Of a stretch of 64,000 bases of DNA, positions 1 through 64,000 are shown piece by piece. Under the pieces are notes generated by a model. It ran no database searches. It saw only the letters and a list, made by a program, of their open reading frames with translations, and was not told where the DNA came from. The stretch comes from Flammeovirgaceae bacterium BBD 1991-12 (GTDB taxonomy: Bacteria > Bacteroidota > Bacteroidia > Cytophagales > Cyclobacteriaceae): NCBI GenBank assembly GCA_001657315.1, contig LYSV01000015.1:1-64000 (forward strand). Direction: 5' to 3'. The translations under genes were made by a program, and so were the position numbers. The stretch's first letter is position 1. Every line of letters starts with the position of its first letter.

Positions 1-401
1 CATGGAAAAGGGACAGGCAGATCTTTGGCGACCTGGTACCTTATGAACAGGTATGGAGGACAGGGGCCAACGAAGCAACCCTGTTCACCTCGAACACGGC
101 CCTGAATATTGGTGGCAGCAGGCTGGAACCCGGGAGCTACAGTATATTTACCGTTCCCCGTGAAGATAGCTGGTCCGTGATCTTCAACAGTGAAACAGGA
201 CAATGGGGAGTAAAACTCTTTTCCGGTGAAGCCAACCGGGCTGAAGAAAACGATGTACTGTCCATAGATGTCCGGTCCATCAAAACAGATGGCATCTTTG
301 AGCAATTCACGATTGCCTTTGAGGAAATGAGTGATGAAATTGACCTGGTGATGATGTGGGACCAGACGCTGGTGGTTGTTCCGATGACAGTAGCGGAATG
401 A
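1..401 (+). CDS. DUF2911 family protein, 5' truncated by window edge
   Basis: The reading frame is open from base 3 to the TGA at 399-401, so about 132 C-terminal residues are present and the start lies left of the window. The stretch IFGDLVPYEQVWRTGANEAT, followed by a LEPGSYSIFTVP segment and a tryptophan-containing beta strand (SWSVIF), is the hallmark core of DUF2911, a beta-rich secreted or periplasmic family common in Bacteroidota. No catalytic function is established for it. A second, TPR-fused DUF2911 protein lies at 42497-43633. The gene converges on the PD40/OmpA-like gene at 759, with a repeat-bearing spacer between them. Family assignment is confident; the role is unknown. Confidence 0.85.
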   Translation, partial: WKRDRQIFGDLVPYEQVWRTGANEATLFTSNTALNIGGSRLEPGSYSIFTVPREDSWSVIFNSETGQWGVKLFSGEANRAEENDVLSIDVRSIKTDGIFEQFTIAFEEMSDEIDLVMMWDQTLVVVPMTVAE

Positions 402-578
402 CCTGCCTGGTTAATCCTGTAACCCGTCAATCTTATTTTTAATCCGTCAAATTCAAGCCTGGCTCAAGACTTTCTGATTTTCTCTTTTTCCCAGGGCTTC
501 CCATTCGCATTCACAGAATCCTGCGGATTGATTTTCAGTGTTTGGTTCCGGTTTCTGGCAAAGTACGATTAATCCTAC

Positions 579-735
579 TTTGTCAAGTTAAGTCTAATGA
601 ATAGTTCATTTGCATGCTTATTCTCCGAGAACCGGTTGCGGGTTGCCCGTTGCGGGTTCCTTTTAACTGGCAACGGGCAACCAGTAACTGTTCCAAATTT
701 GCTAAAACGACCTTTTGAAATCTTAACTTGACAAA
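579..735. repeat. Nested inverted-repeat element in the 402-758 spacer
   Basis: The 357-base spacer between the two convergent genes holds two nested perfect inverted repeats. The outer arms are 14 bases (579-592 TTTGTCAAGTTAAG and 722-735). The inner arms are 13 bases (641-653 GGTTGCCCGTTGC and 670-682). The left part of the core (633-658) also repeats a GGTTGCGGGTTGC-like unit in tandem. No open frame of note lies inside and no target-site duplication is evident at the outer ends. It could be a small non-autonomous element, a REP-like palindrome, or a pair of terminators for the converging genes. Confidence 0.7.
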
Positions 736-758
736 CAAAGCAGGGTTAACCGTCACAC

Positions 759-2531
759 CTACATCTCCAGCACCTTTATCTCTATTCTTCTTATCTCAGG
801 AGAGGGTTCGGGCTCTTCCTGGTCTTCATCGGAAACATCAGAAAAACCGGATGCCGGACGCCATTCTGTCTCTCTGTTCACATAAGTTTTGATCTCTATC
901 CTTTCTTCCTCTACGCCTCGTCCCACAAGGTATTCCTTTACTGCCTGGGCTTCTTTTTCCGTACGGTCATTATGATAGGTATATTTTATTTCAAGTTCTG
1001 TGACCGTCTCGTACCTGACCGTATCTTCATACAAGGCTGAAGAATCCGTATCGTCCATGTACGTATCCGGCTCCTGATGTCGTGCATAGCCGGACGATGC
1101 GGTGCTGTCCTCCGGGGAGTTCACTTCATCAAAAGCAGCATCAGTCTCCATTTCAACCTGCCTTTCTATATATATGGAATCCGCCCTTACTTCAGTCAGG
1201 TCCGGATCAGATGCCACGGAGTCCTGTTTGAAGAGATCCAGATATGAGGCGATCTCCAGCTGCATAGCAGGGTTTTTTCTCATCATACCGGCAATACGCC
1301 GTAGTTCAAATGTGGAATTATCTGTAAGAGAGGCTTCATTGGGCTCGAAGGAGATCTCTGTTTTCATATAAGTCCCGGGCTCCAGAGGTTTCAGCGCTAT
1401 CTTTAGCGTCTGTTTGTCACGTGGACCTATTTCCTCCAGATCAAATACCATGGCATAATACATGTAGGAGGGATCATCTGTTTTTACAGAAAGATCATAG
1501 GCAGCCCCTTCCTTTAATACAATCGCAAATTCACCGCGGCTGCCGATCCGGTCATTCCAGAGCCTGTTCCTTTCATCAATATTGAATACCGTCAACGTGG
1601 CGTCCACTGGCTCTCCGGAAACTGCATCCACCACTTCGCCCTGGATGCGCATTACTCTTTTGGGCTTAAATTCGTCCGGGATCAGCTTCATGACCAACTG
1701 GCTGTTCCTGCCGGTGTTTTCTGCAAGATAGGCATACCTCCCCTTGGCCGCTATGCTTACAAACTGATCGTTCCTTTCCGTGTTGAGGAAATCCAGTGGC
1801 ACAGGGTCAGACCATCCGTCAGCTTCCTTTTGGGTCATGAACAGGTCCAGCTTTCCCTTTCCGCCCATCCTGTCCGAAGCAAAGATCATAGTTTGCCCAT
1901 CGGCCAGCATACGAGGGGTCTGGGAATTGCCCGTGTTGATATTGGCAGGCAGGTCTTTGGGTTCCGACCATCCTCTGCTGGTTTTCTTCGAAACTACAAT
2001 CCTGCAATCTTTGGCACCGCCATATTCACTCATACTGGCGCATCGCATAAAATAAAGATATTCTCCATCCGGGGAAAGTGCCGGTCCGCCTTCATTTTCT
2101 CTTGAGTTCACAGGTGCTCCAAAATTTTTAGGAGCTTCCCAATCGTTTCCACGCCTGTAGCTATACCAAAGCTCAAAGCCCCCCAGCCCTGCCTTACGTG
2201 AGGTAAAAAGCAGCATATCACCATCGAAGCTAAGACTGTAGCCACCCCTGTAATTCAGAGTAGGCCGGTTAATGAGCTTGTTCACCTCCACAGCGTCATT
2301 CCACGTGCTCACGGTCTTTTTGGTAGCATACCGCATTGAATGATGCCCTTCATCAGTATAATCTGACAAATAGATCATGGACTGGCCATCACCACTGATA
2401 TAGGGAGCATAATAGTTAATAGAAGGCTGATTAATATTGGGGGGCAACAGCCGGAATTTTGACTGCCCTGTGCAATAAAGTGAAGAAAAGCCGAATACTA
2501 CCAAGACAAAAAATTTCATGTGGTGTTTCAT
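759..2531 (-). CDS. PD40 beta-propeller protein with degenerate, split OmpA-like C-terminus
   Basis: A 590-residue envelope protein. Residues 1-23 form a signal peptide; the sequence SSLYCTGQS could be a weak lipobox. Residues of about 30-290 carry TolB/PD40-type propeller strands (YISGDGQSMIYLSD, ALSPDGEYLYFMR, MLADGQTMIFASD). A carboxypeptidase-regulatory-like domain follows (RIQGEVVDAVSGEPVDATL). The rest resembles an OmpA peptidoglycan-binding domain (ISFEPNEASL..., then AVKEYLVGRGVEEERIEI and RRIEIKVLEM), but about 100 acidic residues are inserted in its middle and the conserved Arg of the family helix is replaced. Proteins of this build tether outer-membrane machines, including T9SS and gliding parts, to the cell wall; here that role is only inferred. 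It is divergent from the WD40-caspase gene. Confidence 0.8.
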   Translation of the reverse strand: MKHHMKFFVLVVFGFSSLYCTGQSKFRLLPPNINQPSINYYAPYISGDGQSMIYLSDYTDEGHHSMRYATKKTVSTWNDAVEVNKLINRPTLNYRGGYSLSFDGDMLLFTSRKAGLGGFELWYSYRRGNDWEAPKNFGAPVNSRENEGGPALSPDGEYLYFMRCASMSEYGGAKDCRIVVSKKTSRGWSEPKDLPANINTGNSQTPRMLADGQTMIFASDRMGGKGKLDLFMTQKEADGWSDPVPLDFLNTERNDQFVSIAAKGRYAYLAENTGRNSQLVMKLIPDEFKPKRVMRIQGEVVDAVSGEPVDATLTVFNIDERNRLWNDRIGSRGEFAIVLKEGAAYDLSVKTDDPSYMYYAMVFDLEEIGPRDKQTLKIALKPLEPGTYMKTEISFEPNEASLTDNSTFELRRIAGMMRKNPAMQLEIASYLDLFKQDSVASDPDLTEVRADSIYIERQVEMETDAAFDEVNSPEDSTASSGYARHQEPDTYMDDTDSSALYEDTVRYETVTELEIKYTYHNDRTEKEAQAVKEYLVGRGVEEERIEIKTYVNRETEWRPASGFSDVSDEDQEEPEPSPEIRRIEIKVLEM

Positions 2532-2790
2532 CGTAAAAGTATCATTTCAAATGCTGTAGCCTGCATCATCCAAAAAATTGAACCCTGTTTCGTTTTCAGA
2601 TAAGTATTCCATCGTACCCCCGGATGTAACCATCGTATGGAAGTTTTTTCCGAATCAGACACCAGAGAAGCATGGATCTGGAATACAGGGTGGGAGGATC
2701 TGCATTCAGACCTCACAGCCTACAATATAGCCATTAATGCAAAAACTTTTCCAAACAATTTCTAAATTGGCTGCAATCAATGGTTCAGAC

Positions 2791-5700
2791 ATGAGACAGA
2801 CCGCTGTTTTTTTGCTTTTACTATTGTCCATCATGGAGGCCCGGCCCCAGCGGCTGGAAACGGTGGTCCAGCGGGGTCATTATGAATCTGTAAAGTCCGT
2901 TGCGTTCACGCCAGACGGCCGGTACTTGCTCTCCGGCAGCCGCGACAAAAGTATTAAACTATGGGAACTAAGTACGGGAAGAGAACTGAGGTCCTATCCC
3001 GGTCATGAATCGACCATCAATGATCTGGTACTCATGCCGGATGGCCAACACTTCATTAGCAGCTCAGCTGATAAAACGGCTAAAATGTGGAACATAGCCT
3101 CAGGTGAGCTGATAAAGACCTTTGCCGGTCACACGAATTATCTTACCTCAGTGGCAGTATCACCCGATGGCCGCTACCTGCTTACTGCGGGATTTGATTG
3201 GGAGGCCATTCTTTGGGATATAAATTCCGGCAAGGAACTGCGGCGCTTCAAGGTGCGACCGGATAAAGGTATAGGTTATGGCATCGATACTGAGTTTAGT
3301 CCGGACGGCCGCTCGGTAGCGTTTGGCAGTGATAACCGGTCTGTATTTATCCATGATATTGAAACCACGGAGGAGATCACCGAACTGAAGCCTGCCGAGG
3401 GCTACTGTGGCGGATGTGGTACGTTTGTGGAGTATGTGGACAAAAAGATACTTTCGGCCAGCAACAAAGGCGACCTGAAGCTATGGGATCCTGATACCCG
3501 GGAAGCAGAAAAGTTCTTCTACACCAACCCGGATGAGTTTACCTCGCTGGATCATGACGGAAAAGGCAAGGTGCTGGTGACCAAGGCAGACTCATTGAAA
3601 GTATACGATATGAACTCTGCCCGCCTGGACTGGGCAGTGAAGGTTGATACCGAGAAGGAAAACACCGATGCCAGATTCAGTCCGGATGGAAAGATCATCG
3701 CTTTGGGCAATGATGATAAAGTGATCCGGATATTTGATGCAACAAATGGCAAATTAATACAGGTACTTCAGGGGTCCCTGAACCTGGCAGACAAGGGAGG
3801 ACTTAATTACGATCCGTCATCACGGTGGGACTACTATATTAAAAAGTACACTGATCTGAAAAACGATATCAGAACCAGCCCGGATGGCAAATACCTTGTT
3901 AAGGGCAAACTAGGCAACGTAGCCCGTATATGGGATTATAAAAATGGGAAAGTGGTGAGAGACCTTGCGGGTCATGAAAAAGCTGTACTTTCTATGGAAT
4001 TTTCCGGAGATGGTAAAACCCTTCTTACCGGAAGCGCAGATCACACAGCCCGGCTGTGGGAGTTGGCCACCGGTAAGTGTATTATGACCTTTAGCGGACA
4101 CAGGGAGGTAATCTTTTCCGTGGCCTTCAGCAGTGACAATACCAAAATAGCTACCGGAAGCTGGGACGGTACAGCGAAAATATGGGATGTGAAAAGCGGA
4201 GAGCTGCTGGAAACACTTGTTTTCGAACAAGCCTCGCCCTACAAGCTCCGGTTTGTGAACAATGACATCTACCTGCTGATCGCGGGACTGGACAAGACGC
4301 TGAAACTATGGGAAATCGACAGTAAATCGGAGGTCAGGAATTTTATAGGACATACGGACATTATCCATTCATTTGATATACATCCGGACCAACGGACCGT
4401 AGTTTCCACCAGTTGGGATGGCAAAGTGAAATTATGGGACCTGGCCACCGGACTGCAAACGCTGCGGCTGGATGATCACAACGGCCCGACCTATGCTGCT
4501 GTTTTTGATCACGATGGATCACGGCTGGCCACTGCAGGAGCGGACCGCATCATTCATTTGAGAAACAAACAGGGACGTAGCTTAAAAAAACTTACAGGGC
4601 ATACTGCTCCGGTCACCAATCTGCAGTTCAGCGCTGATGACCGTTACCTGATCAGCGCGGCTGAAAACGGCGAAATAAAGATCTGGAATATAGAAAACGG
4701 CAGTGAGCTGGTAAGCTACATCATACTCGACCAGCGCAACTGGATGGCCGTGAGCTCCGATGGACATTTTAATGCCACCGACGGAGCTTTTCAGAATATC
4801 ATCTTTGTAAAGGGCATGGAAAGCTTCAGCATAGATCAGTTTTTTGATGAATTCTATCAGCCGGACCTGCTCAAAAATGTATTTACTGAGCGTGGCGGAA
4901 AACAACTGAATATGCTTCAGAAGATGGAAAAATCCCCGCCACCGGCTATAGAGATCATAGCCCCTGCCAATCATGCAGAGTTTAAAACACCACGGGCAGA
5001 AATATTATTTAAAGTGACGGACCAGGGGGGAGGGGCAAAACAGGCCCGGTTGTTCCATAACGGAAAAATTGTGTTGGATCAATCTCTTCAGGTGAAACAA
5101 GGCCGGTCACAGGTGGTACAACATGAACTTGAGCTGGTGGAAGGAGTAAATGTGATCCAGATCTCGGCCACCAGTGAGGGTAACATTGAATCAGCAAAAA
5201 AGAAGATGGACCTCCGATTCGGGGGTGATCTGAAGTCGACACTGTATCTTTTCGCTGTCGGCATTAATAAATACCGGAATACTGAGCTTAACCTGAACTA
5301 TGCCTCGGCAGACGCAAAAGGTTTTGTTGAGCTGATCCGGGGTCATTCAGAGGAACTGTTTGACAGGGTGGAAGTAGTCTCCATGTATGATCAGGAAGCT
5401 ACACGGGACAATATTCTTAAAAGGCTGGATGAACTCGCCGAAAAAATAAGGCCTCAGGACGTGCTGTTTTTCTTTTATGCCGGCCACGGCAGCATGGTGG
5501 ACAACAATTTCTACTTTATCCCCACAGAAAATACCAGGTTGTACAATGATGAAAAGCTCAATAAAACCGGGATCTATGCCGGAGAGCTTCAGGAAAAGTT
5601 AAAATCCATAGCAGCGCTAAAGCAGGTGGTGATCATTGATGCCTGCCAGTCTGGTGGTGGTGTGGAAATACTGGCCCAACGGGGCGCTACCGAAGAAAAA

Positions 5701-5991
5701 GCGCTGGCACAGCTTTCAAGAAGCGCCGGTATCCATGTACTGGCGGCAGCAGGTAGTGAGCAGTTTGCCACGGAATTTGCTGAGCTGGGGCATGGGCTTT
5801 TTACCTATGTGCTGCTGGAGGCGCTGTCCGGCAAGGCCGATGGCGCTCCAAAAGACGGCAAGGTGACCATATACGAATTGAAATCCTATCTTGATGATCA
5901 GGTGCCAGAGTTCTCGCAGAAGTACAAGGGAAAAATGCAATTTCCGCATACTTTCAGCAGGGGGCAGGATTTTCCTATCGTTGTTGAATGA
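2791..5991 (+). CDS. Secreted WD40-repeat protein with C-terminal caspase (C14) domain
   Basis: The protein starts with a signal peptide when ATG 2791 is used (MRQTAVFLLLLLSIMEARPQ); an in-frame ATG at 2737 would bury it behind 18 residues. About 14 WD40 repeats (SVAFTPDGRYLLSGS...IKLWE and similar) fill roughly residues 25-660 and probably form two seven-bladed propellers. A linker and a short Ig-like region (IEIIAPANHAEF) lead to a caspase fold. Its catalytic dyad is visible: His899 in FFYAGHGS and Cys952 in VVIIDACQSGG. Caspase-like C14 peptidases cleave proteins after basic or acidic residues; the propellers would bind the partner or substrate. The signal peptide points to action outside the cytoplasm, unusual for a caspase homologue. 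The substrate is unknown. Confidence 0.88.
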   Translation: MRQTAVFLLLLLSIMEARPQRLETVVQRGHYESVKSVAFTPDGRYLLSGSRDKSIKLWELSTGRELRSYPGHESTINDLVLMPDGQHFISSSADKTAKMWNIASGELIKTFAGHTNYLTSVAVSPDGRYLLTAGFDWEAILWDINSGKELRRFKVRPDKGIGYGIDTEFSPDGRSVAFGSDNRSVFIHDIETTEEITELKPAEGYCGGCGTFVEYVDKKILSASNKGDLKLWDPDTREAEKFFYTNPDEFTSLDHDGKGKVLVTKADSLKVYDMNSARLDWAVKVDTEKENTDARFSPDGKIIALGNDDKVIRIFDATNGKLIQVLQGSLNLADKGGLNYDPSSRWDYYIKKYTDLKNDIRTSPDGKYLVKGKLGNVARIWDYKNGKVVRDLAGHEKAVLSMEFSGDGKTLLTGSADHTARLWELATGKCIMTFSGHREVIFSVAFSSDNTKIATGSWDGTAKIWDVKSGELLETLVFEQASPYKLRFVNNDIYLLIAGLDKTLKLWEIDSKSEVRNFIGHTDIIHSFDIHPDQRTVVSTSWDGKVKLWDLATGLQTLRLDDHNGPTYAAVFDHDGSRLATAGADRIIHLRNKQGRSLKKLTGHTAPVTNLQFSADDRYLISAAENGEIKIWNIENGSELVSYIILDQRNWMAVSSDGHFNATDGAFQNIIFVKGMESFSIDQFFDEFYQPDLLKNVFTERGGKQLNMLQKMEKSPPPAIEIIAPANHAEFKTPRAEILFKVTDQGGGAKQARLFHNGKIVLDQSLQVKQGRSQVVQHELELVEGVNVIQISATSEGNIESAKKKMDLRFGGDLKSTLYLFAVGINKYRNTELNLNYASADAKGFVELIRGHSEELFDRVEVVSMYDQEATRDNILKRLDELAEKIRPQDVLFFFYAGHGSMVDNNFYFIPTENTRLYNDEKLNKTGIYAGELQEKLKSIAALKQVVIIDACQSGGGVEILAQRGATEEKALAQLSRSAGIHVLAAAGSEQFATEFAELGHGLFTYVLLEALSGKADGAPKDGKVTIYELKSYLDDQVPEFSQKYKGKMQFPHTFSRGQDFPIVVE

Positions 5992-6016
5992 ATTTCCTCA
6001 AGGACTGATACCTTTG
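5984..6016 (+). promoter_or_regulatory. Putative Bacteroidota promoter for the esterase gene
   Basis: TTG at 5984-5986 and TACCTTTG at 6009-6016 match the -33/-7 pattern of the Bacteroidota primary sigma factor, spaced 22 bases. The -7 box is 36 bases upstream of the start codon at 6052. The -33 part overlaps the end of the preceding gene. Confidence 0.4.
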
Positions 6017-6051
6017 CGCCGGTAAAAACCAGCTAGTTCAAAAGCTATCTT

Positions 6052-6810
6052 ATGCAACTCTACCACCGCGAATCAGGAGAGGGGAAACCTCTTGTTATAC
6101 TTCATGGCCTTTTCGGTTCTTCAGATAACTGGCTCTCCATCGGAAAGGTTCTTTCAGAACACTACAAGGTATACCTTGTGGATCAGCGAAATCACGGGCA
6201 GTCGACGCACAGTGATGAGTTCAGCTATCCTGTTATGGCCAATGATCTTCTTGAATTTATACAACAGCACAATATCTCAGATCCGCATATCCTGGGGCAT
6301 TCCATGGGTGGGAAAACAGCCATGCAATTTGCCGTTAATCATACTGACCTGTGGGACAGACTGATCGTGGTGGACATCGGACCAAAAGCCTATCCCGTTC
6401 ATCACCGTACCATTCTTGACGGATTGCTTTCAATCGACCTGGGTGTTGTTTCCTCCCGTAGCGAAGCAGACAAACAGCTGGCCGAATATGTTCCTGAAAT
6501 CGGGGTGAGGCAATTTTTGTTGAAGAACCTGGCTCGAAATGAAGCGGGATTTCGCTGGAAGATCAACCTGGAGGCTATCAACCGCCATATAGAGACCATT
6601 GGCGATGGCCTGGAAGAAAAACAGGCTATCCAGAAGGACGTCCTTTTCATACGCGGATCCCGATCAGACTACATAAAAGATGAGGACATGGGCTTCATCA
6701 AAACCATATTCCCCAATGCTAACCTCAAGACAGTAGAAAACGCCGGTCATTGGGTACATGCTGAAAAGCCAGAGGAGTTACTGAAGTTGGTGATCGAATT
6801 TTTGAATTGA
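6052..6810 (+). CDS. Alpha/beta hydrolase, YbfF-type esterase
   Basis: A 252-residue alpha/beta hydrolase without a signal peptide. It shows the oxyanion-loop motif LHGLFGSSDNW near residue 18, the DQRNHGQS segment, the nucleophile elbow GHSMGGKTA (Ser near residue 86) and a C-terminal ENAGHWVHAEKP bearing the catalytic His. The HGLFGSSDNW...DQRNHG...HSMGG arrangement is typical of the YbfF subgroup, which hydrolyses short acyl esters including acyl-CoA substrates. The physiological substrate cannot be read from the sequence. It stands alone: the upstream gene ends 60 bases before it and the downstream gene is convergent. Confidence 0.85.
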   Translation: MQLYHRESGEGKPLVILHGLFGSSDNWLSIGKVLSEHYKVYLVDQRNHGQSTHSDEFSYPVMANDLLEFIQQHNISDPHILGHSMGGKTAMQFAVNHTDLWDRLIVVDIGPKAYPVHHRTILDGLLSIDLGVVSSRSEADKQLAEYVPEIGVRQFLLKNLARNEAGFRWKINLEAINRHIETIGDGLEEKQAIQKDVLFIRGSRSDYIKDEDMGFIKTIFPNANLKTVENAGHWVHAEKPEELLKLVIEFLN

Positions 6811-6836
6811 ACAGGAGGAAGTAAAACGGCCGCGTA

Positions 6837-7049
6837 CTACTGATTTTTCCATCTATAGTATAGGTAGAGCAGCACTGACAGCAATACACTCAGTAACAAA
6901 CTGGTCATGAGGGGCATATGCAGCTGAAAGCCTTCTCTTTTAATAGTTATGTCACCGGGCAGCTTGCCTAATGGAAGCTTGTGACCATAGTGCAGTGCTA
7001 TACCAGCCAGTATTAACACAAGTCCTGTTATGATCAGTAACCTGCTCAT
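6837..7049 (-). CDS. DUF2905 family small membrane protein
   Basis: A 70-residue protein with two predicted transmembrane helices (about residues 4-20 and 45-66) joined by a loop containing GKLPGDITIKREGFQLHMP. The GxLPGDIxIxR motif before the second helix is diagnostic for DUF2905, a widespread bacterial family with no assigned function. It converges on the esterase gene with 26 bases between the stops. Size and topology match the family. Confidence 0.88.
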   Translation of the reverse strand: MSRLLIITGLVLILAGIALHYGHKLPLGKLPGDITIKREGFQLHMPLMTSLLLSVLLSVLLYLYYRWKNQ

Positions 7050-7153
7050 CGGATTGAGGATTCCTGAACAAAATTACTTCATTTTTTGCCAACATGGCTG
7101 GTCATGGAATGCCTGAAAATGTACGAGGTGAATTACAAATCCCTGGAAAAAGC

Positions 7154-7181
7154 AAAGCCGGATCTCGTTTGACCCGGCTTT
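7154..7181 (-). terminator. Intrinsic terminator of the 7217-7825 gene
   Basis: Eight-base perfect stem (AAAGCCGG at 7154-7161, CCGGCTTT at 7174-7181) with a 12-base loop, 36 bases past the minus-strand stop. On the minus strand it is followed by GCTTTTTCC. Confidence 0.75.
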
Positions 7182-7216
7182 GAACAAATCCAAACAACCT
7201 AATTAGTTATCTTCAA

Positions 7217-7825
7217 TTACTTTACCTCTACAATTTCGTTGAATTTTTTACCTGCTATCCTTACACTCACGTTGTAACTTCCAGCGGGCAACTGAGAAAG
7301 ATCGTACATTTTCTGAATGATCAATTCGTTGGAGAGTGACTCATTGAACAGCAGATTACTGTTATTATCGAATATGCTCATCTGCACATACTGTTTTTCT
7401 GCGTTCAACAGGGATATTCCCACTTTGTTTACTTCCCTTGAAATGATCTGAGGTTTGTAAAAATCTGTGTTACCGGCCTTTTGAAGTTTCAGTCCTGCCC
7501 GGGTAATTTCCAGTGGCCAGGTTTTTATTCTTGTGCCGTCCTCAATCTGAAGAATGTATTCACCTTCAGGCAACGCATTCAGGTCAAAAAGCTTTCTGTA
7601 CTGATCACCTCTGGTGAGATTTTCAGTATACAGTACTTCACCTTTGAGATCCTTCAGCGAGATGAGAGCATCGTCGGAAGTCGCACTCACCTTGTCGATA
7701 AAAAGAAAAAATTCCTTCCCTCCCTTTATACCTAACTTCAGAAATGGATCTTTTTCTTTTGCAAATGATGTCAATCCAATTAACATTAAAGCAACTACAA
7801 AACTTTTCTGAATCATCTTTTTCAT
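7217..7825 (-). CDS. Secreted protein of unknown function with two beta-sandwich repeats
   Basis: The ATG at 7825 gives MKKMIQKSFVVALMLIGLTSFA, a clear signal peptide; a TTG two codons upstream is less likely. The mature part contains two similar halves ending in LFDLNALPEGEYILQI and MYDLSQLPAGSYNVSV. This [YF]DL-LP-G-Y pattern recurs in Bacteroidota secreted beta-sandwich modules related to T9SS sorting domains and DUF3244. It lacks the usual C-terminal sorting signal ending, so export beyond the periplasm is not shown. It has its own promoter and terminator and is transcribed away from the AraC gene. No specific function can be assigned. Confidence 0.65.
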   Translation of the reverse strand: MKKMIQKSFVVALMLIGLTSFAKEKDPFLKLGIKGGKEFFLFIDKVSATSDDALISLKDLKGEVLYTENLTRGDQYRKLFDLNALPEGEYILQIEDGTRIKTWPLEITRAGLKLQKAGNTDFYKPQIISREVNKVGISLLNAEKQYVQMSIFDNNSNLLFNESLSNELIIQKMYDLSQLPAGSYNVSVRIAGKKFNEIVEVK

Positions 7826-7854
7826 TTCCAATTGATTTAAAAAATTTGATATGA

Positions 7855-7883
7855 CAAAGTTACGGTCACCGAGGCTCGCCCAA
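7855..7883 (-). promoter_or_regulatory. Putative promoter for the 7217-7825 gene
   Basis: On the minus strand TTG (7883-7881) and TAACTTTG (7862-7855) are 18 bases apart, a good match to the Bacteroidota -33/-7 consensus. The -7 box lies 30 bases before the ATG. Confidence 0.55.
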
Positions 7884-7937
7884 CTACATCTCTTTTTTCG
7901 TCTTTATGTATTATTTTAACCCCAATAAACATTAATA

Positions 7938-7985
7938 TTGAACATTACGTTAATCAAGCACATAAATGAGTTAAATTTGAACATT
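7938..7985 (+). promoter_or_regulatory. Promoter region of the AraC-type gene with a TTGAACATT direct repeat
   Basis: TTGAACATT occurs twice, at 7938-7946 and 7977-7985, 39 bases apart. The second copy overlaps an exact TAAATTTG -7 box (7972-7979) that lies 36 bases before the AraC start. Paired direct repeats at a promoter are the usual kind of site bound by AraC proteins, so autoregulation is plausible but unproven. Confidence 0.45.
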
Positions 7986-8014
7986 CATTTAGAGCCACAT
8001 TATTTGTTATTTGT

Positions 8015-8911
8015 ATGCAGACCAAGTTTTATGAGATGAAGTTCAAAGGTGCGCCGGCGCTGGAAAGGATAGATCCGGGATTCGGTAATTCTATTAAATT
8101 AAGGCAGTATGCAGACCCTTGCAGAAATAAACTGCCCTATTGGCACATTCACCCTGAAATGGAGATGGTCTATGTAAACGGTGGGTCCGGCAAACGGCAT
8201 ATTGGCAATCAACTTTCCTATTACAAAAATGGCGACCTTTTACTGATCGGAGCCAATCTACCCCACTACGGATTCACAGACCGCCTGACGGGCAACAAGT
8301 CTGAGACCATCGTGCAGATGAAAGAGGATTTTCTGGGGCCTGATTTTTTTGATATTCCTGAAATGGTGCCGGTGAAAAAACTGATGCAACGCGCAAAGAT
8401 GGGGGTCGCATTTCACGGGAAGACAAAAAGGAAAATAGGCGGAAAAATAGAAAAGCTGGTAAAGTTTGACGCTTATGATCGGCTGTTGAAAATACTGTCC
8501 ATTTTAAAAGAGCTTGCCTTGTCCGATGAATACACCGTTTTGAATGTGGACGGCTTCTCAATGGAAATAGAGCCGAGGGACAGTCAAAGGATCAACAAGG
8601 TGTATGATTTTGTGCGTGAGAATTTTCAAAGGCCAATCTCCCTGGATGAAATAGCAGACACCGTGAGCATGACCGAGCCGGCGTTCTGCCGTTATTTCAA
8701 AAAGATCTCCGGTAAGACGTTCACCCAGTTCGTGAATGAATACCGGTTGGTACATGCTTCCAAGCTACTTTCAGAAAGGCCTGATAATATTACCGACATT
8801 TGCTTCGAATGCGGATTTAACAATTTTTCACATTTTAATAAATTGTTCAAGGCATTTACAGGAAAGAGTCCCTCACAGTACCGCAATGAGTTGACGACCA
8901 TTGTCAAATAG
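8015..8911 (+). CDS. AraC family transcriptional regulator
   Basis: A 298-residue one-component regulator. The N-terminal half has a cupin-like pattern (PYWHIHPEMEMVYVNGGSG, then GDLLLIGANLPHYG) that usually binds a small ligand. The C-terminal 100 residues form two helix-turn-helix motifs, with ISLDEIADTVSMTEPAFCRYFKKISG as the first and NITDICFECGFNNFSHFNKLFKAFTG as the second, ending in the family signature KSPSQYR. AraC proteins with an N-terminal cupin mostly control sugar or organic-acid metabolism. No metabolic operon is adjacent: the next gene is an RsmI-like methyltransferase 4 bases downstream, so co-transcription is possible. The effector is unknown. Confidence 0.9.
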   Translation: MQTKFYEMKFKGAPALERIDPGFGNSIKLRQYADPCRNKLPYWHIHPEMEMVYVNGGSGKRHIGNQLSYYKNGDLLLIGANLPHYGFTDRLTGNKSETIVQMKEDFLGPDFFDIPEMVPVKKLMQRAKMGVAFHGKTKRKIGGKIEKLVKFDAYDRLLKILSILKELALSDEYTVLNVDGFSMEIEPRDSQRINKVYDFVRENFQRPISLDEIADTVSMTEPAFCRYFKKISGKTFTQFVNEYRLVHASKLLSERPDNITDICFECGFNNFSHFNKLFKAFTGKSPSQYRNELTTIVK

Positions 8912-8915
8912 ATCC

Positions 8916-9623
8916 ATGAAAAAGGGCAGGCTGTATCTGATCCCATCGGTGATTGCAGAGGGAGATACAAGTAGTATTCCTGAGCAGGTGAGGAAAATCA
9001 TCCCCCGGTTGGAGTACTATCTTGTAGAAAATGTAAGAACAGCAAGGCGATATATCAGTAGTTTGCGATCCGGTGTGGATATCGGATCCCTTCAGTTCGA
9101 AGAGCTGAACAAGAACACCAGAGCTGATGAAATAGAGAAGCTTATGGCCCCGTTACTGGCAGGTAAGGACATGGGTGTAATGTCAGAGGCCGGATGTCCC
9201 GGTATAGCAGACCCCGGCTCAAGAGCAGTTGACTATGCCCACCGGAAAGGCATAAAGGTCATCCCTCTGGTAGGGCCATCATCCATCATGCTGGCGCTAA
9301 TGGCCTCCGGATTTAACGGTCAGCGGTTCTGCTTTCATGGGTACCTTCCTATAGACAAGGACAAACTCAGCCCTGCAATAAAGAATCTGGAAAAAAATTC
9401 TGCACGATACAACCAAACGGAAATTTTCATCGAAACTCCCTACAGAAACAATACCATGCTGACCAACCTGTTAAAGTTCTGTCATGACAACACGAGACTG
9501 TGTATAGCACGTGATATAACCGGCGAATATGAACTCATACAGACCAATACCATCAAACGTTGGAAGGAAATAACCATCGATCTTCATAAAAAACCGACGG
9601 TATTTTTACTCTTTAGCGCTTGA
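8916..9623 (+). CDS. RsmI-like SAM-dependent methyltransferase (tetrapyrrole methylase fold)
   Basis: The ATG at 8916 gives MKKGRLYLIPSVIAEG and 235 residues; the longer in-frame TTG start would overlap the AraC gene. The fold is that of the tetrapyrrole methylase superfamily. MSEAGCPGIADPGS matches the family SEAGxPxxSDPG loop, and VPLVGPSSIMLALMASGFNGQRFCFHGYLP matches the VGPSA...FxGFLP segment of RsmI, which 2'-O-methylates C1402 of 16S rRNA. The N-terminus differs from classic RsmI (LIPSVIAEG rather than LVxTPIGN), as in the shorter Bacteroidota paralogue group. The exact RNA or other substrate is therefore uncertain. It precedes metK, which makes the cofactor. Confidence 0.8.
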   Translation: MKKGRLYLIPSVIAEGDTSSIPEQVRKIIPRLEYYLVENVRTARRYISSLRSGVDIGSLQFEELNKNTRADEIEKLMAPLLAGKDMGVMSEAGCPGIADPGSRAVDYAHRKGIKVIPLVGPSSIMLALMASGFNGQRFCFHGYLPIDKDKLSPAIKNLEKNSARYNQTEIFIETPYRNNTMLTNLLKFCHDNTRLCIARDITGEYELIQTNTIKRWKEITIDLHKKPTVFLLFSA

Positions 9624-9677
9624 TAGTGTGAGCGTAGTATTTTAACCTGCGCACTTTAATTTAAGTTTAAATTACTC

Positions 9678-9685
9678 TAAATTTG
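9678..9685 (+). promoter_or_regulatory. -7 box of the metK promoter
   Basis: TAAATTTG at 9678-9685 is an exact Bacteroidota -7 element, 51 bases before the metK ATG. No good TTG lies at the -33 distance. The implied leader of about 45 bases leaves no room for a SAM riboswitch. Confidence 0.45.
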
Positions 9686-9736
9686 TGGGCTTTGGGATTT
9701 AGCACCAGAACTTTAAAATTAAACTAAGAAACTATT

Positions 9737-11008
9737 ATGCCTTACCTGTTTACTTCGGAATCCGTTTCCGAAGGCCATCCTGATAAAGTGGCCGATCAGA
9801 TCTCCGATGCGTTGATCGATAATTTTCTGGCGTTTGACCAGCAGTCCAAAGTGGCTTGTGAGACTTTGGTGACCACCGGGCTGACCGTGCTGAGTGGTGA
9901 GGTAAAATCAGAAGCTTACCTGGATGTACAGAAAATAGCCAGGGAGGTGATCAACAGGATAGGATATACACGGGGAGAGTATATGTTTGATGGGAATTCC
10001 TGCGGTGTTATTTCTGCAATACACGAGCAGTCGCCTGACATCAATCAGGGGGTAGACCGGTCCAGCCCTGAAGAGCAGGGTGCCGGTGACCAGGGTATGA
10101 TGTTCGGCTATGCTACCAATGAAACGGAGAATTATATGCCGCTGGCACTGGATCTTTCCCACAAAATCCTTATCGAGCTCTCGCGCTTGAGAAAGGAAAA
10201 CAGCGCAATAACCTACCTCAGACCCGACGCAAAGTCGCAGGTGACCATTGAATACTCAGATAGCGGGGAGCCTCTTCGCATAGATGCCATCGTTGTTTCC
10301 ACGCAGCATGATGATTTCGGGACTGAAGAGGAGATGCTGGCCAAAATAAAAAGTGATATCGTTAACATATTGATCCCGAGGGTAAAAGAGCAGTTGAAGC
10401 CCGAACTTCAGCAACTATTCAATGAGGATATCAAATACCATATCAATCCCACCGGTAAGTTTGTCATAGGCGGGCCTCACGGCGATACCGGACTTACCGG
10501 CCGAAAAATCATTGTGGATACCTACGGAGGAAAAGGAGCACACGGTGGTGGGGCTTTTTCGGGTAAGGATCCTTCCAAAGTGGACCGCTCTGCAGCCTAC
10601 GCCACCCGACATATTGCAAAAAACATGGTAGCGGCAGGCGTAGCAGATGAAATACTGGTCCAGGTATCCTATGCCATAGGCGTAGTGGAGCCCATGGGTA
10701 TTTTTGTGAATACCTACGGCAAGGCGAAAGTGGATATGACTGACGGTGAGATCGCTCAGAAGATCTCGGAGGTTTTTGATATGCGACCGTACAGTATCGA
10801 GCGAAGACTTAAGCTAAGAAATCCTATTTACTCGGAAACTGCGGCATACGGACACATGGGCCGTGCGAACGAGACTGTTACCAAAACGTTCGTATCTGCC
10901 GATGGTACGGAAAAGAAATTGGAAGTGGAGCTGTTTCCATGGGAAAAACTGGATTATGTGGACAAGGTAAAAGAAGCCTTTAAGCTACAGGCTACTGCTG
11001 TGGAGTAA
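9737..11008 (+). CDS. metK: S-adenosylmethionine synthase
   Basis: A 423-residue MetK that makes S-adenosylmethionine from methionine and ATP in the cytoplasm. It starts [20 protein letters not shown], with the ATP-binding histidine in GHPDK. It carries both family signatures, [12 protein letters not shown] (residues about 115-126) and [19 protein letters not shown] (about residue 273). Length is normal for Bacteroidota, which carry a slightly longer form than E. coli. It is monocistronic, with its own -7 box upstream and a strong terminator 25 bases after the stop. Conserved throughout, with no anomalies. Confidence 0.98.
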
Positions 11009-11033
11009 ACTGAAATTATTCTGAAAATAAGAA

Positions 11034-11060
11034 AAGGCTTCAGAGAAACTCTGAAGCCTT
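11034..11060. terminator. metK: Bidirectional intrinsic terminator between metK and hpf
   Basis: Twelve-base perfect stem (11034-11045 and 11049-11060) with an AAA loop. TATTTTA follows on the plus strand and TTCTTATTTT on the minus strand, so it can end both converging transcripts. Confidence 0.88.
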
Positions 11061-11113
11061 TATTTTATGGTTGGGTCTTAGACTATTCAGACCGGGATCC
11101 TTCAAGAGCCAAA

Positions 11114-11410
11114 CTAACGTCCATTCCTCTTTAGTTTGAATTTCTTGATCTGTCTGCGCAGTGCATCCGTAGCCAGATCGGCAGCCTCTTCAAATGATTT
11201 GGCCTCCTCTTTGGCAAAAAGCTGGTTGCCGGGCATATTCAGCTTAATTTCAACCGTTTTATTATCAATAGTATCACTATTTAACCTTAAAAACACTTCA
11301 CCATCTACCATACGATCATAAAAAGTTTCGAGCTTGTCAACTTTCTTTTGGATAAAATCCAACAACTTTCTGTCGGCATCGAAATGAATGGAATGCATTT
11401 GTAACTTCAT
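11114..11410 (-). CDS. hpf: Ribosome hibernation promoting factor (HPF/RaiA family)
   Basis: A 98-residue short-form HPF. It begins MKLQMHSIHFDADRKLLDFIQKKVDKLETFYD and has the beta-alpha-beta-beta-beta-alpha pattern of the family, with FEEAADLATDALRRQIKKFK as the second helix. Such proteins bind the decoding region of the 30S subunit in stationary phase and promote 100S dimers or silence ribosomes. The absence of the long C-terminal domain makes it short HPF or YfiA-like. It is the last gene of a minus-strand rpsU-xer-hpf unit, 32 bases after the recombinase stop. Confidence 0.93.
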   Translation of the reverse strand: MKLQMHSIHFDADRKLLDFIQKKVDKLETFYDRMVDGEVFLRLNSDTIDNKTVEIKLNMPGNQLFAKEEAKSFEEAADLATDALRRQIKKFKLKRNGR

Positions 11411-11442
11411 AACTTTCTAACGTTTAAAAGGTAATAAATAAA

Positions 11443-12324
11443 TTAAGCTTTGGGGTGCGCCTGGTCGAAGACCGCCTTCAGTTTTTCTATTGAATTATGG
11501 GTGTAAACCTGCGTGGCAGCAAGACTCGTATGCCCCAGCAGATCCTTCACGGCATTAAGCTCAGCCCCCTTGTTCAAGAGATGCGTAGCAAATGTATGTC
11601 TCAATACATGAGGGCTACGCTTCTCCACAGTGGTAAACAGATCCAGATACTTCCGTACGGTACGGTAGATAAGCATTGGATAACATTTTTTACCCTGATC
11701 TGTAACGATCAGATACCCCTGATCATTTTTCAGGCCTGCAGAATTCTTTTCATTCAAATAATCCCCGATCACCTTCTTCAGTGACACCGCAAATGGGACC
11801 ACCCTTTCCTTATTTCGCTTACCCAGTACCTTCAGCGTACGGCTGGGCAGGTCAATGTCCGTACTTTTCAGTTCAATGATCTCATTAAGACGAGTACCGG
11901 TACCATAGAGCAACTCAAGGATCAGCCTGTCCCTGCATCCTGCAAAACCCTTTTCAAAGGTAACATGATCGAGCAGGCGGGCCATCTCGGCTTCACTCAG
12001 GAACTGAGGAAGCTTCCTTGCCGTCTTAAGCACCCGTATTTTCTGCATGGGATCGCGCTCTATCATTTCCCTTCTCAACAGGAATTTATAGAACGACCTG
12101 AGACAGGCAATTTTTCTGTTGACGGAGTCCGGGCTAAGTCCTTCATCCACCAGCGACACGATCCAGTTCCTGATCACCGCATGGGTGGCGTCAGCTAAGG
12201 TTGTTCCAGGAAAATGCTGATCAATGAATCTTTCAAACCCGGTGAGATCATTCTCATACGAGGTAAGGGTATGAGGACTGTATCTTTTTTCGAATTGAAG
12301 GTATTTGAGGAAAGATTCCCGCAT
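11443..12324 (-). CDS. Tyrosine recombinase XerC/XerD family
   Basis: The ATG at 12324 gives MRESFLKYLQFEKRYSPHTL, the usual Xer N-terminus, and 293 residues. The SAM-like N-terminal domain (core DNA binding) is followed by the catalytic domain. The catalytic residues are visible: Arg in LLYGTGTRLNEI, Lys in KVLGKRNKERVVP, His-x-x-Arg in HVLRHTFATHLL, His in LLGHTSLAATQ and the nucleophile Tyr in VYTHNSIEKLK. Chromosomal Xer recombinases resolve dimers at dif. The position next to rpsU and hpf is conserved in Bacteroidota and argues for the housekeeping enzyme rather than a phage integrase. Whether to call it XerC or XerD cannot be settled here. Confidence 0.92.
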   Translation of the reverse strand: MRESFLKYLQFEKRYSPHTLTSYENDLTGFERFIDQHFPGTTLADATHAVIRNWIVSLVDEGLSPDSVNRKIACLRSFYKFLLRREMIERDPMQKIRVLKTARKLPQFLSEAEMARLLDHVTFEKGFAGCRDRLILELLYGTGTRLNEIIELKSTDIDLPSRTLKVLGKRNKERVVPFAVSLKKVIGDYLNEKNSAGLKNDQGYLIVTDQGKKCYPMLIYRTVRKYLDLFTTVEKRSPHVLRHTFATHLLNKGAELNAVKDLLGHTSLAATQVYTHNSIEKLKAVFDQAHPKA

Positions 12325-12394
12325 ATAAAAAAGTATTGACCACAAAACGTGATCAATACTAATTTAATATTTTATCGGGAAAACTACAGGGAGT

Positions 12395-12589
12395 CTAGTA
12401 ATTTTCTTCGGCGTATTTTGACTGTCTGTATTTGGCCTTAATAATTTCGTTTCTTCTGGAGACGGAAGGCTTTTCGAAAAACGTTCTGGACCTGAGCTCC
12501 TTCAACACACCGGTCTTCTCAAATTTCTTTTTGAATCTTTTGAGTGCCTTGTCTATAGACTCGTTTTCCTTAACATTTATTACGATCAT
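12395..12589 (-). CDS. rpsU: 30S ribosomal protein S21
   Basis: A 64-residue basic protein, MIVINVKENESIDKALKRFK and onward, with the arginine/lysine-rich helix RRNEIIKAKYRQSKYAEE expected of S21. Bacteroidota S21 is implicated in choosing mRNAs because their ribosomes occlude the anti-Shine-Dalgarno sequence. It heads the minus-strand unit with the Xer recombinase and hpf and has a well-formed promoter upstream. Length and sequence are normal. Confidence 0.96.
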   Translation of the reverse strand: MIVINVKENESIDKALKRFKKKFEKTGVLKELRSRTFFEKPSVSRRNEIIKAKYRQSKYAEENY

Positions 12590-12614
12590 TGTTCTTTCCT
12601 TTCAAAATGGTGTG

Positions 12615-12645
12615 CAAATGTAACGTCTTTATCGAAGAAAAGCAA
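12615..12645 (-). promoter_or_regulatory. Promoter of the rpsU-xer-hpf unit
   Basis: On the minus strand TTG (12645-12643) and TACATTTG (12622-12615) lie 20 bases apart, the best -33/-7 pair I found in the window. The start codon follows 25 bases after the -7 box. Confidence 0.62.
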
Positions 12646-12755
12646 ATCCCTTTTTGGGCGGCGAATTACCGGATCATGATGTTGTTTTTCTTCAGTCCTC
12701 ATGCAACCTCGCGCAATGAGTTGTAGTCCTAATAAAAATCAAACAACATCTACCT

Positions 12756-15122
12756 ATGGTCAGGAACTTTATCAAAACCGCTCTTCGCAACCTCGTGAAG
12801 AACAGACTTATTTCATTTATCAACATTTTTGGTCTCTCGGTCGCTATTGCCATTGGACTCGTGGTTTACATTTTCATGGATTTTGCCTATGGACAGGATG
12901 AATTCCATAAAAACAAGGAAAGCATTTTTCTGCTGAACAATGTAGTGGCTCGTGACGGAGCAGAACAGGTGTGGGGTGATTCGCCGGCACCCATCGGAGA
13001 AATGCTCAAGGCAGACTTTTCACAGATCAGGAACATTGCCAGAGTGGACGGCCGCAACATAGTAATGAAATACGAGGATAAGGTCTTTACCGAATATATA
13101 TGGTTTGCGGATCCTGAGTTTCTTGAGATGTTCACCTTCCCTGTAAAACAGGGACGCAAAGAGGCTTTGCAGGATCCCTCTCAGGTGGTGATAAGCCAGT
13201 CCATAGCGGAAAAGTATTTCGGAGAAAACGATCCCATTGGCGAGCAGATCGTGATCACGGCCAATGACAAAAAAGAATCCTTCACCGTAGGTGGTGTGGC
13301 CGCCCCTTTTCCAAAAAATGCCAGCTTCCGGTTTAACATTTTGTTCAACTTTGAAAAGAAGTTCTCCCTGTATGACAAGGAAGATACTGATGACTGGACG
13401 AAGTTCATTGACGCCACCTTCATTCAACTGAATGATCCCGACGACATAACGCTTATCCGCTCCAAAATGGACAAATACATCACTCTTCAAAACGCCGCTG
13501 ATGAGGACTGGCCCGCACAGGCTTACGTGTTTGAACCTTTGACCACACTGTCGCAAAACTCCTACAGGATCCGGGGAGATATCTCAGGGGGTAATGATCC
13601 TGCCGGCAGCATTGTACTGATCACCATTGGCTCTTTCATGATGCTGTTGGCTTGTTTTAACTATATCAATATCTCCATCTCTTCGGCCACCAAACGCCTG
13701 AAGGAAATAGGGATACGCAAAGTGGTGGGTGGTACCAAACGGCAGCTTATTGTCCAGTTCATAGGTGAAAACCTCATCATTTGTTTTTTTGCGCTGGTTT
13801 TAGGGGCGATCTGGGCGAGAACCATTATAGCACCGTGGTTTGACTCCCAATTCTCCATAGGGCTGGAGCTGGATTTTTACCAGAATCCTGAGGCCTGGGG
13901 ATTCCTGATAGCCCTTCTGTTGCTCACAGGTATCGGCTCAGGGGCCTATCCCGCTTTTTACATTTCCTCCTTCAGGCCCGTAAATATCTTGAGAGGAAGG
14001 CAGAAATTTGGCAAGAAGAACACCTTCACCCGGCTGTTTCTAACATTCCAGTTTGTACTTTCCATCATCACCATTGTTTTTGGGATCGCTTTTTTACAAA
14101 ATGCTGAATACCAGAGAGGCCGTGACTGGGGCTATAATCAGGCTCAAACACTGGTAGTGCCTCTTGATGGCGAAAAAACCTACGCAGCTCTGAAAAATGA
14201 GCTGCTCCAGCATCCGAATATTGCCAGAATAGCAGGGTCTGCCTCACATATAGGTCGTTCCGTTGGTCTCAGTGTGATCGATATCCATGATCAGAAACAC
14301 GAAATACGCAGAATAGATGTGGGGTACAACTACCTTGAAACGCTGAACCTTCGTCTAAAAAAAGGCAGGTCCTTTGATGAAACTCTCCTGACGGACCTCG
14401 AAGAAAGTGCAGTGATCAACCAAACCTTTGCCAATAACATGGGGTGGGAGGATCCGATAGGCAAGTCGTTTGATCTTGATTCCCTCACCTATAACGTGAT
14501 AGGCGTGGTGGCTGACTTTCATTACTATAATTTCAATAGCGAAATAGAGCCGGCATTTTTCCGTATGGCTAAGGAAGATAAGTTCAGGTACCTTTCTCTG
14601 CGGATACAGGAAGGGAAGGCCGCAGACACTGAAGCTTATGTGGAAGAGCTATGGAAGGAACACGTCCCCGATATGCCTTACACAGCCTTTTTTCAGGATG
14701 AGGTATTTGATAACTACTTTAACCAGCTCAAGGGTCATGGCCGGATCATGGGCTTTACAGCCCTCCTGGCCACCATTCTTTCCTGCATGGGACTCTTTGG
14801 TCTGGTTTCCCTCAATGTAGCCGCCAGAATGAAAGAGTTCAGCATCCGCAAGGTACTGGGAGCAGGACTGGCAGCAATTTTCAATGGTATCAACCGGCAG
14901 TACCTGCTGCTAATGATTATTGCCTGCATTTTGGGTCTTCCCATCAGCTATTTTCTATTGGATCTGTTCTTCACAGAAGTGTATACATACCATATGCCAC
15001 TTACGTTAAGTCCACTGGCCATCGCCACGGTTTGCCTTTTCGCTGTAGCATTGATCACGGTTTCCAGCCAGATCTATAAGGTGATCGTTTCCAACCCTGT
15101 GGAGGCGCTTAGGAATGAGTAA
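12756..15122 (+). CDS. FtsX/MacB-type ABC transporter permease (orphan)
   Basis: A 788-residue permease with duplicated halves. It begins MVRNFIKTALRNLVKNRLIS and has a transmembrane helix at about 20-43, a periplasmic MacB-like core domain, and three helices of the first FtsX domain (around 285-400, including RLKEIGIRKVVGGTKRQL). A single helix near 425-447, a second periplasmic domain and a second FtsX domain (about 670-785, with RMKEFSIRKVLGAG) follow. The E-[IF]-[GS]-IRKV-[VL]-G motif is the ATPase-contact loop. No ATP-binding gene is adjacent, so the partner must be encoded elsewhere. MacB-like systems move or signal across the envelope (peptides, lipoproteins, drugs); the cargo is unknown. 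A paralogue lies at 19512-21905. Confidence 0.9.
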   Translation: MVRNFIKTALRNLVKNRLISFINIFGLSVAIAIGLVVYIFMDFAYGQDEFHKNKESIFLLNNVVARDGAEQVWGDSPAPIGEMLKADFSQIRNIARVDGRNIVMKYEDKVFTEYIWFADPEFLEMFTFPVKQGRKEALQDPSQVVISQSIAEKYFGENDPIGEQIVITANDKKESFTVGGVAAPFPKNASFRFNILFNFEKKFSLYDKEDTDDWTKFIDATFIQLNDPDDITLIRSKMDKYITLQNAADEDWPAQAYVFEPLTTLSQNSYRIRGDISGGNDPAGSIVLITIGSFMMLLACFNYINISISSATKRLKEIGIRKVVGGTKRQLIVQFIGENLIICFFALVLGAIWARTIIAPWFDSQFSIGLELDFYQNPEAWGFLIALLLLTGIGSGAYPAFYISSFRPVNILRGRQKFGKKNTFTRLFLTFQFVLSIITIVFGIAFLQNAEYQRGRDWGYNQAQTLVVPLDGEKTYAALKNELLQHPNIARIAGSASHIGRSVGLSVIDIHDQKHEIRRIDVGYNYLETLNLRLKKGRSFDETLLTDLEESAVINQTFANNMGWEDPIGKSFDLDSLTYNVIGVVADFHYYNFNSEIEPAFFRMAKEDKFRYLSLRIQEGKAADTEAYVEELWKEHVPDMPYTAFFQDEVFDNYFNQLKGHGRIMGFTALLATILSCMGLFGLVSLNVAARMKEFSIRKVLGAGLAAIFNGINRQYLLLMIIACILGLPISYFLLDLFFTEVYTYHMPLTLSPLAIATVCLFAVALITVSSQIYKVIVSNPVEALRNE

Positions 15123-15157
15123 GGGAAGGTTTGAAATTTGAAATCAGGAATCAGAAA

Positions 15158-16072
15158 CTAAAGATTTTTCAGAAAGTTGGTGATTTTAGCCCGTTGACCG
15201 GTATCGGGGAGCCTGCCAAGTCCGGCACCCAGGTTATCAACCATGTGGTGTGGCTTGCTGGTACCGGGGATAACACAGGTGACTGCATCGTGCGAAAGAA
15301 TGTATTTCAGGAAGAATTGTCCCCAACTGTTACAATCAAATTCAGCAGCCCAGTCAGGCAGCTTACGACCCTTTACCTTACGGAACAGGGAGCCTCCTTC
15401 GTAGGGTCGGTTGATGATCACGGCTATGCCCCTGTCCCGGGCCAGAGGTAAGATCCTGTTTTCAGCCGTGCGACTCTCAACAGAGTAATTGAGCTGAATG
15501 AAATCGAGTGGGTAGTTGGTCATAATATGCATCATTTCATCGTATGCACTTTCTATGTAATGGGTGATACCCATGTAACGTATCCTGCCCGACTCCTTCC
15601 ACCCTTGCAGGGTTTTGATATGCGTTTTCCAGTCCACCAGATTATGGATCTGCATGAGATCTATCGGACGTTTCTGCATACGATCCATAGAGCGCTGCAT
15701 CTGGTCAATGCCGGCCTGTCGACCATTGGTCCATACCTTGGTAGCCATGAAAAGTTTGTCCGTCCCTTCCATAGCCGTAGCGAGGTCTCCTACTACTTTT
15801 TCGGACCTACCGTACATCGGGGAAGAATCAATGACACTTCCGCCGTACTCCAGCAATTCATTCAAAACCTCCCGTAGTGGTGCCCTTTCCTCATCTGAGG
15901 TACCAACATCAAAGGTCTGCCAGGTACCTACACCCACCACAGGTAAAGACTCTCCCGAAGAGGGTATCTTGCGTGTCCGGATCGCTGCCCAAAGCCGGGA
16001 CATGCCGTTGAAACTCAGGCCAGACAATGCAGCGATGCCCAAAAAGTTTTTAAGAGACTCTCTTCTGGTCAT
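15158..16072 (-). CDS. Aldo/keto reductase with Tat-type leader
   Basis: A 304-residue NADPH-dependent oxidoreductase. The leader MTRRESLKNFLGIAALSG has a twin-arginine motif (RRESLKNF) and a hydrophobic stretch, so the folded enzyme is probably exported. The catalytic tetrad of the family is visible: Asp and Tyr in VIDSSPMYGRSEKVVG, Lys in FMATKVW and His in LMQIHNLVDW. The C-terminal cofactor-binding segment VIPGTSKPHHMVDN is also present. AKRs reduce aldehydes and ketones; the natural substrate is not inferable. It converges with the upstream permease gene, 35 bases from its stop. Confidence 0.88.
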   Translation of the reverse strand: MTRRESLKNFLGIAALSGLSFNGMSRLWAAIRTRKIPSSGESLPVVGVGTWQTFDVGTSDEERAPLREVLNELLEYGGSVIDSSPMYGRSEKVVGDLATAMEGTDKLFMATKVWTNGRQAGIDQMQRSMDRMQKRPIDLMQIHNLVDWKTHIKTLQGWKESGRIRYMGITHYIESAYDEMMHIMTNYPLDFIQLNYSVESRTAENRILPLARDRGIAVIINRPYEGGSLFRKVKGRKLPDWAAEFDCNSWGQFFLKYILSHDAVTCVIPGTSKPHHMVDNLGAGLGRLPDTGQRAKITNFLKNL

Positions 16073-16320
16073 AAAGGGAAGTTACCTATGCCTTATAATG
16101 CTTACGACATACACGGGGGCAGGTTGGTAAACCAGGACCTCACACGGTCAGACAGTAGAAGAAGAACTACAAACTGCCTGAAACTTTTGTCTAAGGTCAT
16201 TTAGGAAATTATTAATGGTTCAAAAGACCGATGGAAATATCAAATGATAACGATAGTTTATGGTAACGCACACAAAAAACGTCAATCTTTGGTAGCTTTA
16301 TCCGGCTGAATGATGGCGTG

Positions 16321-17415
16321 ATGAGCAAACTGAAGATCTACACGGCAGTGCTGATATACTGGGTTCTGATATTGAACCTGATGTCCTATTTTGCGCTGGT
16401 CAATGTCATCGGTTTTATTGAGATTACCGGACTGGATGTTCATTCACTGGATAATCCTCTTGCCATATACTGGGCTTCTCCTTACCAGCTACTGGAGTCA
16501 ACACTATTTGGATTGTTTTTTGGACTGCTCTTCATTGCAGTAAATGAAATATCTGAAGAACTGAAAATAGAACGACTGAGTTTCAGCTTTGCCATTTTGT
16601 TCAAAAGTGCCATTTACCTGATCGGTTTTGTGGTTTCATTTTATATGGTGTATGGGATAGTAAGTGTGTTGGGTACATTACCGGAAGGAGCATTCCAGAC
16701 AGCAGTACAATCCCAACTGTCCCTGCAGCTCCTGTTGCTGGGTGTGGTTTTTCTTTTCATCCAGGTGGTGATGCTCAACTTCTTTGTGCTCACGATCAAG
16801 AAATTCGGCTACAGGAATATCACCAACTTTTTAATGGGAAAATATCAAAAGCCTGTCATTGAGGACAGGATATTCCTTTTTATGGACCTGAAATCATCTA
16901 CGGCATATGCAGAAAACCTTGGAAACATCAGGTATTCAAAGCTGATCAAGGACTGTATAAATGATATCAACCAGTTAGTGGACAAATTCGATGCTGAAAT
17001 ATATCAATACGTGGGAGATGAGGTTGTCCTGACATGGGAAACCAGAAAGCTGAAGAACATGTGCACATGTATCGATCTTTTTTACTCTTTCCAGCACTGG
17101 CTGGAGAAGCGATCAGACCATTACATGAAAAAATACGGGGTTATCCCTGAGTTCAAGGCTGGGTTACATGGAGGCAAGGTTACTGTGGCCGAGATAGGGA
17201 ACATCAAAAGGGATATAGCCTATCATGGAGATGTACTGAACACTACTTCAAGGATACAGTCCATCTGTAATCAGTATCAGGAGCGGCTGTTGATATCGGG
17301 AGAATTGCTAAAAAGGACCGGACAACCCAACGGCTACCATATCAAGCCCCTTGGAGACGTACAACTTAAAGGCAAGCAGAAAAAGATATTCGTACACGCT
17401 GTACAGGAAGGTTGA
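16321..17415 (+). CDS. Membrane-anchored class III adenylate cyclase
   Basis: The ATG at 16321 follows an in-frame GTG and gives 364 residues. Four predicted transmembrane helices occupy about residues 5-170. The catalytic domain follows and looks complete: metal-binding Asp189 in FLFMDLKSST and Asp233 in YVGDEVVLTW, transition-state Asn307 and Arg311 in NTTSR, and a Lys/Asp pair (FKAGLHGG, RDIAYHGD) expected for ATP rather than GTP. It should make cAMP at the inner face of the membrane. No cAMP-binding regulator is adjacent. It stands alone, divergent from the aldo/keto reductase with 248 bases between them. Confidence 0.87.
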   Translation: MSKLKIYTAVLIYWVLILNLMSYFALVNVIGFIEITGLDVHSLDNPLAIYWASPYQLLESTLFGLFFGLLFIAVNEISEELKIERLSFSFAILFKSAIYLIGFVVSFYMVYGIVSVLGTLPEGAFQTAVQSQLSLQLLLLGVVFLFIQVVMLNFFVLTIKKFGYRNITNFLMGKYQKPVIEDRIFLFMDLKSSTAYAENLGNIRYSKLIKDCINDINQLVDKFDAEIYQYVGDEVVLTWETRKLKNMCTCIDLFYSFQHWLEKRSDHYMKKYGVIPEFKAGLHGGKVTVAEIGNIKRDIAYHGDVLNTTSRIQSICNQYQERLLISGELLKRTGQPNGYHIKPLGDVQLKGKQKKIFVHAVQEG

Positions 17416-17516
17416 ACGGGATTATTTTTTGTTTCCACCGTTTATCCGGTTATGGTTGTTCAGCCTGCAATGAGTTCGTATTTTTATACTACAGCAACCA
17501 TCCAATCTGAAATGCC

Positions 17517-18104
17517 ATGAAAAAACTGATCCTACCCCTGATAGCAGGTATGATCCCCATGGGCTGCCAGGCTCAAATACCTGATGCTGATGTGCAAATA
17601 GCGGCCGCTGTGCTGGCAGCACCCGAGGAGAAAAGAGAAGGTGCTACAGTGCTGGGGTTCAATTCCAAAGGGGAGCTGGTGCAGCTCATAGAGGGTACCA
17701 ATGAAATGATCTGTCTGGCTGATGATCCAAATAAAGAGGGATTTAACGTGGCTTGCTATCACAGGGACCTTGAGCCATTCATGGCCAGAGGCAGGGTGCT
17801 AAAGGCGGAGGGAAAGACTCCCGGAGAGGTCTTTGACATACGTGAAAGGGAGGCGAAGGAAGGCACCCTGAAAATGCCGGAAAACCCAACAACGCTACAT
17901 GTACTTTCAGGCCCCAACGGAAAATACGATGCAACTACAGGTGAAGTGACCAGCGCAAACTATCGATATGTAGTCTATATCCCTTTTGCAACTTCGGAAT
18001 CAACCGGATTGCCTCTTCGTCCTATCGTTCCGGGCGGCCCATGGATCATGGACCCCGGCACCCACAGGGCCCACATCATGATCACTCCACCAGCCCAAAA
18101 ATAA
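17517..18104 (+). CDS. Secreted or lipoprotein-like protein of unknown function
   Basis: A 195-residue protein beginning MKKLILPLIAGMIPMGCQAQ. The Cys after a hydrophobic segment could be a lipobox (PMGC), or cleavage may follow AQA. I do not recognise the family. The mature part has an alternating beta pattern (GATVLGFNSKGELVQLIEG, NEMICLADDP) and a C-terminal region rich in Gly and Pro (PIVPGGPWIMDPGTHRAHIM) with several His and Asp. Two further Cys may pair. It is a single gene, followed by a GGATCC-containing hairpin. Nothing nearby suggests a role. Confidence 0.6.
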   Translation: MKKLILPLIAGMIPMGCQAQIPDADVQIAAAVLAAPEEKREGATVLGFNSKGELVQLIEGTNEMICLADDPNKEGFNVACYHRDLEPFMARGRVLKAEGKTPGEVFDIREREAKEGTLKMPENPTTLHVLSGPNGKYDATTGEVTSANYRYVVYIPFATSESTGLPLRPIVPGGPWIMDPGTHRAHIMITPPAQK

Positions 18105-18150
18105 TTTTCGTTGTCAAAAGAGTGCCGGGTGTAAAACTCAATCCCAAACA

Positions 18151-18173
18151 CAGGATCCAGTTTTGGGATCCTG
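18151..18173. terminator. Hairpin after the 17517-18104 gene
   Basis: Eight-base perfect stem CAGGATCC/GGATCCTG (18151-18158 and 18166-18173) with a 7-base loop. It lacks a following T-run, so it may be a weak terminator or only a 3' protecting hairpin. Confidence 0.35.
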
Positions 18174-18236
18174 ATCAATAGGCACTACCCAAAAGTTCGG
18201 GAAAAAGTCAAATACTCATTCATCAATAGCGGCAAA

Positions 18237-18270
18237 TTTTCCGGAATATAGTTGCAATTTCGCCGGAAAA
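18237..18270 (+). promoter_or_regulatory. Inverted repeat abutting the antitoxin start
   Basis: TTTTCCGG (18237-18244) and CCGGAAAA (18263-18270) form a perfect 8-base inverted repeat ending at the base before the ATG of the Xre-type antitoxin. Antitoxins of this type repress their own promoters, so this is a plausible operator. Confidence 0.45.
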
Positions 18271-18927
18271 ATGACATATTTGAGTGTGGCAAAGAAAAAA
18301 AGTAATCATAATTCCGCAAAACAACCCGGAGGCCGGTATTCCCGAAAAAAGCAGGAAAAAAGTCATGCCAATGAGCCCGCATTTTCCTACAAAAGAGCTA
18401 CAGCAGCCTACGCGATAAACCCCTTTCAGGTAGCCGTGATCAATATCCGTGATCAGAAGGTGGTACTGGGCTCTGGTGTTACACAAAGTACAGAAGCCTT
18501 TGACATCTACAGTGCCAGGCCCGTGGTACTATCCACAATACCAATTGGCTACGAGGAAAAAATGGAAATGGTTGAACTGGCAAAGGAAGGGGTAAAAGCA
18601 CAAACTATTGGCAGGCTGGCTGAGTTACTGGATATATCACAGAAGCAGGCTGCAGAGTTTTTTCATTTTTCAGAAAGGACATTACGTGATTACATTAAGA
18701 AAGATCAACTCCTCGATCCTGATTCCAGTGAAAAAATTATAAAAATATTTTCCTTGTATCTCTTTGGCTCCGAGGTACTGGAAAGCTCTGAAAACTTCAT
18801 TGAATGGATGTTCAAGCCCTCTTTTGGGTTGGGTAACAGGGTGCCGGCAAGTCTCCTGTACTCCTCAGATGGTATAGATCTTATCTACGATGAATTATCA
18901 AGGATCGAATATGGAGATTTTGCCTGA
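18271..18927 (+). CDS. Xre/MbcA/ParS-type antitoxin of a RES-Xre pair
   Basis: A 218-residue antitoxin partner. After a basic N-terminal extension of about 90 residues come a helical DNA-binding segment (TIGRLAELLDISQKQAAEFF and HFSERTLRDYIKKDQLLDPD) and a C-terminal DUF2384-type toxin-binding domain (LYLFGSEVLESSENFIEWM, then FGLGNRVPASLL). Such proteins neutralise RES toxins and repress their own operon. The gene lies 60 bases upstream of the RES-domain gene, in the usual antitoxin-first order. The N-terminal extension is longer than in most homologues (often about 150 residues); an internal start is possible but no obvious one stands out. Confidence 0.85.
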   Translation: MTYLSVAKKKSNHNSAKQPGGRYSRKKQEKSHANEPAFSYKRATAAYAINPFQVAVINIRDQKVVLGSGVTQSTEAFDIYSARPVVLSTIPIGYEEKMEMVELAKEGVKAQTIGRLAELLDISQKQAAEFFHFSERTLRDYIKKDQLLDPDSSEKIIKIFSLYLFGSEVLESSENFIEWMFKPSFGLGNRVPASLLYSSDGIDLIYDELSRIEYGDFA

Positions 18928-18987
18928 TACCTTCATATCCGAAACTCTCCGGTAAGGTCCCGCAAATCACCGTCAGCTATCTCTCGG

Positions 18988-19452
18988 ATGGAGGTCTACA
19001 GGATAAGCAAGGAAAAATACGCATCAAAACTAACGGCTTCAGGAAATGCTGCGCGCTGGAACTACAGGGGAGAAAAGGTCATCTATACAGCATCTTCGAG
19101 GGCGCTGGCATCGCTGGAACTCATCGTACACCTGTCAGGAAAGCAATTGGGTACTTCTTTTAAGATATCCGTGATCTATGTACCGGATGATCTCTACATA
19201 TCCACCATACCCAGGACGAGCATGCCTAATGAATGGAATGGACTTACCGCCTACAAAGCCACGCAGGCCCTGGGGTCCGGGTGGATAGCATCAGAAGATT
19301 CCTGTATTCTCAGGGTTCCCTCCTCAATAGTGATCCATGAATACAACTATATCATCAACGTACATCATCCGGATTTTGAGAAACTCAGCATTATCGATAT
19401 AGAGGATCACCTCTTTGATCCACGGCTCCTGCTAAAAATGAAAGACCAATGA
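18988..19452 (+). CDS. RES-domain toxin
   Basis: A 154-residue RES-family toxin. The eponymous residues are visible: Arg in ARWNYRGEKVIYTA, Glu in ALASLELIVHL and Ser in the C-terminal VPSSIVIHEYNYIINVHHPDF segment. RES toxins of characterised pairs deplete NAD+ (phosphorolysis or hydrolysis), stopping growth. The start MEVYRISKEKYAS matches the family N-terminus. Length is typical and nothing looks broken, so the toxin should be active if expressed without its partner 60 bases upstream. The pair sits between envelope genes, with no integrase or other mobility gene near. Confidence 0.88.
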   Translation: MEVYRISKEKYASKLTASGNAARWNYRGEKVIYTASSRALASLELIVHLSGKQLGTSFKISVIYVPDDLYISTIPRTSMPNEWNGLTAYKATQALGSGWIASEDSCILRVPSSIVIHEYNYIINVHHPDFEKLSIIDIEDHLFDPRLLLKMKDQ

Positions 19453-19511
19453 ACAGCAGATGCAGATGGCTCAATGAAAATATTATGGTTCACAGCGTTA
19501 CCAGAATCTCT

Positions 19512-21905
19512 CTACTCACTTCTTAATGATTTTACCGGGTTCACAATCGCTGCCGAAACAGACTGATAGCTGACCGTGATCAGTCCGATCAACAACGCCA
19601 GCACTCCTGCAACTCCGTACACCATTAAATTTTGAGTAGAAAGCAGATCTATCCGATACTGGAAATCGCCCAGCCAGGCGGTCATGGCAAAGTATGCCAG
19701 AGGCCACGCCAGAACATTGGCTATCACGATCAAAAAAACGAACTCTCTGGACAATAGCACTACAATCTGGCTTACACTGGAACCCATTACTTTTCTAACA
19801 CCAATCTCCTTTCGACGCTGCTCAGCAGTATGTGCGGATAAACCGAATAATCCGAGGCAGGCTATGAATATTGCCAGCCACGTGAAATTGGCGATGAGCT
19901 GGCTAAAGCTTTCGTCGCTGCGGAAGATGGTATCAAATTCCTCATCAAAGAATTCATATTCAAAAGGATAGTCCGGGTAAGTCTCATTCCATTCCTTTTC
20001 AATAAAATCCATGGTACTGCTGATGTTACCACTCACTTTAACAGACAGGTTTCCATTGGCATTTGGATTGTAAAACATAATGAGGGGTTCAATGCTATGG
20101 CGCATGGAAGCAAAATGGAAGTTCCTGACTACCCCTATTATCGTTCGTTCGATACCATTTCCAAAGGTGAGCTTCCTACCCACCGGCTCTTCCCAGCCTA
20201 CATGCTCTACCAATGCTTCGTTGACGAGGATGGCCTCGTCCTGGTCTGTGCCAGACTTATCAGAGTAATTCCGTCCCTGTACAATTTCCATCTCCATCAC
20301 CCCAGGATAGTGAGCATCAAATGAAAAAGCACTGACGATCCAGTTTTCTTCATCTTCAGGAACGCCTTCTGGAGTGATACCTGTACGCCCAAAAGTACGT
20401 CCTGGCATATTGGATGAAAGGCCTGCAGATTCCACTGATTCGTATTCCGTAAGCTTGTCCCTGAAAGTAACCATGTTCCCGGCCAGACCAGGGTCATTCA
20501 TCCGGAATGTTACTATCTGGTCCTTGTTGAACCCGAGATTTTTGTTTTTAATGAACTGCAACTGACTGTAAATGAATATGGTACCCACGATCATTGCTAT
20601 GGAGGCTACAAACTGTGCTACCACCAGGATCTTTCGGAGTGATATGCCGCTTTTGCCCGACTGGAACCTGCCCCTGAGGATGGAGCTGGCTTCAAACCTG
20701 GACAGTACAAAGGCCGGATATATGCCCGAAAGGATACCAATGCAGAAAGTAGTAACAATAACGGCCCGGTAAATATCCGGATGGCTGGCGACGTATTCGA
20801 AGGGGCTTTCGCTGATCCCCATATTGACGTAATTACCGAAAATGGAAACCAGTAGTATCGCTACCAGGGCCGCTATGGTACTAATGAGTAACGATTCACC
20901 AAGATGTTGTTTAATGAGGCTGATCCTGAATGCACCGAGCACCTTCCTTACACCGACCTCCCTTGCCCTCGACGAAGATTGGGCCGTGGAGAGGTTCATA
21001 AAATTAAACGAGGCAATAAGGAGAATGAAAAGCGCTACTGCTGACAGTGAATAGATATAGACAATATCTCCCTTGTTTTCATTGTATCCGTCAAAAAGTA
21101 TTCCTGAAGACCTGAGATGGATGTCAGATAGCGGCTGTAGCTGGGGGATCCAGAATTCCGGGGCCTCATTCCTGAGCGCCAATTCCCTCATCTTTTCCTC
21201 CACTGCCTCTTCTGCAGAAGCATCGTTCAGCACGGCATAGCCCACCATGCCCAGGCCCTGCCAGGAATCCAGGTATTGTGCTATGCTGGAATCGGTTTCC
21301 GTGGGGTACAGAGACAGCAACAGATCCAGTTTGAGGTGCGTGTTTTTACTGATATCCGTCATAATGCCTACCACCTCCCAATCCTGATCATTAATAGAAA
21401 TTACTTCACCTACAGCGTTACTGTCTTCAAATATCCGGGTAGCCATAGATTCCGTCAATATAGCTTTCCGGGGCTGGTTAAAGGCTTTTTTGGCCTGGGG
21501 GTCTTCAAGTGGATAATCAAAAATATTGAAGAACTCAGTTTCTACATATTTAGCATCTTCGGCATAAACTGCCTTGTCTCCACGCTCTATACGCATCCTG
21601 CCCTGATTCAAAACCCGGGTTGAATTCACAATCTCAGGGATCTCCTCCAAGGCAGCGGCCGGCATCCGTGGTTCAGTGATACCTACACTGTTACTGGTTA
21701 CACCCAGCGCTTCATCAATTGTGTAGAACCGGAATATACGGTCAGCGTTGCTATGAAAATCGTCGTAGCTCAGCTCATTGTTTACATAGATAAAAATGAC
21801 CAGGCAACAGGCCATACCAATGGCAAGGCCTGAGATATTAATGATGGAAGATACTTTGCTTTTGCGTAGTGCACGCAGGGCGGTCAGCAGATAGTTTTTA
21901 AGCAT
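19512..21905 (-). CDS. FtsX/MacB-type ABC transporter permease (orphan, second copy)
   Basis: A 797-residue permease with the same two-half layout as the protein at 12756. MLKNYLLTALRALRKSKVSS precedes the first helix, the first FtsX domain has REVGVRKVLGAFRISLIKQH, and the second has RRKEIGVRKVMGSSVSQIVVLL. Large MacB-type periplasmic domains lie between. It lacks an adjacent ATPase. Bacteroidota genomes often hold many such stand-alone permeases, frequently near two-component systems or antimicrobial resistance functions, but no such genes are near this one. It converges with the RES toxin gene, leaving 59 bases between the stops. Confidence 0.9.
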   Translation of the reverse strand: MLKNYLLTALRALRKSKVSSIINISGLAIGMACCLVIFIYVNNELSYDDFHSNADRIFRFYTIDEALGVTSNSVGITEPRMPAAALEEIPEIVNSTRVLNQGRMRIERGDKAVYAEDAKYVETEFFNIFDYPLEDPQAKKAFNQPRKAILTESMATRIFEDSNAVGEVISINDQDWEVVGIMTDISKNTHLKLDLLLSLYPTETDSSIAQYLDSWQGLGMVGYAVLNDASAEEAVEEKMRELALRNEAPEFWIPQLQPLSDIHLRSSGILFDGYNENKGDIVYIYSLSAVALFILLIASFNFMNLSTAQSSSRAREVGVRKVLGAFRISLIKQHLGESLLISTIAALVAILLVSIFGNYVNMGISESPFEYVASHPDIYRAVIVTTFCIGILSGIYPAFVLSRFEASSILRGRFQSGKSGISLRKILVVAQFVASIAMIVGTIFIYSQLQFIKNKNLGFNKDQIVTFRMNDPGLAGNMVTFRDKLTEYESVESAGLSSNMPGRTFGRTGITPEGVPEDEENWIVSAFSFDAHYPGVMEMEIVQGRNYSDKSGTDQDEAILVNEALVEHVGWEEPVGRKLTFGNGIERTIIGVVRNFHFASMRHSIEPLIMFYNPNANGNLSVKVSGNISSTMDFIEKEWNETYPDYPFEYEFFDEEFDTIFRSDESFSQLIANFTWLAIFIACLGLFGLSAHTAEQRRKEIGVRKVMGSSVSQIVVLLSREFVFLIVIANVLAWPLAYFAMTAWLGDFQYRIDLLSTQNLMVYGVAGVLALLIGLITVSYQSVSAAIVNPVKSLRSE

Positions 21906-22144
21906 GTTGTTATGATTTTGAGTGAAACCTAAACCATAATACCACGAATAAAATGATCATGACAGTATTGTTACATGAATGGCAACAGTTCATCGCAATT
22001 AATTCCTGATCCAATATCAGAGAAAATCATCGTCCCGGTTGCCTTACCATCATGAAATTTTTTCAATCAAACCTTCAGTAGAATTCAACCTCCAGCCTTC
22101 AAAAGCAGTTCGCTAAACACCTATTTTACAGAAAAAAGAAAAAT

Positions 22145-22585
22145 ATGAATGCTCAAATTCAATACTATCAACAAAAGCTGGACTTTGAATGGGATGCGGC
22201 TGACCTTTTTGAGGAATTGGAAAAAGGTAGTAACGTGGTGATTGTAGATACGCGTAAAAGGTTTGCGTACGAGACGGAACATATCCCCGGAGCAGTGAGT
22301 ATCTCACACAGGACAATGGATGAGCAGGCCACCAGAACACTGGACAGGAAGCCGATCTATGTGTGCTACTGTGACGGCATTGGGTGTAATGGGTCTACTA
22401 AGGGCTCCCTAAAGATGACAAAGCTGGGTTTCAGAGTGAGGGAACTGATAGGTGGGCTGGACTGGTGGAAGCGCGATGGATATGCCACTGAAGGAACTGA
22501 AGCCTCCCGGCGGAACGGAAATCAAATGCGCATGCTAGTGAGAACGGGTATAGCGCAGATATTATTTTTTCTTTTTGACTATTGA
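22145..22585 (+). CDS. Rhodanese-like sulfurtransferase
   Basis: A 146-residue single-domain rhodanese. VVIVDTRKRFAYETEHIPGAVSI matches the CH2A motif. The active-site loop is YVCYCDGIGCNGSTKGSLKM, resembling the YCxGxGCNGAT loop of a cytoplasmic rhodanese subgroup, with Cys in CNGS as the likely persulfide carrier. VRELIGGLDWWKRDGYATEG closes the domain. It would transfer sulfane sulfur; the acceptor is unknown. The last 24 bases overlap the 3' end of the convergent GbsR-type gene, so the C-terminal tail (RTGIAQILFFLFDY) goes beyond the usual domain end. Confidence 0.87.
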   Translation: MNAQIQYYQQKLDFEWDAADLFEELEKGSNVVIVDTRKRFAYETEHIPGAVSISHRTMDEQATRTLDRKPIYVCYCDGIGCNGSTKGSLKMTKLGFRVRELIGGLDWWKRDGYATEGTEASRRNGNQMRMLVRTGIAQILFFLFDY

Positions 22586-23074
22586 AAGAATGGTTTTTGA
22601 TACCCATGACCGGTCCGACTGTATGAAATGAGTCAAAGCCTGATCCACAGTTTTTACTACCTCCGTTAGTTCCTTTGTTACCCTTCTGAATTCTCTGGCT
22701 TCAGACGATTGTGTATTGTCCAGTTGGCTGACATGTTGCAATACACGCATTATAGGTTTGATCTCCCTGTTCTTCCGTTCTTCTGCCACTTTTCGGCAAA
22801 GCTCCCAAACGTCACTGTCAGAGTGAAAGAACTCCTTTCTTTCTCCTTTTTTGGATGTTTTTTCTATCAGGTTCCAATCCATTAAAGCGCGTAAATTCAT
22901 GCTTGCATTACCCCTCGATATAGAAAGCTCCTTCATAATATCTTCCACTGAGAGCTTATCCGGAGTGATCAGCAATAAAGCAAATATCTGAGCCATAGTT
23001 TTATTTATCCCCCATGAGGTGCCCAATGTCCCCCATGCCTGTATAAATTCTTCTTTGGCCTGATCAAAATTCAT
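22562..23074 (-). CDS. GbsR/MarR family regulator in the rhodopsin operon
   Basis: A 170-residue winged-helix regulator. WGTLGTSWGINKTMAQIFALL, followed by LSVEDIMKELSISRGNASMNL (recognition helix) and KGERKEFFHSDSDVWEL, is characteristic of the GbsR subfamily of MarR/ArsR-like repressors, some of which sense choline or related osmolytes. The ligand here is unknown. The gene starts 16 bases after the blh stop on the same strand, so it is very likely co-transcribed with the rhodopsin and Blh genes, possibly as their feedback regulator. Its 3' end overlaps that of the convergent rhodanese gene. Confidence 0.85.
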   Translation of the reverse strand: MNFDQAKEEFIQAWGTLGTSWGINKTMAQIFALLLITPDKLSVEDIMKELSISRGNASMNLRALMDWNLIEKTSKKGERKEFFHSDSDVWELCRKVAEERKNREIKPIMRVLQHVSQLDNTQSSEAREFRRVTKELTEVVKTVDQALTHFIQSDRSWVSKTILSIVKKKK

Positions 23075-23090
23075 TATTTGCCCGACAGAA

Positions 23091-24020
23091 CTACGGCTTT
23101 GTGAAGTTCCCTTCGTAGGTCCTGTAAAGATTATACATAATCATGAGATGCGGAACGGTAAGTGTAGAAATTATTATAATAAAAAGCATGTAAGGAGAAA
23201 CCCCCGGAATAAATGCCTCGCTCAGATAGTATACAGCGATCAGAAATGAAATGGCCAGGATGGAGAAAGGCATTAACTGTTTTAAAAATCGTTGAATGGA
23301 ATAATTCCGGATCACCTGATAAAGGCTATCGTATTCGATGACCAGTGATCGCAGGGAATGCCACAGGCCAAAGTAAATGGTAAATGTAAAAACCACATTG
23401 GTCTGAGCTGAAAGCAGGACAAAAGCTGCCAGCAGGACAAGCTCAAGGATCATCCTGAATTTGGAAATGAATCCGGCATACATGATGTAGAAGAAACCAG
23501 AGGTCAACACTATACCGCTGACCAGGAGAATTATATTCCATAAACCCCGGGACATCCATGAGTGTACCTGTAACCATTCTAGGCTTGCAAAGATGGTTAA
23601 GCATTCCTGAAAATTCATAGTGATCATGATGGATAAGAGAAATGTCCCCCAGATTATGAATAAAATATGTTTCAGGAATACAGGGCCTTTCACATAATAA
23701 AGCTGCGATTGTCCAAAATGATAGGCAGACAATAGCAGGAATACAATAAACGAAGGTACAGGCAACAACAGCCAGAATATACCCACTACCATGATGAGCC
23801 CCAGGTAACGAAAGTAAAAAAAGACCATACTCTTTTCCTTGCGTGTTCTACTTTGATGATATATAATATGGTCCAGCGCGCCATGAGGTATACCAACGGT
23901 AAATATAATGACAAGAAACAGTAGGTAGCTTTGATCCAAAACGGAGGGCCACACCCAGGCTACCATACATAACACAATGGTGATCAATAGTAAAATATTA
24001 TCAATGATCCTGATTTTCAT
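23091..24020 (-). CDS. blh: Brp/Blh-type beta-carotene 15,15'-dioxygenase
   Basis: The ATG at 24020 gives MKIRIIDNILLLITI and about 309 residues; a longer in-frame start at 24065 would overlap the region just past the rhodopsin stop. It is a polytopic membrane protein with about eight helices. The histidines expected to hold the iron are visible in GIPHGALDHI, SAYHFGQSQ, FGLWHSLRSL and TVPHLMIMY. Blh cleaves beta-carotene centrally to give two retinals, the chromophore of the rhodopsin encoded 52 bases upstream. No carotenoid synthesis genes (crtE, crtB, crtI) are in the window, so beta-carotene must come from elsewhere in the genome. Confidence 0.92.
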   Translation of the reverse strand: MKIRIIDNILLLITIVLCMVAWVWPSVLDQSYLLFLVIIFTVGIPHGALDHIIYHQSRTRKEKSMVFFYFRYLGLIMVVGIFWLLLPVPSFIVFLLLSAYHFGQSQLYYVKGPVFLKHILFIIWGTFLLSIMITMNFQECLTIFASLEWLQVHSWMSRGLWNIILLVSGIVLTSGFFYIMYAGFISKFRMILELVLLAAFVLLSAQTNVVFTFTIYFGLWHSLRSLVIEYDSLYQVIRNYSIQRFLKQLMPFSILAISFLIAVYYLSEAFIPGVSPYMLFIIIISTLTVPHLMIMYNLYRTYEGNFTKP

Positions 24021-24072
24021 CGAGTTGTGGCTTATCAGGGGGCAATAGCCCCCTGGAATGAACACTTAATTC

Positions 24073-24849
24073 TTAAGCAGCAGCAGTAGCCGTAGTATCA
24101 GATTTGGCCACTGAATATACGACCAGCCCAAAACCGATCTTGTTGATGGCATCTGCAATGTTGTAAAACAGATCCACATTGGAAGATGTCCATCCAAGGC
24201 CAAGATTTAACCAGCCACCAGGCATGCACATATAACCTACAGGATAAATAGCCCATCCCACCAGAACAAACCACGCCAGAATTCTGATACCTTTGATCAC
24301 CGTAGGATTACCTGAGGCATCACCCAGCTTTTTCACCTCACCAAACCATGCGGTATATACTATGTATATGTAACCAATGGTAGATAAAACACCATACATC
24401 ACACTATGCGTTGTAGCGCCAGCAGCCGCAGTACCATCAGCATTTAGCGGAACAAATGCCTCTCCGATATATCCCATGACGAGCATCCAGGCCGAAGCAA
24501 TGATCAGTTTCCACAACAAGCCCAACCGGGCGCCGGCCGGTTTTGTCAAAAGGTAAAATTCCACACACATGAGCGGTACGGTCAGTGTCCAGTCAATGTA
24601 TCTTAAAGCCGTGGGGTTAGATCCGGTAGCGGCATAATAATCACGCATGTAGTAATAATGAACAGCAGCGATCATTGTGATCAAACCCGATACCAACAGG
24701 GAAGTCTTCCACTTTCCCGATACATTACCTCTTTCGAAAAAGAAAAAAACCGAAGCAGCGAACATCGCCATATAACCTGTAAAAAATGTAAATGCGACAG
24801 GGTCATCCTTAGGTATGGCGACGACGTCCAGTAATAATAAATCTTTCAT
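24073..24849 (-). CDS. Proton-pumping rhodopsin (proteorhodopsin/xanthorhodopsin type)
   Basis: A 258-residue seven-helix rhodopsin. Helix C reads RYIDWTLTVPLMCVEFYLL. Asp86 is the Schiff-base counterion, Thr90 completes the motif and Glu97 is the proton donor, giving the DTE pattern of outward proton pumps. Lys237 in ADAINKIGFG binds retinal, and His64 and Arg83 match the conserved His75 and Arg94 of green proteorhodopsin. Met94 occupies the tuning site 105, which predicts green absorption. Gly153 aligns with Phe152 of proteorhodopsin and Gly156 of xanthorhodopsin, leaving room for an antenna carotenoid. The first gene of the rhodopsin-blh-GbsR unit, it would build proton motive force in light. 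Confidence 0.95.
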   Translation of the reverse strand: MKDLLLLDVVAIPKDDPVAFTFFTGYMAMFAASVFFFFERGNVSGKWKTSLLVSGLITMIAAVHYYYMRDYYAATGSNPTALRYIDWTLTVPLMCVEFYLLTKPAGARLGLLWKLIIASAWMLVMGYIGEAFVPLNADGTAAAGATTHSVMYGVLSTIGYIYIVYTAWFGEVKKLGDASGNPTVIKGIRILAWFVLVGWAIYPVGYMCMPGGWLNLGLGWTSSNVDLFYNIADAINKIGFGLVVYSVAKSDTTATAAA

Positions 24850-25196
24850 AAGACATTTTTTTGTTTCCTAAGTAACATTGAATTTTCAGAAATGTTTGAA
24901 ATTTATGAAATGCATAGCCCCAAACCCGAATCGAGGTGTCCCTATTCATCATTGCCATGACGACCATCGATCCTGTCCCCAATGCTACCATTGAGTTTGC
25001 GATCGTTAGACAGAAAGGTTACCAGATATGGTTTTTCCTCAAGAATCTGAAAGTGGAAAACTCAGCCATGCATTGATGTGGCCATTGTAGCTTTACAAAA
25101 AGGGTCTTGCTGGAATCCGGTAAGGACCGTGGAACTTCGGGGATGGCAATTGAAAGGTATTGGCGGTGTTTTATCACCTTTGGTACAAAAACCAAA
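24850..25196. other. Spacer upstream of the rhodopsin operon
   Basis: A 347-base spacer that must hold the rhodopsin promoter. On the minus strand TAAATTTC (24905-24898) resembles a -7 box, with a TTG at 24923-24921, but the 15-base gap is shorter than usual. I see no coding frame with real protein character and no strong hairpin. Confidence 0.3.
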
Positions 25197-25472
25197 TCAA
25201 GGTCCGGTGAGCTTGAGTACCCAGCTCCAGAGGTGGTTGATCTTTTTGTTCCTATGATCGAGAAGATCGACACCGTATACCTTGAGACCATGGTAGATAA
25301 GGGCTACTGCCCATAAACCCACAAAAAGCAGTACCCACCATCTGTTTTGCCCGTGGCTGAAGGCCACATGCACCAAAATAGCGTTGAATAGCATGAAAAG
25401 CAGGACATGAATAATAAAATAGTCTAGCTTTTTCAGCAGGTCCTGGTTTTTTTTATGGATATCTTCCTTCAT
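25197..25472 (-). CDS. 2TM domain-containing protein
   Basis: A 91-residue protein with a charged N-terminus (KKNQDLLKKLDYFIIHVLLF), two hydrophobic helices (about 21-37 and 44-61) and a basic C-terminal tail. This is the layout of the 2TM domain, common in Bacteroidota both alone and attached to LytTR regulators or histidine kinases. No function is established for the stand-alone form. It lies on the same strand as the rhodopsin operon, 347 bases upstream, so co-transcription is possible but unlikely. It is divergent from the 25635 gene. Confidence 0.75.
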   Translation of the reverse strand: MKEDIHKKNQDLLKKLDYFIIHVLLFMLFNAILVHVAFSHGQNRWWVLLFVGLWAVALIYHGLKVYGVDLLDHRNKKINHLWSWVLKLTGP

Positions 25473-25634
25473 GTTGTTTTATAAATAAATCCAGGCATTA
25501 ACTTTGCTGGTTTATAAAAAACATCAGCTTTTCTTAACTTAACATGAGTGTTTGACGCAGGACTCTTAAGTTAGAAAATGTCAGCCAAAAATTAATCTCC
25601 ACAACACCAATTTTTTGATAAGAATAACGCAGAT

Positions 25635-26147
25635 ATGCCAAAAATATTGATATTGATCACTCTTTCAGGGCTGCTTGCAACGGGTTATGCACAGGATGCT
25701 ACAGAACTCGACAGGCGCAATGGTTTCAAGGATATCAAAATGACAAGTGATATCTCTACGTATGAGGGACTGATCTATAAAAAGGATATTGAGGATGAGG
25801 TATTTGCCGGCGCCAAACTATACATACCCAAAAAGGGCCATTATGAGAGCATAGGGAATTTAAAGATCCACGAACTGGAGGTGATGACCTACAGGGACTC
25901 TGTTTACAGGATCCGGGTAGTAACAGAGAAGGATCCCAATCTTTACAAGGGATTGAAAAAAGCCTTTGGAGAGCCCGAGTATGCCTACCGATCGAATCAT
26001 TATTACTGGAGTGCAGACAATCTAAGACTGAGTTATGTATCGCACTCAAAAAATAAAATAGAAATGGAGTACTTCTCATATGTAATGACACGACGGGTCA
26101 AAGAAGAAAAGAAAAAGGATGTGCAGGACATAGCTGATGACTTTTAA
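25635..26147 (+). CDS. Secreted protein of unknown function
   Basis: A 170-residue protein with a signal peptide (MPKILILITLSGLLATGYAQ). The mature part is charged and alternates beta strands with turns: FKDIKMTSDISTYEGL, a central YRDSVYRIRVVTEKD and GLKKAFGEPEYAYRSNHYYW. The last motif resembles periplasmic proteins that compute on a [KR]-x3-GxP turn, but I cannot name a family. A lysine/glutamate-rich tail follows. It is monocistronic and has no informative neighbour. Probably a periplasmic or surface protein. Confidence 0.6.
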   Translation: MPKILILITLSGLLATGYAQDATELDRRNGFKDIKMTSDISTYEGLIYKKDIEDEVFAGAKLYIPKKGHYESIGNLKIHELEVMTYRDSVYRIRVVTEKDPNLYKGLKKAFGEPEYAYRSNHYYWSADNLRLSYVSHSKNKIEMEYFSYVMTRRVKEEKKKDVQDIADDF

Positions 26148-26217
26148 TTTGTTGTCAATACCCCTGTGCTGACATCAATAACGGGGTAAAAGATGCCGAA
26201 ACCGCATTAAAATATGG

Positions 26218-26565
26218 TCACTTCCTTTTCTTCTTGCTGGACTTCGCCCTGGGATTATACTCCAGACACAGATCAACCCAATATTCCAGATCTTCTTCCA
26301 TATCCACCCCTTCAGGTTTTATAAATAAAAATCCCTTCATGGGCCGGCCTGTGAAGTCCATCTCCTGGCTACCTCGTGTGTTCAACACTTTTTCATATAC
26401 ATCGGGATCTATCCTGGCCATCAGCTGGTTCCTGACCACACCCACACACATTTTGTCATCCACCATTACACAAAGGCCTCACATCATCTTTTTTTCCTCA
26501 AAAGGAACATTTCGCTGCCTGATCACATTTCTGACACGATCGGCAAGCAGTTCATCATATGCCAT
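26218..26565 (-). pseudogene. TfoX/Sxy N-terminal-domain protein interrupted by an in-frame TGA
   Basis: From ATG 26565 the frame reads MAYDELLADRVRNVIRQRNV, then PFEEKKMM, a TGA at 26481-26479, then GLCVMVDDKMCVGV and on to a normal end (82 residues from the internal ATG at 26466). Together these form a full TfoX N-terminal domain of about 115 residues, in which the interrupted position is usually Gly (KKMxGGLCFM in homologues I recall). A single G-to-T change of GGA would explain it. The internal start could yield a truncated protein lacking the first helix. Selenocysteine insertion is a remote alternative. It ends the minus-strand run of DUF2461, SnoaL and VOC genes, 42 bases after DUF2461. 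Confidence 0.75.
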
Positions 26566-26607
26566 CGTTCTGTTTGTTTTGTTTTTATTTCAGAATATCA
26601 TCAGGGG

Positions 26608-27279
26608 TCAGTGATGGTTCAAGGCCACGCTTAAGAAATCCTTCACGGGTTTGGCTGTGTGCCAGTACTCCATGACGAGTTCGGGCAGACCTGCACTTGT
26701 GATCTTACTCACCGGCACCTTGCCCACGTAATAAAAGGATTTATGCGAAATTACCGGATATTTTTCTGCCAGCTCTGCAAACTCCTTGGGTATCCGCTTA
26801 CTTTTTTCTCCCTTTAACTCGCCGAATTTGTCCATAAAATCCTTTTGGAGGATCAGTTTCATGAAGACTTCCGGGTCTTCTGCAATTGCTGACCTCACCA
26901 GAGCGGTCTGTTGTGGATCTATGCCATGCGCTCCGCCAAAGATATAAAGTCCTTCAGGATCAAATCGCAGGAACACGCCTGGCACGCTCTTATCTCTTCG
27001 TCCCGCACTGGAAATAACTGCTCCAATGTGCGTATTATAGGGAGTCTTATCCGGGGAGAAACGGATATCGCGGTTGATACGGGTAACGGCGTCTTTGGCC
27101 TGTATTCGTACTTCAGGCTCCTCTGCGTTAATGCGACCTATCATTTCATCCACAAAGGCATAAAGCGGCTTCTTTACGGACGTTTCATACCGCTTCCGAT
27201 TGGCATCGAACCATTCCTTTGTGTTGTTTTCCTTCAGCTCTTTAAAAAAGCTGACAAAATCTTTAGTAAAGTGGCTCAT
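26608..27279 (-). CDS. DUF2461 family protein
   Basis: Starting at ATG 27279 (MSHFTKDFVSFFKELKENNT) it has 223 residues. The family landmarks are FFKELKENNTKEWFDANRKR near the N-terminus, RINRDIRFSPDKTPYNTHIG in the middle and FYYVGKVP near the end. DUF2461 is widespread in bacteria and has no established activity. The upstream in-frame extension overlaps the SnoaL-like gene and does not look like protein. The start lies one base after the SnoaL stop (TGAAATG), so translation is probably coupled. Confidence 0.88.
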   Translation of the reverse strand: MSHFTKDFVSFFKELKENNTKEWFDANRKRYETSVKKPLYAFVDEMIGRINAEEPEVRIQAKDAVTRINRDIRFSPDKTPYNTHIGAVISSAGRRDKSVPGVFLRFDPEGLYIFGGAHGIDPQQTALVRSAIAEDPEVFMKLILQKDFMDKFGELKGEKSKRIPKEFAELAEKYPVISHKSFYYVGKVPVSKITSAGLPELVMEYWHTAKPVKDFLSVALNHH

Positions 27280-27280
27280 T

Positions 27281-27622
27281 TCAGTTGGGTTTAGGAAGGT
27301 CCATAACGGCCACAATATCGGAGATCCGGCCGTTGGTAATAGTAAGGTACTCAGCCACACGGGTGGTTTTGTTGTGGCTGTTCCTGCCTTCGTAAAAAAG
27401 CACAGCCTGGTTATCGCCAAAGTATGATTTCAAAAGGATAACGTCTGTCCATGGGTCAGGATTGGCAGACACCATTTGCTTTAGTGCGTCTCCACCAGTG
27501 ACTTTCATCATTTCTCCGCCATTAAAGGTAACATCATCACTCACACAGGCACGCATTTCATCAAAGTCGGAAGGCTGTTGCCATGAGTTAAAGTATTTTA
27601 ATACAAGATCTTTGGAATTCAT
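27281..27622 (-). CDS. SnoaL-like (NTF2-fold) protein
   Basis: A 113-residue protein of the NTF2/SnoaL fold: an N-terminal helix (DLVLKYFNSWQQPSDFDEMR) followed by a beta sheet with VSDDVTFNGG, VLFYEGR and VAEYLTITNGRISDI. The fold serves as ketosteroid-isomerase-like enzymes or as binding modules. No catalytic set can be assigned with confidence. It is tightly coupled to DUF2461 downstream and separated from the VOC genes upstream by a terminator-like hairpin. Confidence 0.8.
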   Translation of the reverse strand: MNSKDLVLKYFNSWQQPSDFDEMRACVSDDVTFNGGEMMKVTGGDALKQMVSANPDPWTDVILLKSYFGDNQAVLFYEGRNSHNKTTRVAEYLTITNGRISDIVAVMDLPKPN

Positions 27623-27645
27623 ATCGTCTTCGTAAAAGGTTCAAA

Positions 27646-27675
27646 GACGCTTAAGACCCTTAGGTCTCAAGCGTC
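27646..27675 (-). terminator. Terminator-like hairpin between VOC and SnoaL genes
   Basis: Arms 27646-27658 and 27663-27675 pair over 13 positions with one mismatch and a 4-base loop (GACGCTT.AGACC type). On the minus strand a modest T-rich run follows. It probably ends or reduces transcription after the VOC pair. Confidence 0.6.
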
Positions 27676-27684
27676 AATATTAGT

Positions 27685-28053
27685 TTAGCTGGGAGAATGG
27701 AAGGCAAGCTTATTGCCTTCACTGTCCGTAAATACGGCCATATAACCTATTTCATCTGAAATCTTGGTCTTCGGAACAAGTACCTTTCCACCGGCCGCTT
27801 CCACTCTGTTTAACGGGTCGCTCAGGTCTGTTCCACCATTGAGGTAGATCAGTGCTCCCTCGCCGGAAGGCACGTAGCCATCACCTTGTACCACAGCGCC
27901 ACCCACGCCATCCTGACCGTTATGAAGAAACCCCATCTGGAGTCCCATAATTTCCTGTGTGTGAACGTCCTGGCTTAGTACTTTACCATAGAAATCACAC
28001 GCTCTTTGAAGATTGTTAGCTGGTATTTCAAACCAATTGATTGCATTTGCCAT
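27685..28053 (-). CDS. VOC (glyoxalase/bleomycin-resistance) superfamily protein, copy 1
   Basis: A 122-residue single VOC module: MANAINWFEIPANNLQRACD opens the first beta-alpha-beta-beta-beta unit (FYGKVLSQDV), and the second ends in YMAVFTDSEGNKLAFHSPS. VOC proteins bind metal ions or small molecules; the metal ligands are not clear here. Its N-terminus is nearly identical to that of the next gene upstream, so the two are a tandem duplication, 26 bases apart. The subfamily (FxDxEGNxxxLHS ending) is common and uncharacterised. Confidence 0.85.
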   Translation of the reverse strand: MANAINWFEIPANNLQRACDFYGKVLSQDVHTQEIMGLQMGFLHNGQDGVGGAVVQGDGYVPSGEGALIYLNGGTDLSDPLNRVEAAGGKVLVPKTKISDEIGYMAVFTDSEGNKLAFHSPS

Positions 28054-28079
28054 GTTATGTAAATTTTTGGATTAAACAT

Positions 28080-28448
28080 TTATTTAATTGAGTGCAGCGC
28101 TACCCGGTTACCTTCAGTATCCTGAAAATGAGCTATGAAGCCATAGTCACCAATACTTGTTTTCGGCATCAGGGTTTCCCCTCCGCTGGCATCTACCTTT
28201 TCAAGGGTGGATTCAATATCACCGACCGCAAAGTAAACCACCGTGCCCTCATGTGAAGGAGTATAGCCATCGGATTTCATTAAAGTACCTGTGGCGCCCC
28301 TGTCCTCAGGATTTCCCGGGAACCAGCCCATGATGCGGGGTCCCATTTCAGTTATGGAAATATCGATGTCGAGAATGTTCTCGTAAAATTTCCTGGCCCG
28401 TTCCAGATCGCTGACCGGAATCTCAAACCAATTAATAGCATTCGCCAT
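28080..28448 (-). CDS. VOC superfamily protein, copy 2
   Basis: A 122-residue paralogue of the adjacent VOC gene, sharing MANAINWFEIP, the Y-x3-EGxxxYxxxGD strand region (YTPSHEGTVVYFAVGDIEST) and the end HFQDTEGNRVALHS. It heads the minus-strand run that continues through VOC copy 1, SnoaL, DUF2461 and the interrupted TfoX gene. Equal length and shared start argue for recent duplication, while the middle thirds have diverged and may bind different ligands. Confidence 0.85.
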   Translation of the reverse strand: MANAINWFEIPVSDLERARKFYENILDIDISITEMGPRIMGWFPGNPEDRGATGTLMKSDGYTPSHEGTVVYFAVGDIESTLEKVDASGGETLMPKTSIGDYGFIAHFQDTEGNRVALHSIK

Positions 28449-28662
28449 ACGTAGTGTTGTTTAGAGGTAGTACATTGTGTTTTTGAGTCTGACTGATTCG
28501 CGTGGCCACTGTCTTACAAAAGACGATCAAATGTAACCTGATGTTAAACAAGTTGCTTGTCTAAAAAACAAAAAAATTATAATCCTGAAATTAACATTTC
28601 ATTTATTTAAATGCTTTGAAAGCAATTATTTACTATATTTAGTTTACTATAGTTAAAATCCT

Positions 28663-30114
28663 ATGGCTAAAAAGGGTACCGTTGAAAAAATGGTAAATTC
28701 ACTGGACAAGGCGGAAAAACGCTATTTCCGGTTGTTTAGCGAGCTTCAATCAGGTAACAAGCTGTATCTCAGGATCTTTGATAAGATCGGATCCACCACG
28801 AATGGAGAGATAATCAATTATGATGATCTGCAATGTGCTGATCCCGGAGTGACCAAAAACTATCTGGGACGGCTCATCCTGAAAAGCCTGAAAGTCTACA
28901 ATGAGAATAAAACAAAGCGCTCCGAGATACTTCATCTACTTCTCGAAACTGAGATCATGTTTCAAAAGGAACTACATGATGTGTGTCTTCATAAGTTAAA
29001 GAAAGCCAGAAAGATAGCACTGAAATATGAGAGCTACCCTTTGCTATTGGATATCCTCGGCTGGGAAAGGCGTCTGATCAATACCACAGCCTCTTCAGAG
29101 GCAGGAAAGAACATCGAGGAAATTATGAGGCTGGAGTCAGAAACGGTAGATATTCTGGACAACTACAACCAGTACAACCAGTTGCTACATCAATTAATGA
29201 AGCAGAATTTCTCACAGCAGAACCTTATGCTTGACTTCTTAAAACACCCTCTGCTCAAAAGTGAGGACTGCGCCAGGAGCTTTTCAGCGCTTACCCTGTA
29301 CTATTACCTGAACTACATACTCAACACGGTCACTTCAAACGGGGAAAAAGGACGTGAAGCGCTCAGATCACTGATATCCCTCATGGAATCCACGCCCTAC
29401 AGAATTGAAGAAAATCCTGATCCCTACGTTACAGCCCTCAATAATCTCATGGGAATGATGCTTTACAACCGGGAGGCGAACGACGCTCTGGAGATCCTCC
29501 AAAAGATCCGCAGCATCCCGGGCCGGTATAATCTGAAACAAAAAGACTACGTACAACGGATATTCATTAAAACCTATAATGTGGAGCTGGAGCTCTACCG
29601 GGATCTGAAAGAGTGGACCAGGGCACTGGAACTAATGAGCGAAATAAGCGCATTTCTGGACGCTCAGATAGTTCCCGACAAATACAGATTATCTTTCCAC
29701 TATCAGTTCGCCTACATCTACTTCCAGTTGAAGGAGTACTCACAGTCACTGGCCATGATCAATAATATTGTGAATGAAAATTATGGTGAGGAAAGGGCTG
29801 ATCTTCAGACTTATGCGCGTTTTCTGCTACTGATGATCCATTTCGAACTGGGTAATATAATCGTGCTTAAATATGCCGTAGAAAGTACGAGGAGATTCCT
29901 TAAAAAGAGACGGGGCTCCTTACTGAATTTTGAATCCACTCTGCTCAGATTCTTTTCCAGGCTCAGTCTGTCACCTGCCCATGAGTACAAACGTCTTTTT
30001 AAAAATCTTTCCATTTCACTATTTCAGGGGCATTCCGACAAGCAAAGGGCTAATATTCTTGACTATGTAGACTTTGAATCCTGGATCGATACCAAGCTGG
30101 GGGGTGCTGCTTAA
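28663..30114 (+). CDS. Cytoplasmic alpha-helical repeat protein of unknown function
   Basis: A 483-residue protein without signal peptide or membrane segment. It opens MAKKGTVEKMVNSLDKAEKR, a region resembling the start of a Bacteroidota family of hypothetical proteins (LxxAEKRYFRLFS). The rest is a run of helix pairs with TPR-like spacing (ALNNLMGMMLYNREANDALEIL, then YQFAYIYFQLKEYSQSLAMI). Such proteins usually serve as scaffolds. It lies 64 bases upstream of the histidine kinase gene on the same strand and could share its operon. I cannot assign a function. Confidence 0.7.
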   Translation: MAKKGTVEKMVNSLDKAEKRYFRLFSELQSGNKLYLRIFDKIGSTTNGEIINYDDLQCADPGVTKNYLGRLILKSLKVYNENKTKRSEILHLLLETEIMFQKELHDVCLHKLKKARKIALKYESYPLLLDILGWERRLINTTASSEAGKNIEEIMRLESETVDILDNYNQYNQLLHQLMKQNFSQQNLMLDFLKHPLLKSEDCARSFSALTLYYYLNYILNTVTSNGEKGREALRSLISLMESTPYRIEENPDPYVTALNNLMGMMLYNREANDALEILQKIRSIPGRYNLKQKDYVQRIFIKTYNVELELYRDLKEWTRALELMSEISAFLDAQIVPDKYRLSFHYQFAYIYFQLKEYSQSLAMINNIVNENYGEERADLQTYARFLLLMIHFELGNIIVLKYAVESTRRFLKKRRGSLLNFESTLLRFFSRLSLSPAHEYKRLFKNLSISLFQGHSDKQRANILDYVDFESWIDTKLGGAA

Positions 30115-30155
30115 AGTATCAAAGTGTGTTTTAAATTAAAAAATATTGACTTATT

Positions 30156-30172
30156 TTACTCCCCTGGAGTAA
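30156..30172 (+). promoter_or_regulatory. Hairpin sequestering the histidine kinase ribosome-binding site
   Basis: TTACTCC (30156-30162) and GGAGTAA (30166-30172) form a perfect 7-base stem with a 3-base loop. The right arm contains the GGAG that would serve as Shine-Dalgarno sequence, 9 bases before the ATG at 30179. Confidence 0.45.
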
Positions 30173-30178
30173 GTCTGC

Positions 30179-31567
30179 ATGAGTTATAATCCTGATCGGT
30201 TTTTCTTAAGGGGTGAGTACTATTCCGGAGAGGAGAATATACTGACCCAGGCTAAGCTTATACTTCGTACGTCTCTGTACACCAGTCTCTTCTCTCTGTC
30301 CTATTTGATCGTTAGTCTTTTCATTGACTTTGATCCCGGGGTGAAGCTGATGATCTTCAATGTAGCGGGCTTTCTGCTATTGCCGCTTTTGCTAAGGACA
30401 AAAGCACCTCTTGCGCTGATTGGCAACCTTTATGTCTTCATAGGCTGGGTGGCCATAGCCCTGCTTACCTATTACTCGGGGGGAATTGAGTCCCCGGTAT
30501 TCCCATGGTTGCTGGCGCCTCCCAATATTGCACTTCTTATAGTAAACAGAAAGGCTGCATTTGCATGGGCGGGACTCGCACTGGTCGGAATCATTTACTT
30601 CGGTGCGCTCGCCATAAATAATGTCCGGCTGGAGCAGCAGTATGATCCTGCATGGCATCACTGGTTTGTTGTGGCTACCTACATCGGCCTCCTGCTCATC
30701 CTCCTCACCATATACTTTATTTTTGAAAAAAGCCGTACTCAGGCGCAGGCTAAGGTGGAGATGCAAAACAATGAGTTGCAAAGCACTCTGAGTAAACTTG
30801 AAGCCACCAAGGAAGAACTATACAGCCAACATCAGGAAGTAAAAAGCAAGAACGAGGAAATAGCCGCCCAGACTGATTTTTTAAAGCAGTTGGTAGAGGG
30901 CAAAGACCATATTATCAACATTCTGGCCCATGATCTTAAAAGCCCATTGGATTCCATGGAAGGGTTAATAAGCCTGATGAAAATGGAAGAGCTGACAGAC
31001 TCCCAGAAAGAATACCTGAGTCTGATGCAATCTTCCATAGGTAAGTCCAGGACGCTCATTGATAAAGTTATAGGTATGGGGGCGCTGGAGCATCTGGAGC
31101 AAATAAACCTGACCCGGGAAAATCTTTACTCCATTTTAATAAAGGTGGTGAATGATTTTAGAAAGCTCGCGGAACTCAAGGAAATCGAGATCCGGATCGA
31201 AGTAGCTGATAAAAATGCCGAGGCCATGGTAGACTCCGTCTATCTGAATCAGGTCTATGAAAATATACTGTCAAATGCTATCAAGTTCTCTCCTCCCGGG
31301 AAAGATATAAAGGTAAAACTTACTACCGGATCTGATGCCGTCCGCACGGAAATATCTGACCAGGGTCCGGGCATAAGCCAACAGGAGATGGACAAGCTCT
31401 TTGATAAATTCAGTAAGCTGAGCGCTCAGCCTACAGCCGGTGAAAGCTCTACAGGTCTTGGACTGTCTCTGGTAAAGAGATACATCGAACTTATGAAGGG
31501 CAGGGTTTGGTGTGAAAGTAGCGAAGGGTACGGTGCTACGTTTATTGTTGAAATCCCACTTATCTGA
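30179..31567 (+). CDS. Membrane sensor histidine kinase (orphan)
   Basis: A 462-residue kinase. Six predicted transmembrane helices span about residues 31-183, and a coiled coil follows at about 190-240. The dimerisation domain has the phosphoacceptor His251 in ILAHDLKSPL. The ATPase domain has the N box (YENILSNAIKFS), G1 (DQGPGIS) and G2 (GLGLSLV) motifs, so it should be active. No extracellular sensor domain is present; the membrane region probably senses the signal. No response regulator gene is adjacent. The FAD oxidoreductase gene starts one base after its stop, so the kinase shares an operon with two putative isoprenoid or lipid enzymes. Confidence 0.92.
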   Translation: MSYNPDRFFLRGEYYSGEENILTQAKLILRTSLYTSLFSLSYLIVSLFIDFDPGVKLMIFNVAGFLLLPLLLRTKAPLALIGNLYVFIGWVAIALLTYYSGGIESPVFPWLLAPPNIALLIVNRKAAFAWAGLALVGIIYFGALAINNVRLEQQYDPAWHHWFVVATYIGLLLILLTIYFIFEKSRTQAQAKVEMQNNELQSTLSKLEATKEELYSQHQEVKSKNEEIAAQTDFLKQLVEGKDHIINILAHDLKSPLDSMEGLISLMKMEELTDSQKEYLSLMQSSIGKSRTLIDKVIGMGALEHLEQINLTRENLYSILIKVVNDFRKLAELKEIEIRIEVADKNAEAMVDSVYLNQVYENILSNAIKFSPPGKDIKVKLTTGSDAVRTEISDQGPGISQQEMDKLFDKFSKLSAQPTAGESSTGLGLSLVKRYIELMKGRVWCESSEGYGATFIVEIPLI

Positions 31568-31568
31568 T

Positions 31569-33263
31569 ATGTCAAAAAAAGTGATCGTTATTGGCGGAGG
31601 TGTAGCAGGAATGAGTGCTGCCCACGAGCTGATTGAAAGAGGTTTTTCAGTAGAAGTGTATGAAAGACAGCCCTTTTACGTCGGGGGCAAAGCCAGAAGC
31701 GTGGAAGTCCCTGATACCGCCACAGAAGGCAGGGACTCGCTGCCCGGGGAGCACGGTTTTAGATTTTTCCCGGGCTTTTACCGGCATGTCACAGACACTA
31801 TGAAACGCATCCCGTTCAAAGGGAACAGGAATGGCGTATTTGATAACCTCGTCCCTACACAACGAGTCATGATGGCACGGTTTGATAAGCCCCCCATCAT
31901 TAACATCGTTAACTTCCCGAAATCCCTGAAGGACCTGAAGATATTTCTGAAGGCACTTCTGGATTCAGACACTGGCCTCAGCAAACAGGACGGTGAGGTC
32001 TTTGCAGAAAAGCTCTGGCAGCTTATGACCAGTAGTTTTCAGCGGAGAAACTCTGTCTATGAAAGAATAGCGTGGTGGAATTTTACAGATGCGGCCAATC
32101 AGAGCGAAGCCTACCGGCAGTATTTTGTAGGTGGGATTACGCGAACACTGGTGGCCGCCAAGCCAAGAGAGGTCAGTACAAAAACCGGCGGGGATGTCCT
32201 CCTGCAACTCCTCTTCCTTATGGGAGACCCTGCCACTCATGCGGATAGGGTGCTTAACGGCCCCACAAATGAAGCCTGGCTCTTTCCCTGGCGCGATTAT
32301 CTGCTGCAAAAGGGCGTAAAATATTATCATCATCATGAAGCAATAAAGATCCTCTCAGAAAACGGCCGGATAACGGGTGTTGCTCTGAAGGATAAGGAAG
32401 GTAAAGAAAAGATCGCAACAGGTGACTATTACATTTCTGCGCTCCCCGTGGAAAGAATGACCGAATTACTCACTGATGATATCACGACGGCTGACCCTGT
32501 ACTCAGTTACATAAAAAAGCTTTCCAGTGACACCGCCTGGATGACGGGCATCCAGTACTACCTGAGCGAGGATGTAAAAATGACCAAAGGACATGTCATG
32601 TACACGGATTCACCATGGGCACTCACTTCCATTTCGCAACTACAGTTCTGGAAGGATTTTGATATCAGCCAGTACGGCAATGGCAAGGTAAAAGGTGTGC
32701 TCTCTGTGGATATATCCGATTGGAATACGCCCGGCCTGAATGGCAAAAAAGCCCGGGATTGCACAAAAGAAGAGATCAAAACAGAGGTATGGGAACAATT
32801 GAAAAAGAGCCTCATCACAGATGGGCAAAGCCTGCTCTCCGATGATATGATAGTAGACTGGTACCTGGACAGAGATATCGTCACGGATAAGGATTTTAAA
32901 ACCATTAATGAAGAGCCATTACTGGTAAACAAAGTAAATACATGGTCACTCCGGCCTGAGGCTTGGACCGGCATACCGAACCTCTTTCTGGCATCGGACT
33001 ATGTGAGAACGCATACAGACCTTGCTACCATGGAGGGAGCCAATGAGGCGGCCCGCCGGGCAGTGAACGCCATCATTGAAGACGCCCGTGTAGAGGCGCC
33101 TCTGTGCAAAATATGGAACCTGCATGAACCGGATATCCTCTCTGTACTCAGAAGGCATGATCTGAAAAGGTTCAACAAAGGACTGCCATGGAGAAAGGAA
33201 TTCCCATGGAAGGTAAGGTTCCTTCATCAGATAAAATACTTCTATTCCAGGCTTTTTTCATGA
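31569..33263 (+). CDS. COG3349-type FAD-dependent oxidoreductase (phytoene-desaturase-like)
   Basis: A 564-residue flavoprotein. The Rossmann motif VIVIGGGVAGMSAAHELIER and the conserved GGKARS follow the start at ATG 31569. PGEHGFRFFPGFYRHVTDTM is the signature of the COG3349 group, relatives of phytoene and zeta-carotene desaturases with unproven reactions. The C-terminal FAD contact is NLFLASDYVRTHTDLATMEG. The usual guess is a dehydrogenase on an isoprenoid or lipid; the substrate is unknown. It is one base downstream of the histidine kinase and overlaps the next gene by ATGA, so the three are co-translated. No Rieske domain is fused to it. Confidence 0.85.
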   Translation: MSKKVIVIGGGVAGMSAAHELIERGFSVEVYERQPFYVGGKARSVEVPDTATEGRDSLPGEHGFRFFPGFYRHVTDTMKRIPFKGNRNGVFDNLVPTQRVMMARFDKPPIINIVNFPKSLKDLKIFLKALLDSDTGLSKQDGEVFAEKLWQLMTSSFQRRNSVYERIAWWNFTDAANQSEAYRQYFVGGITRTLVAAKPREVSTKTGGDVLLQLLFLMGDPATHADRVLNGPTNEAWLFPWRDYLLQKGVKYYHHHEAIKILSENGRITGVALKDKEGKEKIATGDYYISALPVERMTELLTDDITTADPVLSYIKKLSSDTAWMTGIQYYLSEDVKMTKGHVMYTDSPWALTSISQLQFWKDFDISQYGNGKVKGVLSVDISDWNTPGLNGKKARDCTKEEIKTEVWEQLKKSLITDGQSLLSDDMIVDWYLDRDIVTDKDFKTINEEPLLVNKVNTWSLRPEAWTGIPNLFLASDYVRTHTDLATMEGANEAARRAVNAIIEDARVEAPLCKIWNLHEPDILSVLRRHDLKRFNKGLPWRKEFPWKVRFLHQIKYFYSRLFS

Positions 33264-33928
33264 TGACCACTCACCAAACAAACAAAGTACAGCTTATTTT
33301 CATCATGCTGTCCATGCTACTGGGCATAGTACTGCTGATCATTGACAGCATACTTGCTTATGGCTGGATCACGGCGGCATGGTGGGGATATGGTTTGTCT
33401 GCCTTGTACGTAGGGTATGCCGTTTTCAAAAAAGACGGCCTGCTACTGAAATTCATAGTTTTTGCCCTGGCCGCGGGTTTCACAGAGCTGCTCCCTGATA
33501 ACTGGCTCGTACAATTTACCAAAACTCTCATCTACCCAAAAGACGAGCCCATGCTGCTGAGCTCACCAGCATATATGCCTTTTAGCTGGCTGGTGGTACT
33601 GGTCCAACTGGGGTACCTTGGGTGGTGGGCATCCCACAAGATCGGGCTGGTGAAGGCTTCCGTAGGCCTGATGACCGCAGGAGCACTTCTGGTGCCTCTG
33701 TATGAGCACTGGGCCATCAATGCCGGATGGTGGTATTATGAAAACACCAGAATGATGGGCACGGTGCCCTACTATGTTATACTGGCTGAGGGACTGCTTA
33801 TGTCCTGTGTGCCTTTTATTTTACAGAAAGTAGAACAATCCAAAGGCTATCAGATCATATTGTGGGGTATTGCGGAAGGGCTGGTGATGTGGCTGGCCTG
33901 TATCATTGCGTGGTTCACATTGGGTTAA
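33260..33928 (+). CDS. Polytopic membrane protein, possibly carotenoid-cyclase-like
   Basis: The start at 33260 overlaps the upstream stop (ATGA). The 222-residue protein has about seven predicted helices. The segment LYEHWAINAGWWYYENTRMM, followed by GTVPYYVILAEGLLM, resembles the heterodimeric lycopene cyclase (CrtYc/CrtYd) pattern of W-x3-A-x2-x-G-x-W-x-Y and G-x2-P-x-E-E. Here the second part reads P-x6-E rather than P-x-E-E, so the cyclase residues are not conserved and the relationship is distant. Co-translation with a desaturase-like flavoprotein supports a membrane isoprenoid pathway. Confidence in that function is low. Confidence 0.6.
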   Translation: MMTTHQTNKVQLIFIMLSMLLGIVLLIIDSILAYGWITAAWWGYGLSALYVGYAVFKKDGLLLKFIVFALAAGFTELLPDNWLVQFTKTLIYPKDEPMLLSSPAYMPFSWLVVLVQLGYLGWWASHKIGLVKASVGLMTAGALLVPLYEHWAINAGWWYYENTRMMGTVPYYVILAEGLLMSCVPFILQKVEQSKGYQIILWGIAEGLVMWLACIIAWFTLG

Positions 33929-34079
33929 CGTTATCCGGTTAGGTCAAATGCAGTCTGCAAAAGCATAGTACGGTCACCTGTAACTACCAATACCGTCACC
34001 GGACAACAACCTGCCCACAGCATTCAACAGTGGATAATGATGGATTCCCTTAAATTTCAGCCTTCGAATGGTTAATTTA

Positions 34080-34102
34080 GAAGATGATTCATCTTCAGGA
34101 GG
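34080..34102 (+). promoter_or_regulatory. Palindrome plus Shine-Dalgarno before the 7TM-DISM gene
   Basis: GAAGATGA (34080-34087), T, TCATCTTC (34089-34096) is a perfect 17-base dyad. AGGAGG at 34097-34102 follows immediately, 6 bases before the ATG at 34109. A full Shine-Dalgarno sequence is rare in this phylum. The dyad is a good candidate operator, perhaps for the encoded DNA-binding protein. Confidence 0.55.
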
Positions 34103-34108
34103 TCGAAA

Positions 34109-35962
34109 ATGAACTCTTTCTGTAGCATATTGTATGTTCTCATTGTCCCGCTTTTTTCCTACCCGGAAAGGGAAAGGATCTTCGTGGAAAACAATGCCGA
34201 TAATGAGTTTATCCTTACTATCAATGACCTGCCCATATTAATAGACAGTACGGGTACACTCACGCTGGAAGATGTTTTGAATAACCAGAGCCAGTTTACG
34301 ATCCACACGCAGTTTATCCCCAAGGACTATTGCGTCCCCTGTTCCTATTGGATAAAAGTGCCTTTGCTTGTTGGCAAGGACCTTGAAAAGCAATGGATGA
34401 TAGAATTTTACGATCAGACTATCGACCATATTACGGCTTATTTCCCCACAAAGGATGGTGGCTACAGGGAAGACCATGTCGGTGATTATCTGCCTTTTAA
34501 AAAGAAACCGTTCATACACAAAAACTTTGAATGGCTGATCGATGCTGATATCACAGGTAATCAGAACCTGTACTTCAGAGTAAAGTCGCATTCCTATGCC
34601 GATATCCGGATTGCCCTGCGGACGGTAAACCGGTTCATTTACTACTCGCTCAATGAATATTTTCTGTATGGGCTGTTCTACGGTATGATATTCATCATCA
34701 CCCTGTACAATATACTGATCTATTTTGCCATTCGTGAACAGAAGTATCTCTTTTACACGTTTTATATCCTTAGTGTAGGGGTATATGCCATGTGTGTGGA
34801 TGGCATTGCCTATCAGTACCTTTGGCCCAACTGGCCACAATGGAATCAGATCGCCTATGGCACAGCCCTCTTTTCGCTGATCTTCTGGTCACTTTTATTC
34901 TCGAGGAGGTTTCTCAATACTTCCGTCAGGGCACCCAAACTGGATAAGCTACTCACTGCCACAGTAGTGATACGATCCGGGGTGTTTTTGTTTGCCCTGC
35001 TGTTCGACCACAGGCTGTTTGAGTACCGCAGCATAGAGATCCTGCCGCTCACATTGATATTTTACACCAGTATCCATGTATGGCTCAGAGGTTATAAACC
35101 TGCCCGTTTTTTCGTGCTGGCCTACGGCATTTTGTTCCTTGGCTTTTTGATAAAGGCACTGCTGTACCTTTCCATTATCCCCTTCCTGATATTGTCTTAC
35201 TACAGCCTTCATGCCTGCTTCCTGCTGGAAATGCTTTTTCTCACCTTTGCGCTTAGTGACAGAGTAAGAATACTGAAATCAAACAGGGACAGGGCCCTGA
35301 AAAGGATCATCAGGCAACATCAGGAAAATGCTGAGCTGAAAGACAAGGTGAATAAGGAACTGGAGGAGAAGATCAGACAACGTACAAAACAGCTGGAAGA
35401 GAAGAATTTCCAGCTCGCAGAAACCAATCAAAAGCTTTTCGAGCAGACCGGGGAGATCAACAAGATCAACTCCATGCTGGACCTTGATAACTGGAAGCTG
35501 AAAAACAACATAAAGGAAATACTCCAGGACCGTCTGATCAATAAGAACCTGACGTTGGAAGAGTTCAAAAAGATCTTCCCGGATCAGCTTACCTGCTACC
35601 GGTTCCTTGACAAGCTAAAATGGGGCAACGGATATCAGTGCACCAAATGCGGGAACACCAAATACTCCGACGGCCAGGCCATGTTCTCAAGGCGGTGCAC
35701 CAAATGCGGGTATGATGAATCCATCACCAGCCATACGGTGTTCCACCGGATCAAATTTCCCCTGCAAAAAGCATTCTATGTGCTTTATGTCAGTAACAGC
35801 CCTCAAAATCAGTTCACACTGGATGAACTGTCGGAAATGCTGGACCTGCGCCGAAATACCATCTGGAGCTTCAAAAAGAAGATCGAGGAAGTCTATAACA
35901 GCGAGCAGGGCCGTTCCGCTACTGTTCAGATACAAAACCTGTTTTCAACACACCTGAATTAG
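34109..35962 (+). CDS. 7TM-DISM receptor fused to an IS1595-transposase-type zinc ribbon and HTH
   Basis: A 617-residue protein. After a signal peptide, residues of about 30-165 form an extracellular DISMED2-like domain (CSYWIKVPLL, NLYFRVKSHSYADIRIALR). Seven helices follow at about 170-395 (7TM-DISM), then a coiled coil (about 400-465, LEEKIRQRTKQLEEKN). The C-terminal 140 residues match the N-terminal part of IS1595 transposases: FPDQLTCYRFLDKLKWGNGY, a zinc ribbon with Cys511, Cys514, Cys530 and Cys533, then TVFHRIKFPLQKAFYVLYV and a helix-turn-helix (about 569-595, FTLDELSEMLDLRRNTIWSF). The DDE nuclease is absent. DISM receptors normally end in kinases, cyclases or phosphatases; here direct DNA binding by a membrane receptor is inferred. 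Confidence 0.88.
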   Translation: MNSFCSILYVLIVPLFSYPERERIFVENNADNEFILTINDLPILIDSTGTLTLEDVLNNQSQFTIHTQFIPKDYCVPCSYWIKVPLLVGKDLEKQWMIEFYDQTIDHITAYFPTKDGGYREDHVGDYLPFKKKPFIHKNFEWLIDADITGNQNLYFRVKSHSYADIRIALRTVNRFIYYSLNEYFLYGLFYGMIFIITLYNILIYFAIREQKYLFYTFYILSVGVYAMCVDGIAYQYLWPNWPQWNQIAYGTALFSLIFWSLLFSRRFLNTSVRAPKLDKLLTATVVIRSGVFLFALLFDHRLFEYRSIEILPLTLIFYTSIHVWLRGYKPARFFVLAYGILFLGFLIKALLYLSIIPFLILSYYSLHACFLLEMLFLTFALSDRVRILKSNRDRALKRIIRQHQENAELKDKVNKELEEKIRQRTKQLEEKNFQLAETNQKLFEQTGEINKINSMLDLDNWKLKNNIKEILQDRLINKNLTLEEFKKIFPDQLTCYRFLDKLKWGNGYQCTKCGNTKYSDGQAMFSRRCTKCGYDESITSHTVFHRIKFPLQKAFYVLYVSNSPQNQFTLDELSEMLDLRRNTIWSFKKKIEEVYNSEQGRSATVQIQNLFSTHLN

Positions 35963-35974
35963 CGCATTCCTCCC

Positions 35975-35982
35975 TAAATTTG
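35975..35982 (+). promoter_or_regulatory. -7 box of the fumC promoter
   Basis: TAAATTTG at 35975-35982 is an exact Bacteroidota -7 element, 36 bases before the fumC ATG. No TTG lies at the -33 position, only CTG. Confidence 0.45.
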
Positions 35983-36018
35983 CCACGACAAATTTTCAAC
36001 GTATAATTCCGCATACAA

Positions 36019-37419
36019 ATGGATTACAGGATAGAAAAAGACACCATGGGTGACGTGCAGGTACCAGCCGACAAATACTGGGGAGCACAGACCGAAAGAT
36101 CAAGAAACAACTTCAAAATCGGGGATGCCGCAAGCATGCCCAGGGAGGTAATTTATGGCTTTGCCTACCTCAAAAAGGCCGCTGCACATACCAATTGCAG
36201 CCTGGGTGTTCTTTCCGAAGAAAAAAGGGATCTCATTTCCCGGGTATGCGACGAGATACTTGACGGTAAGCTGGATGATCAGTTCCCACTGGTGATCTGG
36301 CAGACGGGCTCAGGCACTCAGTCGAATATGAACACAAACGAGGTGATCGCCAACAGGGCGCACGTGCTGGCCGGAAACAAGCTGGGAGATGGCACAAGAC
36401 TCATCCATCCGAATGATGACGTCAATAAATCGCAGTCTTCCAATGATACATACCCTACCGGCATGCATATAGCATGCTATAAAATGGTACTGGAAACCAC
36501 CATCCCGGGCATTGAAAAGCTAAGGGGCACCCTGCAAAAAAAATCAGAAGCCTTTATGGATGTAGTGAAGATCGGTCGCACGCACCTGATGGACGCCACC
36601 CCCCTAACACTGGGGCAGGAGTTTTCCGGCTACGTATCACAGCTGGACCACGGGCTGAAAGCGCTGAGAAATACCTTCGATCATCTGAGTGAGCTGGCCC
36701 TTGGCGGGACTGCCGTGGGTACAGGTATCAACACGCCGGAGGGCTACGCTGATCACGTGGCAAAAAACATCGCTGAGTTCACAGGATTACCCTTCAAAAG
36801 TGCTGAAAACAAATTTGAAGCACTGGCAGCCCACGATGCTATCGTAGAATCTCACGGTGCCCTCAAGCAACTGGCCGTATCCCTGAATAAGATCGCCAAT
36901 GACATACGCCTGCTTGCTTCCGGTCCGAGAGCCGGTATTGGTGAGATCAATCTCCCCGCCAACGAGCCCGGCTCATCGATCATGCCAGGTAAGGTAAATC
37001 CTACGCAGTGTGAAGCACTCACTATGGTATGCGCTCAGGTAATGGGAAATGATGTGGCCATTACCGTAGGCGGGACACAGGGTCACTATGAGCTGAATGT
37101 ATTTAAGCCATTGATGGCCAGCAACTTCCTGCAGTCTGCAAGATTGCTGGGTGATGCCTGTGTTTCATTCAATGACCATTGTGCCATAGGCATAGAGCCC
37201 AACCATCAAAATCTGGAAAGCAACCTGAACAAGAGCTTAATGCTTGTGACCGCCCTGAACACGCATATCGGCTATGAAAAAGCCGCTAAAATTGCCAAAG
37301 CAGCCCATGAAAACGGTACCACGCTGCGTGACGAAGCCGTCGGCTCAGGGTTTGTCACAGAGGAGGAGTTCAAAAAATGGGTGAGGCCGGAAGATATGGT
37401 AGGCAGCCTTAAGAACTGA
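36019..37419 (+). CDS. fumC: Class II fumarate hydratase
   Basis: A 466-residue oxygen-stable fumarase of the citrate cycle, converting fumarate and water to L-malate as a cytoplasmic homotetramer. It begins [20 protein letters not shown] and has the active-site blocks [36 protein letters not shown] and the superfamily signature [13 protein letters not shown] that carries the catalytic loop serine. Length and motifs are normal. It is monocistronic with its own -7 box; a large hairpin lies 43 bases downstream. Confidence 0.97.
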
Positions 37420-37461
37420 CAGAAGTCAACTTATTTGTCATGTAAAAGAGGCCATGAAATC

Positions 37462-37513
37462 TCAGCCGGAAGGCCACAGCGTGCTTTGTACGAGTGTGGC
37501 CATAACCGGCTGA
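37462..37513 (+). terminator. Large two-part hairpin after fumC
   Basis: Outer arms TCAGCCGG (37462-37469) and CCGGCTGA (37506-37513) enclose inner arms GGCCACA (37472-37478) and TGTGGCC (37495-37501). No T-run follows, so it may be a terminator, an mRNA-stabilising structure or a repeat element. Confidence 0.45.
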
Positions 37514-37589
37514 ATCACAACAATATTTTCATTTATTTGATTATATTGCCTATATTTCAGCGTTTTAAATGTTAAAATCACAAAAAAAG

Positions 37590-38225
37590 ATGAAAAACCT
37601 AACCCCAATATTAATTTTTATACTGGTGGCTTTATTCTCTTTTAATTCGTATGCACAACTTTCAAAGGCGGAGAAAAAGGAGTGGAAAAAGAAGGCGAAA
37701 GAATATGCAAAAAACCCTGAAGAGCTGAAGATCCTGATAGAGGATAGTCAGGCACTCCAGGGGCAAATCAACAGTCTGAAATCTGAGAGTTCTCAGATAA
37801 AATCAAGAATGGCGGATAAGGATGCAAAGATCAGCGAGCTTCAGGATGATCTTTCAAAACTCAGAAGCGATCTGTCCGCAGCCAGAAATAAACTAAAGGA
37901 TGCACAGTCAGCACCTGCTCCCACCTCCGGCGGACCTATGGTGGACGGAGTAGTTTTTAAGGTGCAGATCGGCGCTTTCAGAAACAAGGATCTTTCCAAA
38001 TACTTTGATAACAATGAGAACTTCAGCGGTGAAAATGCAAATGACATGCAAAAGATCACCCTGGGACAGTTCCGGGATTACTGGGAGGCAGATACCTTCA
38101 AGAAATACCTTCGGGAAATGGGCGTGAAAGATGCCTGGATCGTACCTTACAGGGATGGGATCAGGGTCCCGATAAAGGATGTGCTGGAAGGTGTGATCGC
38201 CGACGGTCCCGCTGATTCTGACTAA
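37590..38225 (+). CDS. Secreted coiled-coil protein with SPOR-like C-terminal domain
   Basis: The ATG at 37590 gives the signal peptide MKNLTPILIFILVALFSFNS and 211 residues; an ATG seven codons upstream is the alternative. A lysine-rich segment leads to a coiled coil (about residues 50-115, with SELQDDLSKLRSDLSAARNK) and a short Pro/Gly linker. The last 80 residues (VVFKVQIGAFRNKDLSKYFD ... DAWIVPYRDGIRVPI) have the QIGAF start and FxxYxxA-like pattern of SPOR domains, which bind denuded peptidoglycan. It is probably a periplasmic cell-wall-associated protein. Annotations of such proteins as ezrin/moesin-like reflect only the coiled coil. A terminator follows. Confidence 0.7.
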   Translation: MKNLTPILIFILVALFSFNSYAQLSKAEKKEWKKKAKEYAKNPEELKILIEDSQALQGQINSLKSESSQIKSRMADKDAKISELQDDLSKLRSDLSAARNKLKDAQSAPAPTSGGPMVDGVVFKVQIGAFRNKDLSKYFDNNENFSGENANDMQKITLGQFRDYWEADTFKKYLREMGVKDAWIVPYRDGIRVPIKDVLEGVIADGPADSD

Positions 38226-38247
38226 ATAGTAAGCTTAGCTATATCGA

Positions 38248-38280
38248 AAAAGCAGTACATTTGTGCTGCTTTTGTTTTTT
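38248..38280 (+). terminator. Terminator of the 37590-38225 gene
   Basis: AAAAGCAG (38248-38255) pairs with CTGCTTTT (38266-38273), extended by weak inner pairs, and is followed by GTTTTTTT. Its loop holds TACATTTG (38256-38263), an exact -7 consensus that could start the recJ transcript. Confidence 0.8.
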
Positions 38281-38300
38281 TACCCGTTCTGTAAAACCGT

Positions 38301-40007
38301 ATGACAAACAAGCGTTGGGTTTATAAACCTACCCCCGGAACCGATCTTGTAGATCACCTCTCTCAGGCCATAAACGTTTCCAAACCCATAGCTACTCTAC
38401 TCTGCCAGCGAGGCGTTACTGATTATGAGCAGGCCCGGGATTTTTTCAATCCCTCCCTCGACATGCTACACGATCCCTTTCTGATGCAGGATATGGATAA
38501 GGCAGTAGCAAGGATCAACATGGCTATACAGAATAATGAGGGCATTTTGGTATACGGTGACTATGATGTGGACGGAACCACCTCCGTGGCACTGTTCTAT
38601 GGATTTCTCAGCTCCTTTTATGATCACTGTGATTTCTATATCCCCGACCGGTACAAAGAGGGGTATGGAGTCTCCAGATTGGGGATCGACCAGGCGGCGG
38701 AGAACGGATTTACTCTCGTCATTGCACTGGACTGCGGTATAAAATCAGTAGACCTCATTCAGTACGCCAGAGACAAGGGGATTGACTTTATTGTTTGTGA
38801 TCATCACCAGCCGGGTGATACTCTGCCTCCGGCAGTCGCTATACTGGACCCCAAAAGAAAGGATTGCCATTATCCATATAAAGAACTGCCTGGCTGTGGT
38901 ATAGGATTCAAGCTTATTCAGGCACTGGTGGACAGTAATTCTGCGTTAAATGCAGATCCATACGATCTTCTGGACCTTGTGGCAGTAAGTATTGCGTCGG
39001 ACATTGTTCCCATCACTGGTGAGAACAGGATACTTGTTCACCATGGTGTAGCACGACTCAATCACGAACCCAGGCCGGGTTTTAAAGCCCTGATGGAGCT
39101 CGCCGGGATACAGCATAAGGCCTCTGTATCCGGTATTGTCTTTGGGCTGGCGCCAAGGATCAACGCTGCCGGACGTATCTCCCATGCCAAAATGGCGGTT
39201 AATCTGCTCCTGGCGGCGTCAGATGAAGAGGCAGAGCAGCATGCACAGCAGTTGAATATCAACAATGACCGCCGCAAGGATTTTGACGTGGGTATTACTC
39301 AACAGGCGCTGGATATGATCGAGGAAAGCCATGAATTACGATCTTCTAAAACCACAGTGCTCTTTAAAAATGACTGGCACAAGGGTGTGATAGGTATTGT
39401 AGCCTCCCGTTGTATTGAAAGATATCACCGGCCTACCATCATTCTCACAGAATCGAATAACAAGGCCACGGGCTCCGCACGTTCTGTACCTGGTTATGAC
39501 GTGTACAGCGCCATTGAAGCCTGTAGTGACCTGCTGGAGCAGTATGGAGGCCACCGGTATGCGGCAGGATTGACCATGGAGCTCGATCGTGTAGAAGATT
39601 TCCGAAAGAGGTTTGAGGAAGTGGTAGCCGGGACAATTTCTGAAGAACTTTTGATTCCTCAGGTGAACATTGATGCCGCATTGATGCTGGATAGTATCAC
39701 TCCCAATTTTTTAAAGGTGCTGGAACGGATGGCCCCTTTCGGGCCGGAAAATCTTCGCCCGGTTTTTGCTTGTGAAGATTGTGAAGCGGCCGGGGCAGTG
39801 AATGTACTTAAGGATGAGCATCTGAAATTCAGCGTAAGGCAGAAGGGAGGCGCCAAAAGGTTTGAGGCTATAGCCTTTGGTCAGTCCCGGCATTTTGAAG
39901 CCTTAAACAGTGGCACACGGTTCACCATGGCCTTTGCAACGGAGGAAAATGAATACAAGGGCATGAAATCCATACAACTGAATATCAAGGATATACGATT
40001 TGAATAA
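38301..40007 (+). CDS. recJ: Single-stranded-DNA-specific exonuclease RecJ
   Basis: A 568-residue RecJ, which degrades single-stranded DNA 5' to 3' in RecF-pathway recombination and in mismatch and base-excision repair. The DHH phosphoesterase motifs are visible: [16 protein letters not shown] (motif I), ALDCGIKS (motif II), [14 protein letters not shown] (DHH, motif III) and a DHHA1 domain with [18 protein letters not shown] and [14 protein letters not shown] (GGH motif). The C-terminal OB-fold follows. Length is normal. lptB starts 20 bases downstream on the same strand, so the two are probably co-transcribed. Confidence 0.96.
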
Positions 40008-40027
40008 GGGTCATTATTTTTGCAAAC

Positions 40028-40759
40028 ATGATACTGAAGGCAGATAACCTGGTCAAGAAATACAAAAAGCGCACGGTGGTTGACAATGTCTCCGTTACCG
40101 TAAAACAAGGCGAAATCGTGGGACTGCTTGGGCCAAACGGAGCGGGAAAAACTACCACATTTTATATGATCGTTGGCTTGATCAAGCCCAACGAAGGTGA
40201 GATCTTTTTGAATGAAGAGAACATAACCGAGCTCCCCATGTACCGCAGGGCGAAAAGAGGTATAGGCTATCTGGCCCAGGAGGCTTCCGTTTTCAGAAAG
40301 CTGAGCGTGGAGGAAAACATAATGGCGGTGCTGGAAATGAGAAACCTCCCCAAAAAGGAGCAGAAGGAAAAAACAGAGGCTCTGCTGGAAGAATTCAGCC
40401 TTACGCATGTGCGTAAGAATCTGGGTATGGTACTTTCCGGTGGCGAGCGCCGGAGAACAGAAATAGCACGTGCACTGGCAGTCGATCCTAAATTTGTACT
40501 GCTGGATGAGCCCTTTGCCGGAGTTGATCCCATAGCTGTTGAAGAGATACAGTCCATCGTTGCCAAGCTGAAGGACAAAAACATAGGCATTCTTATTACA
40601 GACCATAATGTGAACGAAACCCTGTCCATCACGGACCGGGCCTATCTGATGTTTGAGGGCAGGTTGCTAAAAGCCGGCTCAGCAGAAGAGCTGGCTGCCG
40701 ATGAGCAGGTACGAAGGGTTTATCTCGGGCGCCATTTTGAGTTAAAACGAAAGATCTGA
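40028..40759 (+). CDS. lptB: LPS export ABC transporter ATP-binding protein LptB
   Basis: A 243-residue ATPase that powers LptFG to extract LPS from the inner membrane. Walker A (GPNGAGKTT), Q-loop ([18 protein letters not shown]), signature ([15 protein letters not shown]) and Walker B ([13 protein letters not shown]) are intact, with the switch His in [10 protein letters not shown]. The YLAQE(A/P)SVFRKL segment is characteristic of LptB rather than other small ATPases. LptF, LptG and LptC genes are not in the window. It lies 20 bases after recJ. Confidence 0.96.
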
Positions 40760-40913
40760 CCCTGTGACCTTCACCATTCAAAGGGATAAAAGTGGGTTGG
40801 AAACTTATTTTTAATGGCTTTTATCATTGCTCTTTCCCCACATTTGTTATTTTAAAGTAAGAATTACTGCAATCTGAGCCCTGGACATTTTAAACTCCAT
40901 ATTGACATGGGTC

Positions 40914-42416
40914 ATGAAAAAGCGGATACATGATATCGAGCTTTTCATGAAATACCCTCTCGAGGTACAGGAAGAACTCTTTCGTGAGCTTATCAGACGG
41001 GGTAAAAACACCGAATTCGGGAGAAAGTACGGGTTTGACAGTATCAGATCCTACCGGGACTATAAAAACAATGTACCGGTTCATTCCTACGAGCAGATAT
41101 TCCCCTATATAGAAAGGGTGATGAAGGGTGAGCAGAATATTCTCTGGCCGTCGGAGATCACCTGGTTTGCCAAATCATCCGGTACCACCAACGCCAGAAG
41201 TAAATTTATACCGGTCTCTACTGAAGCCCTTGAAAACTGCCACTTTAAGGGAGGCAAGGACCTGATCTCCATTTATGTGAACAACTATCCTGATTCACGA
41301 ATGTTCACCGGCAAGGGTCTGGCGATCGGTGGCAGCCACCAGATCAATGAATATGATCCCAGTGCCAGTTCCTACTATGGAGACGTATCTGCGGTAATTA
41401 TGAAAAACCTTCCCCTGTGGGCTCAGGTGATCCGCACACCCAGCCTGGACGTGGCGCTCATGGATAAATGGGAGGAAAAAATAGAAAAAATGGCCAGGAT
41501 CACGGCTGAGCAGAACGTCACCAACCTGTCAGGCGTACCCACCTGGACGATCCTGTTGCTGCAAAAGATCATGGAACTCAAAAAAACAGAAAACATTCTG
41601 GAGGTTTGGCCTAATCTCGAAGTGTTTTTCCATGGTGCTGTAGCGTTCACACCCTATCGTGAGCTTTTTAAAAAGCTCATTCCCAATGATAAAATGAGGT
41701 ACTGCGAAACGTACAACGCTTCCGAGGGTTTTTTTGGCATTCAGGATCAGAAAGATTCCAACGAGCTGCTGCTGATGCTGGACTATGGTATATTTTATGA
41801 GTTCATCCCTTCAAGCGAAATGCACAGGGAAAACCCACAGACCGTAGGCCTTGAGGACGTAGTGGCGGGCCAGAATTATGCCATGCTGATCTCAACCAAT
41901 GCAGGATTATGGCGATACCAGATCGGTGATACAGTCAAGTTTACATCAACCGATCCCTACCGGATAAAGATCAGTGGGCGTACCAAACACTTCATGAATG
42001 CCTTCGGTGAAGAAGTGATCATAGAAAATGCAGAACTTGCCATTACTGAAGCCTGCAACCAAACAGGCGCCATTATCGATAACTTCACCGCTGCGCCCAT
42101 CTATTTTGACGAAGGCCAGCGGGGCGGCCACGAATGGGTGATCGAATTTAAACTGGCACCAGGAGATACAAATAAATTCCGTGACGCACTTGATACCAAG
42201 CTAAGGGAGATCAATTCTGACTATGATGCCAAACGTTACAAGGACATGGCCCTGCAACCGCCTATTATACACGCCGTCAATGAAGGTACCTTCTATCAGT
42301 GGATGAAAAAAAGGGGCAAACTGGGCGGTCAGAATAAAGTACCGCGGCTCTCCAACAACCGTGAGCATATTGACGATATACTGGAGATGGCGGGGATTGT
42401 TACTACCGAGACATGA
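40914..42416 (+). CDS. GH3 family acyl-adenylate/amide synthetase-like protein
   Basis: A 500-residue protein (start chosen at the MKKRIHDIELFMKYPLEVQE methionine; an ATG four codons upstream is also in frame). GH3 enzymes of plants adenylate carboxylic acids such as auxin and jasmonate and join them to amino acids. The adenylate-forming motifs are visible: WFAKSSGTTNARSKFIP (P-loop), FHGAVAFTPY, and YCETYNASEGFFGIQD (the YxxSE motif). A GLWRYQIGDTVKFT segment and ISGRTKHFMNAFGEEV match the C-terminal part. Bacterial GH3 proteins, common in Bacteroidota, have unknown substrates. It stands alone downstream of lptB, 154 bases away. Confidence 0.9.
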   Translation: MKKRIHDIELFMKYPLEVQEELFRELIRRGKNTEFGRKYGFDSIRSYRDYKNNVPVHSYEQIFPYIERVMKGEQNILWPSEITWFAKSSGTTNARSKFIPVSTEALENCHFKGGKDLISIYVNNYPDSRMFTGKGLAIGGSHQINEYDPSASSYYGDVSAVIMKNLPLWAQVIRTPSLDVALMDKWEEKIEKMARITAEQNVTNLSGVPTWTILLLQKIMELKKTENILEVWPNLEVFFHGAVAFTPYRELFKKLIPNDKMRYCETYNASEGFFGIQDQKDSNELLLMLDYGIFYEFIPSSEMHRENPQTVGLEDVVAGQNYAMLISTNAGLWRYQIGDTVKFTSTDPYRIKISGRTKHFMNAFGEEVIIENAELAITEACNQTGAIIDNFTAAPIYFDEGQRGGHEWVIEFKLAPGDTNKFRDALDTKLREINSDYDAKRYKDMALQPPIIHAVNEGTFYQWMKKRGKLGGQNKVPRLSNNREHIDDILEMAGIVTTET

Positions 42417-42435
42417 GCGGAGTTATAAGCCTAAG

Positions 42436-42473
42436 GTAGTAAGTAGTAAGCATCACAGAAACCTACTTACTAC
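42436..42473. terminator. Hairpin between convergent GH3 and DUF2911-TPR genes
   Basis: GTAGTAAGTAG (42436-42446) and CTACTTACTAC (42463-42473) form an 11-base perfect stem with a 16-base loop. It has no T-run in either direction. The position between two convergent stops favours a terminator, though the stem is AT-rich. Confidence 0.45.
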
Positions 42474-42496
42474 TCACTACGCAGGACTAACAACTA

Positions 42497-43633
42497 CTAG
42501 TTAAAATCCTTTCCTTCCTCAAGCGACTTCAGGTAGCCTTCGAGAAACTGCTTACTTCCGTCAGGTGCCTTGCCATAAGCGGTTTTTTCATATTTCAGCG
42601 CTTTGGTGTAGTCACCCAGTGCTGAGTATCCACGGGCCAGCCCATGCGGCGCAAGCCAGTGATCAGGCCATTTTTTGTTCGCCTTTTTGAAGATCTCCAT
42701 AGCTTTTTCGTCCTTGTCCGCAGCTATGAGCTGGCGACCATAGCTGTAGTAGTTATTGATAGTAGCCCCCGGGTCTTCCAGCGCCTCCTCCATGACAGTG
42801 GTCGATTCTTCTGTTTTTCCCATAGCATTGAGTACAGATGCCTTGGTTGACAATGTCTGGAAGTTTTTCTGACTGAAGAAGTGACCTTCAACGGCTGAAT
42901 TGGCCCATGCAAGAGCATCATCCAGATGGATGTTGTTTTGGACCAGATAATTGGCTGCTGAAGTCCAGCTGATGAGTTGGAACCCTGGACTGCTCTGTAA
43001 CTCCCTCTTCATGTTTTCATACACCAGCTCCGGTGTATTTACTTCTATTTTGAAAGGGATCCTCTTTTTCTCCCAATCCAACGCCAGCATAGCACTGGAA
43101 GTGGTGGCTTCAGGAAAGTGATAGGTAAGTACATTGGTCTGCGGTATCTCACTGGTTTGTACATCCACCCTCAGGACGTCGTCAGCCTTATCGTAGAAGT
43201 AGCTCCCCCACGCGTTATGACTTTTGGAAAAGATCACGGTGGCCTTCCCGTCTTCAAAGACAGCATAATGAAGTCCATAGGTGCCGGCAGGCAGGTCCTT
43301 ACCTTCAATTTTCACATCGTCAGAGAATTTGATCACAGTGTTTTCATTGGCCCCGGCTCTCCATGGGGCTTCGGTGGCGGTACCGAATCCCAGGTTATTG
43401 TAGCCATAGGGTACCTGACCACCCCATATCTGTCCCGTACGGTCCTGTCCCTGCGGGCTGATCACATTGGGCCGGGAGTAGTTGACAGACACTGAGGTGA
43501 TACCAATGGTCTGGGACACCTCTGCTGCACCACTGGAGCGTGGTAACGTAACACCCTGAGCCATAAGCTGCTGCATACCAAAGCAGCCAACTACGGTTAA
43601 CGACACGATTGCAAGTACTCGTCTAAATCGCAT
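42497..43633 (-). CDS. Secreted DUF2911 domain protein with C-terminal TPR
   Basis: A 378-residue exported protein. After the signal peptide (to about residue 25) a DUF2911 domain spans about 30-200 (WRAGANENTVIKFSDDVKIE, DLPAGTYGLHYAV, WGSYFYDKADDVLRV). The C-terminal half is a helical repeat region with TPR features (AWANSAVEGHFFSQKNFQTL, ALGDYTKALKYEKTAYGKAP). Such fusions are common in Bacteroidota and have no assigned role. It is the second DUF2911 protein in the window after the truncated one at 1-401. Single gene, convergent with the GH3 gene. Confidence 0.88.
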   Translation of the reverse strand: MRFRRVLAIVSLTVVGCFGMQQLMAQGVTLPRSSGAAEVSQTIGITSVSVNYSRPNVISPQGQDRTGQIWGGQVPYGYNNLGFGTATEAPWRAGANENTVIKFSDDVKIEGKDLPAGTYGLHYAVFEDGKATVIFSKSHNAWGSYFYDKADDVLRVDVQTSEIPQTNVLTYHFPEATTSSAMLALDWEKKRIPFKIEVNTPELVYENMKRELQSSPGFQLISWTSAANYLVQNNIHLDDALAWANSAVEGHFFSQKNFQTLSTKASVLNAMGKTEESTTVMEEALEDPGATINNYYSYGRQLIAADKDEKAMEIFKKANKKWPDHWLAPHGLARGYSALGDYTKALKYEKTAYGKAPDGSKQFLEGYLKSLEEGKDFN

Positions 43634-44130
43634 AATAGATAGGTTTAAGTGGAAAATTTGTTTTGGTGGGCTCTGAGGATTCCTAGGGGTTTACGGATTA
43701 CCCGGGAAAAGGATGTAACATTTACATAATTCCAGATCCTTGATGGATAAGTGGCAATTATCCATGGTACGTCTGGTCAGGGGATAAGCGCCACAGCAGG
43801 AGACTGCAATTGTCCTAAGTCCACACATCTCGCAGGAAAAGAAAGGATACTGACCATATAGCATACAGGCAATAGTAATCCCGGGTACCATAAAACGACA
43901 GACCGGGATGGGATCTCCGGTTCGCTCTTTACATGATCATACCGGTCGTATACATTTTACCAGCGAAAGCCCACTACCCGGAATTAGCGAATCGCCGGAA
44001 ATGCTTTTCATTTTACGCTATTGACGGAGATCCTGTGATTTTTTTTAGGCTTTTGTTTATTATATTTCAGTTTTTGAAATGAATTGCTGTGCTTTTTTTC
44101 TGAATAACAGATAGTTATATTTCAAATTTA
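43634..44130. other. 497-base spacer upstream of the ECF sigma gene
   Basis: Lies between the DUF2911-TPR gene and the sigma factor gene. A Cys-rich open frame of 66 codons on the minus strand (43691-43891) has no recognisable family, signal or ribosome-binding site and is not called. Two TATATTTC stretches close to 44131 resemble -7 boxes. No strong hairpin or RNA gene is seen. Confidence 0.4.
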
Positions 44131-44757
44131 ATGATAACAGAGGGACCAGATCGTTCAGAATTATCAGATGATCAATTGTGGATTCAGTTGAAGGACAGTG
44201 ACCAGCACGCCTTAACCAATATTTACCTCAGACACGTTAATTCTCTCTACAGTTATGGATTTAAAATAGCTCAGGATGCCAGACTTGTTGAAGATACTAT
44301 TCAGGATCTTTTTGTTGGTTTTTGGGAAAGACGGCATAAACTATCGGACGTCCGGAATGTTGAAGCCTATTTGTTTAAAGCGTTCAAAAGAAAGTTATTA
44401 AGGGAAATTGTAAGAAAAAAAAGGCGTACGTCCATAGCACGATCTGTTAACACACCGGATTATGAATTTCCTTTATCCCCATCCATCCAATCGAAACTTA
44501 TTGCGGAAGAAGAAAAGAAAGAGCAAGAAGACAGGTTAAAAGAAGCGTTGAAAAAGCTAACGGCAAGGCAAAGGGAAGCCATTTTCCTCAAATATCAACA
44601 AAAACTGTCTTTCGCGGAAGTAGCTGACGTAATGGAAATAGAAACCAAGGCGATCTATAAACTAATGTCCAGAGCCATCAGCACACTTAAAGACACTATG
44701 AAGTCAGGTGCGCTGACCTGCACTACATTGCTATCCGATTTTTTATCATTTCAATAG
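44131..44757 (+). CDS. ECF RNA polymerase sigma factor
   Basis: A 208-residue sigma-70 family factor with only regions 2 and 4. Region 2 includes LYSYGFKIAQDARLVEDTIQ and DLFVGFWERRHKL; region 4 includes LTARQREAIFLKYQQKLSFA and the helix-turn-helix EVADVMEIETKAIYKLMSRA. This is the Bacteroidota FecI-like group that partners with FecR anti-sigma factors. The FecR gene follows 119 bases downstream, then susC and susD, so it probably drives this locus on signals passed from the SusC STN domain. It ends with an unusual Cys/Thr-rich tail. Confidence 0.93.
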   Translation: MITEGPDRSELSDDQLWIQLKDSDQHALTNIYLRHVNSLYSYGFKIAQDARLVEDTIQDLFVGFWERRHKLSDVRNVEAYLFKAFKRKLLREIVRKKRRTSIARSVNTPDYEFPLSPSIQSKLIAEEEKKEQEDRLKEALKKLTARQREAIFLKYQQKLSFAEVADVMEIETKAIYKLMSRAISTLKDTMKSGALTCTTLLSDFLSFQ

Positions 44758-44876
44758 CCCTCCTGCGCGGTAGTTTTTATCCTTCATTCATTTTTTTCTG
44801 TAGTCATGGGGTAAAATGAAAATCGAATGCCCCTTTTAATTCATAAAGGGAATTTCACCCTAAATACTATCCAACA

Positions 44877-45905
44877 ATGAAGAAAGATTATAAGAAGTAT
44901 ACTACCCAGGATTTCCTGCTTGATGAAGCATTCATTTTATCAGTTTACACACAGAAAGAAGATAAGCAAGGAGAAGCATGGGAGGAAATGCTAAAGAGAC
45001 ATCCTGAAAAGAAGGCTGAAATGGAAGAAGCCAGACGCATCCTTCTTTCAATGACCTTTGCGGAAGATGAGATCAATGAAGATAGGATCCTGCTGATTGC
45101 TGATAGGATCAGGCAAAGGATCAATACTACCCGGAAAGTCCCCTTTTCCGGTATTTACAAGGCAGCAGCTTCTCTGGCCATTTTGGCTGCAATCTGTTTT
45201 GGAGCTTATAAATTCATTGATTTTGAAAAGGAGGATCCGGTTGTTATACCTTTGGTCAACAAGTTTAACCCCCGTGGTCAGAAATCTACGATTGCTCTCC
45301 CCGACGGTTCTACTGTGATCCTCAATTCCGAAAGTAAAATTTCATTTCTCAAAGTATTTGATAAAAACCTGAGGGAAGTTCATCTGGAAGGTGAGGCTTT
45401 TTTTGATGTCAGGAAGAACGAGGAAGCGCCATTCGTTGTATACATGGGAGCGCTAAAAGCAACGGTATTGGGTACATCTTTCAATGCCAGGAACTATCCC
45501 GAGGAGAACTACACCAACGTAGCGCTGTCAACAGGCAAGCTATCCGTATCACCCGTCGAATCCAGTGATATTCAAAACGAGACAATAGTTCTGGAACCAG
45601 GGCGTCAGGCCATTTACGATAGATCATCTTCTGAGATCTCCGAAGATTCCTTTGACATGGAAGAAATACTGGCGTGGAAAAACAAAACTATCTATTTCAA
45701 AGAAGCAGATATGGCAAATATCGAGAAAAGACTTGAGCGTTGGTACGGTGTAGACATCACGGTCAAAAACCCGCCTGACAGGGAGGTAAGTGTGTCAACT
45801 ACCTTCAAAAACCAACCCTTAAGCCATGTGCTGAAGAGCCTGGCCTTTACGTTAAAATTTGATTACCGGATAGACGACGAAAAGATAGTCATCCACTTTA
45901 AATAA
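44877..45905 (+). CDS. FecR-type anti-sigma factor
   Basis: A 342-residue inner-membrane protein. The cytoplasmic part of about 95 residues would bind the ECF sigma factor, one transmembrane helix follows at about 96-114 (AAASLAILAAICFGAYKF), and the periplasmic part holds the FecR domain (FNPRGQKSTIALPDGSTVIL, EVHLEGEAFFDVRKNEEAPF, ATVLGTSFNARNYPE). The C-terminal DUF4974-like domain (MANIEKRLERWYGVDITVKN) contacts the receptor STN domain. It lies between the sigma gene and susC, the usual order. Cleavage on receptor signalling would release the sigma factor; this is known for the family. Confidence 0.93.
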   Translation: MKKDYKKYTTQDFLLDEAFILSVYTQKEDKQGEAWEEMLKRHPEKKAEMEEARRILLSMTFAEDEINEDRILLIADRIRQRINTTRKVPFSGIYKAAASLAILAAICFGAYKFIDFEKEDPVVIPLVNKFNPRGQKSTIALPDGSTVILNSESKISFLKVFDKNLREVHLEGEAFFDVRKNEEAPFVVYMGALKATVLGTSFNARNYPEENYTNVALSTGKLSVSPVESSDIQNETIVLEPGRQAIYDRSSSEISEDSFDMEEILAWKNKTIYFKEADMANIEKRLERWYGVDITVKNPPDREVSVSTTFKNQPLSHVLKSLAFTLKFDYRIDDEKIVIHFK

Positions 45906-45945
45906 AAATCCAGATAACATGATATTCAACACCAGCTAGCAAAAA

Positions 45946-45967
45946 ACCGGTGACAAATGTCACCGGT
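45946..45967 (+). promoter_or_regulatory. Near-perfect palindrome between fecR and susC
   Basis: ACCGGTGACA (45946-45955) and TGTCACCGGT (45958-45967) pair perfectly with two bases between. No T-run follows. It may be an operator, a processing site or a partial terminator that lowers regulator readthrough into susC. Confidence 0.5.
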
Positions 45968-46074
45968 CATTACTTCACCCTTAGTGAAAGGTTAATCCAT
46001 GCTACAACATCTCATAACCGGCCATTAAGGGCAATAAAAGTTCATTTAATCAGTATAAACAAACGCTCAAATTT

Positions 46075-49000
46075 ATGAAAAATAAACTTTTACCAGTAAT
46101 TATCATGCTCTCTAAATACGCCATCTACAGCCTTACGGTCATGTGCATATTTTCAAACCTGATATTGGCTGCAGAAGGGACGGCACAGAAATATAAAAGT
46201 GTAAAAGATGTATATATATACGTCGGTTTTGACAATGCAACAATAACAGAAGTTTTCGCAGAGATTGAGAAACACACCAACTTTTATTTTACGGTTGATC
46301 ATACTCAAATCGATCAAACTGTAGTAATAAACAGGAAGCCTCAGAGCACCAGTGTTGCAGAACTACTGATTGACTTGTCGAAAAAAGCAAACCTAAAGTT
46401 CAGACAGGTCAATGACAATATCAGCGTAGTATCCAGAACAAAATCCTCCCCGCTGAACAGGTTGGAAATAGAGGTTGATGAGCCAGCAGATATTCGGATA
46501 AAAGGTGTTGTGGTCGATGAAAAAGAGGAACCACTGGTAGGTGTGAGCATTGTTGTTAAAGGCACCACTATTGGTACCATAACAGATTATAATGGTGAGT
46601 ACTTTTTGGAAGTACCGGATGAGAATGCAGTACTTGTTTTTTCATTTGTCGGATATGCTACTCAGGAAGTCCCTGTGGGTAATCTTAGTGTCATTGATGT
46701 TATTATGGAAGAGGACATTGAAACGCTCTCTGAAGTAGTTGTGGTAGGCTATACTGAGAAGGATTCCAGAAAGCTCACTTCGTCACTGGCCACAGTAGAT
46801 AGTGACAGGTTGGAAAAAGTCCCAATGTCTACCTTCGATAATATTTTACAAGGTAACGCTGCCGGTGTTCTTATTCAGTCAGGTACCGGCCAGCCAGGAA
46901 GATCAGCATCCATTAGCATAAGGGGTGTTAAGTCATTAAATGCGGGTGATGCTCCATTATATGTTTTGGATGGTACTATAATAACAGAAGGGGATTTTGC
47001 AGCCATCAATCCTAACGATATTGGCTCCTTAACTATTTTGAAAGATGCTGCGGCTACCCAGATATATGGTTCCAGGGCATCAGGCGGAGTGGTAGTTATC
47101 ACGTCAAAAGAAGGAGTGAAAGGAAAGACCAGAATGGAATACAGTACCTATTTTGGGCTTTCGCTTAAGCCTGACTATAATGATGGACTTCAGCCACTTA
47201 CATCTGCGCAAAATATAGATCTGCAGCATGAGCTCGGATCCGGTTCTACAGTTGGCTTTTCTCAAAGGGATATTGACTCACTTAAACAGATCAATACGGA
47301 CTGGCTTGATGTTACTACGAGAAATGGTACAATACAATCCCATGAGCTTTCCTTGTCAGGAGGAAATGAAAACACTACATTTTACCTGTCAGGAGCTTAC
47401 TTTAGTCAGGAAGGAATAGCCTTACGGTCTGATCTGAAACGATATTCACTCAAACTGAACCTTGAGCATGAGATAAATAACTTTACCATAAGGTCCAATG
47501 TCTATTTGGCTCATACAGATGCCCGGGATAGTCAGTCAGAGGGAAGTTTTAGCAGGTCTAACTCTTTTTACGGCTCTATAAGGACCGCTCCCTATAATCC
47601 GGTTGTACATCCGGTAACAGGCGAATATGTATTAGGCCTGGAAGGCCGGAATATTGTGGAACGTACCAATAACACGATTGAAGATGAAGATAGTGACAAT
47701 GCAATTATAAGCCTGAGAGGGGAATACAGATTTCCTTTTTTAAAGGGGTTAAGGGTAGTCTCGAATTGGTCTGTAAATTATAGACAGGAAAACAATGTTG
47801 ATTTTGTAGATCCACAATCCTTTAGAGGCCAGACAAGGCAAGGGAGACAAGGAGAGTTACGAAACTCTTTTGACAGACGGACTCTGCTTACAGGTACAAA
47901 CTCTCTTCACTACAGTTTTGATATTGCTAACGAACACTTTTTTGAAGTAGCAGCTTATCAGGAGTATTTTGAGGCTAAAACAAGGGAAACTTTTGTCGAA
48001 GTGTTTGGTTTTGATAAAATCAATACAATAGCGGGTGCTACTCCAGGCACAGCTGACAATGGTTTTATCCCAAATTTTGGTGGAGGTATTAGTGAAAACA
48101 CGCTATCATCTTTATTTGGAACCCTTGACTATTCTTTCAGGGATAAATACAACGTAACTGCCGGGATAAGACGTGATGGATCGAACAGGTTTGGGGCTAA
48201 TAACCGTTTTGGAACATTCTATTCAGTAGGTTTAGGTTGGAGCTTCAGTGAAGAAAGCTTTATGTCCGGTCTGGGCGTTTTAGACTATGGAAAATTCAGA
48301 GCCAGTTATGGTACAGTCGGAAATCAAAGTATCAGTAATACTGCTGCCCAACCTATATTTGGTATATCCTCTTACGGAGGTGTAAATGGTATTGTCGAAG
48401 GTTTATCTAACCCTGACCTGAAATGGGAACAAACACAAAAACTGAATTTGGGAATTGACCTAACGCTATTAAATGACTTTTTATCTCTTAATGTTGATTG
48501 GTACAATGAAGTTACAACGGACCTTCTGATCTCTACACCACTTTCGGAAACTACAGGATTTAGTAGTCAGTTAAGAAATACAGGGTCATTGAGAAACAGG
48601 GGTATTGAAGTCAATGTCAATACCAATAATATCAATAAAGGTAATTTTAAGTGGAGTACAGACTTTAACATTTCCAGAAACCGAACGATTATAACTGAAT
48701 TGCCGAATGGTGAATTTGTAACTGGAAATACTCTGGTAAGAGAGGGGGTTGAGTTCCCTATTCATTTCAGAGTGAAAAGGGCCGGTGTAAACCCGGCTAA
48801 TGGCAGGTTTTTATGGTACAATCTGAACGGGGAATTAACGGAAACCTTTGATCTCAATGACCGTGTCGCAGAGTTGCCGGCAACACCAAGATTTTTTGGA
48901 GGTTTAACAAACACACTAAGCTACAAAGGGCTTACGCTTCGGGTGTTATTTACTTTTTCTGAAGGGAAGTACATTATGAACATCGCAAGGACCTCACTTG

Positions 49001-49356
49001 ACAATCCTACAAAGACAAATAATGGAAGTGCCTCTACGAATGCCCTGCGACTTTGGAGACAGCCTGGTGATATAACAGATATCCCCAGTGCAAGGCAAGG
49101 TGAATATTTCAGTGATTCAGGCTTCATTGAAGATGCATCATTCATCAGATTGAGGAACGTGAGACTTTCTTATAACCTTTCTTCTTCAATCACAGAAAGG
49201 TTGCACATATCAGGTTTGAACGTCTACCTCCAGGGGCAGAACGTACTTACTTTTACTTCCTATTCTGGTTTGGACCCTGAAAACTCGGGCATAGAAGAGC
49301 GGGCCGAATACCCAGCGCTACAAACGTTCACTGTAGGGGCTGATGTTAGATTTTAA
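46075..49356 (+). CDS. SusC-type TonB-dependent outer-membrane transporter with STN domain
   Basis: A 1093-residue outer-membrane transporter. After the signal peptide comes an STN domain (about 45-120, NATITEVFAEIEKHTNFYFT), which talks to FecR. A carboxypeptidase-like domain follows (IKGVVVDEKEEPLVGVSIVV), then a TonB-box-like SEVVVVGY and the plug (TILKDAAATQIYGSRASGG). The barrel ends LQTFTVGADVRF with the C-terminal Phe needed for barrel insertion. SusC proteins import oligomers captured by their SusD lids. The susD gene follows 11 bases downstream. The solute is not encoded in its sequence; neighbours suggest phosphate- or protein-rich matter. Confidence 0.96.
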   Translation: MKNKLLPVIIMLSKYAIYSLTVMCIFSNLILAAEGTAQKYKSVKDVYIYVGFDNATITEVFAEIEKHTNFYFTVDHTQIDQTVVINRKPQSTSVAELLIDLSKKANLKFRQVNDNISVVSRTKSSPLNRLEIEVDEPADIRIKGVVVDEKEEPLVGVSIVVKGTTIGTITDYNGEYFLEVPDENAVLVFSFVGYATQEVPVGNLSVIDVIMEEDIETLSEVVVVGYTEKDSRKLTSSLATVDSDRLEKVPMSTFDNILQGNAAGVLIQSGTGQPGRSASISIRGVKSLNAGDAPLYVLDGTIITEGDFAAINPNDIGSLTILKDAAATQIYGSRASGGVVVITSKEGVKGKTRMEYSTYFGLSLKPDYNDGLQPLTSAQNIDLQHELGSGSTVGFSQRDIDSLKQINTDWLDVTTRNGTIQSHELSLSGGNENTTFYLSGAYFSQEGIALRSDLKRYSLKLNLEHEINNFTIRSNVYLAHTDARDSQSEGSFSRSNSFYGSIRTAPYNPVVHPVTGEYVLGLEGRNIVERTNNTIEDEDSDNAIISLRGEYRFPFLKGLRVVSNWSVNYRQENNVDFVDPQSFRGQTRQGRQGELRNSFDRRTLLTGTNSLHYSFDIANEHFFEVAAYQEYFEAKTRETFVEVFGFDKINTIAGATPGTADNGFIPNFGGGISENTLSSLFGTLDYSFRDKYNVTAGIRRDGSNRFGANNRFGTFYSVGLGWSFSEESFMSGLGVLDYGKFRASYGTVGNQSISNTAAQPIFGISSYGGVNGIVEGLSNPDLKWEQTQKLNLGIDLTLLNDFLSLNVDWYNEVTTDLLISTPLSETTGFSSQLRNTGSLRNRGIEVNVNTNNINKGNFKWSTDFNISRNRTIITELPNGEFVTGNTLVREGVEFPIHFRVKRAGVNPANGRFLWYNLNGELTETFDLNDRVAELPATPRFFGGLTNTLSYKGLTLRVLFTFSEGKYIMNIARTSLDNPTKTNNGSASTNALRLWRQPGDITDIPSARQGEYFSDSGFIEDASFIRLRNVRLSYNLSSSITERLHISGLNVYLQGQNVLTFTSYSGLDPENSGIEERAEYPALQTFTVGADVRF

Positions 49357-49367
49357 TCTATAAAACA

Positions 49368-50780
49368 ATGATCAAGATATATAGATATTTATTGACGAGC
49401 ATATGCCTGGTGATCATGCTTTCATGTGATGATAAATTGGAAATTGCTCAACCGGATGTGCTGTCCGCGGAGGTTGCCATTCAAAGTGTAGAGGATTTAG
49501 AATTGGCGCTGGTAGGTGCTTATGCCACCTTGCGGAGCGGAAGCTTGTATAGAGAGGCTATGGTGTATTTGCCGGATATATTGGCGGATAATATGAGAAT
49601 AGGCCCTACTAATGGAGGACGCTTCAGAACCCAGACAAACTGGTTGTACACAGCAGGCAATGACATTGGAGTTTGGGCTGCTGCTTATACGCTTATTTTT
49701 AGGGCCAATACTGTAATAAACAACGCAGAGCAGTTTGAAGATGGGCCCTATAAAAACAGAATTGTTGGACAAGCCTATGCGCTAAGAGCCTTTGGGCACT
49801 TTGACCTGCTCAGATACTACGGACAGGAATACAATAGAAACTCTACCAGGCTTGGGGTACCGGTTGTTAAATTCTTTGAGATCGGTACCCCGCCCAGGGC
49901 CACGGTAGCCGAGGTATATGATCAGGTGTTTGAAGATCTTGGCACGGCCAGAACCATGTTGGGTGATGTTGACAAAGATATACAGGAAACAGGGCCATAT
50001 TTTATGGACCAGCGGGCAGTAACGGCCCTGCTCGCGAGGGTATCGCTTTATGCCGAAGAGTGGGAAGATGCCGCGGATTATGCCTCTCAGGTTATTAGTA
50101 CCAATTCACTGGCAGGCATTGGTGAATACCCTGGGATATGGAGGGAAGATGACCTTAATGACGAAATCCTGTTTGGCGTTCTGTTTGCTACGCGGGATGA
50201 GGGCACTTTAGGCAGTCGCTTGTATGATGCCGTTCTTGACATTCCACAACAGTTTACCTATACCGCTTCTTTGGGAGACCTTTATGATAAGACCAATGAT
50301 ATTCGATTCAGCACTTTCGTATTGGAAAACACCACAACAAGTTCCGATGATGTCTACCTGACGATCAAATACCTCGGGCGTGGTGGTGAAAATGGTCTTA
50401 ATAACGCCAAAGTGCTTAGAGTAAGTGAAATGTATCTCATCAGGGCTGAAGCATACACCAATATCCCCGGTAGAGATACCGATGCACTGGCGGACCTGAA
50501 TGCCCTGAGGGATAGTAGAATAAGTGCCTATGTACCGGAAAATCTTAGTGGAGATGCACTTAAAGAAGCGATCCGGGTAGAAAGAAGAAAGGAGCTCGTA
50601 GCCGAAGGACACAGATGGTTTGACTTGAGAAGAACAAATGAATCTATCGCCCGGGGGACCGATTGCAGAGGTATAACACTGAACTGTACCTTGCCAACGG
50701 GTGATTCTAGATTTATATACCCCATTCCTCAGGACGAGATTTTGGCAAATCCCAATATGAAGCAGAATGATGGATATTAA
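49368..50780 (+). CDS. SusD/RagB-type surface lipoprotein
   Basis: A 470-residue lipoprotein (lipobox IMLSC near residue 20) that caps the SusC channel and captures ligand at the cell surface. The TPR-like helical scaffold is visible from GAYATLRSGSLYREAMVYLP through NNAEQFEDGPYKNRIVGQAY. The C-terminal family landmarks AEAYTNIPGRDTDALADLNALRDSR, IRVERRKELVAEGHRWFDLR and FIYPIPQDEILANPNMKQND are all present. It is 11 bases after susC, so the two are translated from one message. Length is at the short end of the family, suggesting a compact ligand-binding face. Confidence 0.95.
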   Translation: MIKIYRYLLTSICLVIMLSCDDKLEIAQPDVLSAEVAIQSVEDLELALVGAYATLRSGSLYREAMVYLPDILADNMRIGPTNGGRFRTQTNWLYTAGNDIGVWAAAYTLIFRANTVINNAEQFEDGPYKNRIVGQAYALRAFGHFDLLRYYGQEYNRNSTRLGVPVVKFFEIGTPPRATVAEVYDQVFEDLGTARTMLGDVDKDIQETGPYFMDQRAVTALLARVSLYAEEWEDAADYASQVISTNSLAGIGEYPGIWREDDLNDEILFGVLFATRDEGTLGSRLYDAVLDIPQQFTYTASLGDLYDKTNDIRFSTFVLENTTTSSDDVYLTIKYLGRGGENGLNNAKVLRVSEMYLIRAEAYTNIPGRDTDALADLNALRDSRISAYVPENLSGDALKEAIRVERRKELVAEGHRWFDLRRTNESIARGTDCRGITLNCTLPTGDSRFIYPIPQDEILANPNMKQNDGY

Positions 50781-50801
50781 AAGGTTTGAATGTTAGAAGC
50801 T

Positions 50802-51812
50802 ATGAAAAAATACATATATATAATACTTGTTGCTATTGTAGCACTCTCGTGCGAAGTAGATAATATCGGACCCATATTGGATGATGATATTGATCGAATC
50901 TTTTTTGATACCGACAGTATAGGTCGTTTTGAAAATGATCCAAATGATATTGTTGTTAGAGTAAGCTCAATTAAGCCGGGACGTAGCACCACTATTACTT
51001 TAGGAGGTACAGCTGTTAGAGATGTAGATTATGTCCTGACCGGTGATCTAAACCTTTCTTTCGGGGAAAGTGGTGATGCAGCTTACAATCAATACCTCTT
51101 CATCTCATTAATTGATAATTCTGCTGGTGATGATGACAAAACGATCATACTTTCATTGCCATCCGGCCAGGGTCTTTCCGAGACAAACCGGAGGGAATTG
51201 ATCATAAGCATTGTTAATAATGACGTGAGTTCCGGAACAGTAGAAGTACCAATTTCCGCAACTAATGATGATGTGGAAGAAGGTCAGTTTGATGGTGCGC
51301 TGGATTTTGATAGTAGTGACCTTGAACTAGGTGAATATGATACAGGAGGAACACCAGATCGTGGACTTCAGACTATTGGCCTCAGGTTCAATAACATTCA
51401 AATTCCACAAAATGTGAATATACTTTCTGCTTCTATTCAATTTACTGCAGATAATACCGGGTCGGACCCTGTCCAATTGACCATTTATGCGGAAAACATT
51501 GGAAATGCACCCGAATACGCAAATGCTTTTGGAGTGACAAGCAGAGATAGAACTACAGCTAATGCGGTTTGGAACGTACCACCGTGGCTTACTGTGGGTG
51601 AAAGTGGTGCTCCTCAGAAAACACTGGATTTGTCAGCAGTGGTTCAGGAAGTTTTGGATAGAGATGATTGGCAGGCGGGTAACAGTATAAATTTCATTAT
51701 GGAACATAGCGGACCAAGTGTAGGGGTGACAAGTAACTCTGGCGGTAGAGAAGCTGAAACTTTCGATGGAACTGCTGCACCTGTCTTAATTATAGACTGG
51801 GAGCTTAAATAA
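50802..51812 (+). CDS. Surface lipoprotein with beta-rich C-terminal module (paralogue of next gene)
   Basis: The ATG at 50802 gives MKKYIYIILVAIVALSCEVD with a lipobox, and 336 residues. The N-terminal part is a Calx-beta-like strand region (ITLGGTAVRDVDYVLTGDLN, KTIILSLPSGQGLSE). The C-terminal 170 residues (GLRFNNIQIPQNVNILSASI, NAVWNVPPWLTVGE, SAVVQEVLDRDDWQAGNSIN, GGREAETFDGTAAPVL) form a module I recall from many marine secreted proteins, often next to phosphatases, and resembling DNRLRE-type beta domains. It is shared with the next gene. It probably binds the substrate at the cell surface. Confidence 0.75.
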   Translation: MKKYIYIILVAIVALSCEVDNIGPILDDDIDRIFFDTDSIGRFENDPNDIVVRVSSIKPGRSTTITLGGTAVRDVDYVLTGDLNLSFGESGDAAYNQYLFISLIDNSAGDDDKTIILSLPSGQGLSETNRRELIISIVNNDVSSGTVEVPISATNDDVEEGQFDGALDFDSSDLELGEYDTGGTPDRGLQTIGLRFNNIQIPQNVNILSASIQFTADNTGSDPVQLTIYAENIGNAPEYANAFGVTSRDRTTANAVWNVPPWLTVGESGAPQKTLDLSAVVQEVLDRDDWQAGNSINFIMEHSGPSVGVTSNSGGREAETFDGTAAPVLIIDWELK

Positions 51813-51907
51813 CTGTTTTTCGCAGTTACGGAGCACCTGCATGACCCTGAAACTTTTATTACGACTTAAAAAGTTCAGATTCGGATATATTTTTAAAAGA
51901 ATAATTA

Positions 51908-53374
51908 ATGAAAAATACTAGATATATATTGGTTAAGCGTTTCCTGTTTTGCTTAACCCTGACAGCTACCATACTCGTAGCATGTGAAGATGATGATGCT
52001 GATAAAATTTCTAACTCGCCACAGAGATTGCCGGATATAACCATGATAGACCCTGCCAGCGGGCCTGTACGATCTACGGTGACACTTACAGGGGTAAACT
52101 TCAGTGAAAATCCTGATGAGATCAGCGTAACGTTCGACGGAGGAGATCAGGCACAAATTATATCCTCTACGGAGACAACGATCAAGGTTAAAGTACCTGA
52201 TTTCACTACTTCCGGTATTGTAAACTTAGTTGTGGGGACTTCATTTGCCATAGGAGGGCCAACATTTACGGTTGAGCTACCCGAAATTATGTCCTATTCA
52301 ACATCAACAGCCGAACCCGGTGCATCTGTCGTGATCTCCGGTTCCGGTTTTAGCGAAACACCAACGGATAATATTGTCAGCTTCAATGGAGAACTGGCTG
52401 AGGTTGCATCATCTTCATCCACAAGCATTACGGCTACAGTTCCCGTGCGGGCTTTGACAGGTCCAATTACCTTAACGGTGGCTGGAAATGATCCGGTGAC
52501 AGGTCCTGTATTTACGGTTACGAGACCTGAAGTAATGATAACTTCCATCAACCCAACCCAGGGCGCCCCGGGAATAGAAGTTACAATTACCGGAACTGGT
52601 TTTAGCGAAATATTGGCTGATAATATTGTCAGTTTCAATGGAGAGCTGGCAGATGTTTCAGCATCCACACCTACAACCATTACTGCCACCGTTCCCTTAG
52701 ATGCTACTACAGGCCCCATTACTCTGACGGTATTTGGTAATGATCCCGTAACAGGGCCTGAGTTCACTATAACCGGGAATACCATATTGATCCCTCTCAT
52801 TAGCGATGATGATGATGTAGAAGAGATTGCAGTGCTGGAAGCTGGAAGCACCGATGCCGTAGGTGATATGGATCTGGGCAGTAGTGACCTGGAATTTGGA
52901 GAAATGAGCAGTGGTCAGGGCTTAATGAATATCGGGTTACGATTTAATAATGCTGACATACCGCAGGGAGCAACTATTGAAGAAGCCAGCGTTCAGTTTA
53001 AATGTGATAATACCGGGGCGGACCCGGTAGAACTGACCATTTATGGAGAAAATACCGCCAATGCTGCTGAATATACAGGAGTTAACGGAGAATTATCTGA
53101 GAGACCACTTACCACAGCAAATGTGGTGTGGAATGTTCCTGAATGGGTGGCAGCAGGTGATCGGTTAGACGCCCAGAAAACAGTGAATTTGGCGAGTATA
53201 ATACAGGAAATTGTAGATCGGCCTGACTGGGCACCCGGCAATAGCATAAACATTATAATGAAACACACGGGTGTGAGTATTGGTGTAACCAATACTTCAG
53301 GAGGAAGAGAAGCAGAAAATTACTCATCGTCTACCGCTGATGACGGGGCTGAATTATCCATCACTTTCAAGTAA
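51908..53374 (+). CDS. IPT/TIG-repeat surface lipoprotein with shared C-terminal module
   Basis: A 488-residue lipoprotein (MKNTRYILVKRFLFCLTLTA, then ILVAC). Three IPT/TIG repeats occupy about residues 45-295: DPASGPVRSTVTLTGVNFSE, STSTAEPGASVVISGSGFSE and NPTQGAPGIEVTITGTGFSE. A C-terminal module of about 180 residues (GLRFNNADIPQGATIEEASV, NVVWNVPEWVAAGDR, GGREAENYSS) is paralogous to the end of the preceding protein. TIG domains in SusC/SusD loci usually hold out a ligand-binding domain from the membrane (SusE/SusF or SGBP-like). A strong hairpin follows the stop, ending this transcript. Confidence 0.8.
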   Translation: MKNTRYILVKRFLFCLTLTATILVACEDDDADKISNSPQRLPDITMIDPASGPVRSTVTLTGVNFSENPDEISVTFDGGDQAQIISSTETTIKVKVPDFTTSGIVNLVVGTSFAIGGPTFTVELPEIMSYSTSTAEPGASVVISGSGFSETPTDNIVSFNGELAEVASSSSTSITATVPVRALTGPITLTVAGNDPVTGPVFTVTRPEVMITSINPTQGAPGIEVTITGTGFSEILADNIVSFNGELADVSASTPTTITATVPLDATTGPITLTVFGNDPVTGPEFTITGNTILIPLISDDDDVEEIAVLEAGSTDAVGDMDLGSSDLEFGEMSSGQGLMNIGLRFNNADIPQGATIEEASVQFKCDNTGADPVELTIYGENTANAAEYTGVNGELSERPLTTANVVWNVPEWVAAGDRLDAQKTVNLASIIQEIVDRPDWAPGNSINIIMKHTGVSIGVTNTSGGREAENYSSSTADDGAELSITFK

Positions 53375-53380
53375 TAATGA

Positions 53381-53417
53381 AAATAAGAGAATGCTTCTCA
53401 GGAGCATTCTCTTATTT
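53381..53417. terminator. Strong hairpin after the TIG lipoprotein gene
   Basis: Fifteen-base perfect stem (53381-53395 and 53403-53417) with a 7-base loop TCTCAGG. The 3' arm ends TCTTATTT. It separates the susC-susD-lipoprotein message from the phosphoesterase gene and argues against a start for that gene upstream of 53544. Confidence 0.85.
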
Positions 53418-53543
53418 ATCAAATCACAGTTTTTGTTAAAGCAGATCAGCATTAAAGGATATTCCAACCTCCTGAGTAGAAACATTATCAGCGCTATCTT
53501 ACAGACTATTTTAGATCAATATCAACCATCAAAACCTGGATCC

Positions 53544-54827
53544 ATGGAAAGGAGAAATATGTTTGTTCTTCTCTGTATAATCACTTTGTGCTGCATCGGC
53601 ATGTTAAGCTCCTGCTCAGGTGATGAAGATGATAAACCCGCTGAGCTTCCTCTCCCGAAGATCACTTCAGTCAGTCCCGCTAAAGGGAAAGAAGGGGATG
53701 TAGTGACGATCAATGGTAATAATTTCAGCCCTGATGCTACAACCGTTACAGTCGGTTTCAATGGTGTAAAAGCCACAGAAATATTCTTTTCTTCTGTTAG
53801 TCAAATTTCCACGCAAGTGCCGACCGGCGCAACTACCGGCAATGTATCAGTGACTATTGGAAATCAAACAGTACAGGGGCCGGTTTTTACTGTTGAGGAA
53901 AAAGTGATAGATAATACCAATCAAACGCCCGTCAACTTCAAGATCGCGTTTATCGGCGATTCAGAAGTTGATGTAGCAGCAGACGCCGTTTTATCTCTTA
54001 TTAAAAGCGAAGGTACCGATGCCGTAGTACATGCGGGGGACCTTGGTTATGATAGCAATGCACCATTGATATTTGAAAATAATGTTAATGCTGTCCTGGG
54101 GGCAGATTTTCCATATTTCTACGTAGTGGGTAATCATGATGATCACCTTTGGAACATCAGCGGTGGCTATCAGCAACTGCTGGAAAGCAGATTCAAGAGA
54201 TTGGGAATCAAATGGACAGGACAATTGGGAGTGCAAAGTTCGTTTTCATACAAGGGGATCTTTTTTGTTACTACTGCACCTGACGAATTTGGTATTACCT
54301 CTGCAGAAGCAGGTGACTTTATACGTGGCCAGTTGAAAGGAAATTCTTCTTTATGGAGAATATCATTTTGGCATAAAAATCAACGCCTTATGCAAATAGG
54401 AGGTAAAGTAGATGAGGCTGGATGGCATGTATATGAGGAATCGCGAAAAGGAGGGGCCATTATAGCCACAGCCCATGAGCATTCCTACAGTCGTACCTAC
54501 GAAATGAGCAATTTTCAAACGCAAACCATCTCCTCTACCAGCAATATAGTGAATCTGGCAAAAGATGATTTGGCGACTGCCTATGACGAAGGCAGATCAT
54601 TCGCATTTGTATCCGGTCTGGGAGGCAGAAGCATCCGGGATGCACAAGCAGGACTGGACCTGAATCCATGGTGGGCCGATGTATATCATAGCAACAATGG
54701 AGGTCAATACGGAGCCCTGTTTGGGGAGTTCAATTACAATGGAGATGCCAGGCTGGCGCGTTTCTATTTCAAAGACATTGATGGGGTAGAGAGAGATGAG
54801 TTTTTTGTGAGGTCAAACTTGCAGTAA
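53544..54827 (+). CDS. Lipoprotein metallophosphoesterase with TIG domain
   Basis: The ATG at 53544 gives MERRNMFVLLCIITLCCIGM and a lipobox LSSC; the longer in-frame reading crosses the upstream terminator. Of 427 residues, about 40-125 are an IPT/TIG repeat (SVSPAKGKEGDVVTINGNNF). The rest is a calcineurin-like phosphoesterase with metal-site motifs FIGDSEVD, HAGDLGYD, VVGNHDDH and ATAHEHSYSRT, the last resembling purple acid phosphatases. It should hydrolyse phosphate esters at the surface or in the periplasm; the substrate is unknown. TIG linkage to the neighbouring lipoproteins supports a role in the SusC/SusD locus. Confidence 0.87.
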   Translation: MERRNMFVLLCIITLCCIGMLSSCSGDEDDKPAELPLPKITSVSPAKGKEGDVVTINGNNFSPDATTVTVGFNGVKATEIFFSSVSQISTQVPTGATTGNVSVTIGNQTVQGPVFTVEEKVIDNTNQTPVNFKIAFIGDSEVDVAADAVLSLIKSEGTDAVVHAGDLGYDSNAPLIFENNVNAVLGADFPYFYVVGNHDDHLWNISGGYQQLLESRFKRLGIKWTGQLGVQSSFSYKGIFFVTTAPDEFGITSAEAGDFIRGQLKGNSSLWRISFWHKNQRLMQIGGKVDEAGWHVYEESRKGGAIIATAHEHSYSRTYEMSNFQTQTISSTSNIVNLAKDDLATAYDEGRSFAFVSGLGGRSIRDAQAGLDLNPWWADVYHSNNGGQYGALFGEFNYNGDARLARFYFKDIDGVERDEFFVRSNLQ

Positions 54828-54879
54828 TACTGATAGGGTGTATTTAAAATATGCCAGTAGTTTATAAAAAGTATTTAAA

Positions 54880-56568
54880 ATGAAGTATACGAAAATTATT
54901 GTTTATAGAATTTTATTGCTCTTGTTCTTTTTCACAGGCCAGGCAGGTAGTTCTATCAGCCAGTCCAAAGAAGAATGTGGATCTGTGCCAGGCCAGGAGT
55001 ACCTGGGTTATTTAGAAAGAACTCTAACAGAACGGGAAGCTTTGGCAAAAAAATATATTAGGGACAGGCAAATGGGTAGAGTTACCAGTGCCAGTATTCC
55101 CGTCCAATTCCATGTAAGCAGAACAACCGAAGGTAATGATGCTGCAGTAAGTGAAGCAGACCTGGTGAAAGTTTTAGACAATGTAAATGCATCATTTTCT
55201 TCAATGGGAATTTCATTTATGTCTTGCGGGCAAACCAGGTTTATTGATGACACATTCCTGCATACAAATTTTGAAAAAGACCTCCACGATCCACTACTTG
55301 ATCAATATGACGACAAATTTGTTCTGAATATTTATTTTTTTGAGGACATACTCGATGTGAATGGCTATGCTAAATTCCCCCAGGATCAGGTCGACAGAAT
55401 TGTCATAAATAATGAACGAGCCCTGACAAGCACGGTAGAACATGAAATTGGTCACTACTTTTCCTTACTTCATACATACTCAACTTCGCGAGGAGCTGAG
55501 TTGGTAAGTGGCGCTAACTGCAGAGTGGCGGGTGATTTTATATGTGACACCCCACCAGACCCGGGAGACAGGAGCGATTTCAGTGCTTGCATATATGTCG
55601 GAGGTGCCAGGGATGCTGCTGGTGATCTGTATAAACCTGATGGATTTAATTACATGGGAAGAGGACAGGCAACCTGCCGGAACAGGTTCTCATTACTTCA
55701 ACGTGAACGGATAATGGCATCGTTAATGATGGACCGGTATTACCTGGTGGATTGTTCGCAAACGGCACCCGAGGTCAACAGCTGCATATCCACCATAACC
55801 TCTTTTCCACACAAAGAAAGTTTCGAAGATTATACAGGAGGAACAGAATGGAGACAGAACTTTGACGATGATTTTGGTTGGAGATTAATACATAGAACAT
55901 CCTCCGGTAGCACTGGTCCTGGTCAGGCTTTGGATGGCGATTATTTTATGTATACCGAAGCATCTGATTATATGAATGCCACTGGTATTTTAAGCAGTCC
56001 TTGTTTTGATCTGCAAAACCAGGGTACTGCCAGTATCAGTTTTGGATATCATATGTATGGCACAGATATCGGTAAGCTTGAATTACAAATAACCAAAGAC
56101 CAGGGAACTACATGGGCCACACTATGGATACAACAGGGAAACAAAGGCAACCAATGGAATACTGCGGTTGTCACATTTGATGATTATGTCAGCAACATTG
56201 TTCAATTGCGATTTGTGGGTAAGACCAGCAGCGGTTCCAAAGGTGATATGGCCATCGATGATATTGTGGTTTCAAGTGAAGAGTTGATCACCGGGATCGA
56301 ACAGGATAATAGAGGGAACACGTTAAGCGCATACCCCAATCCTGCACGGCAGACCATTACCATTCAATATTCAGATCCCGGGCAGGATCATGCCACATTG
56401 TATGTAACAAGCACTGACGGTCGTATTGTTTATAAAGAAAGATTAGCCGACAAGACAGGTTTAAATCAAACTCAACTGGACCTTACTCTATGGAGCCCTG
56501 GTATCTATCTTGTGCGCATAACCGGTCAGTCAAAGGACCACACTACTCTGTTTGTTCATCAACCCTGA
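54880..56568 (+). CDS. Secreted M43 (pappalysin-like) zinc metalloprotease with T9SS sorting domain
   Basis: A 562-residue exported protease. After the signal peptide (to about residue 27) and a propeptide comes the metzincin zinc site HEIGHYFSLLH (His188, His192 and His198 bind zinc, Glu189 is catalytic). GDFICDTPPDPG and the Met-turn FNYMGRGQATCRNRF are typical of M43. Residues of about 300-460 form a beta-sandwich (jelly-roll/MAM-like, WRQNFDDDFGWRLIHR). The last 80 residues are a type IX secretion sorting domain (LSAYPNPARQTITIQY, LWSPGIYLVRI). It should be secreted or attached to the surface. Cleavage preference is unknown. Confidence 0.93.
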   Translation: MKYTKIIVYRILLLLFFFTGQAGSSISQSKEECGSVPGQEYLGYLERTLTEREALAKKYIRDRQMGRVTSASIPVQFHVSRTTEGNDAAVSEADLVKVLDNVNASFSSMGISFMSCGQTRFIDDTFLHTNFEKDLHDPLLDQYDDKFVLNIYFFEDILDVNGYAKFPQDQVDRIVINNERALTSTVEHEIGHYFSLLHTYSTSRGAELVSGANCRVAGDFICDTPPDPGDRSDFSACIYVGGARDAAGDLYKPDGFNYMGRGQATCRNRFSLLQRERIMASLMMDRYYLVDCSQTAPEVNSCISTITSFPHKESFEDYTGGTEWRQNFDDDFGWRLIHRTSSGSTGPGQALDGDYFMYTEASDYMNATGILSSPCFDLQNQGTASISFGYHMYGTDIGKLELQITKDQGTTWATLWIQQGNKGNQWNTAVVTFDDYVSNIVQLRFVGKTSSGSKGDMAIDDIVVSSEELITGIEQDNRGNTLSAYPNPARQTITIQYSDPGQDHATLYVTSTDGRIVYKERLADKTGLNQTQLDLTLWSPGIYLVRITGQSKDHTTLFVHQP

Positions 56569-56674
56569 GACAGATGATCAATACATTGACCTGAAGGTTT
56601 TGGATGGGTATCCTCAAAACTCGCGTCAGGTTGTAGCATGGGATAACAATATGAAATAAAAAAATTACTATAAA

Positions 56675-57751
56675 ATGAAATCAATTATTCGCGCAATACT
56701 GTTGGTGATTGCTTGTTTTTATTCGTCTCTTTTAAAGGCACAGCTTAATGATTGTCCATATGTATTTTATGATACCGATAAAATTATAATAAAATGGATT
56801 GAAGACGGGGAACTGATCCAAAAGGTGTATGACAAGCACAGGTTCAAAAAATTAAGAATAACTACATGTGAAGCTTTTCGGTCAAAGTATCTGGTTACAG
56901 ATCCATCCATGGAGATCTACGATCAGCCACATTTCACGGGTGTTTCCAAAATCGCTGCGCTAGGCGATATTCATGGACAGTATGATCTGTTCATTGAGCT
57001 GTTGCAGGCACATAAAATAATTAATAAGAAAGGTAAATGGAGCTACGGAAAGGGCCATTTGGTTATTGTGGGTGACGTATTCGACAGAGGTGATCATGTA
57101 ACGGAAACCCTTTGGTTCCTGTATAAATTGGAACAGGAAGCAACAAAGGCAGGGGGAAGGGTACACCTGCTTCTTGGAAACCATGAGATCATGGTGCTGA
57201 ATGGTGACTTGAGATATATAAGCGATAAATATAAACTTGTATCTGAAAAGATGGGGCTGGAATATGATGAGTTGTTCAGTTCAAACACATTTATCGGTCG
57301 CTGGTTAAGAACCAAACCGGTAGCTGTTACCATTGGTGATATTGCTTTTACCCATGCAGGCTTCTCACCTCAGTTTGTCAGTAAACAGTTTGATATAGAA
57401 TCAACCAATCGCCTGTTTCACGCAGGTATAGTAGATAAAAGTAAAGAGGTAATAGCTAAAAATGATACTACCAGGTTTTTGGCTAAATCCAAAGGGCCGG
57501 TATGGTACCGTGGATATTTCAGGGACAAAAACTTTACAAAAGCGCAGGCCCGGGAGATTCTTGATCACTTAAACAAAAAGCACATTGTTGTAGGCCACAC
57601 CTCTATGAAAAAAGTAAAGTCTCACTTTGATGGATTAATATTCAGTGTTGATTCAAGTATTAAAAAAGGTGAGTACGGCGAAATTTTGATCTGGGAAAAT
57701 GATCAGTTCTTCAGAGGTACGTTGTCAGGAGAAAAGAAAAACTTTGAATAA
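56675..57751 (+). CDS. Periplasmic calcineurin-like phosphoesterase (Shewanella-like phosphatase type)
   Basis: A 358-residue protein with a signal peptide (MKSIIRAILLVIACFYSSLL). The phosphoprotein-phosphatase-like motifs are complete: AALGDIHGQYDLFIELL, IVGDVFDRGDHVTETLW, LLGNHEIMVLNGDL, FTHAGFSP and VVGHTSM. This combination, with an N-terminal secretion signal, matches the Shewanella-like phosphatases, relatives of PPP enzymes that act on phosphoproteins or small phosphate esters in the periplasm. It is the last gene of the sigma/FecR/SusC/SusD cluster, 106 bases after the protease. It is the second phosphoesterase of the locus and independent in sequence from the first. Confidence 0.9.
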   Translation: MKSIIRAILLVIACFYSSLLKAQLNDCPYVFYDTDKIIIKWIEDGELIQKVYDKHRFKKLRITTCEAFRSKYLVTDPSMEIYDQPHFTGVSKIAALGDIHGQYDLFIELLQAHKIINKKGKWSYGKGHLVIVGDVFDRGDHVTETLWFLYKLEQEATKAGGRVHLLLGNHEIMVLNGDLRYISDKYKLVSEKMGLEYDELFSSNTFIGRWLRTKPVAVTIGDIAFTHAGFSPQFVSKQFDIESTNRLFHAGIVDKSKEVIAKNDTTRFLAKSKGPVWYRGYFRDKNFTKAQAREILDHLNKKHIVVGHTSMKKVKSHFDGLIFSVDSSIKKGEYGEILIWENDQFFRGTLSGEKKNFE

Positions 57752-57786
57752 AGTCCTGTGATTTTAAAATACCTGAAATTTAGAAA

Positions 57787-57815
57787 AGTGACCAGAACAG
57801 GGGTCACTCTTTTTT
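57787..57815. terminator. Bidirectional terminator between phosphoesterase and plsY
   Basis: AGTGACC (57787-57793) pairs with GGTCACT (57802-57808). CTTTTTTA follows on the plus strand and TTTTCT on the minus strand. It overlaps the plsY stop codon at 57804-57806. Confidence 0.78.
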
Positions 57816-58451
57816 AGACCGGATCAGATAGGTTTTATTCTCATCACCCTGTATCAGCCTTTTGATATTCTTATTGTGGGTCCAGAGAATAACGATAAAC
57901 AGAAAGAAACCGAAGATGATCAACAGGGTTTCGCTCGTCTTGAACCTGGGAACAAACACCAGCATAGACGGGAACGCCAGTGCGCCTATGATGGAAGCCA
58001 GAGATACATATTTGGAGACCAGCAACGTAATGATAAAAACCAAAATGCATAACAGGGCCACCTCATAGTGTATGGCTATCATCATACCCAGTAGCGTGGC
58101 AACACCTTTTCCACCTTTGAAGTTGAGAAAAACTGAAAATATATGCCCCATCACTGCTACCACGCCAAATATAAGTTTGTAAGTGATAAGGTTGGGTTCG
58201 TTGATGATCTGAGCCCGCATGAGCAGGGTAGCGATGGAGGTGGCGAGTAAACCTTTGATCACATCCCCCAACATAACAATGATACCTGCTTTCGTGCCTA
58301 ATACCCTGAATGTATTGGTAGCTCCCGGATTACCACTACCATATTCGCGTACGTCAAGACCATGTACGGCCCTGCCGAACCAAACGGACGTAGGAACCGA
58401 CCCTAGAACGTAAGCTAAAATAATCACAAGAGCAATGATGAGTACTTCCAT
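57804..58451 (-). CDS. plsY: Glycerol-3-phosphate acyltransferase PlsY
   Basis: Starting at ATG 58451 (MEVLIIALVIILAYVLGSVP) it has 215 residues and about five transmembrane helices. PlsY transfers an acyl group from acyl phosphate to glycerol-3-phosphate, the first step of phospholipid synthesis. The motifs are in place: GSVPTSVWFGR, REYGSGNPGATNTFRVLGTK (phosphate binding) and NFKGGKGVATLLG. The in-frame extension upstream does not resemble the family. A terminator-like hairpin lies in its leader, 23 bases before the ATG. Confidence 0.95.
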   Translation of the reverse strand: MEVLIIALVIILAYVLGSVPTSVWFGRAVHGLDVREYGSGNPGATNTFRVLGTKAGIIVMLGDVIKGLLATSIATLLMRAQIINEPNLITYKLIFGVVAVMGHIFSVFLNFKGGKGVATLLGMMIAIHYEVALLCILVFIITLLVSKYVSLASIIGALAFPSMLVFVPRFKTSETLLIIFGFFLFIVILWTHNKNIKRLIQGDENKTYLIRSKKE

Positions 58452-58467
58452 AAGTTGTTTTAAACGA

Positions 58468-58500
58468 TAAAAAAAGAAGTAAACATCGCATTTACTTCTT
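58468..58500 (-). terminator. plsY: Terminator or attenuator in the plsY leader
   Basis: On the minus strand a perfect 10-base stem (AAGAAGTAAA and TTTACTTCTT, coordinates 58491-58500 and 58474-58483) with a 7-base loop is followed by TTTTTTT. It lies between the big secreted-protein gene and plsY, so it can end the upstream transcript or attenuate plsY. Confidence 0.65.
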
Positions 58501-58659
58501 GATAGGATAACAAATATAGGTATTTCAATGTTTTTTTGAAAGTGCAGATTTGTCGCCGGCAGCACTTATCTGCAGGAAAATGGTCTTGACAACAAAAATT
58601 TAACTTGTTGATTTTCAAAATTATACCTCTTTACAGCTAAATATACACTGGAATTAATA

Positions 58660-58675
58660 CTCCGAAGGGTCGGAG
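58660..58675 (-). terminator. Small hairpin after the 58694 gene stop
   Basis: CTCCGA (58660-58665) pairs with TCGGAG (58670-58675) 18 bases past the minus-strand stop. No T-run follows; probably a weak terminator or mRNA-end structure. Confidence 0.35.
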
Positions 58676-58693
58676 CAAAATGAGACCCATCTG

Positions 58694-61600
58694 CTAGAAT
58701 CCATCATCATCGTCAAACCCATCGTCGTCATCATCTGTGGTCTCATCCGTTTCATCAACGGTTTCTTCCTCTTCGATATCGGAGTCAAGCTGATAGGGCT
58801 CATCTATTCCATAATACTGAAGCCTGAAGCGGTTAATGAAGTTGAGCGTTTCCGCACGGTCTGCAGGAGCAAATACCAGATCGCCGATCTTGGCCTTGGC
58901 ACCGTTACTTTTATTGGAAATGATAGTATTGAAGGCGTTATTGGAGGAAAAAATAAGCAGACGATTATCCTCATAGCTGAAGTAATACCATGAATCTGCC
59001 GAGGCCTTCAGAAACAGGTTGAAGAGTGCCCCGCCGTCTTCGTTGCGTTTCACCTCCAGGAATCCGTCAAAGGCACCGTTCAGATCTGTGCGTTGTATGT
59101 TGGACATGCCCAGCTTGCCCTCACTGTAAAATGCATTGTAGTCGACTGACCATTTCATATTAATATCAGCAAACACCATGGAGACTGAGGTCTCCTTTAC
59201 AAATCCCGCAAGGGATACATACTCCTGACTGGACTGCTGCTCATACTCTCTGGCGGCCCGTTCACCTGCAATATCGGCCAGCTTATACAGCAGTTCTGTC
59301 TGATCTCCCAATCCTTCCGGGGCTCCGAGATTATTGATCACATCAAGGATATCCGTTGCCATTACATCAAACGCCTGAGCAGGTACCGGTTTAAAGGAGA
59401 CGGAAAAAAAGGTGTTCAGATTGTATTTCACCTCATTCACATTCGCATTGCCCAGTACCGCAGCCTTTATATCCACGTCTTTGTTGGGTGGAATAAAGTT
59501 GGCCGGGCCTTCCAGTCTGATCTCACCCGTATTCTGATTGTACCTGAATATTTTTCCGGCCAGTCTCTTGCCAGAAGCCTTCAGAGAATCCTCGATAACA
59601 TATTCGTCTTTTTCCTTATCATAAAAAAGTACACCCGAGGGCGTAAAGAAATCCTCATCGTCAGGAGTATACTTTTCGGTAACGAAGGAATGATACAGAC
59701 TGTTATCACCAACGGCGAAGTGTAAACCGGCTTCCAGCCTTTTGCCCTCTTCAGTGGTGGAATTGTCGAAGTCTATAACAACATCACGCTGATCTCCACT
59801 ACTTGTATGATTTATCCAGGTATTATATCCAGGCTCGTCCAGGTCAAGCTTTACATACCCTGACAGCTCCATGGCCGGCTTATGTGCATACATGATCAGG
59901 TCACCCTTGTAGAACATGCCCGCAGAGATCAGAAGATTCTGCATTTCATTTACTGACCCATTGGCTACGGTGTGCTGCTCAGAGGTCTGTCTCTTCCCTT
60001 CACCTACTGCTATTTCCTCCAAACGGAAATCCTCCATTTTGATAGGGACCGTATCATTCAACGCATTGACAAACTGATAGGTAGCATAACCTGAAAATTC
60101 ATTACGGGATTTGATATCAATAACACCTTCCGTCAAACGGTGATATCCGTTCAGTGTATCCAGGATGATCGTAGTATTGGTAAGCTGACCTATCTTTGAG
60201 TTCTCCAGTATGAGCACTTCATTGTTTTCCGGAGTGATCTTCGCATCAGCCACAATGATATAAGGTATGCCACTCACTTTCAGCTCCAGTGTATTAATGT
60301 CGTATTCTGCCTTTGTGGCATTAAAGCTTAGGGAATCCAGGTCTTCACGGGTAGTGTAGAAGTATGAACTCTCAATAGGCACATCCCGTGGCTTGATCAT
60401 CGTTATTTTCTGCTCCTCCAGGTCCCATCTTGCCTCTGTAATAGAGGTTTTAAACTGGGCATAGGGAAACTCAATGGCGGCCTCGCCTTCTACTTCAGGA
60501 CTGATGACCGCATAGTTTTCATCCAGGTCGAACTTCAGTCGCACATCATTGCCATGGAGAGCGGGCTTGTCAGGGTTACTGGACTGCAGATCAAACTCAG
60601 CATGGCGTGCGGAAAACTGATCATGTTCAAGGGTGATCCGGTCTGATTTCGACTCTGACCCACGGGTAGCCAGCAGACCGGAGCCAAAAACACCATTATT
60701 TGTGACAATGGCTGTACCGTCCAGGGAAGCTGTTTGATTATAAAACTGGATGGGTTCTTCCACATTTTTGATGTACATGCTGTCTTTTTTGGGCAGCCAT
60801 TTCATTTCATAGCTACTCAAATTGGCCTGTGGGAATATTACGCCATTGTATTCTGCCTCGCGTATTTCAAAGTAATTACCACTACCGGTTACAGAATCCG
60901 GATAAAAAATAAAATCATCCGACTCCAGTGATGTGGTAAGAAAATCTATCCTGCCATCTCCCCGGAGCCCACGACTGTCCAGGCTGAGCTTATTGTAAAG
61001 TTTACCTTCTCCTTCATAAAGTGTGTAGCCCTCCGGTGGAATTTCATGCTGGAAACCCAGCGAGAAATCCGGCTGGATACGCATGGTTTCCTTAAATTCG
61101 GGGAACATACCGCTGGATACAAAAGTACCTTCAAAACCAATAGCTGCCGGATCAGAACCTCCAAGACTGTCCAGGTCGAATGGCGGAACCAAAAAGTACA
61201 GGGACCGGTCATATACCCCGTCAAGTACTTCTTTCCTGTCAAAGTAGGCTACCTGCCCTTTTTCCGAATTGAACCTGGGGTAATTCAGATATTTGACTTT
61301 ACTGGATTTATTGCTGGGCTTGTTGATATAGAGTGTTCCCGAACCACTTTTGAGAGAGTTGGACACCATGCCCGAGCTTTGAATGGAATCAGCCGATACA
61401 AGGGCATTTTTTACTTTTTTTCTTCCTCCGGACGTACTCCTGCTATTGATGTCCTTTACAAAGAATTCTATCGAATCAATGATATTCAGGTAAATAAGGA
61501 AGCTGTCGTACTTAAAAGTAAAATCACGGCCAACATATTCAAAGTTGCCGGCATAGACCTTGCCGTTAAACTTGAAATCCCGGTCACGGAGCAGCCTGAT

Positions 61601-63502
61601 CTCACTGCTATCCGGTTCGATGACCACATTCAATGAATCACTGATCCTGAAACTCTCCACCCCACGCACTGTCATCTGCCCTTCCCTGAAGTTCAGTGTG
61701 GCATTCGGTTTTTCGTTCGTCACCGAAGCTATGATGATATTGTCAAAATCCTTTTTCCCGTTTTTTGATTCAAAAAGGTGGGTGGCTTTTGGCTTTACAG
61801 TAACCAGTCCGTCATTGGAGTCATACCCCACCAGGCCTTTTTGAGCGAGGAACAACATGGCTCCCCGTAGCAGAAGTTCATCTTTTTTGTAAAATTTTGC
61901 GAGGTCACCCACATAAAATTCATCTACGTTCTTTTTCGAGGCATAGTACGTCACTATCCCCAACGGATTAAAATCATAGACTTTGTCTCCCAATGACCGG
62001 TAGTCCTCATAGTTGTAGTGGTCCGATGATTCAAAGCGGGCCGGAACGATCCTGCGTGCCTCAAGTATGGAAGCGTCCAGACTATCCGACATGAGATCCC
62101 ACCGGATAATATCTGCGGTAAAGTCCATGTTGAAGTAGGTGGACGTATAGGGGGTATTGCGAAAACCTCCCTTGTCTTTTTGAAGCACAAGGTATTTACT
62201 TCCCAGGTCATATTTCAACCGCAGGGCCGGATGATAAATGGAATCATTGCCCTGATAGATAACAACAGCTGCTCTTTTGGCCTGCACGAGGGAATCCTGA
62301 AATTCAAATATATCTGCCCGGGCTCTGAATTTTCTGGAAGCAGCATCCTGCACCTCTATCAATGAACCTTTGCCAAGCAGGGAGGAGCTATTGATCCGTG
62401 CTCCCTTGAGAGAAAATCCTCCCTGATAAAGGAAATGCTTGTCAAAACCCTTTACCGGTATATTGCTGTAATAAGACTGAAACCGGGGATAGCTCGCATC
62501 CGTAGTGGTGTCATGCCGCACACTCTTGTATTCAAATACACCATCCACCTGCCTGTTCAACTTGCCCACGTAGGTGAGCTTTGTTGATTCTGCAGTAAGA
62601 CCAGCCCTGGTCACGTCAAGGCTGTAATCTGAAAAATCACAGTAGACCGAGTCTGCCCCCAGACCAGCCATGGTCCAGTCAAACCTTCCCCCTGCTCCTA
62701 CAAAATCATCGGAAAGAAGAAGATAATTACCCGACGTTTTCCTTAAAAAGACAGAATCATATTCCGTAACAAAATTCAGGTCGAGGGCGCTGAATTTTAT
62801 AATAGGACCTTTGATGACCGGTAGGTTATTGCCACCTGTAATGGCCTGCGCCAGCAGCTCTTCCTCTGATAATGCGGGTTCTTCGTCCTCCTCATCCCAT
62901 TCGGTATCCCATTCTTCATCGGGCTCCTCTTCATCCCAGTCATCAAACCATTCCTCTTCTTCTGCAGGTTCCTCATCCACAGCCTGTTCAACCGCGGGCT
63001 CCTCTACGGGTTCAGCTTCTTCCACATATTCAAACTGATAGGTATCATTCAGCACATAGAGCCTGTTAACTCTGGAGTAGTACAGAGCGCGGTATTCAAA
63101 AAACCGTGCCGACGACCGGAAGAATTTCAATATTTCTGCCTTACCATGCCGGTCGATCACCTGGTCCGCAACATTCAGGTAGGCGGTAAGGTTTTTGTCA
63201 CTGGCATACTCCACATCCTTGGCCAGGGCTAATGACCTGAAATAGGCATCCATAACATCCCTGCTGCCGTAGCGCTTGTTCATAACAGCAGCGATCTGCC
63301 GTTGTATCTTATCCTGCAGCTCAGGGCCCAGACGTGGCCAGGCAAGAACAAAATCATCAGGAATAACAAGTACCTGTTTTGATCGCACCGGGCTTAGTCT
63401 GTTCTTCAAAGAGTCCGCAGAGATCTGTCCCATGGCGGAAGAGCCAAGGCAGAGCAGTCCCGTAACGACCAGCGGCAAAAAATATGTATGTACATTCCGC
63501 AT
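58694..63502 (-). CDS. Very large secreted protein of unknown function
   Basis: From ATG 63502 (the codons before it begin with GTG) it has 1602 residues and a signal peptide (MRNVHTYFLPLVVTGLLCLG). Residues of about 160-225 are an acidic, Glu/Asp-rich segment, and the end is another (DDDDDGFDDDDGF). Between them I see many short beta-strand repeats, with motifs such as KLTYVGKLNRQVDGVFEYKS, EFNVGD-like turns and ITLEHDQFSARHAEFDLQSS. Such strand-turn spacing recalls the OstA/LptD jellyroll of LPS transport proteins, but no landmark settles it. I recognise it only as a conserved type of giant Bacteroidota envelope protein. It lies between plsY and prmA on the same strand. Confidence 0.7.
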   Translation of the reverse strand: MRNVHTYFLPLVVTGLLCLGSSAMGQISADSLKNRLSPVRSKQVLVIPDDFVLAWPRLGPELQDKIQRQIAAVMNKRYGSRDVMDAYFRSLALAKDVEYASDKNLTAYLNVADQVIDRHGKAEILKFFRSSARFFEYRALYYSRVNRLYVLNDTYQFEYVEEAEPVEEPAVEQAVDEEPAEEEEWFDDWDEEEPDEEWDTEWDEEDEEPALSEEELLAQAITGGNNLPVIKGPIIKFSALDLNFVTEYDSVFLRKTSGNYLLLSDDFVGAGGRFDWTMAGLGADSVYCDFSDYSLDVTRAGLTAESTKLTYVGKLNRQVDGVFEYKSVRHDTTTDASYPRFQSYYSNIPVKGFDKHFLYQGGFSLKGARINSSSLLGKGSLIEVQDAASRKFRARADIFEFQDSLVQAKRAAVVIYQGNDSIYHPALRLKYDLGSKYLVLQKDKGGFRNTPYTSTYFNMDFTADIIRWDLMSDSLDASILEARRIVPARFESSDHYNYEDYRSLGDKVYDFNPLGIVTYYASKKNVDEFYVGDLAKFYKKDELLLRGAMLFLAQKGLVGYDSNDGLVTVKPKATHLFESKNGKKDFDNIIIASVTNEKPNATLNFREGQMTVRGVESFRISDSLNVVIEPDSSEIRLLRDRDFKFNGKVYAGNFEYVGRDFTFKYDSFLIYLNIIDSIEFFVKDINSRSTSGGRKKVKNALVSADSIQSSGMVSNSLKSGSGTLYINKPSNKSSKVKYLNYPRFNSEKGQVAYFDRKEVLDGVYDRSLYFLVPPFDLDSLGGSDPAAIGFEGTFVSSGMFPEFKETMRIQPDFSLGFQHEIPPEGYTLYEGEGKLYNKLSLDSRGLRGDGRIDFLTTSLESDDFIFYPDSVTGSGNYFEIREAEYNGVIFPQANLSSYEMKWLPKKDSMYIKNVEEPIQFYNQTASLDGTAIVTNNGVFGSGLLATRGSESKSDRITLEHDQFSARHAEFDLQSSNPDKPALHGNDVRLKFDLDENYAVISPEVEGEAAIEFPYAQFKTSITEARWDLEEQKITMIKPRDVPIESSYFYTTREDLDSLSFNATKAEYDINTLELKVSGIPYIIVADAKITPENNEVLILENSKIGQLTNTTIILDTLNGYHRLTEGVIDIKSRNEFSGYATYQFVNALNDTVPIKMEDFRLEEIAVGEGKRQTSEQHTVANGSVNEMQNLLISAGMFYKGDLIMYAHKPAMELSGYVKLDLDEPGYNTWINHTSSGDQRDVVIDFDNSTTEEGKRLEAGLHFAVGDNSLYHSFVTEKYTPDDEDFFTPSGVLFYDKEKDEYVIEDSLKASGKRLAGKIFRYNQNTGEIRLEGPANFIPPNKDVDIKAAVLGNANVNEVKYNLNTFFSVSFKPVPAQAFDVMATDILDVINNLGAPEGLGDQTELLYKLADIAGERAAREYEQQSSQEYVSLAGFVKETSVSMVFADINMKWSVDYNAFYSEGKLGMSNIQRTDLNGAFDGFLEVKRNEDGGALFNLFLKASADSWYYFSYEDNRLLIFSSNNAFNTIISNKSNGAKAKIGDLVFAPADRAETLNFINRFRLQYYGIDEPYQLDSDIEEEETVDETDETTDDDDDGFDDDDGF

Positions 63503-63589
63503 CAATCCCACAAATTCCTAAATTATGGCGAATAAACCAATAATCCTGAATAGTGATAACGAAATAATCGTCAAGAGGATTGTTTTTTC

Positions 63590-64000
63590 CTATTTTTTTA
63601 CGAAAACGAGCGACGACCAGTCATTACGGTGTCCTGAATGTATCAGCTCCAGACCGGACGACGCTGCGCAGTCTATGATACTTTGATCATCCTGCTCATA
63701 AAACCCGCTCAATATCAGTTTCCCTCCATCTACCAGGTGATCGGCATATTGACCGGTTTCACTCAGCAATACATTTTTATTGATATTTGCAAGGATCAGG
63801 TCAAACCTGCGGCCCAGCCTGAGCGAATCAATGGTGCCCTCCATAATTTCTATATTCCGGCAATGATTCAGTGAAACATTTTCCGGAGCATTCTCGATAC
63901 TCCATGAGTTGTTGTCATAGGCTATGACCTCCCGGGCTCCCAGTTTCTCCGCCATAATGGCGAGAATGGCCGTACCAGTGCCTGCATCCAGTACGGTTTT
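63590..64000 (-). CDS. prmA: Ribosomal protein L11 methyltransferase, partial (start beyond the window)
   Basis: The C-terminal 136 residues of PrmA, which trimethylates lysines and the N-terminus of L11. The frame runs to the window edge, so the N-terminal L11-recognition domain is missing from view. The SAM-binding fold is present: VLDAGTGTAILAIMAEKLGA (motif I, with DAGTGT in place of the common DxGxGxG), NAPENVSLNHCRNIEI and FDLILANINKNVLL (the NPPY-like LANI motif). The stop at 63590 lies 87 bases upstream of the giant gene's ATG. Confidence 0.9.
   Translation of the reverse strand, partial: KTVLDAGTGTAILAIMAEKLGAREVIAYDNNSWSIENAPENVSLNHCRNIEIMEGTIDSLRLGRRFDLILANINKNVLLSETGQYADHLVDGGKLILSGFYEQDDQSIIDCAASSGLELIHSGHRNDWSSLVFVKK

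Follow-up and report, generated by a model that had tools for sequence, protein, structure and literature searches.

We describe a membrane receptor of Flammeovirgaceae bacterium BBD 1991-12 whose cytoplasmic tail resembles the DNA-binding half of an IS1595 transposase, and which in our assessment is quite probably a one-component regulator that controls a SusCD locus from the membrane, with the tail acting on paired repeats and activating susC. The window (the whole stretch of DNA analysed, 64,000 nucleotides long) carries the receptor gene as an open reading frame at 34109-35962 (+) that starts with ATG and encodes a protein of 617 aa, with the following features:

34109..35962, + strand: whole receptor gene, 617 aa plus stop (open reading frame, Pfam)
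34229..34618, + strand: 7TMR-DISMED2 periplasmic sensor, residues 41-170 (Pfam PF07696, E 6.4e-23)
34655..35263, + strand: 7TMR-DISM_7TM membrane core, residues 183-385 (Pfam PF07695, E 1.1e-45; helices of the model)
35264..35539, + strand: long cytoplasmic helix, residues 386-477 (AlphaFold model; coiled coil by eye; 460-478 at low confidence)
35555..35902, + strand: predicted IS1595-derived DNA-binding region, residues 483-598 (domain matches, tree, tail model)
35585..35713, + strand: zinc ribbon, residues 493-535, with Cys 511/514/530/533 (Pfam PF12760)
35819..35902, + strand: helix-turn-helix (HTH) helices, residues 571-598 (helices 102-109 and 113-128 of the tail model)

Pfam and an AlphaFold model bear out the architecture that an earlier note had proposed for this gene, namely a DISMED2-like domain, seven helices and an IS1595 zinc ribbon at the C-terminus. 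The DISMED2, DISM_7TM and Zn_ribbon_IS1595 domains of the window protein all score above their Pfam cut-offs (the zinc ribbon with E 1.2e-6 and 28.8 bits vs. a cut-off of 25.4), the four cysteines lie at the residues that the note had given, and the DISMED2 profile additionally matches the solved sensor domains 3jyb, 9jpe and 2xbz (RetS) at E about 5e-5. The model of the receptor (mean pLDDT 84.5, pTM 0.65) consists of a beta-rich N-terminal domain, seven long helices within residues 173-477, the last of which is a single helix spanning 361-477, and a folded tail, with low confidence at the junction 460-478 and at the C-terminus; it also contains an N-terminal helix where the note had placed a signal peptide. 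Within the tail, the HTH part is matched weakly by the IS1595 transposase model NF033547 (tail alone, E 9.1e-5 and 22.4 bits vs. a cut-off of 75). A Foldseek comparison of the tail model with the PDB returned 467 matches at E <= 10 and zero at E <= 0.001, its top rows being mostly ribosomal proteins and HTH regulators, and the best match of the tail profile among the sequences of solved structures was a MarR-family regulator at E 0.013.

The note had seen no DDE nuclease in this protein, and the Pfam scan indeed found no DDE_Tnp_IS1595 catalytic domain in it. The possibility that such a domain had been lost downstream by a frameshift was likewise answered: the next gene (fumarase-like, as named by eye) starts 56 bp after the receptor stop, so there is no room for a frame-shifted DDE remnant, and no remnant fits. 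Histidine kinase, receiver and AraC HTH domains were also absent from the window protein at E <= 1 in Pfam. By its make-up, which joins a sensor, membrane segments and a predicted DNA-binding domain in one chain lacking kinase and receiver, the modelled protein would thus be a membrane-tethered one-component regulator. Upstream of the receptor lie genes for a DUF6989 membrane protein (33188-33925, +) and an FAD amine-oxidase family enzyme (31512-33260, +), and we found no connection of either to the receptor. The window's genome (G000) also encodes another 7TMR-DISM_7TM protein (L005, G000:C137, frame 958-2178, -), whose HTH-like C-terminus matches Sigma70_r4_2 at 20.2 bits, below the cut-off.

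The receptor with its transposase tail is a conserved family. Our scan of named genomes found 138 relatives, of which 80 were kept, and 65 of these 80 loci entered the alignment (A2), with 15 left out (late first ATG, cut frames, near-copies). Pfam detected both sensor domains in 65/65 named relatives scanned and the zinc ribbon in 64/65, equivalent to 66/66 and 65/66 (E <= 0.01) with the window protein included, so that the co-occurrence of 7TMR-DISM_7TM and Zn_Tnp_IS1595 in single proteins, for which the note had proposed a search, is the rule among these relatives. This combination reaches beyond the order in L147; both L147 and L148, which come from beyond it, carry this pair of sensor domains, with the zinc ribbon above the cut-off in the former and below it in the latter. 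Cys 511/514/530/533 are invariant in all 66 aligned proteins, and zinc ribbon and HTH are both conserved across the family tails. Of five pairs, two yielded a tail dN/dS, with values of 0 and 0.011, the second pair having a dS of 1.55, near saturation.

Within the genus, 9 of the 14 other genomes searched have full-length frames with tail orthologues of 67-80% identity, and the tail stands in full-length frames of 618-650 residues in 10 of 15 genomes when the window's is included. At wider range, the tail profile matched 111/196 family genomes (E <= 1e-8), 105/291 order genomes (E <= 1e-15) and 39/395 genomes of a phylum sample (E <= 1e-8), counts that take in transposases and fragments; among the matches listed for family and order, most frames are about 590-730 aa long, compared with about 290-350 aa for transposase frames. 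Genome G695 has 13 tail matches, at least 10 of them (among the best 12 of 13) in frames of at least 615 residues, an expansion of the receptor family. Adjoining the receptor in Fulvivirga sediminis is a 659-aa frame (L037:2431-4407, -) that appears by eye to combine a DISM-like sensor with a histidine kinase.

The tail tree was built with IQ-TREE (midpoint root, 146 columns) from 85 rows kept by similarity out of 221 hits, with rows labelled as receptors when at least 300 residues precede the tail, the cut frames L170 and L173 assigned by hand, and row L192 being a cut copy of L226. A single clade (100/97) holds all 52 receptor rows together with four Reg_prop-type rows and one standalone protein. 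Its sister, joined at 96/87, is composed of IS1595 transposases and transposase fragments from the same phylum (e.g., the transposases L221, L222 and L224), and the two nest, along with other IS1595 transposases, in a group supported at 100/100. These transposases and the receptor have in common the half made of zinc ribbon and HTH, whereas the DDE domain is present in the IS1595 transposase L020 (PF12762) and missing from the receptor. The similarity to IS1595 transposases on which the note had relied is therefore borne by a zinc ribbon above cut-off, a weak HTH part and a sister clade in the tree, and as judged from these sequences the tail and IS1595 transposases share common descent. Transposase domestication, as the note had called it, agrees well with this topology, since one tail clade sister to IS1595 transposases fits a one-time capture of the transposase DNA-binding half.

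The same tree argues against a gene-fusion artefact or a recent transposon insertion into a receptor gene. The same architecture recurs in the relatives scanned (sensors in 65/65, zinc ribbon in 64/65) and in genomes assembled as one contig, among them G004, G008 and G014, and the tails form one well-supported clade; with genus orthologues, the 65-relative scan and the tail clade all opposed to it and nothing seen in its favour, we regard this explanation as refuted. The tail is also carried by a second type of sensor, with Reg_prop, Y_Y_Y and zinc ribbon confirmed by Pfam in L179 and L226, and the Reg_prop label requires two changes on the tail tree. Its presence on Reg_prop/Y_Y_Y sensors too suggests that the tail may be a transferable output module.

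Several tail-like sequences stand apart from full-length receptors. Genome G361 has a standalone 137-aa copy of the tail lacking a sensor (L231:1095-1508, -), which ends in a W-x-E-I-L motif, as do many receptors, and falls within the receptor clade (the same protein as L151). In the window's genome, a short IS1595-like transposase piece (L008, G000:C45, 159-residue frame 1432-1908, -) branches apart from the receptor tails. Genome G363 has 20 tail-profile matches, mostly in frames of about 300-340 aa, and genome G779 has 29, including about 18 frames of 154-190 aa that are nearly identical and in many cases lie at the end of a contig; these are probably active IS1595-like elements.

We observed an association of the receptor gene with SusCD loci. 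A susC-like gene lies directly downstream (+1) on the same strand in 61/80 named loci and a susD-like gene at +2 in 58/80; counting any position in the stretch read, a susC-like gene is found in 67/80 loci, and it is absent from the flank read in 13/80, some of them cut short. The susC and susD labels come from BLAST clustering, with a Pfam check on the copies of L033 (TonB plug, SusD and LamG protein), and in L241-L244 susC was named by length and look, with SusD and glycoamylase matches beside some. Other family members adjoin glycoamylase, GH97 and GH30 proteins (Pfam). In a further set of 18 receptor loci, a susC-like gene lies downstream in the same orientation in 8, and L279 follows a Reg_prop-type receptor with susC and susD downstream. 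The window's own receptor gene has no susC nearby in the flank read, and the fumarase-like gene next to it and its two followers are common to L032. A glycoamylase locus lies away from the receptor in 7 of the 10 receptor-bearing genus genomes.

A motif, TcaaTGTTTTTaat..GtaAAA, was found de novo in the 61 receptor-susC intergenic regions (150 random starts, width 22 only). Its objective reached 447.7 in 55 non-redundant regions, compared with 98.0-109.1 in six shuffled sets (60 vs. 40 starts), and when the motif was trained on half of the regions, 22/28 held-out regions exceeded the 99th percentile of shuffles. Forward sites of at least 9 bits are present in 57/61 regions and missing in 4/61, and 34/61 have two sites, which are spaced 64-66 bp apart in 31 of these 34, a spacing that was unused in motif training. 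Most predicted paired sites lie about 130-240 bp upstream of susC, and the Fulvivirga/Roseivirga variant of the motif is close to TTGnnnnTWAAGCG.

Sugar loci detached from their receptors gave us material from outside the motif training set. All five such loci (in G003, G004, G008, G009 and G014) carry a site of 18.4-23.8 bits that starts 156-164 bp before susC, and the detached locus of G012 has sites of 11.7 and 9.2 bits, 65 bp apart. Where receptor and sugar locus are apart, the motif stays with the sugar locus and not with the receptor 3' end. Other susC promoters (9 from G008, 9 from G004 and 2 from G000; 330 bp each) reached 9 bits in 0/20 cases, with a maximum of 7.1. Searched genome-wide, the paired core had one match each in G000, G011 and G012, no match in the 12 other genus genomes and zero control matches, and as the pattern was written after the sites in G000, G011 and G012 had been seen, only the lack of further matches is informative. 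The single-site pattern gave 10 matches in 9/15 genomes vs. 2 in the reversed control, 7/10 being sugar-locus promoters and 3/10 lying inside open frames, where they look like chance.

We also sought a relaxed core in 14 of the 18 further receptor loci, and found it in 6/14 of these divergent regions (L279, L280, L284, L285, L287 and L294) vs. 0.07 per region in shuffles; the other 8/14 regions scanned did not contain it. The sole pair among the 14 belongs to paralogue L284, which has two variant sites in front of its own susC, spaced by 65 bp. The small number of core matches among divergent members suggests that the motif drifts between clades, and the operator claim is firm for close families only. 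Within these bounds, direct DNA binding, which the note had put forward as the output, holds up as the likeliest function predicted for the tail because of the promoter motif.

Co-variation between tail and motif was considered as a proof of recognition and set aside. Across 56 regions, the partial Mantel r for the tail, with the sensor controlled for, was 0.26 (p = 0.0005), but the converse, for the sensor with the tail controlled for, was also positive (0.15, p = 0.008), and many of the strongest column pairs lie in the sensor. An association of Arg581 with CG (22/30 vs. 2/26) had been chosen by eye, and kinship confounds it, with 4 independent pairs.

As motif and receptor are tied by location only, the receptor could belong to the sugar locus while some other regulator, e.g., a LacI-type repressor, reads the paired motif, in which case the tail would bind elsewhere or act by protein contact. 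A palindrome-like box, GCAAACGTTTTC, that follows site 1 in L238, L239, L241, L033, L034 and L035 (altered in L036, L040 and L242) would suit such a regulator, but the box is missing from L240, L243, L244, L041 and L043, all of which keep the motif. Two sites at a fixed 64-66 bp are moreover suited to a long dimer, as predicted for the binding of SusR-like regulators (PMC3878776), and paralogue L284 combines a changed motif with the same spacing. We consider a separate reader of the motif rather unlikely.

Still less probable, in our estimation, is that the tail has ceased to bind DNA and is either a relic or a module for zinc-dependent dimerisation or for binding other proteins. The loss of the catalytic domain would accord with decay, as would the unlikeness of operator and transposon flanks: in the flanks of sister and other IS1595 transposases (7/9 elements compared in full, L228 in part, L155 left out) we found no convincing inverted repeat or match to the operator, with the best single operator-like site reaching 12.6 bits in L223. 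Against this stand the conservation of both zinc ribbon and HTH, the tail dN/dS values given above and the promoter motif itself.

In the window's genome, the presumed target of the receptor is the locus on G000:C118, which encodes SusC, SusD, a LamG protein, two PF10091 glycoamylase-type enzymes, GH43 and GH3. The paired core has its single occurrence in this genome before the susC of C118, on another contig than the receptor. The sites are TTGCGGGTTAAGCG at 4354, TTGCTGGTAAAGCG at 4418 and TTGTTTTTAAAGCG at 4440, with susC at 4589; they score at most 4.4 bits on the motif matrix and were recognised by eye from the alignment. PF10091 takes in the GH144 beta-1,2-glucanases, which would make beta-glucan a plausible substrate of the C118 locus. 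The box GCAAACGTTTTC, located at about 4374 in C118 (L238) and conserved after the first repeat before susC in L239, L241, L033, L034 and L035, resembles a LacI-family operator, and a second regulator may act there.

Under our preferred reading, that of a regulator acting on susC from the membrane, the periplasmic DISMED2 domain would sense a ligand, for which an oligosaccharide set free by the controlled sugar locus is the likeliest candidate. Ligand binding outside would alter the helix, and the seven helices together with the long cytoplasmic helix would relay the signal to the tail dimer; earlier work had noted, at low frequency, signalling helices that connect a sensor to an HTH domain (PMC1592074). 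The long helix would hold the dimer such that its two tails sit on the same DNA face, six turns apart, and each tail, made of the captured zinc ribbon and HTH, would grip one of two direct repeats 64-66 bp (about six turns) apart, with the core TTGnnnnTWAAGCG in the genus. The tail dimer would then activate the susC/susD locus. For the window's genome this would be the C118 locus (susC-susD-LamG-2x glycoamylase-GH43-GH3), regulated in trans. The sequences themselves show the domain make-up, the descent and conservation of the tail, the gene order, and the motif with its spacing and its occurrence at detached loci; in this scheme we infer zinc binding, DNA binding, dimerisation, the ligand, and activation rather than repression.

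Among the matches listed in the open-licence literature, no account appeared of an IS1595 tail on a DISM receptor or SusCD regulator, although an earlier mention in the founding DISM paper is possible. What seems to be new is the module of transposon origin, its occurrence on two types of sensor and its connection with SusCD loci. On balance, we lean towards a broader view in which a single capture in Bacteroidota turned the DNA-binding half of a transposase into a transferable output module, serving 7TM-DISM and propeller sensors and forming a further class of SusCD regulator, and in which SusR's orphan DNA-binding domain may share the same IS1595 origin because it has the same long direct-repeat layout. 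If true, a further kind of SusCD-locus regulator, common in Cytophagales, would stand beside the SusR-like, HTCS and ECF/anti-sigma kinds, and a predicted operator would be available at many SusCD loci. The family would also be a clear example from bacteria in which the DNA-binding domain of a transposase was taken over as a receptor output and then combined with another sensor type, and the fixed six-turn spacing would provide a geometric clue to the way a dimer anchored in the membrane may contact the chromosome.

Compared with other DISM proteins, the receptor has the same DISMED2 sensor as RetS and NicD, whose outputs are a kinase and GGDEF, respectively, and the DISMED2 domain of NicD has been linked to carbohydrate binding (PMC8544897). 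The note had held that known DISM receptors act through kinases, cyclases or phosphatases only, which is contradicted by the published ChiS-family fusions of proteobacteria, in which DISM is joined to a DNA-binding output (PMC8092284); the DNA-binding domain there differs from the IS1595 tail, and the passage on these fusions contains no sign of a transposon origin. Likewise, one-component transmembrane transcription regulators (TTRs) that act from the membrane are already known and reported as frequent in Bacteroidota (PMC10269533), so that the note's new class of one-component regulators narrows to a specific variant with predicted control of a SusCD locus; the main text of the TTR paper contains none of the words transposase, zinc and 7TM.

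Regulators of SusCD loci are usually listed as three kinds: SusR-like, HTCS and ECF/anti-sigma (PMC6874557, PMC10316084). The HTCS of Bacteroidota are, like the receptor, membrane-spanning regulators of SusCD loci, but they have a kinase, receiver and AraC HTH, all absent from the window protein, and their repeats average 21 bp apart (PMC3878776). With the receptor-type tail, L179 and L226 carry the sensor of HTCS. Reg_prop/Y_Y_Y is the usual sensor of that class. The receptor further resembles the SusR-like regulators of Bacteroides (BT3705 and paralogues), termed integral membrane proteins (PMC6874557), which sense maltose in the periplasm, have a C-terminal HTH and mostly lie near susC/susD (PMC3878776). 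For their operators, direct repeats whose centres lie 67 or 77 bp from each other have been predicted and interpreted as binding by dimers across six or seven turns (PMC3878776); the repeats found here before susC, spaced 64-66 bp, have the same layout. The receptor differs from them in having DISMED2 plus 7TM as its sensor and an IS1595-derived DNA-binding domain; the DNA-binding domain of SusR is described in PMC3878776 as lacking significant similarity to those of other known regulators. From operator layout and published description, through which this likeness is known, the best reading by analogy is that the receptor would work like SusR.
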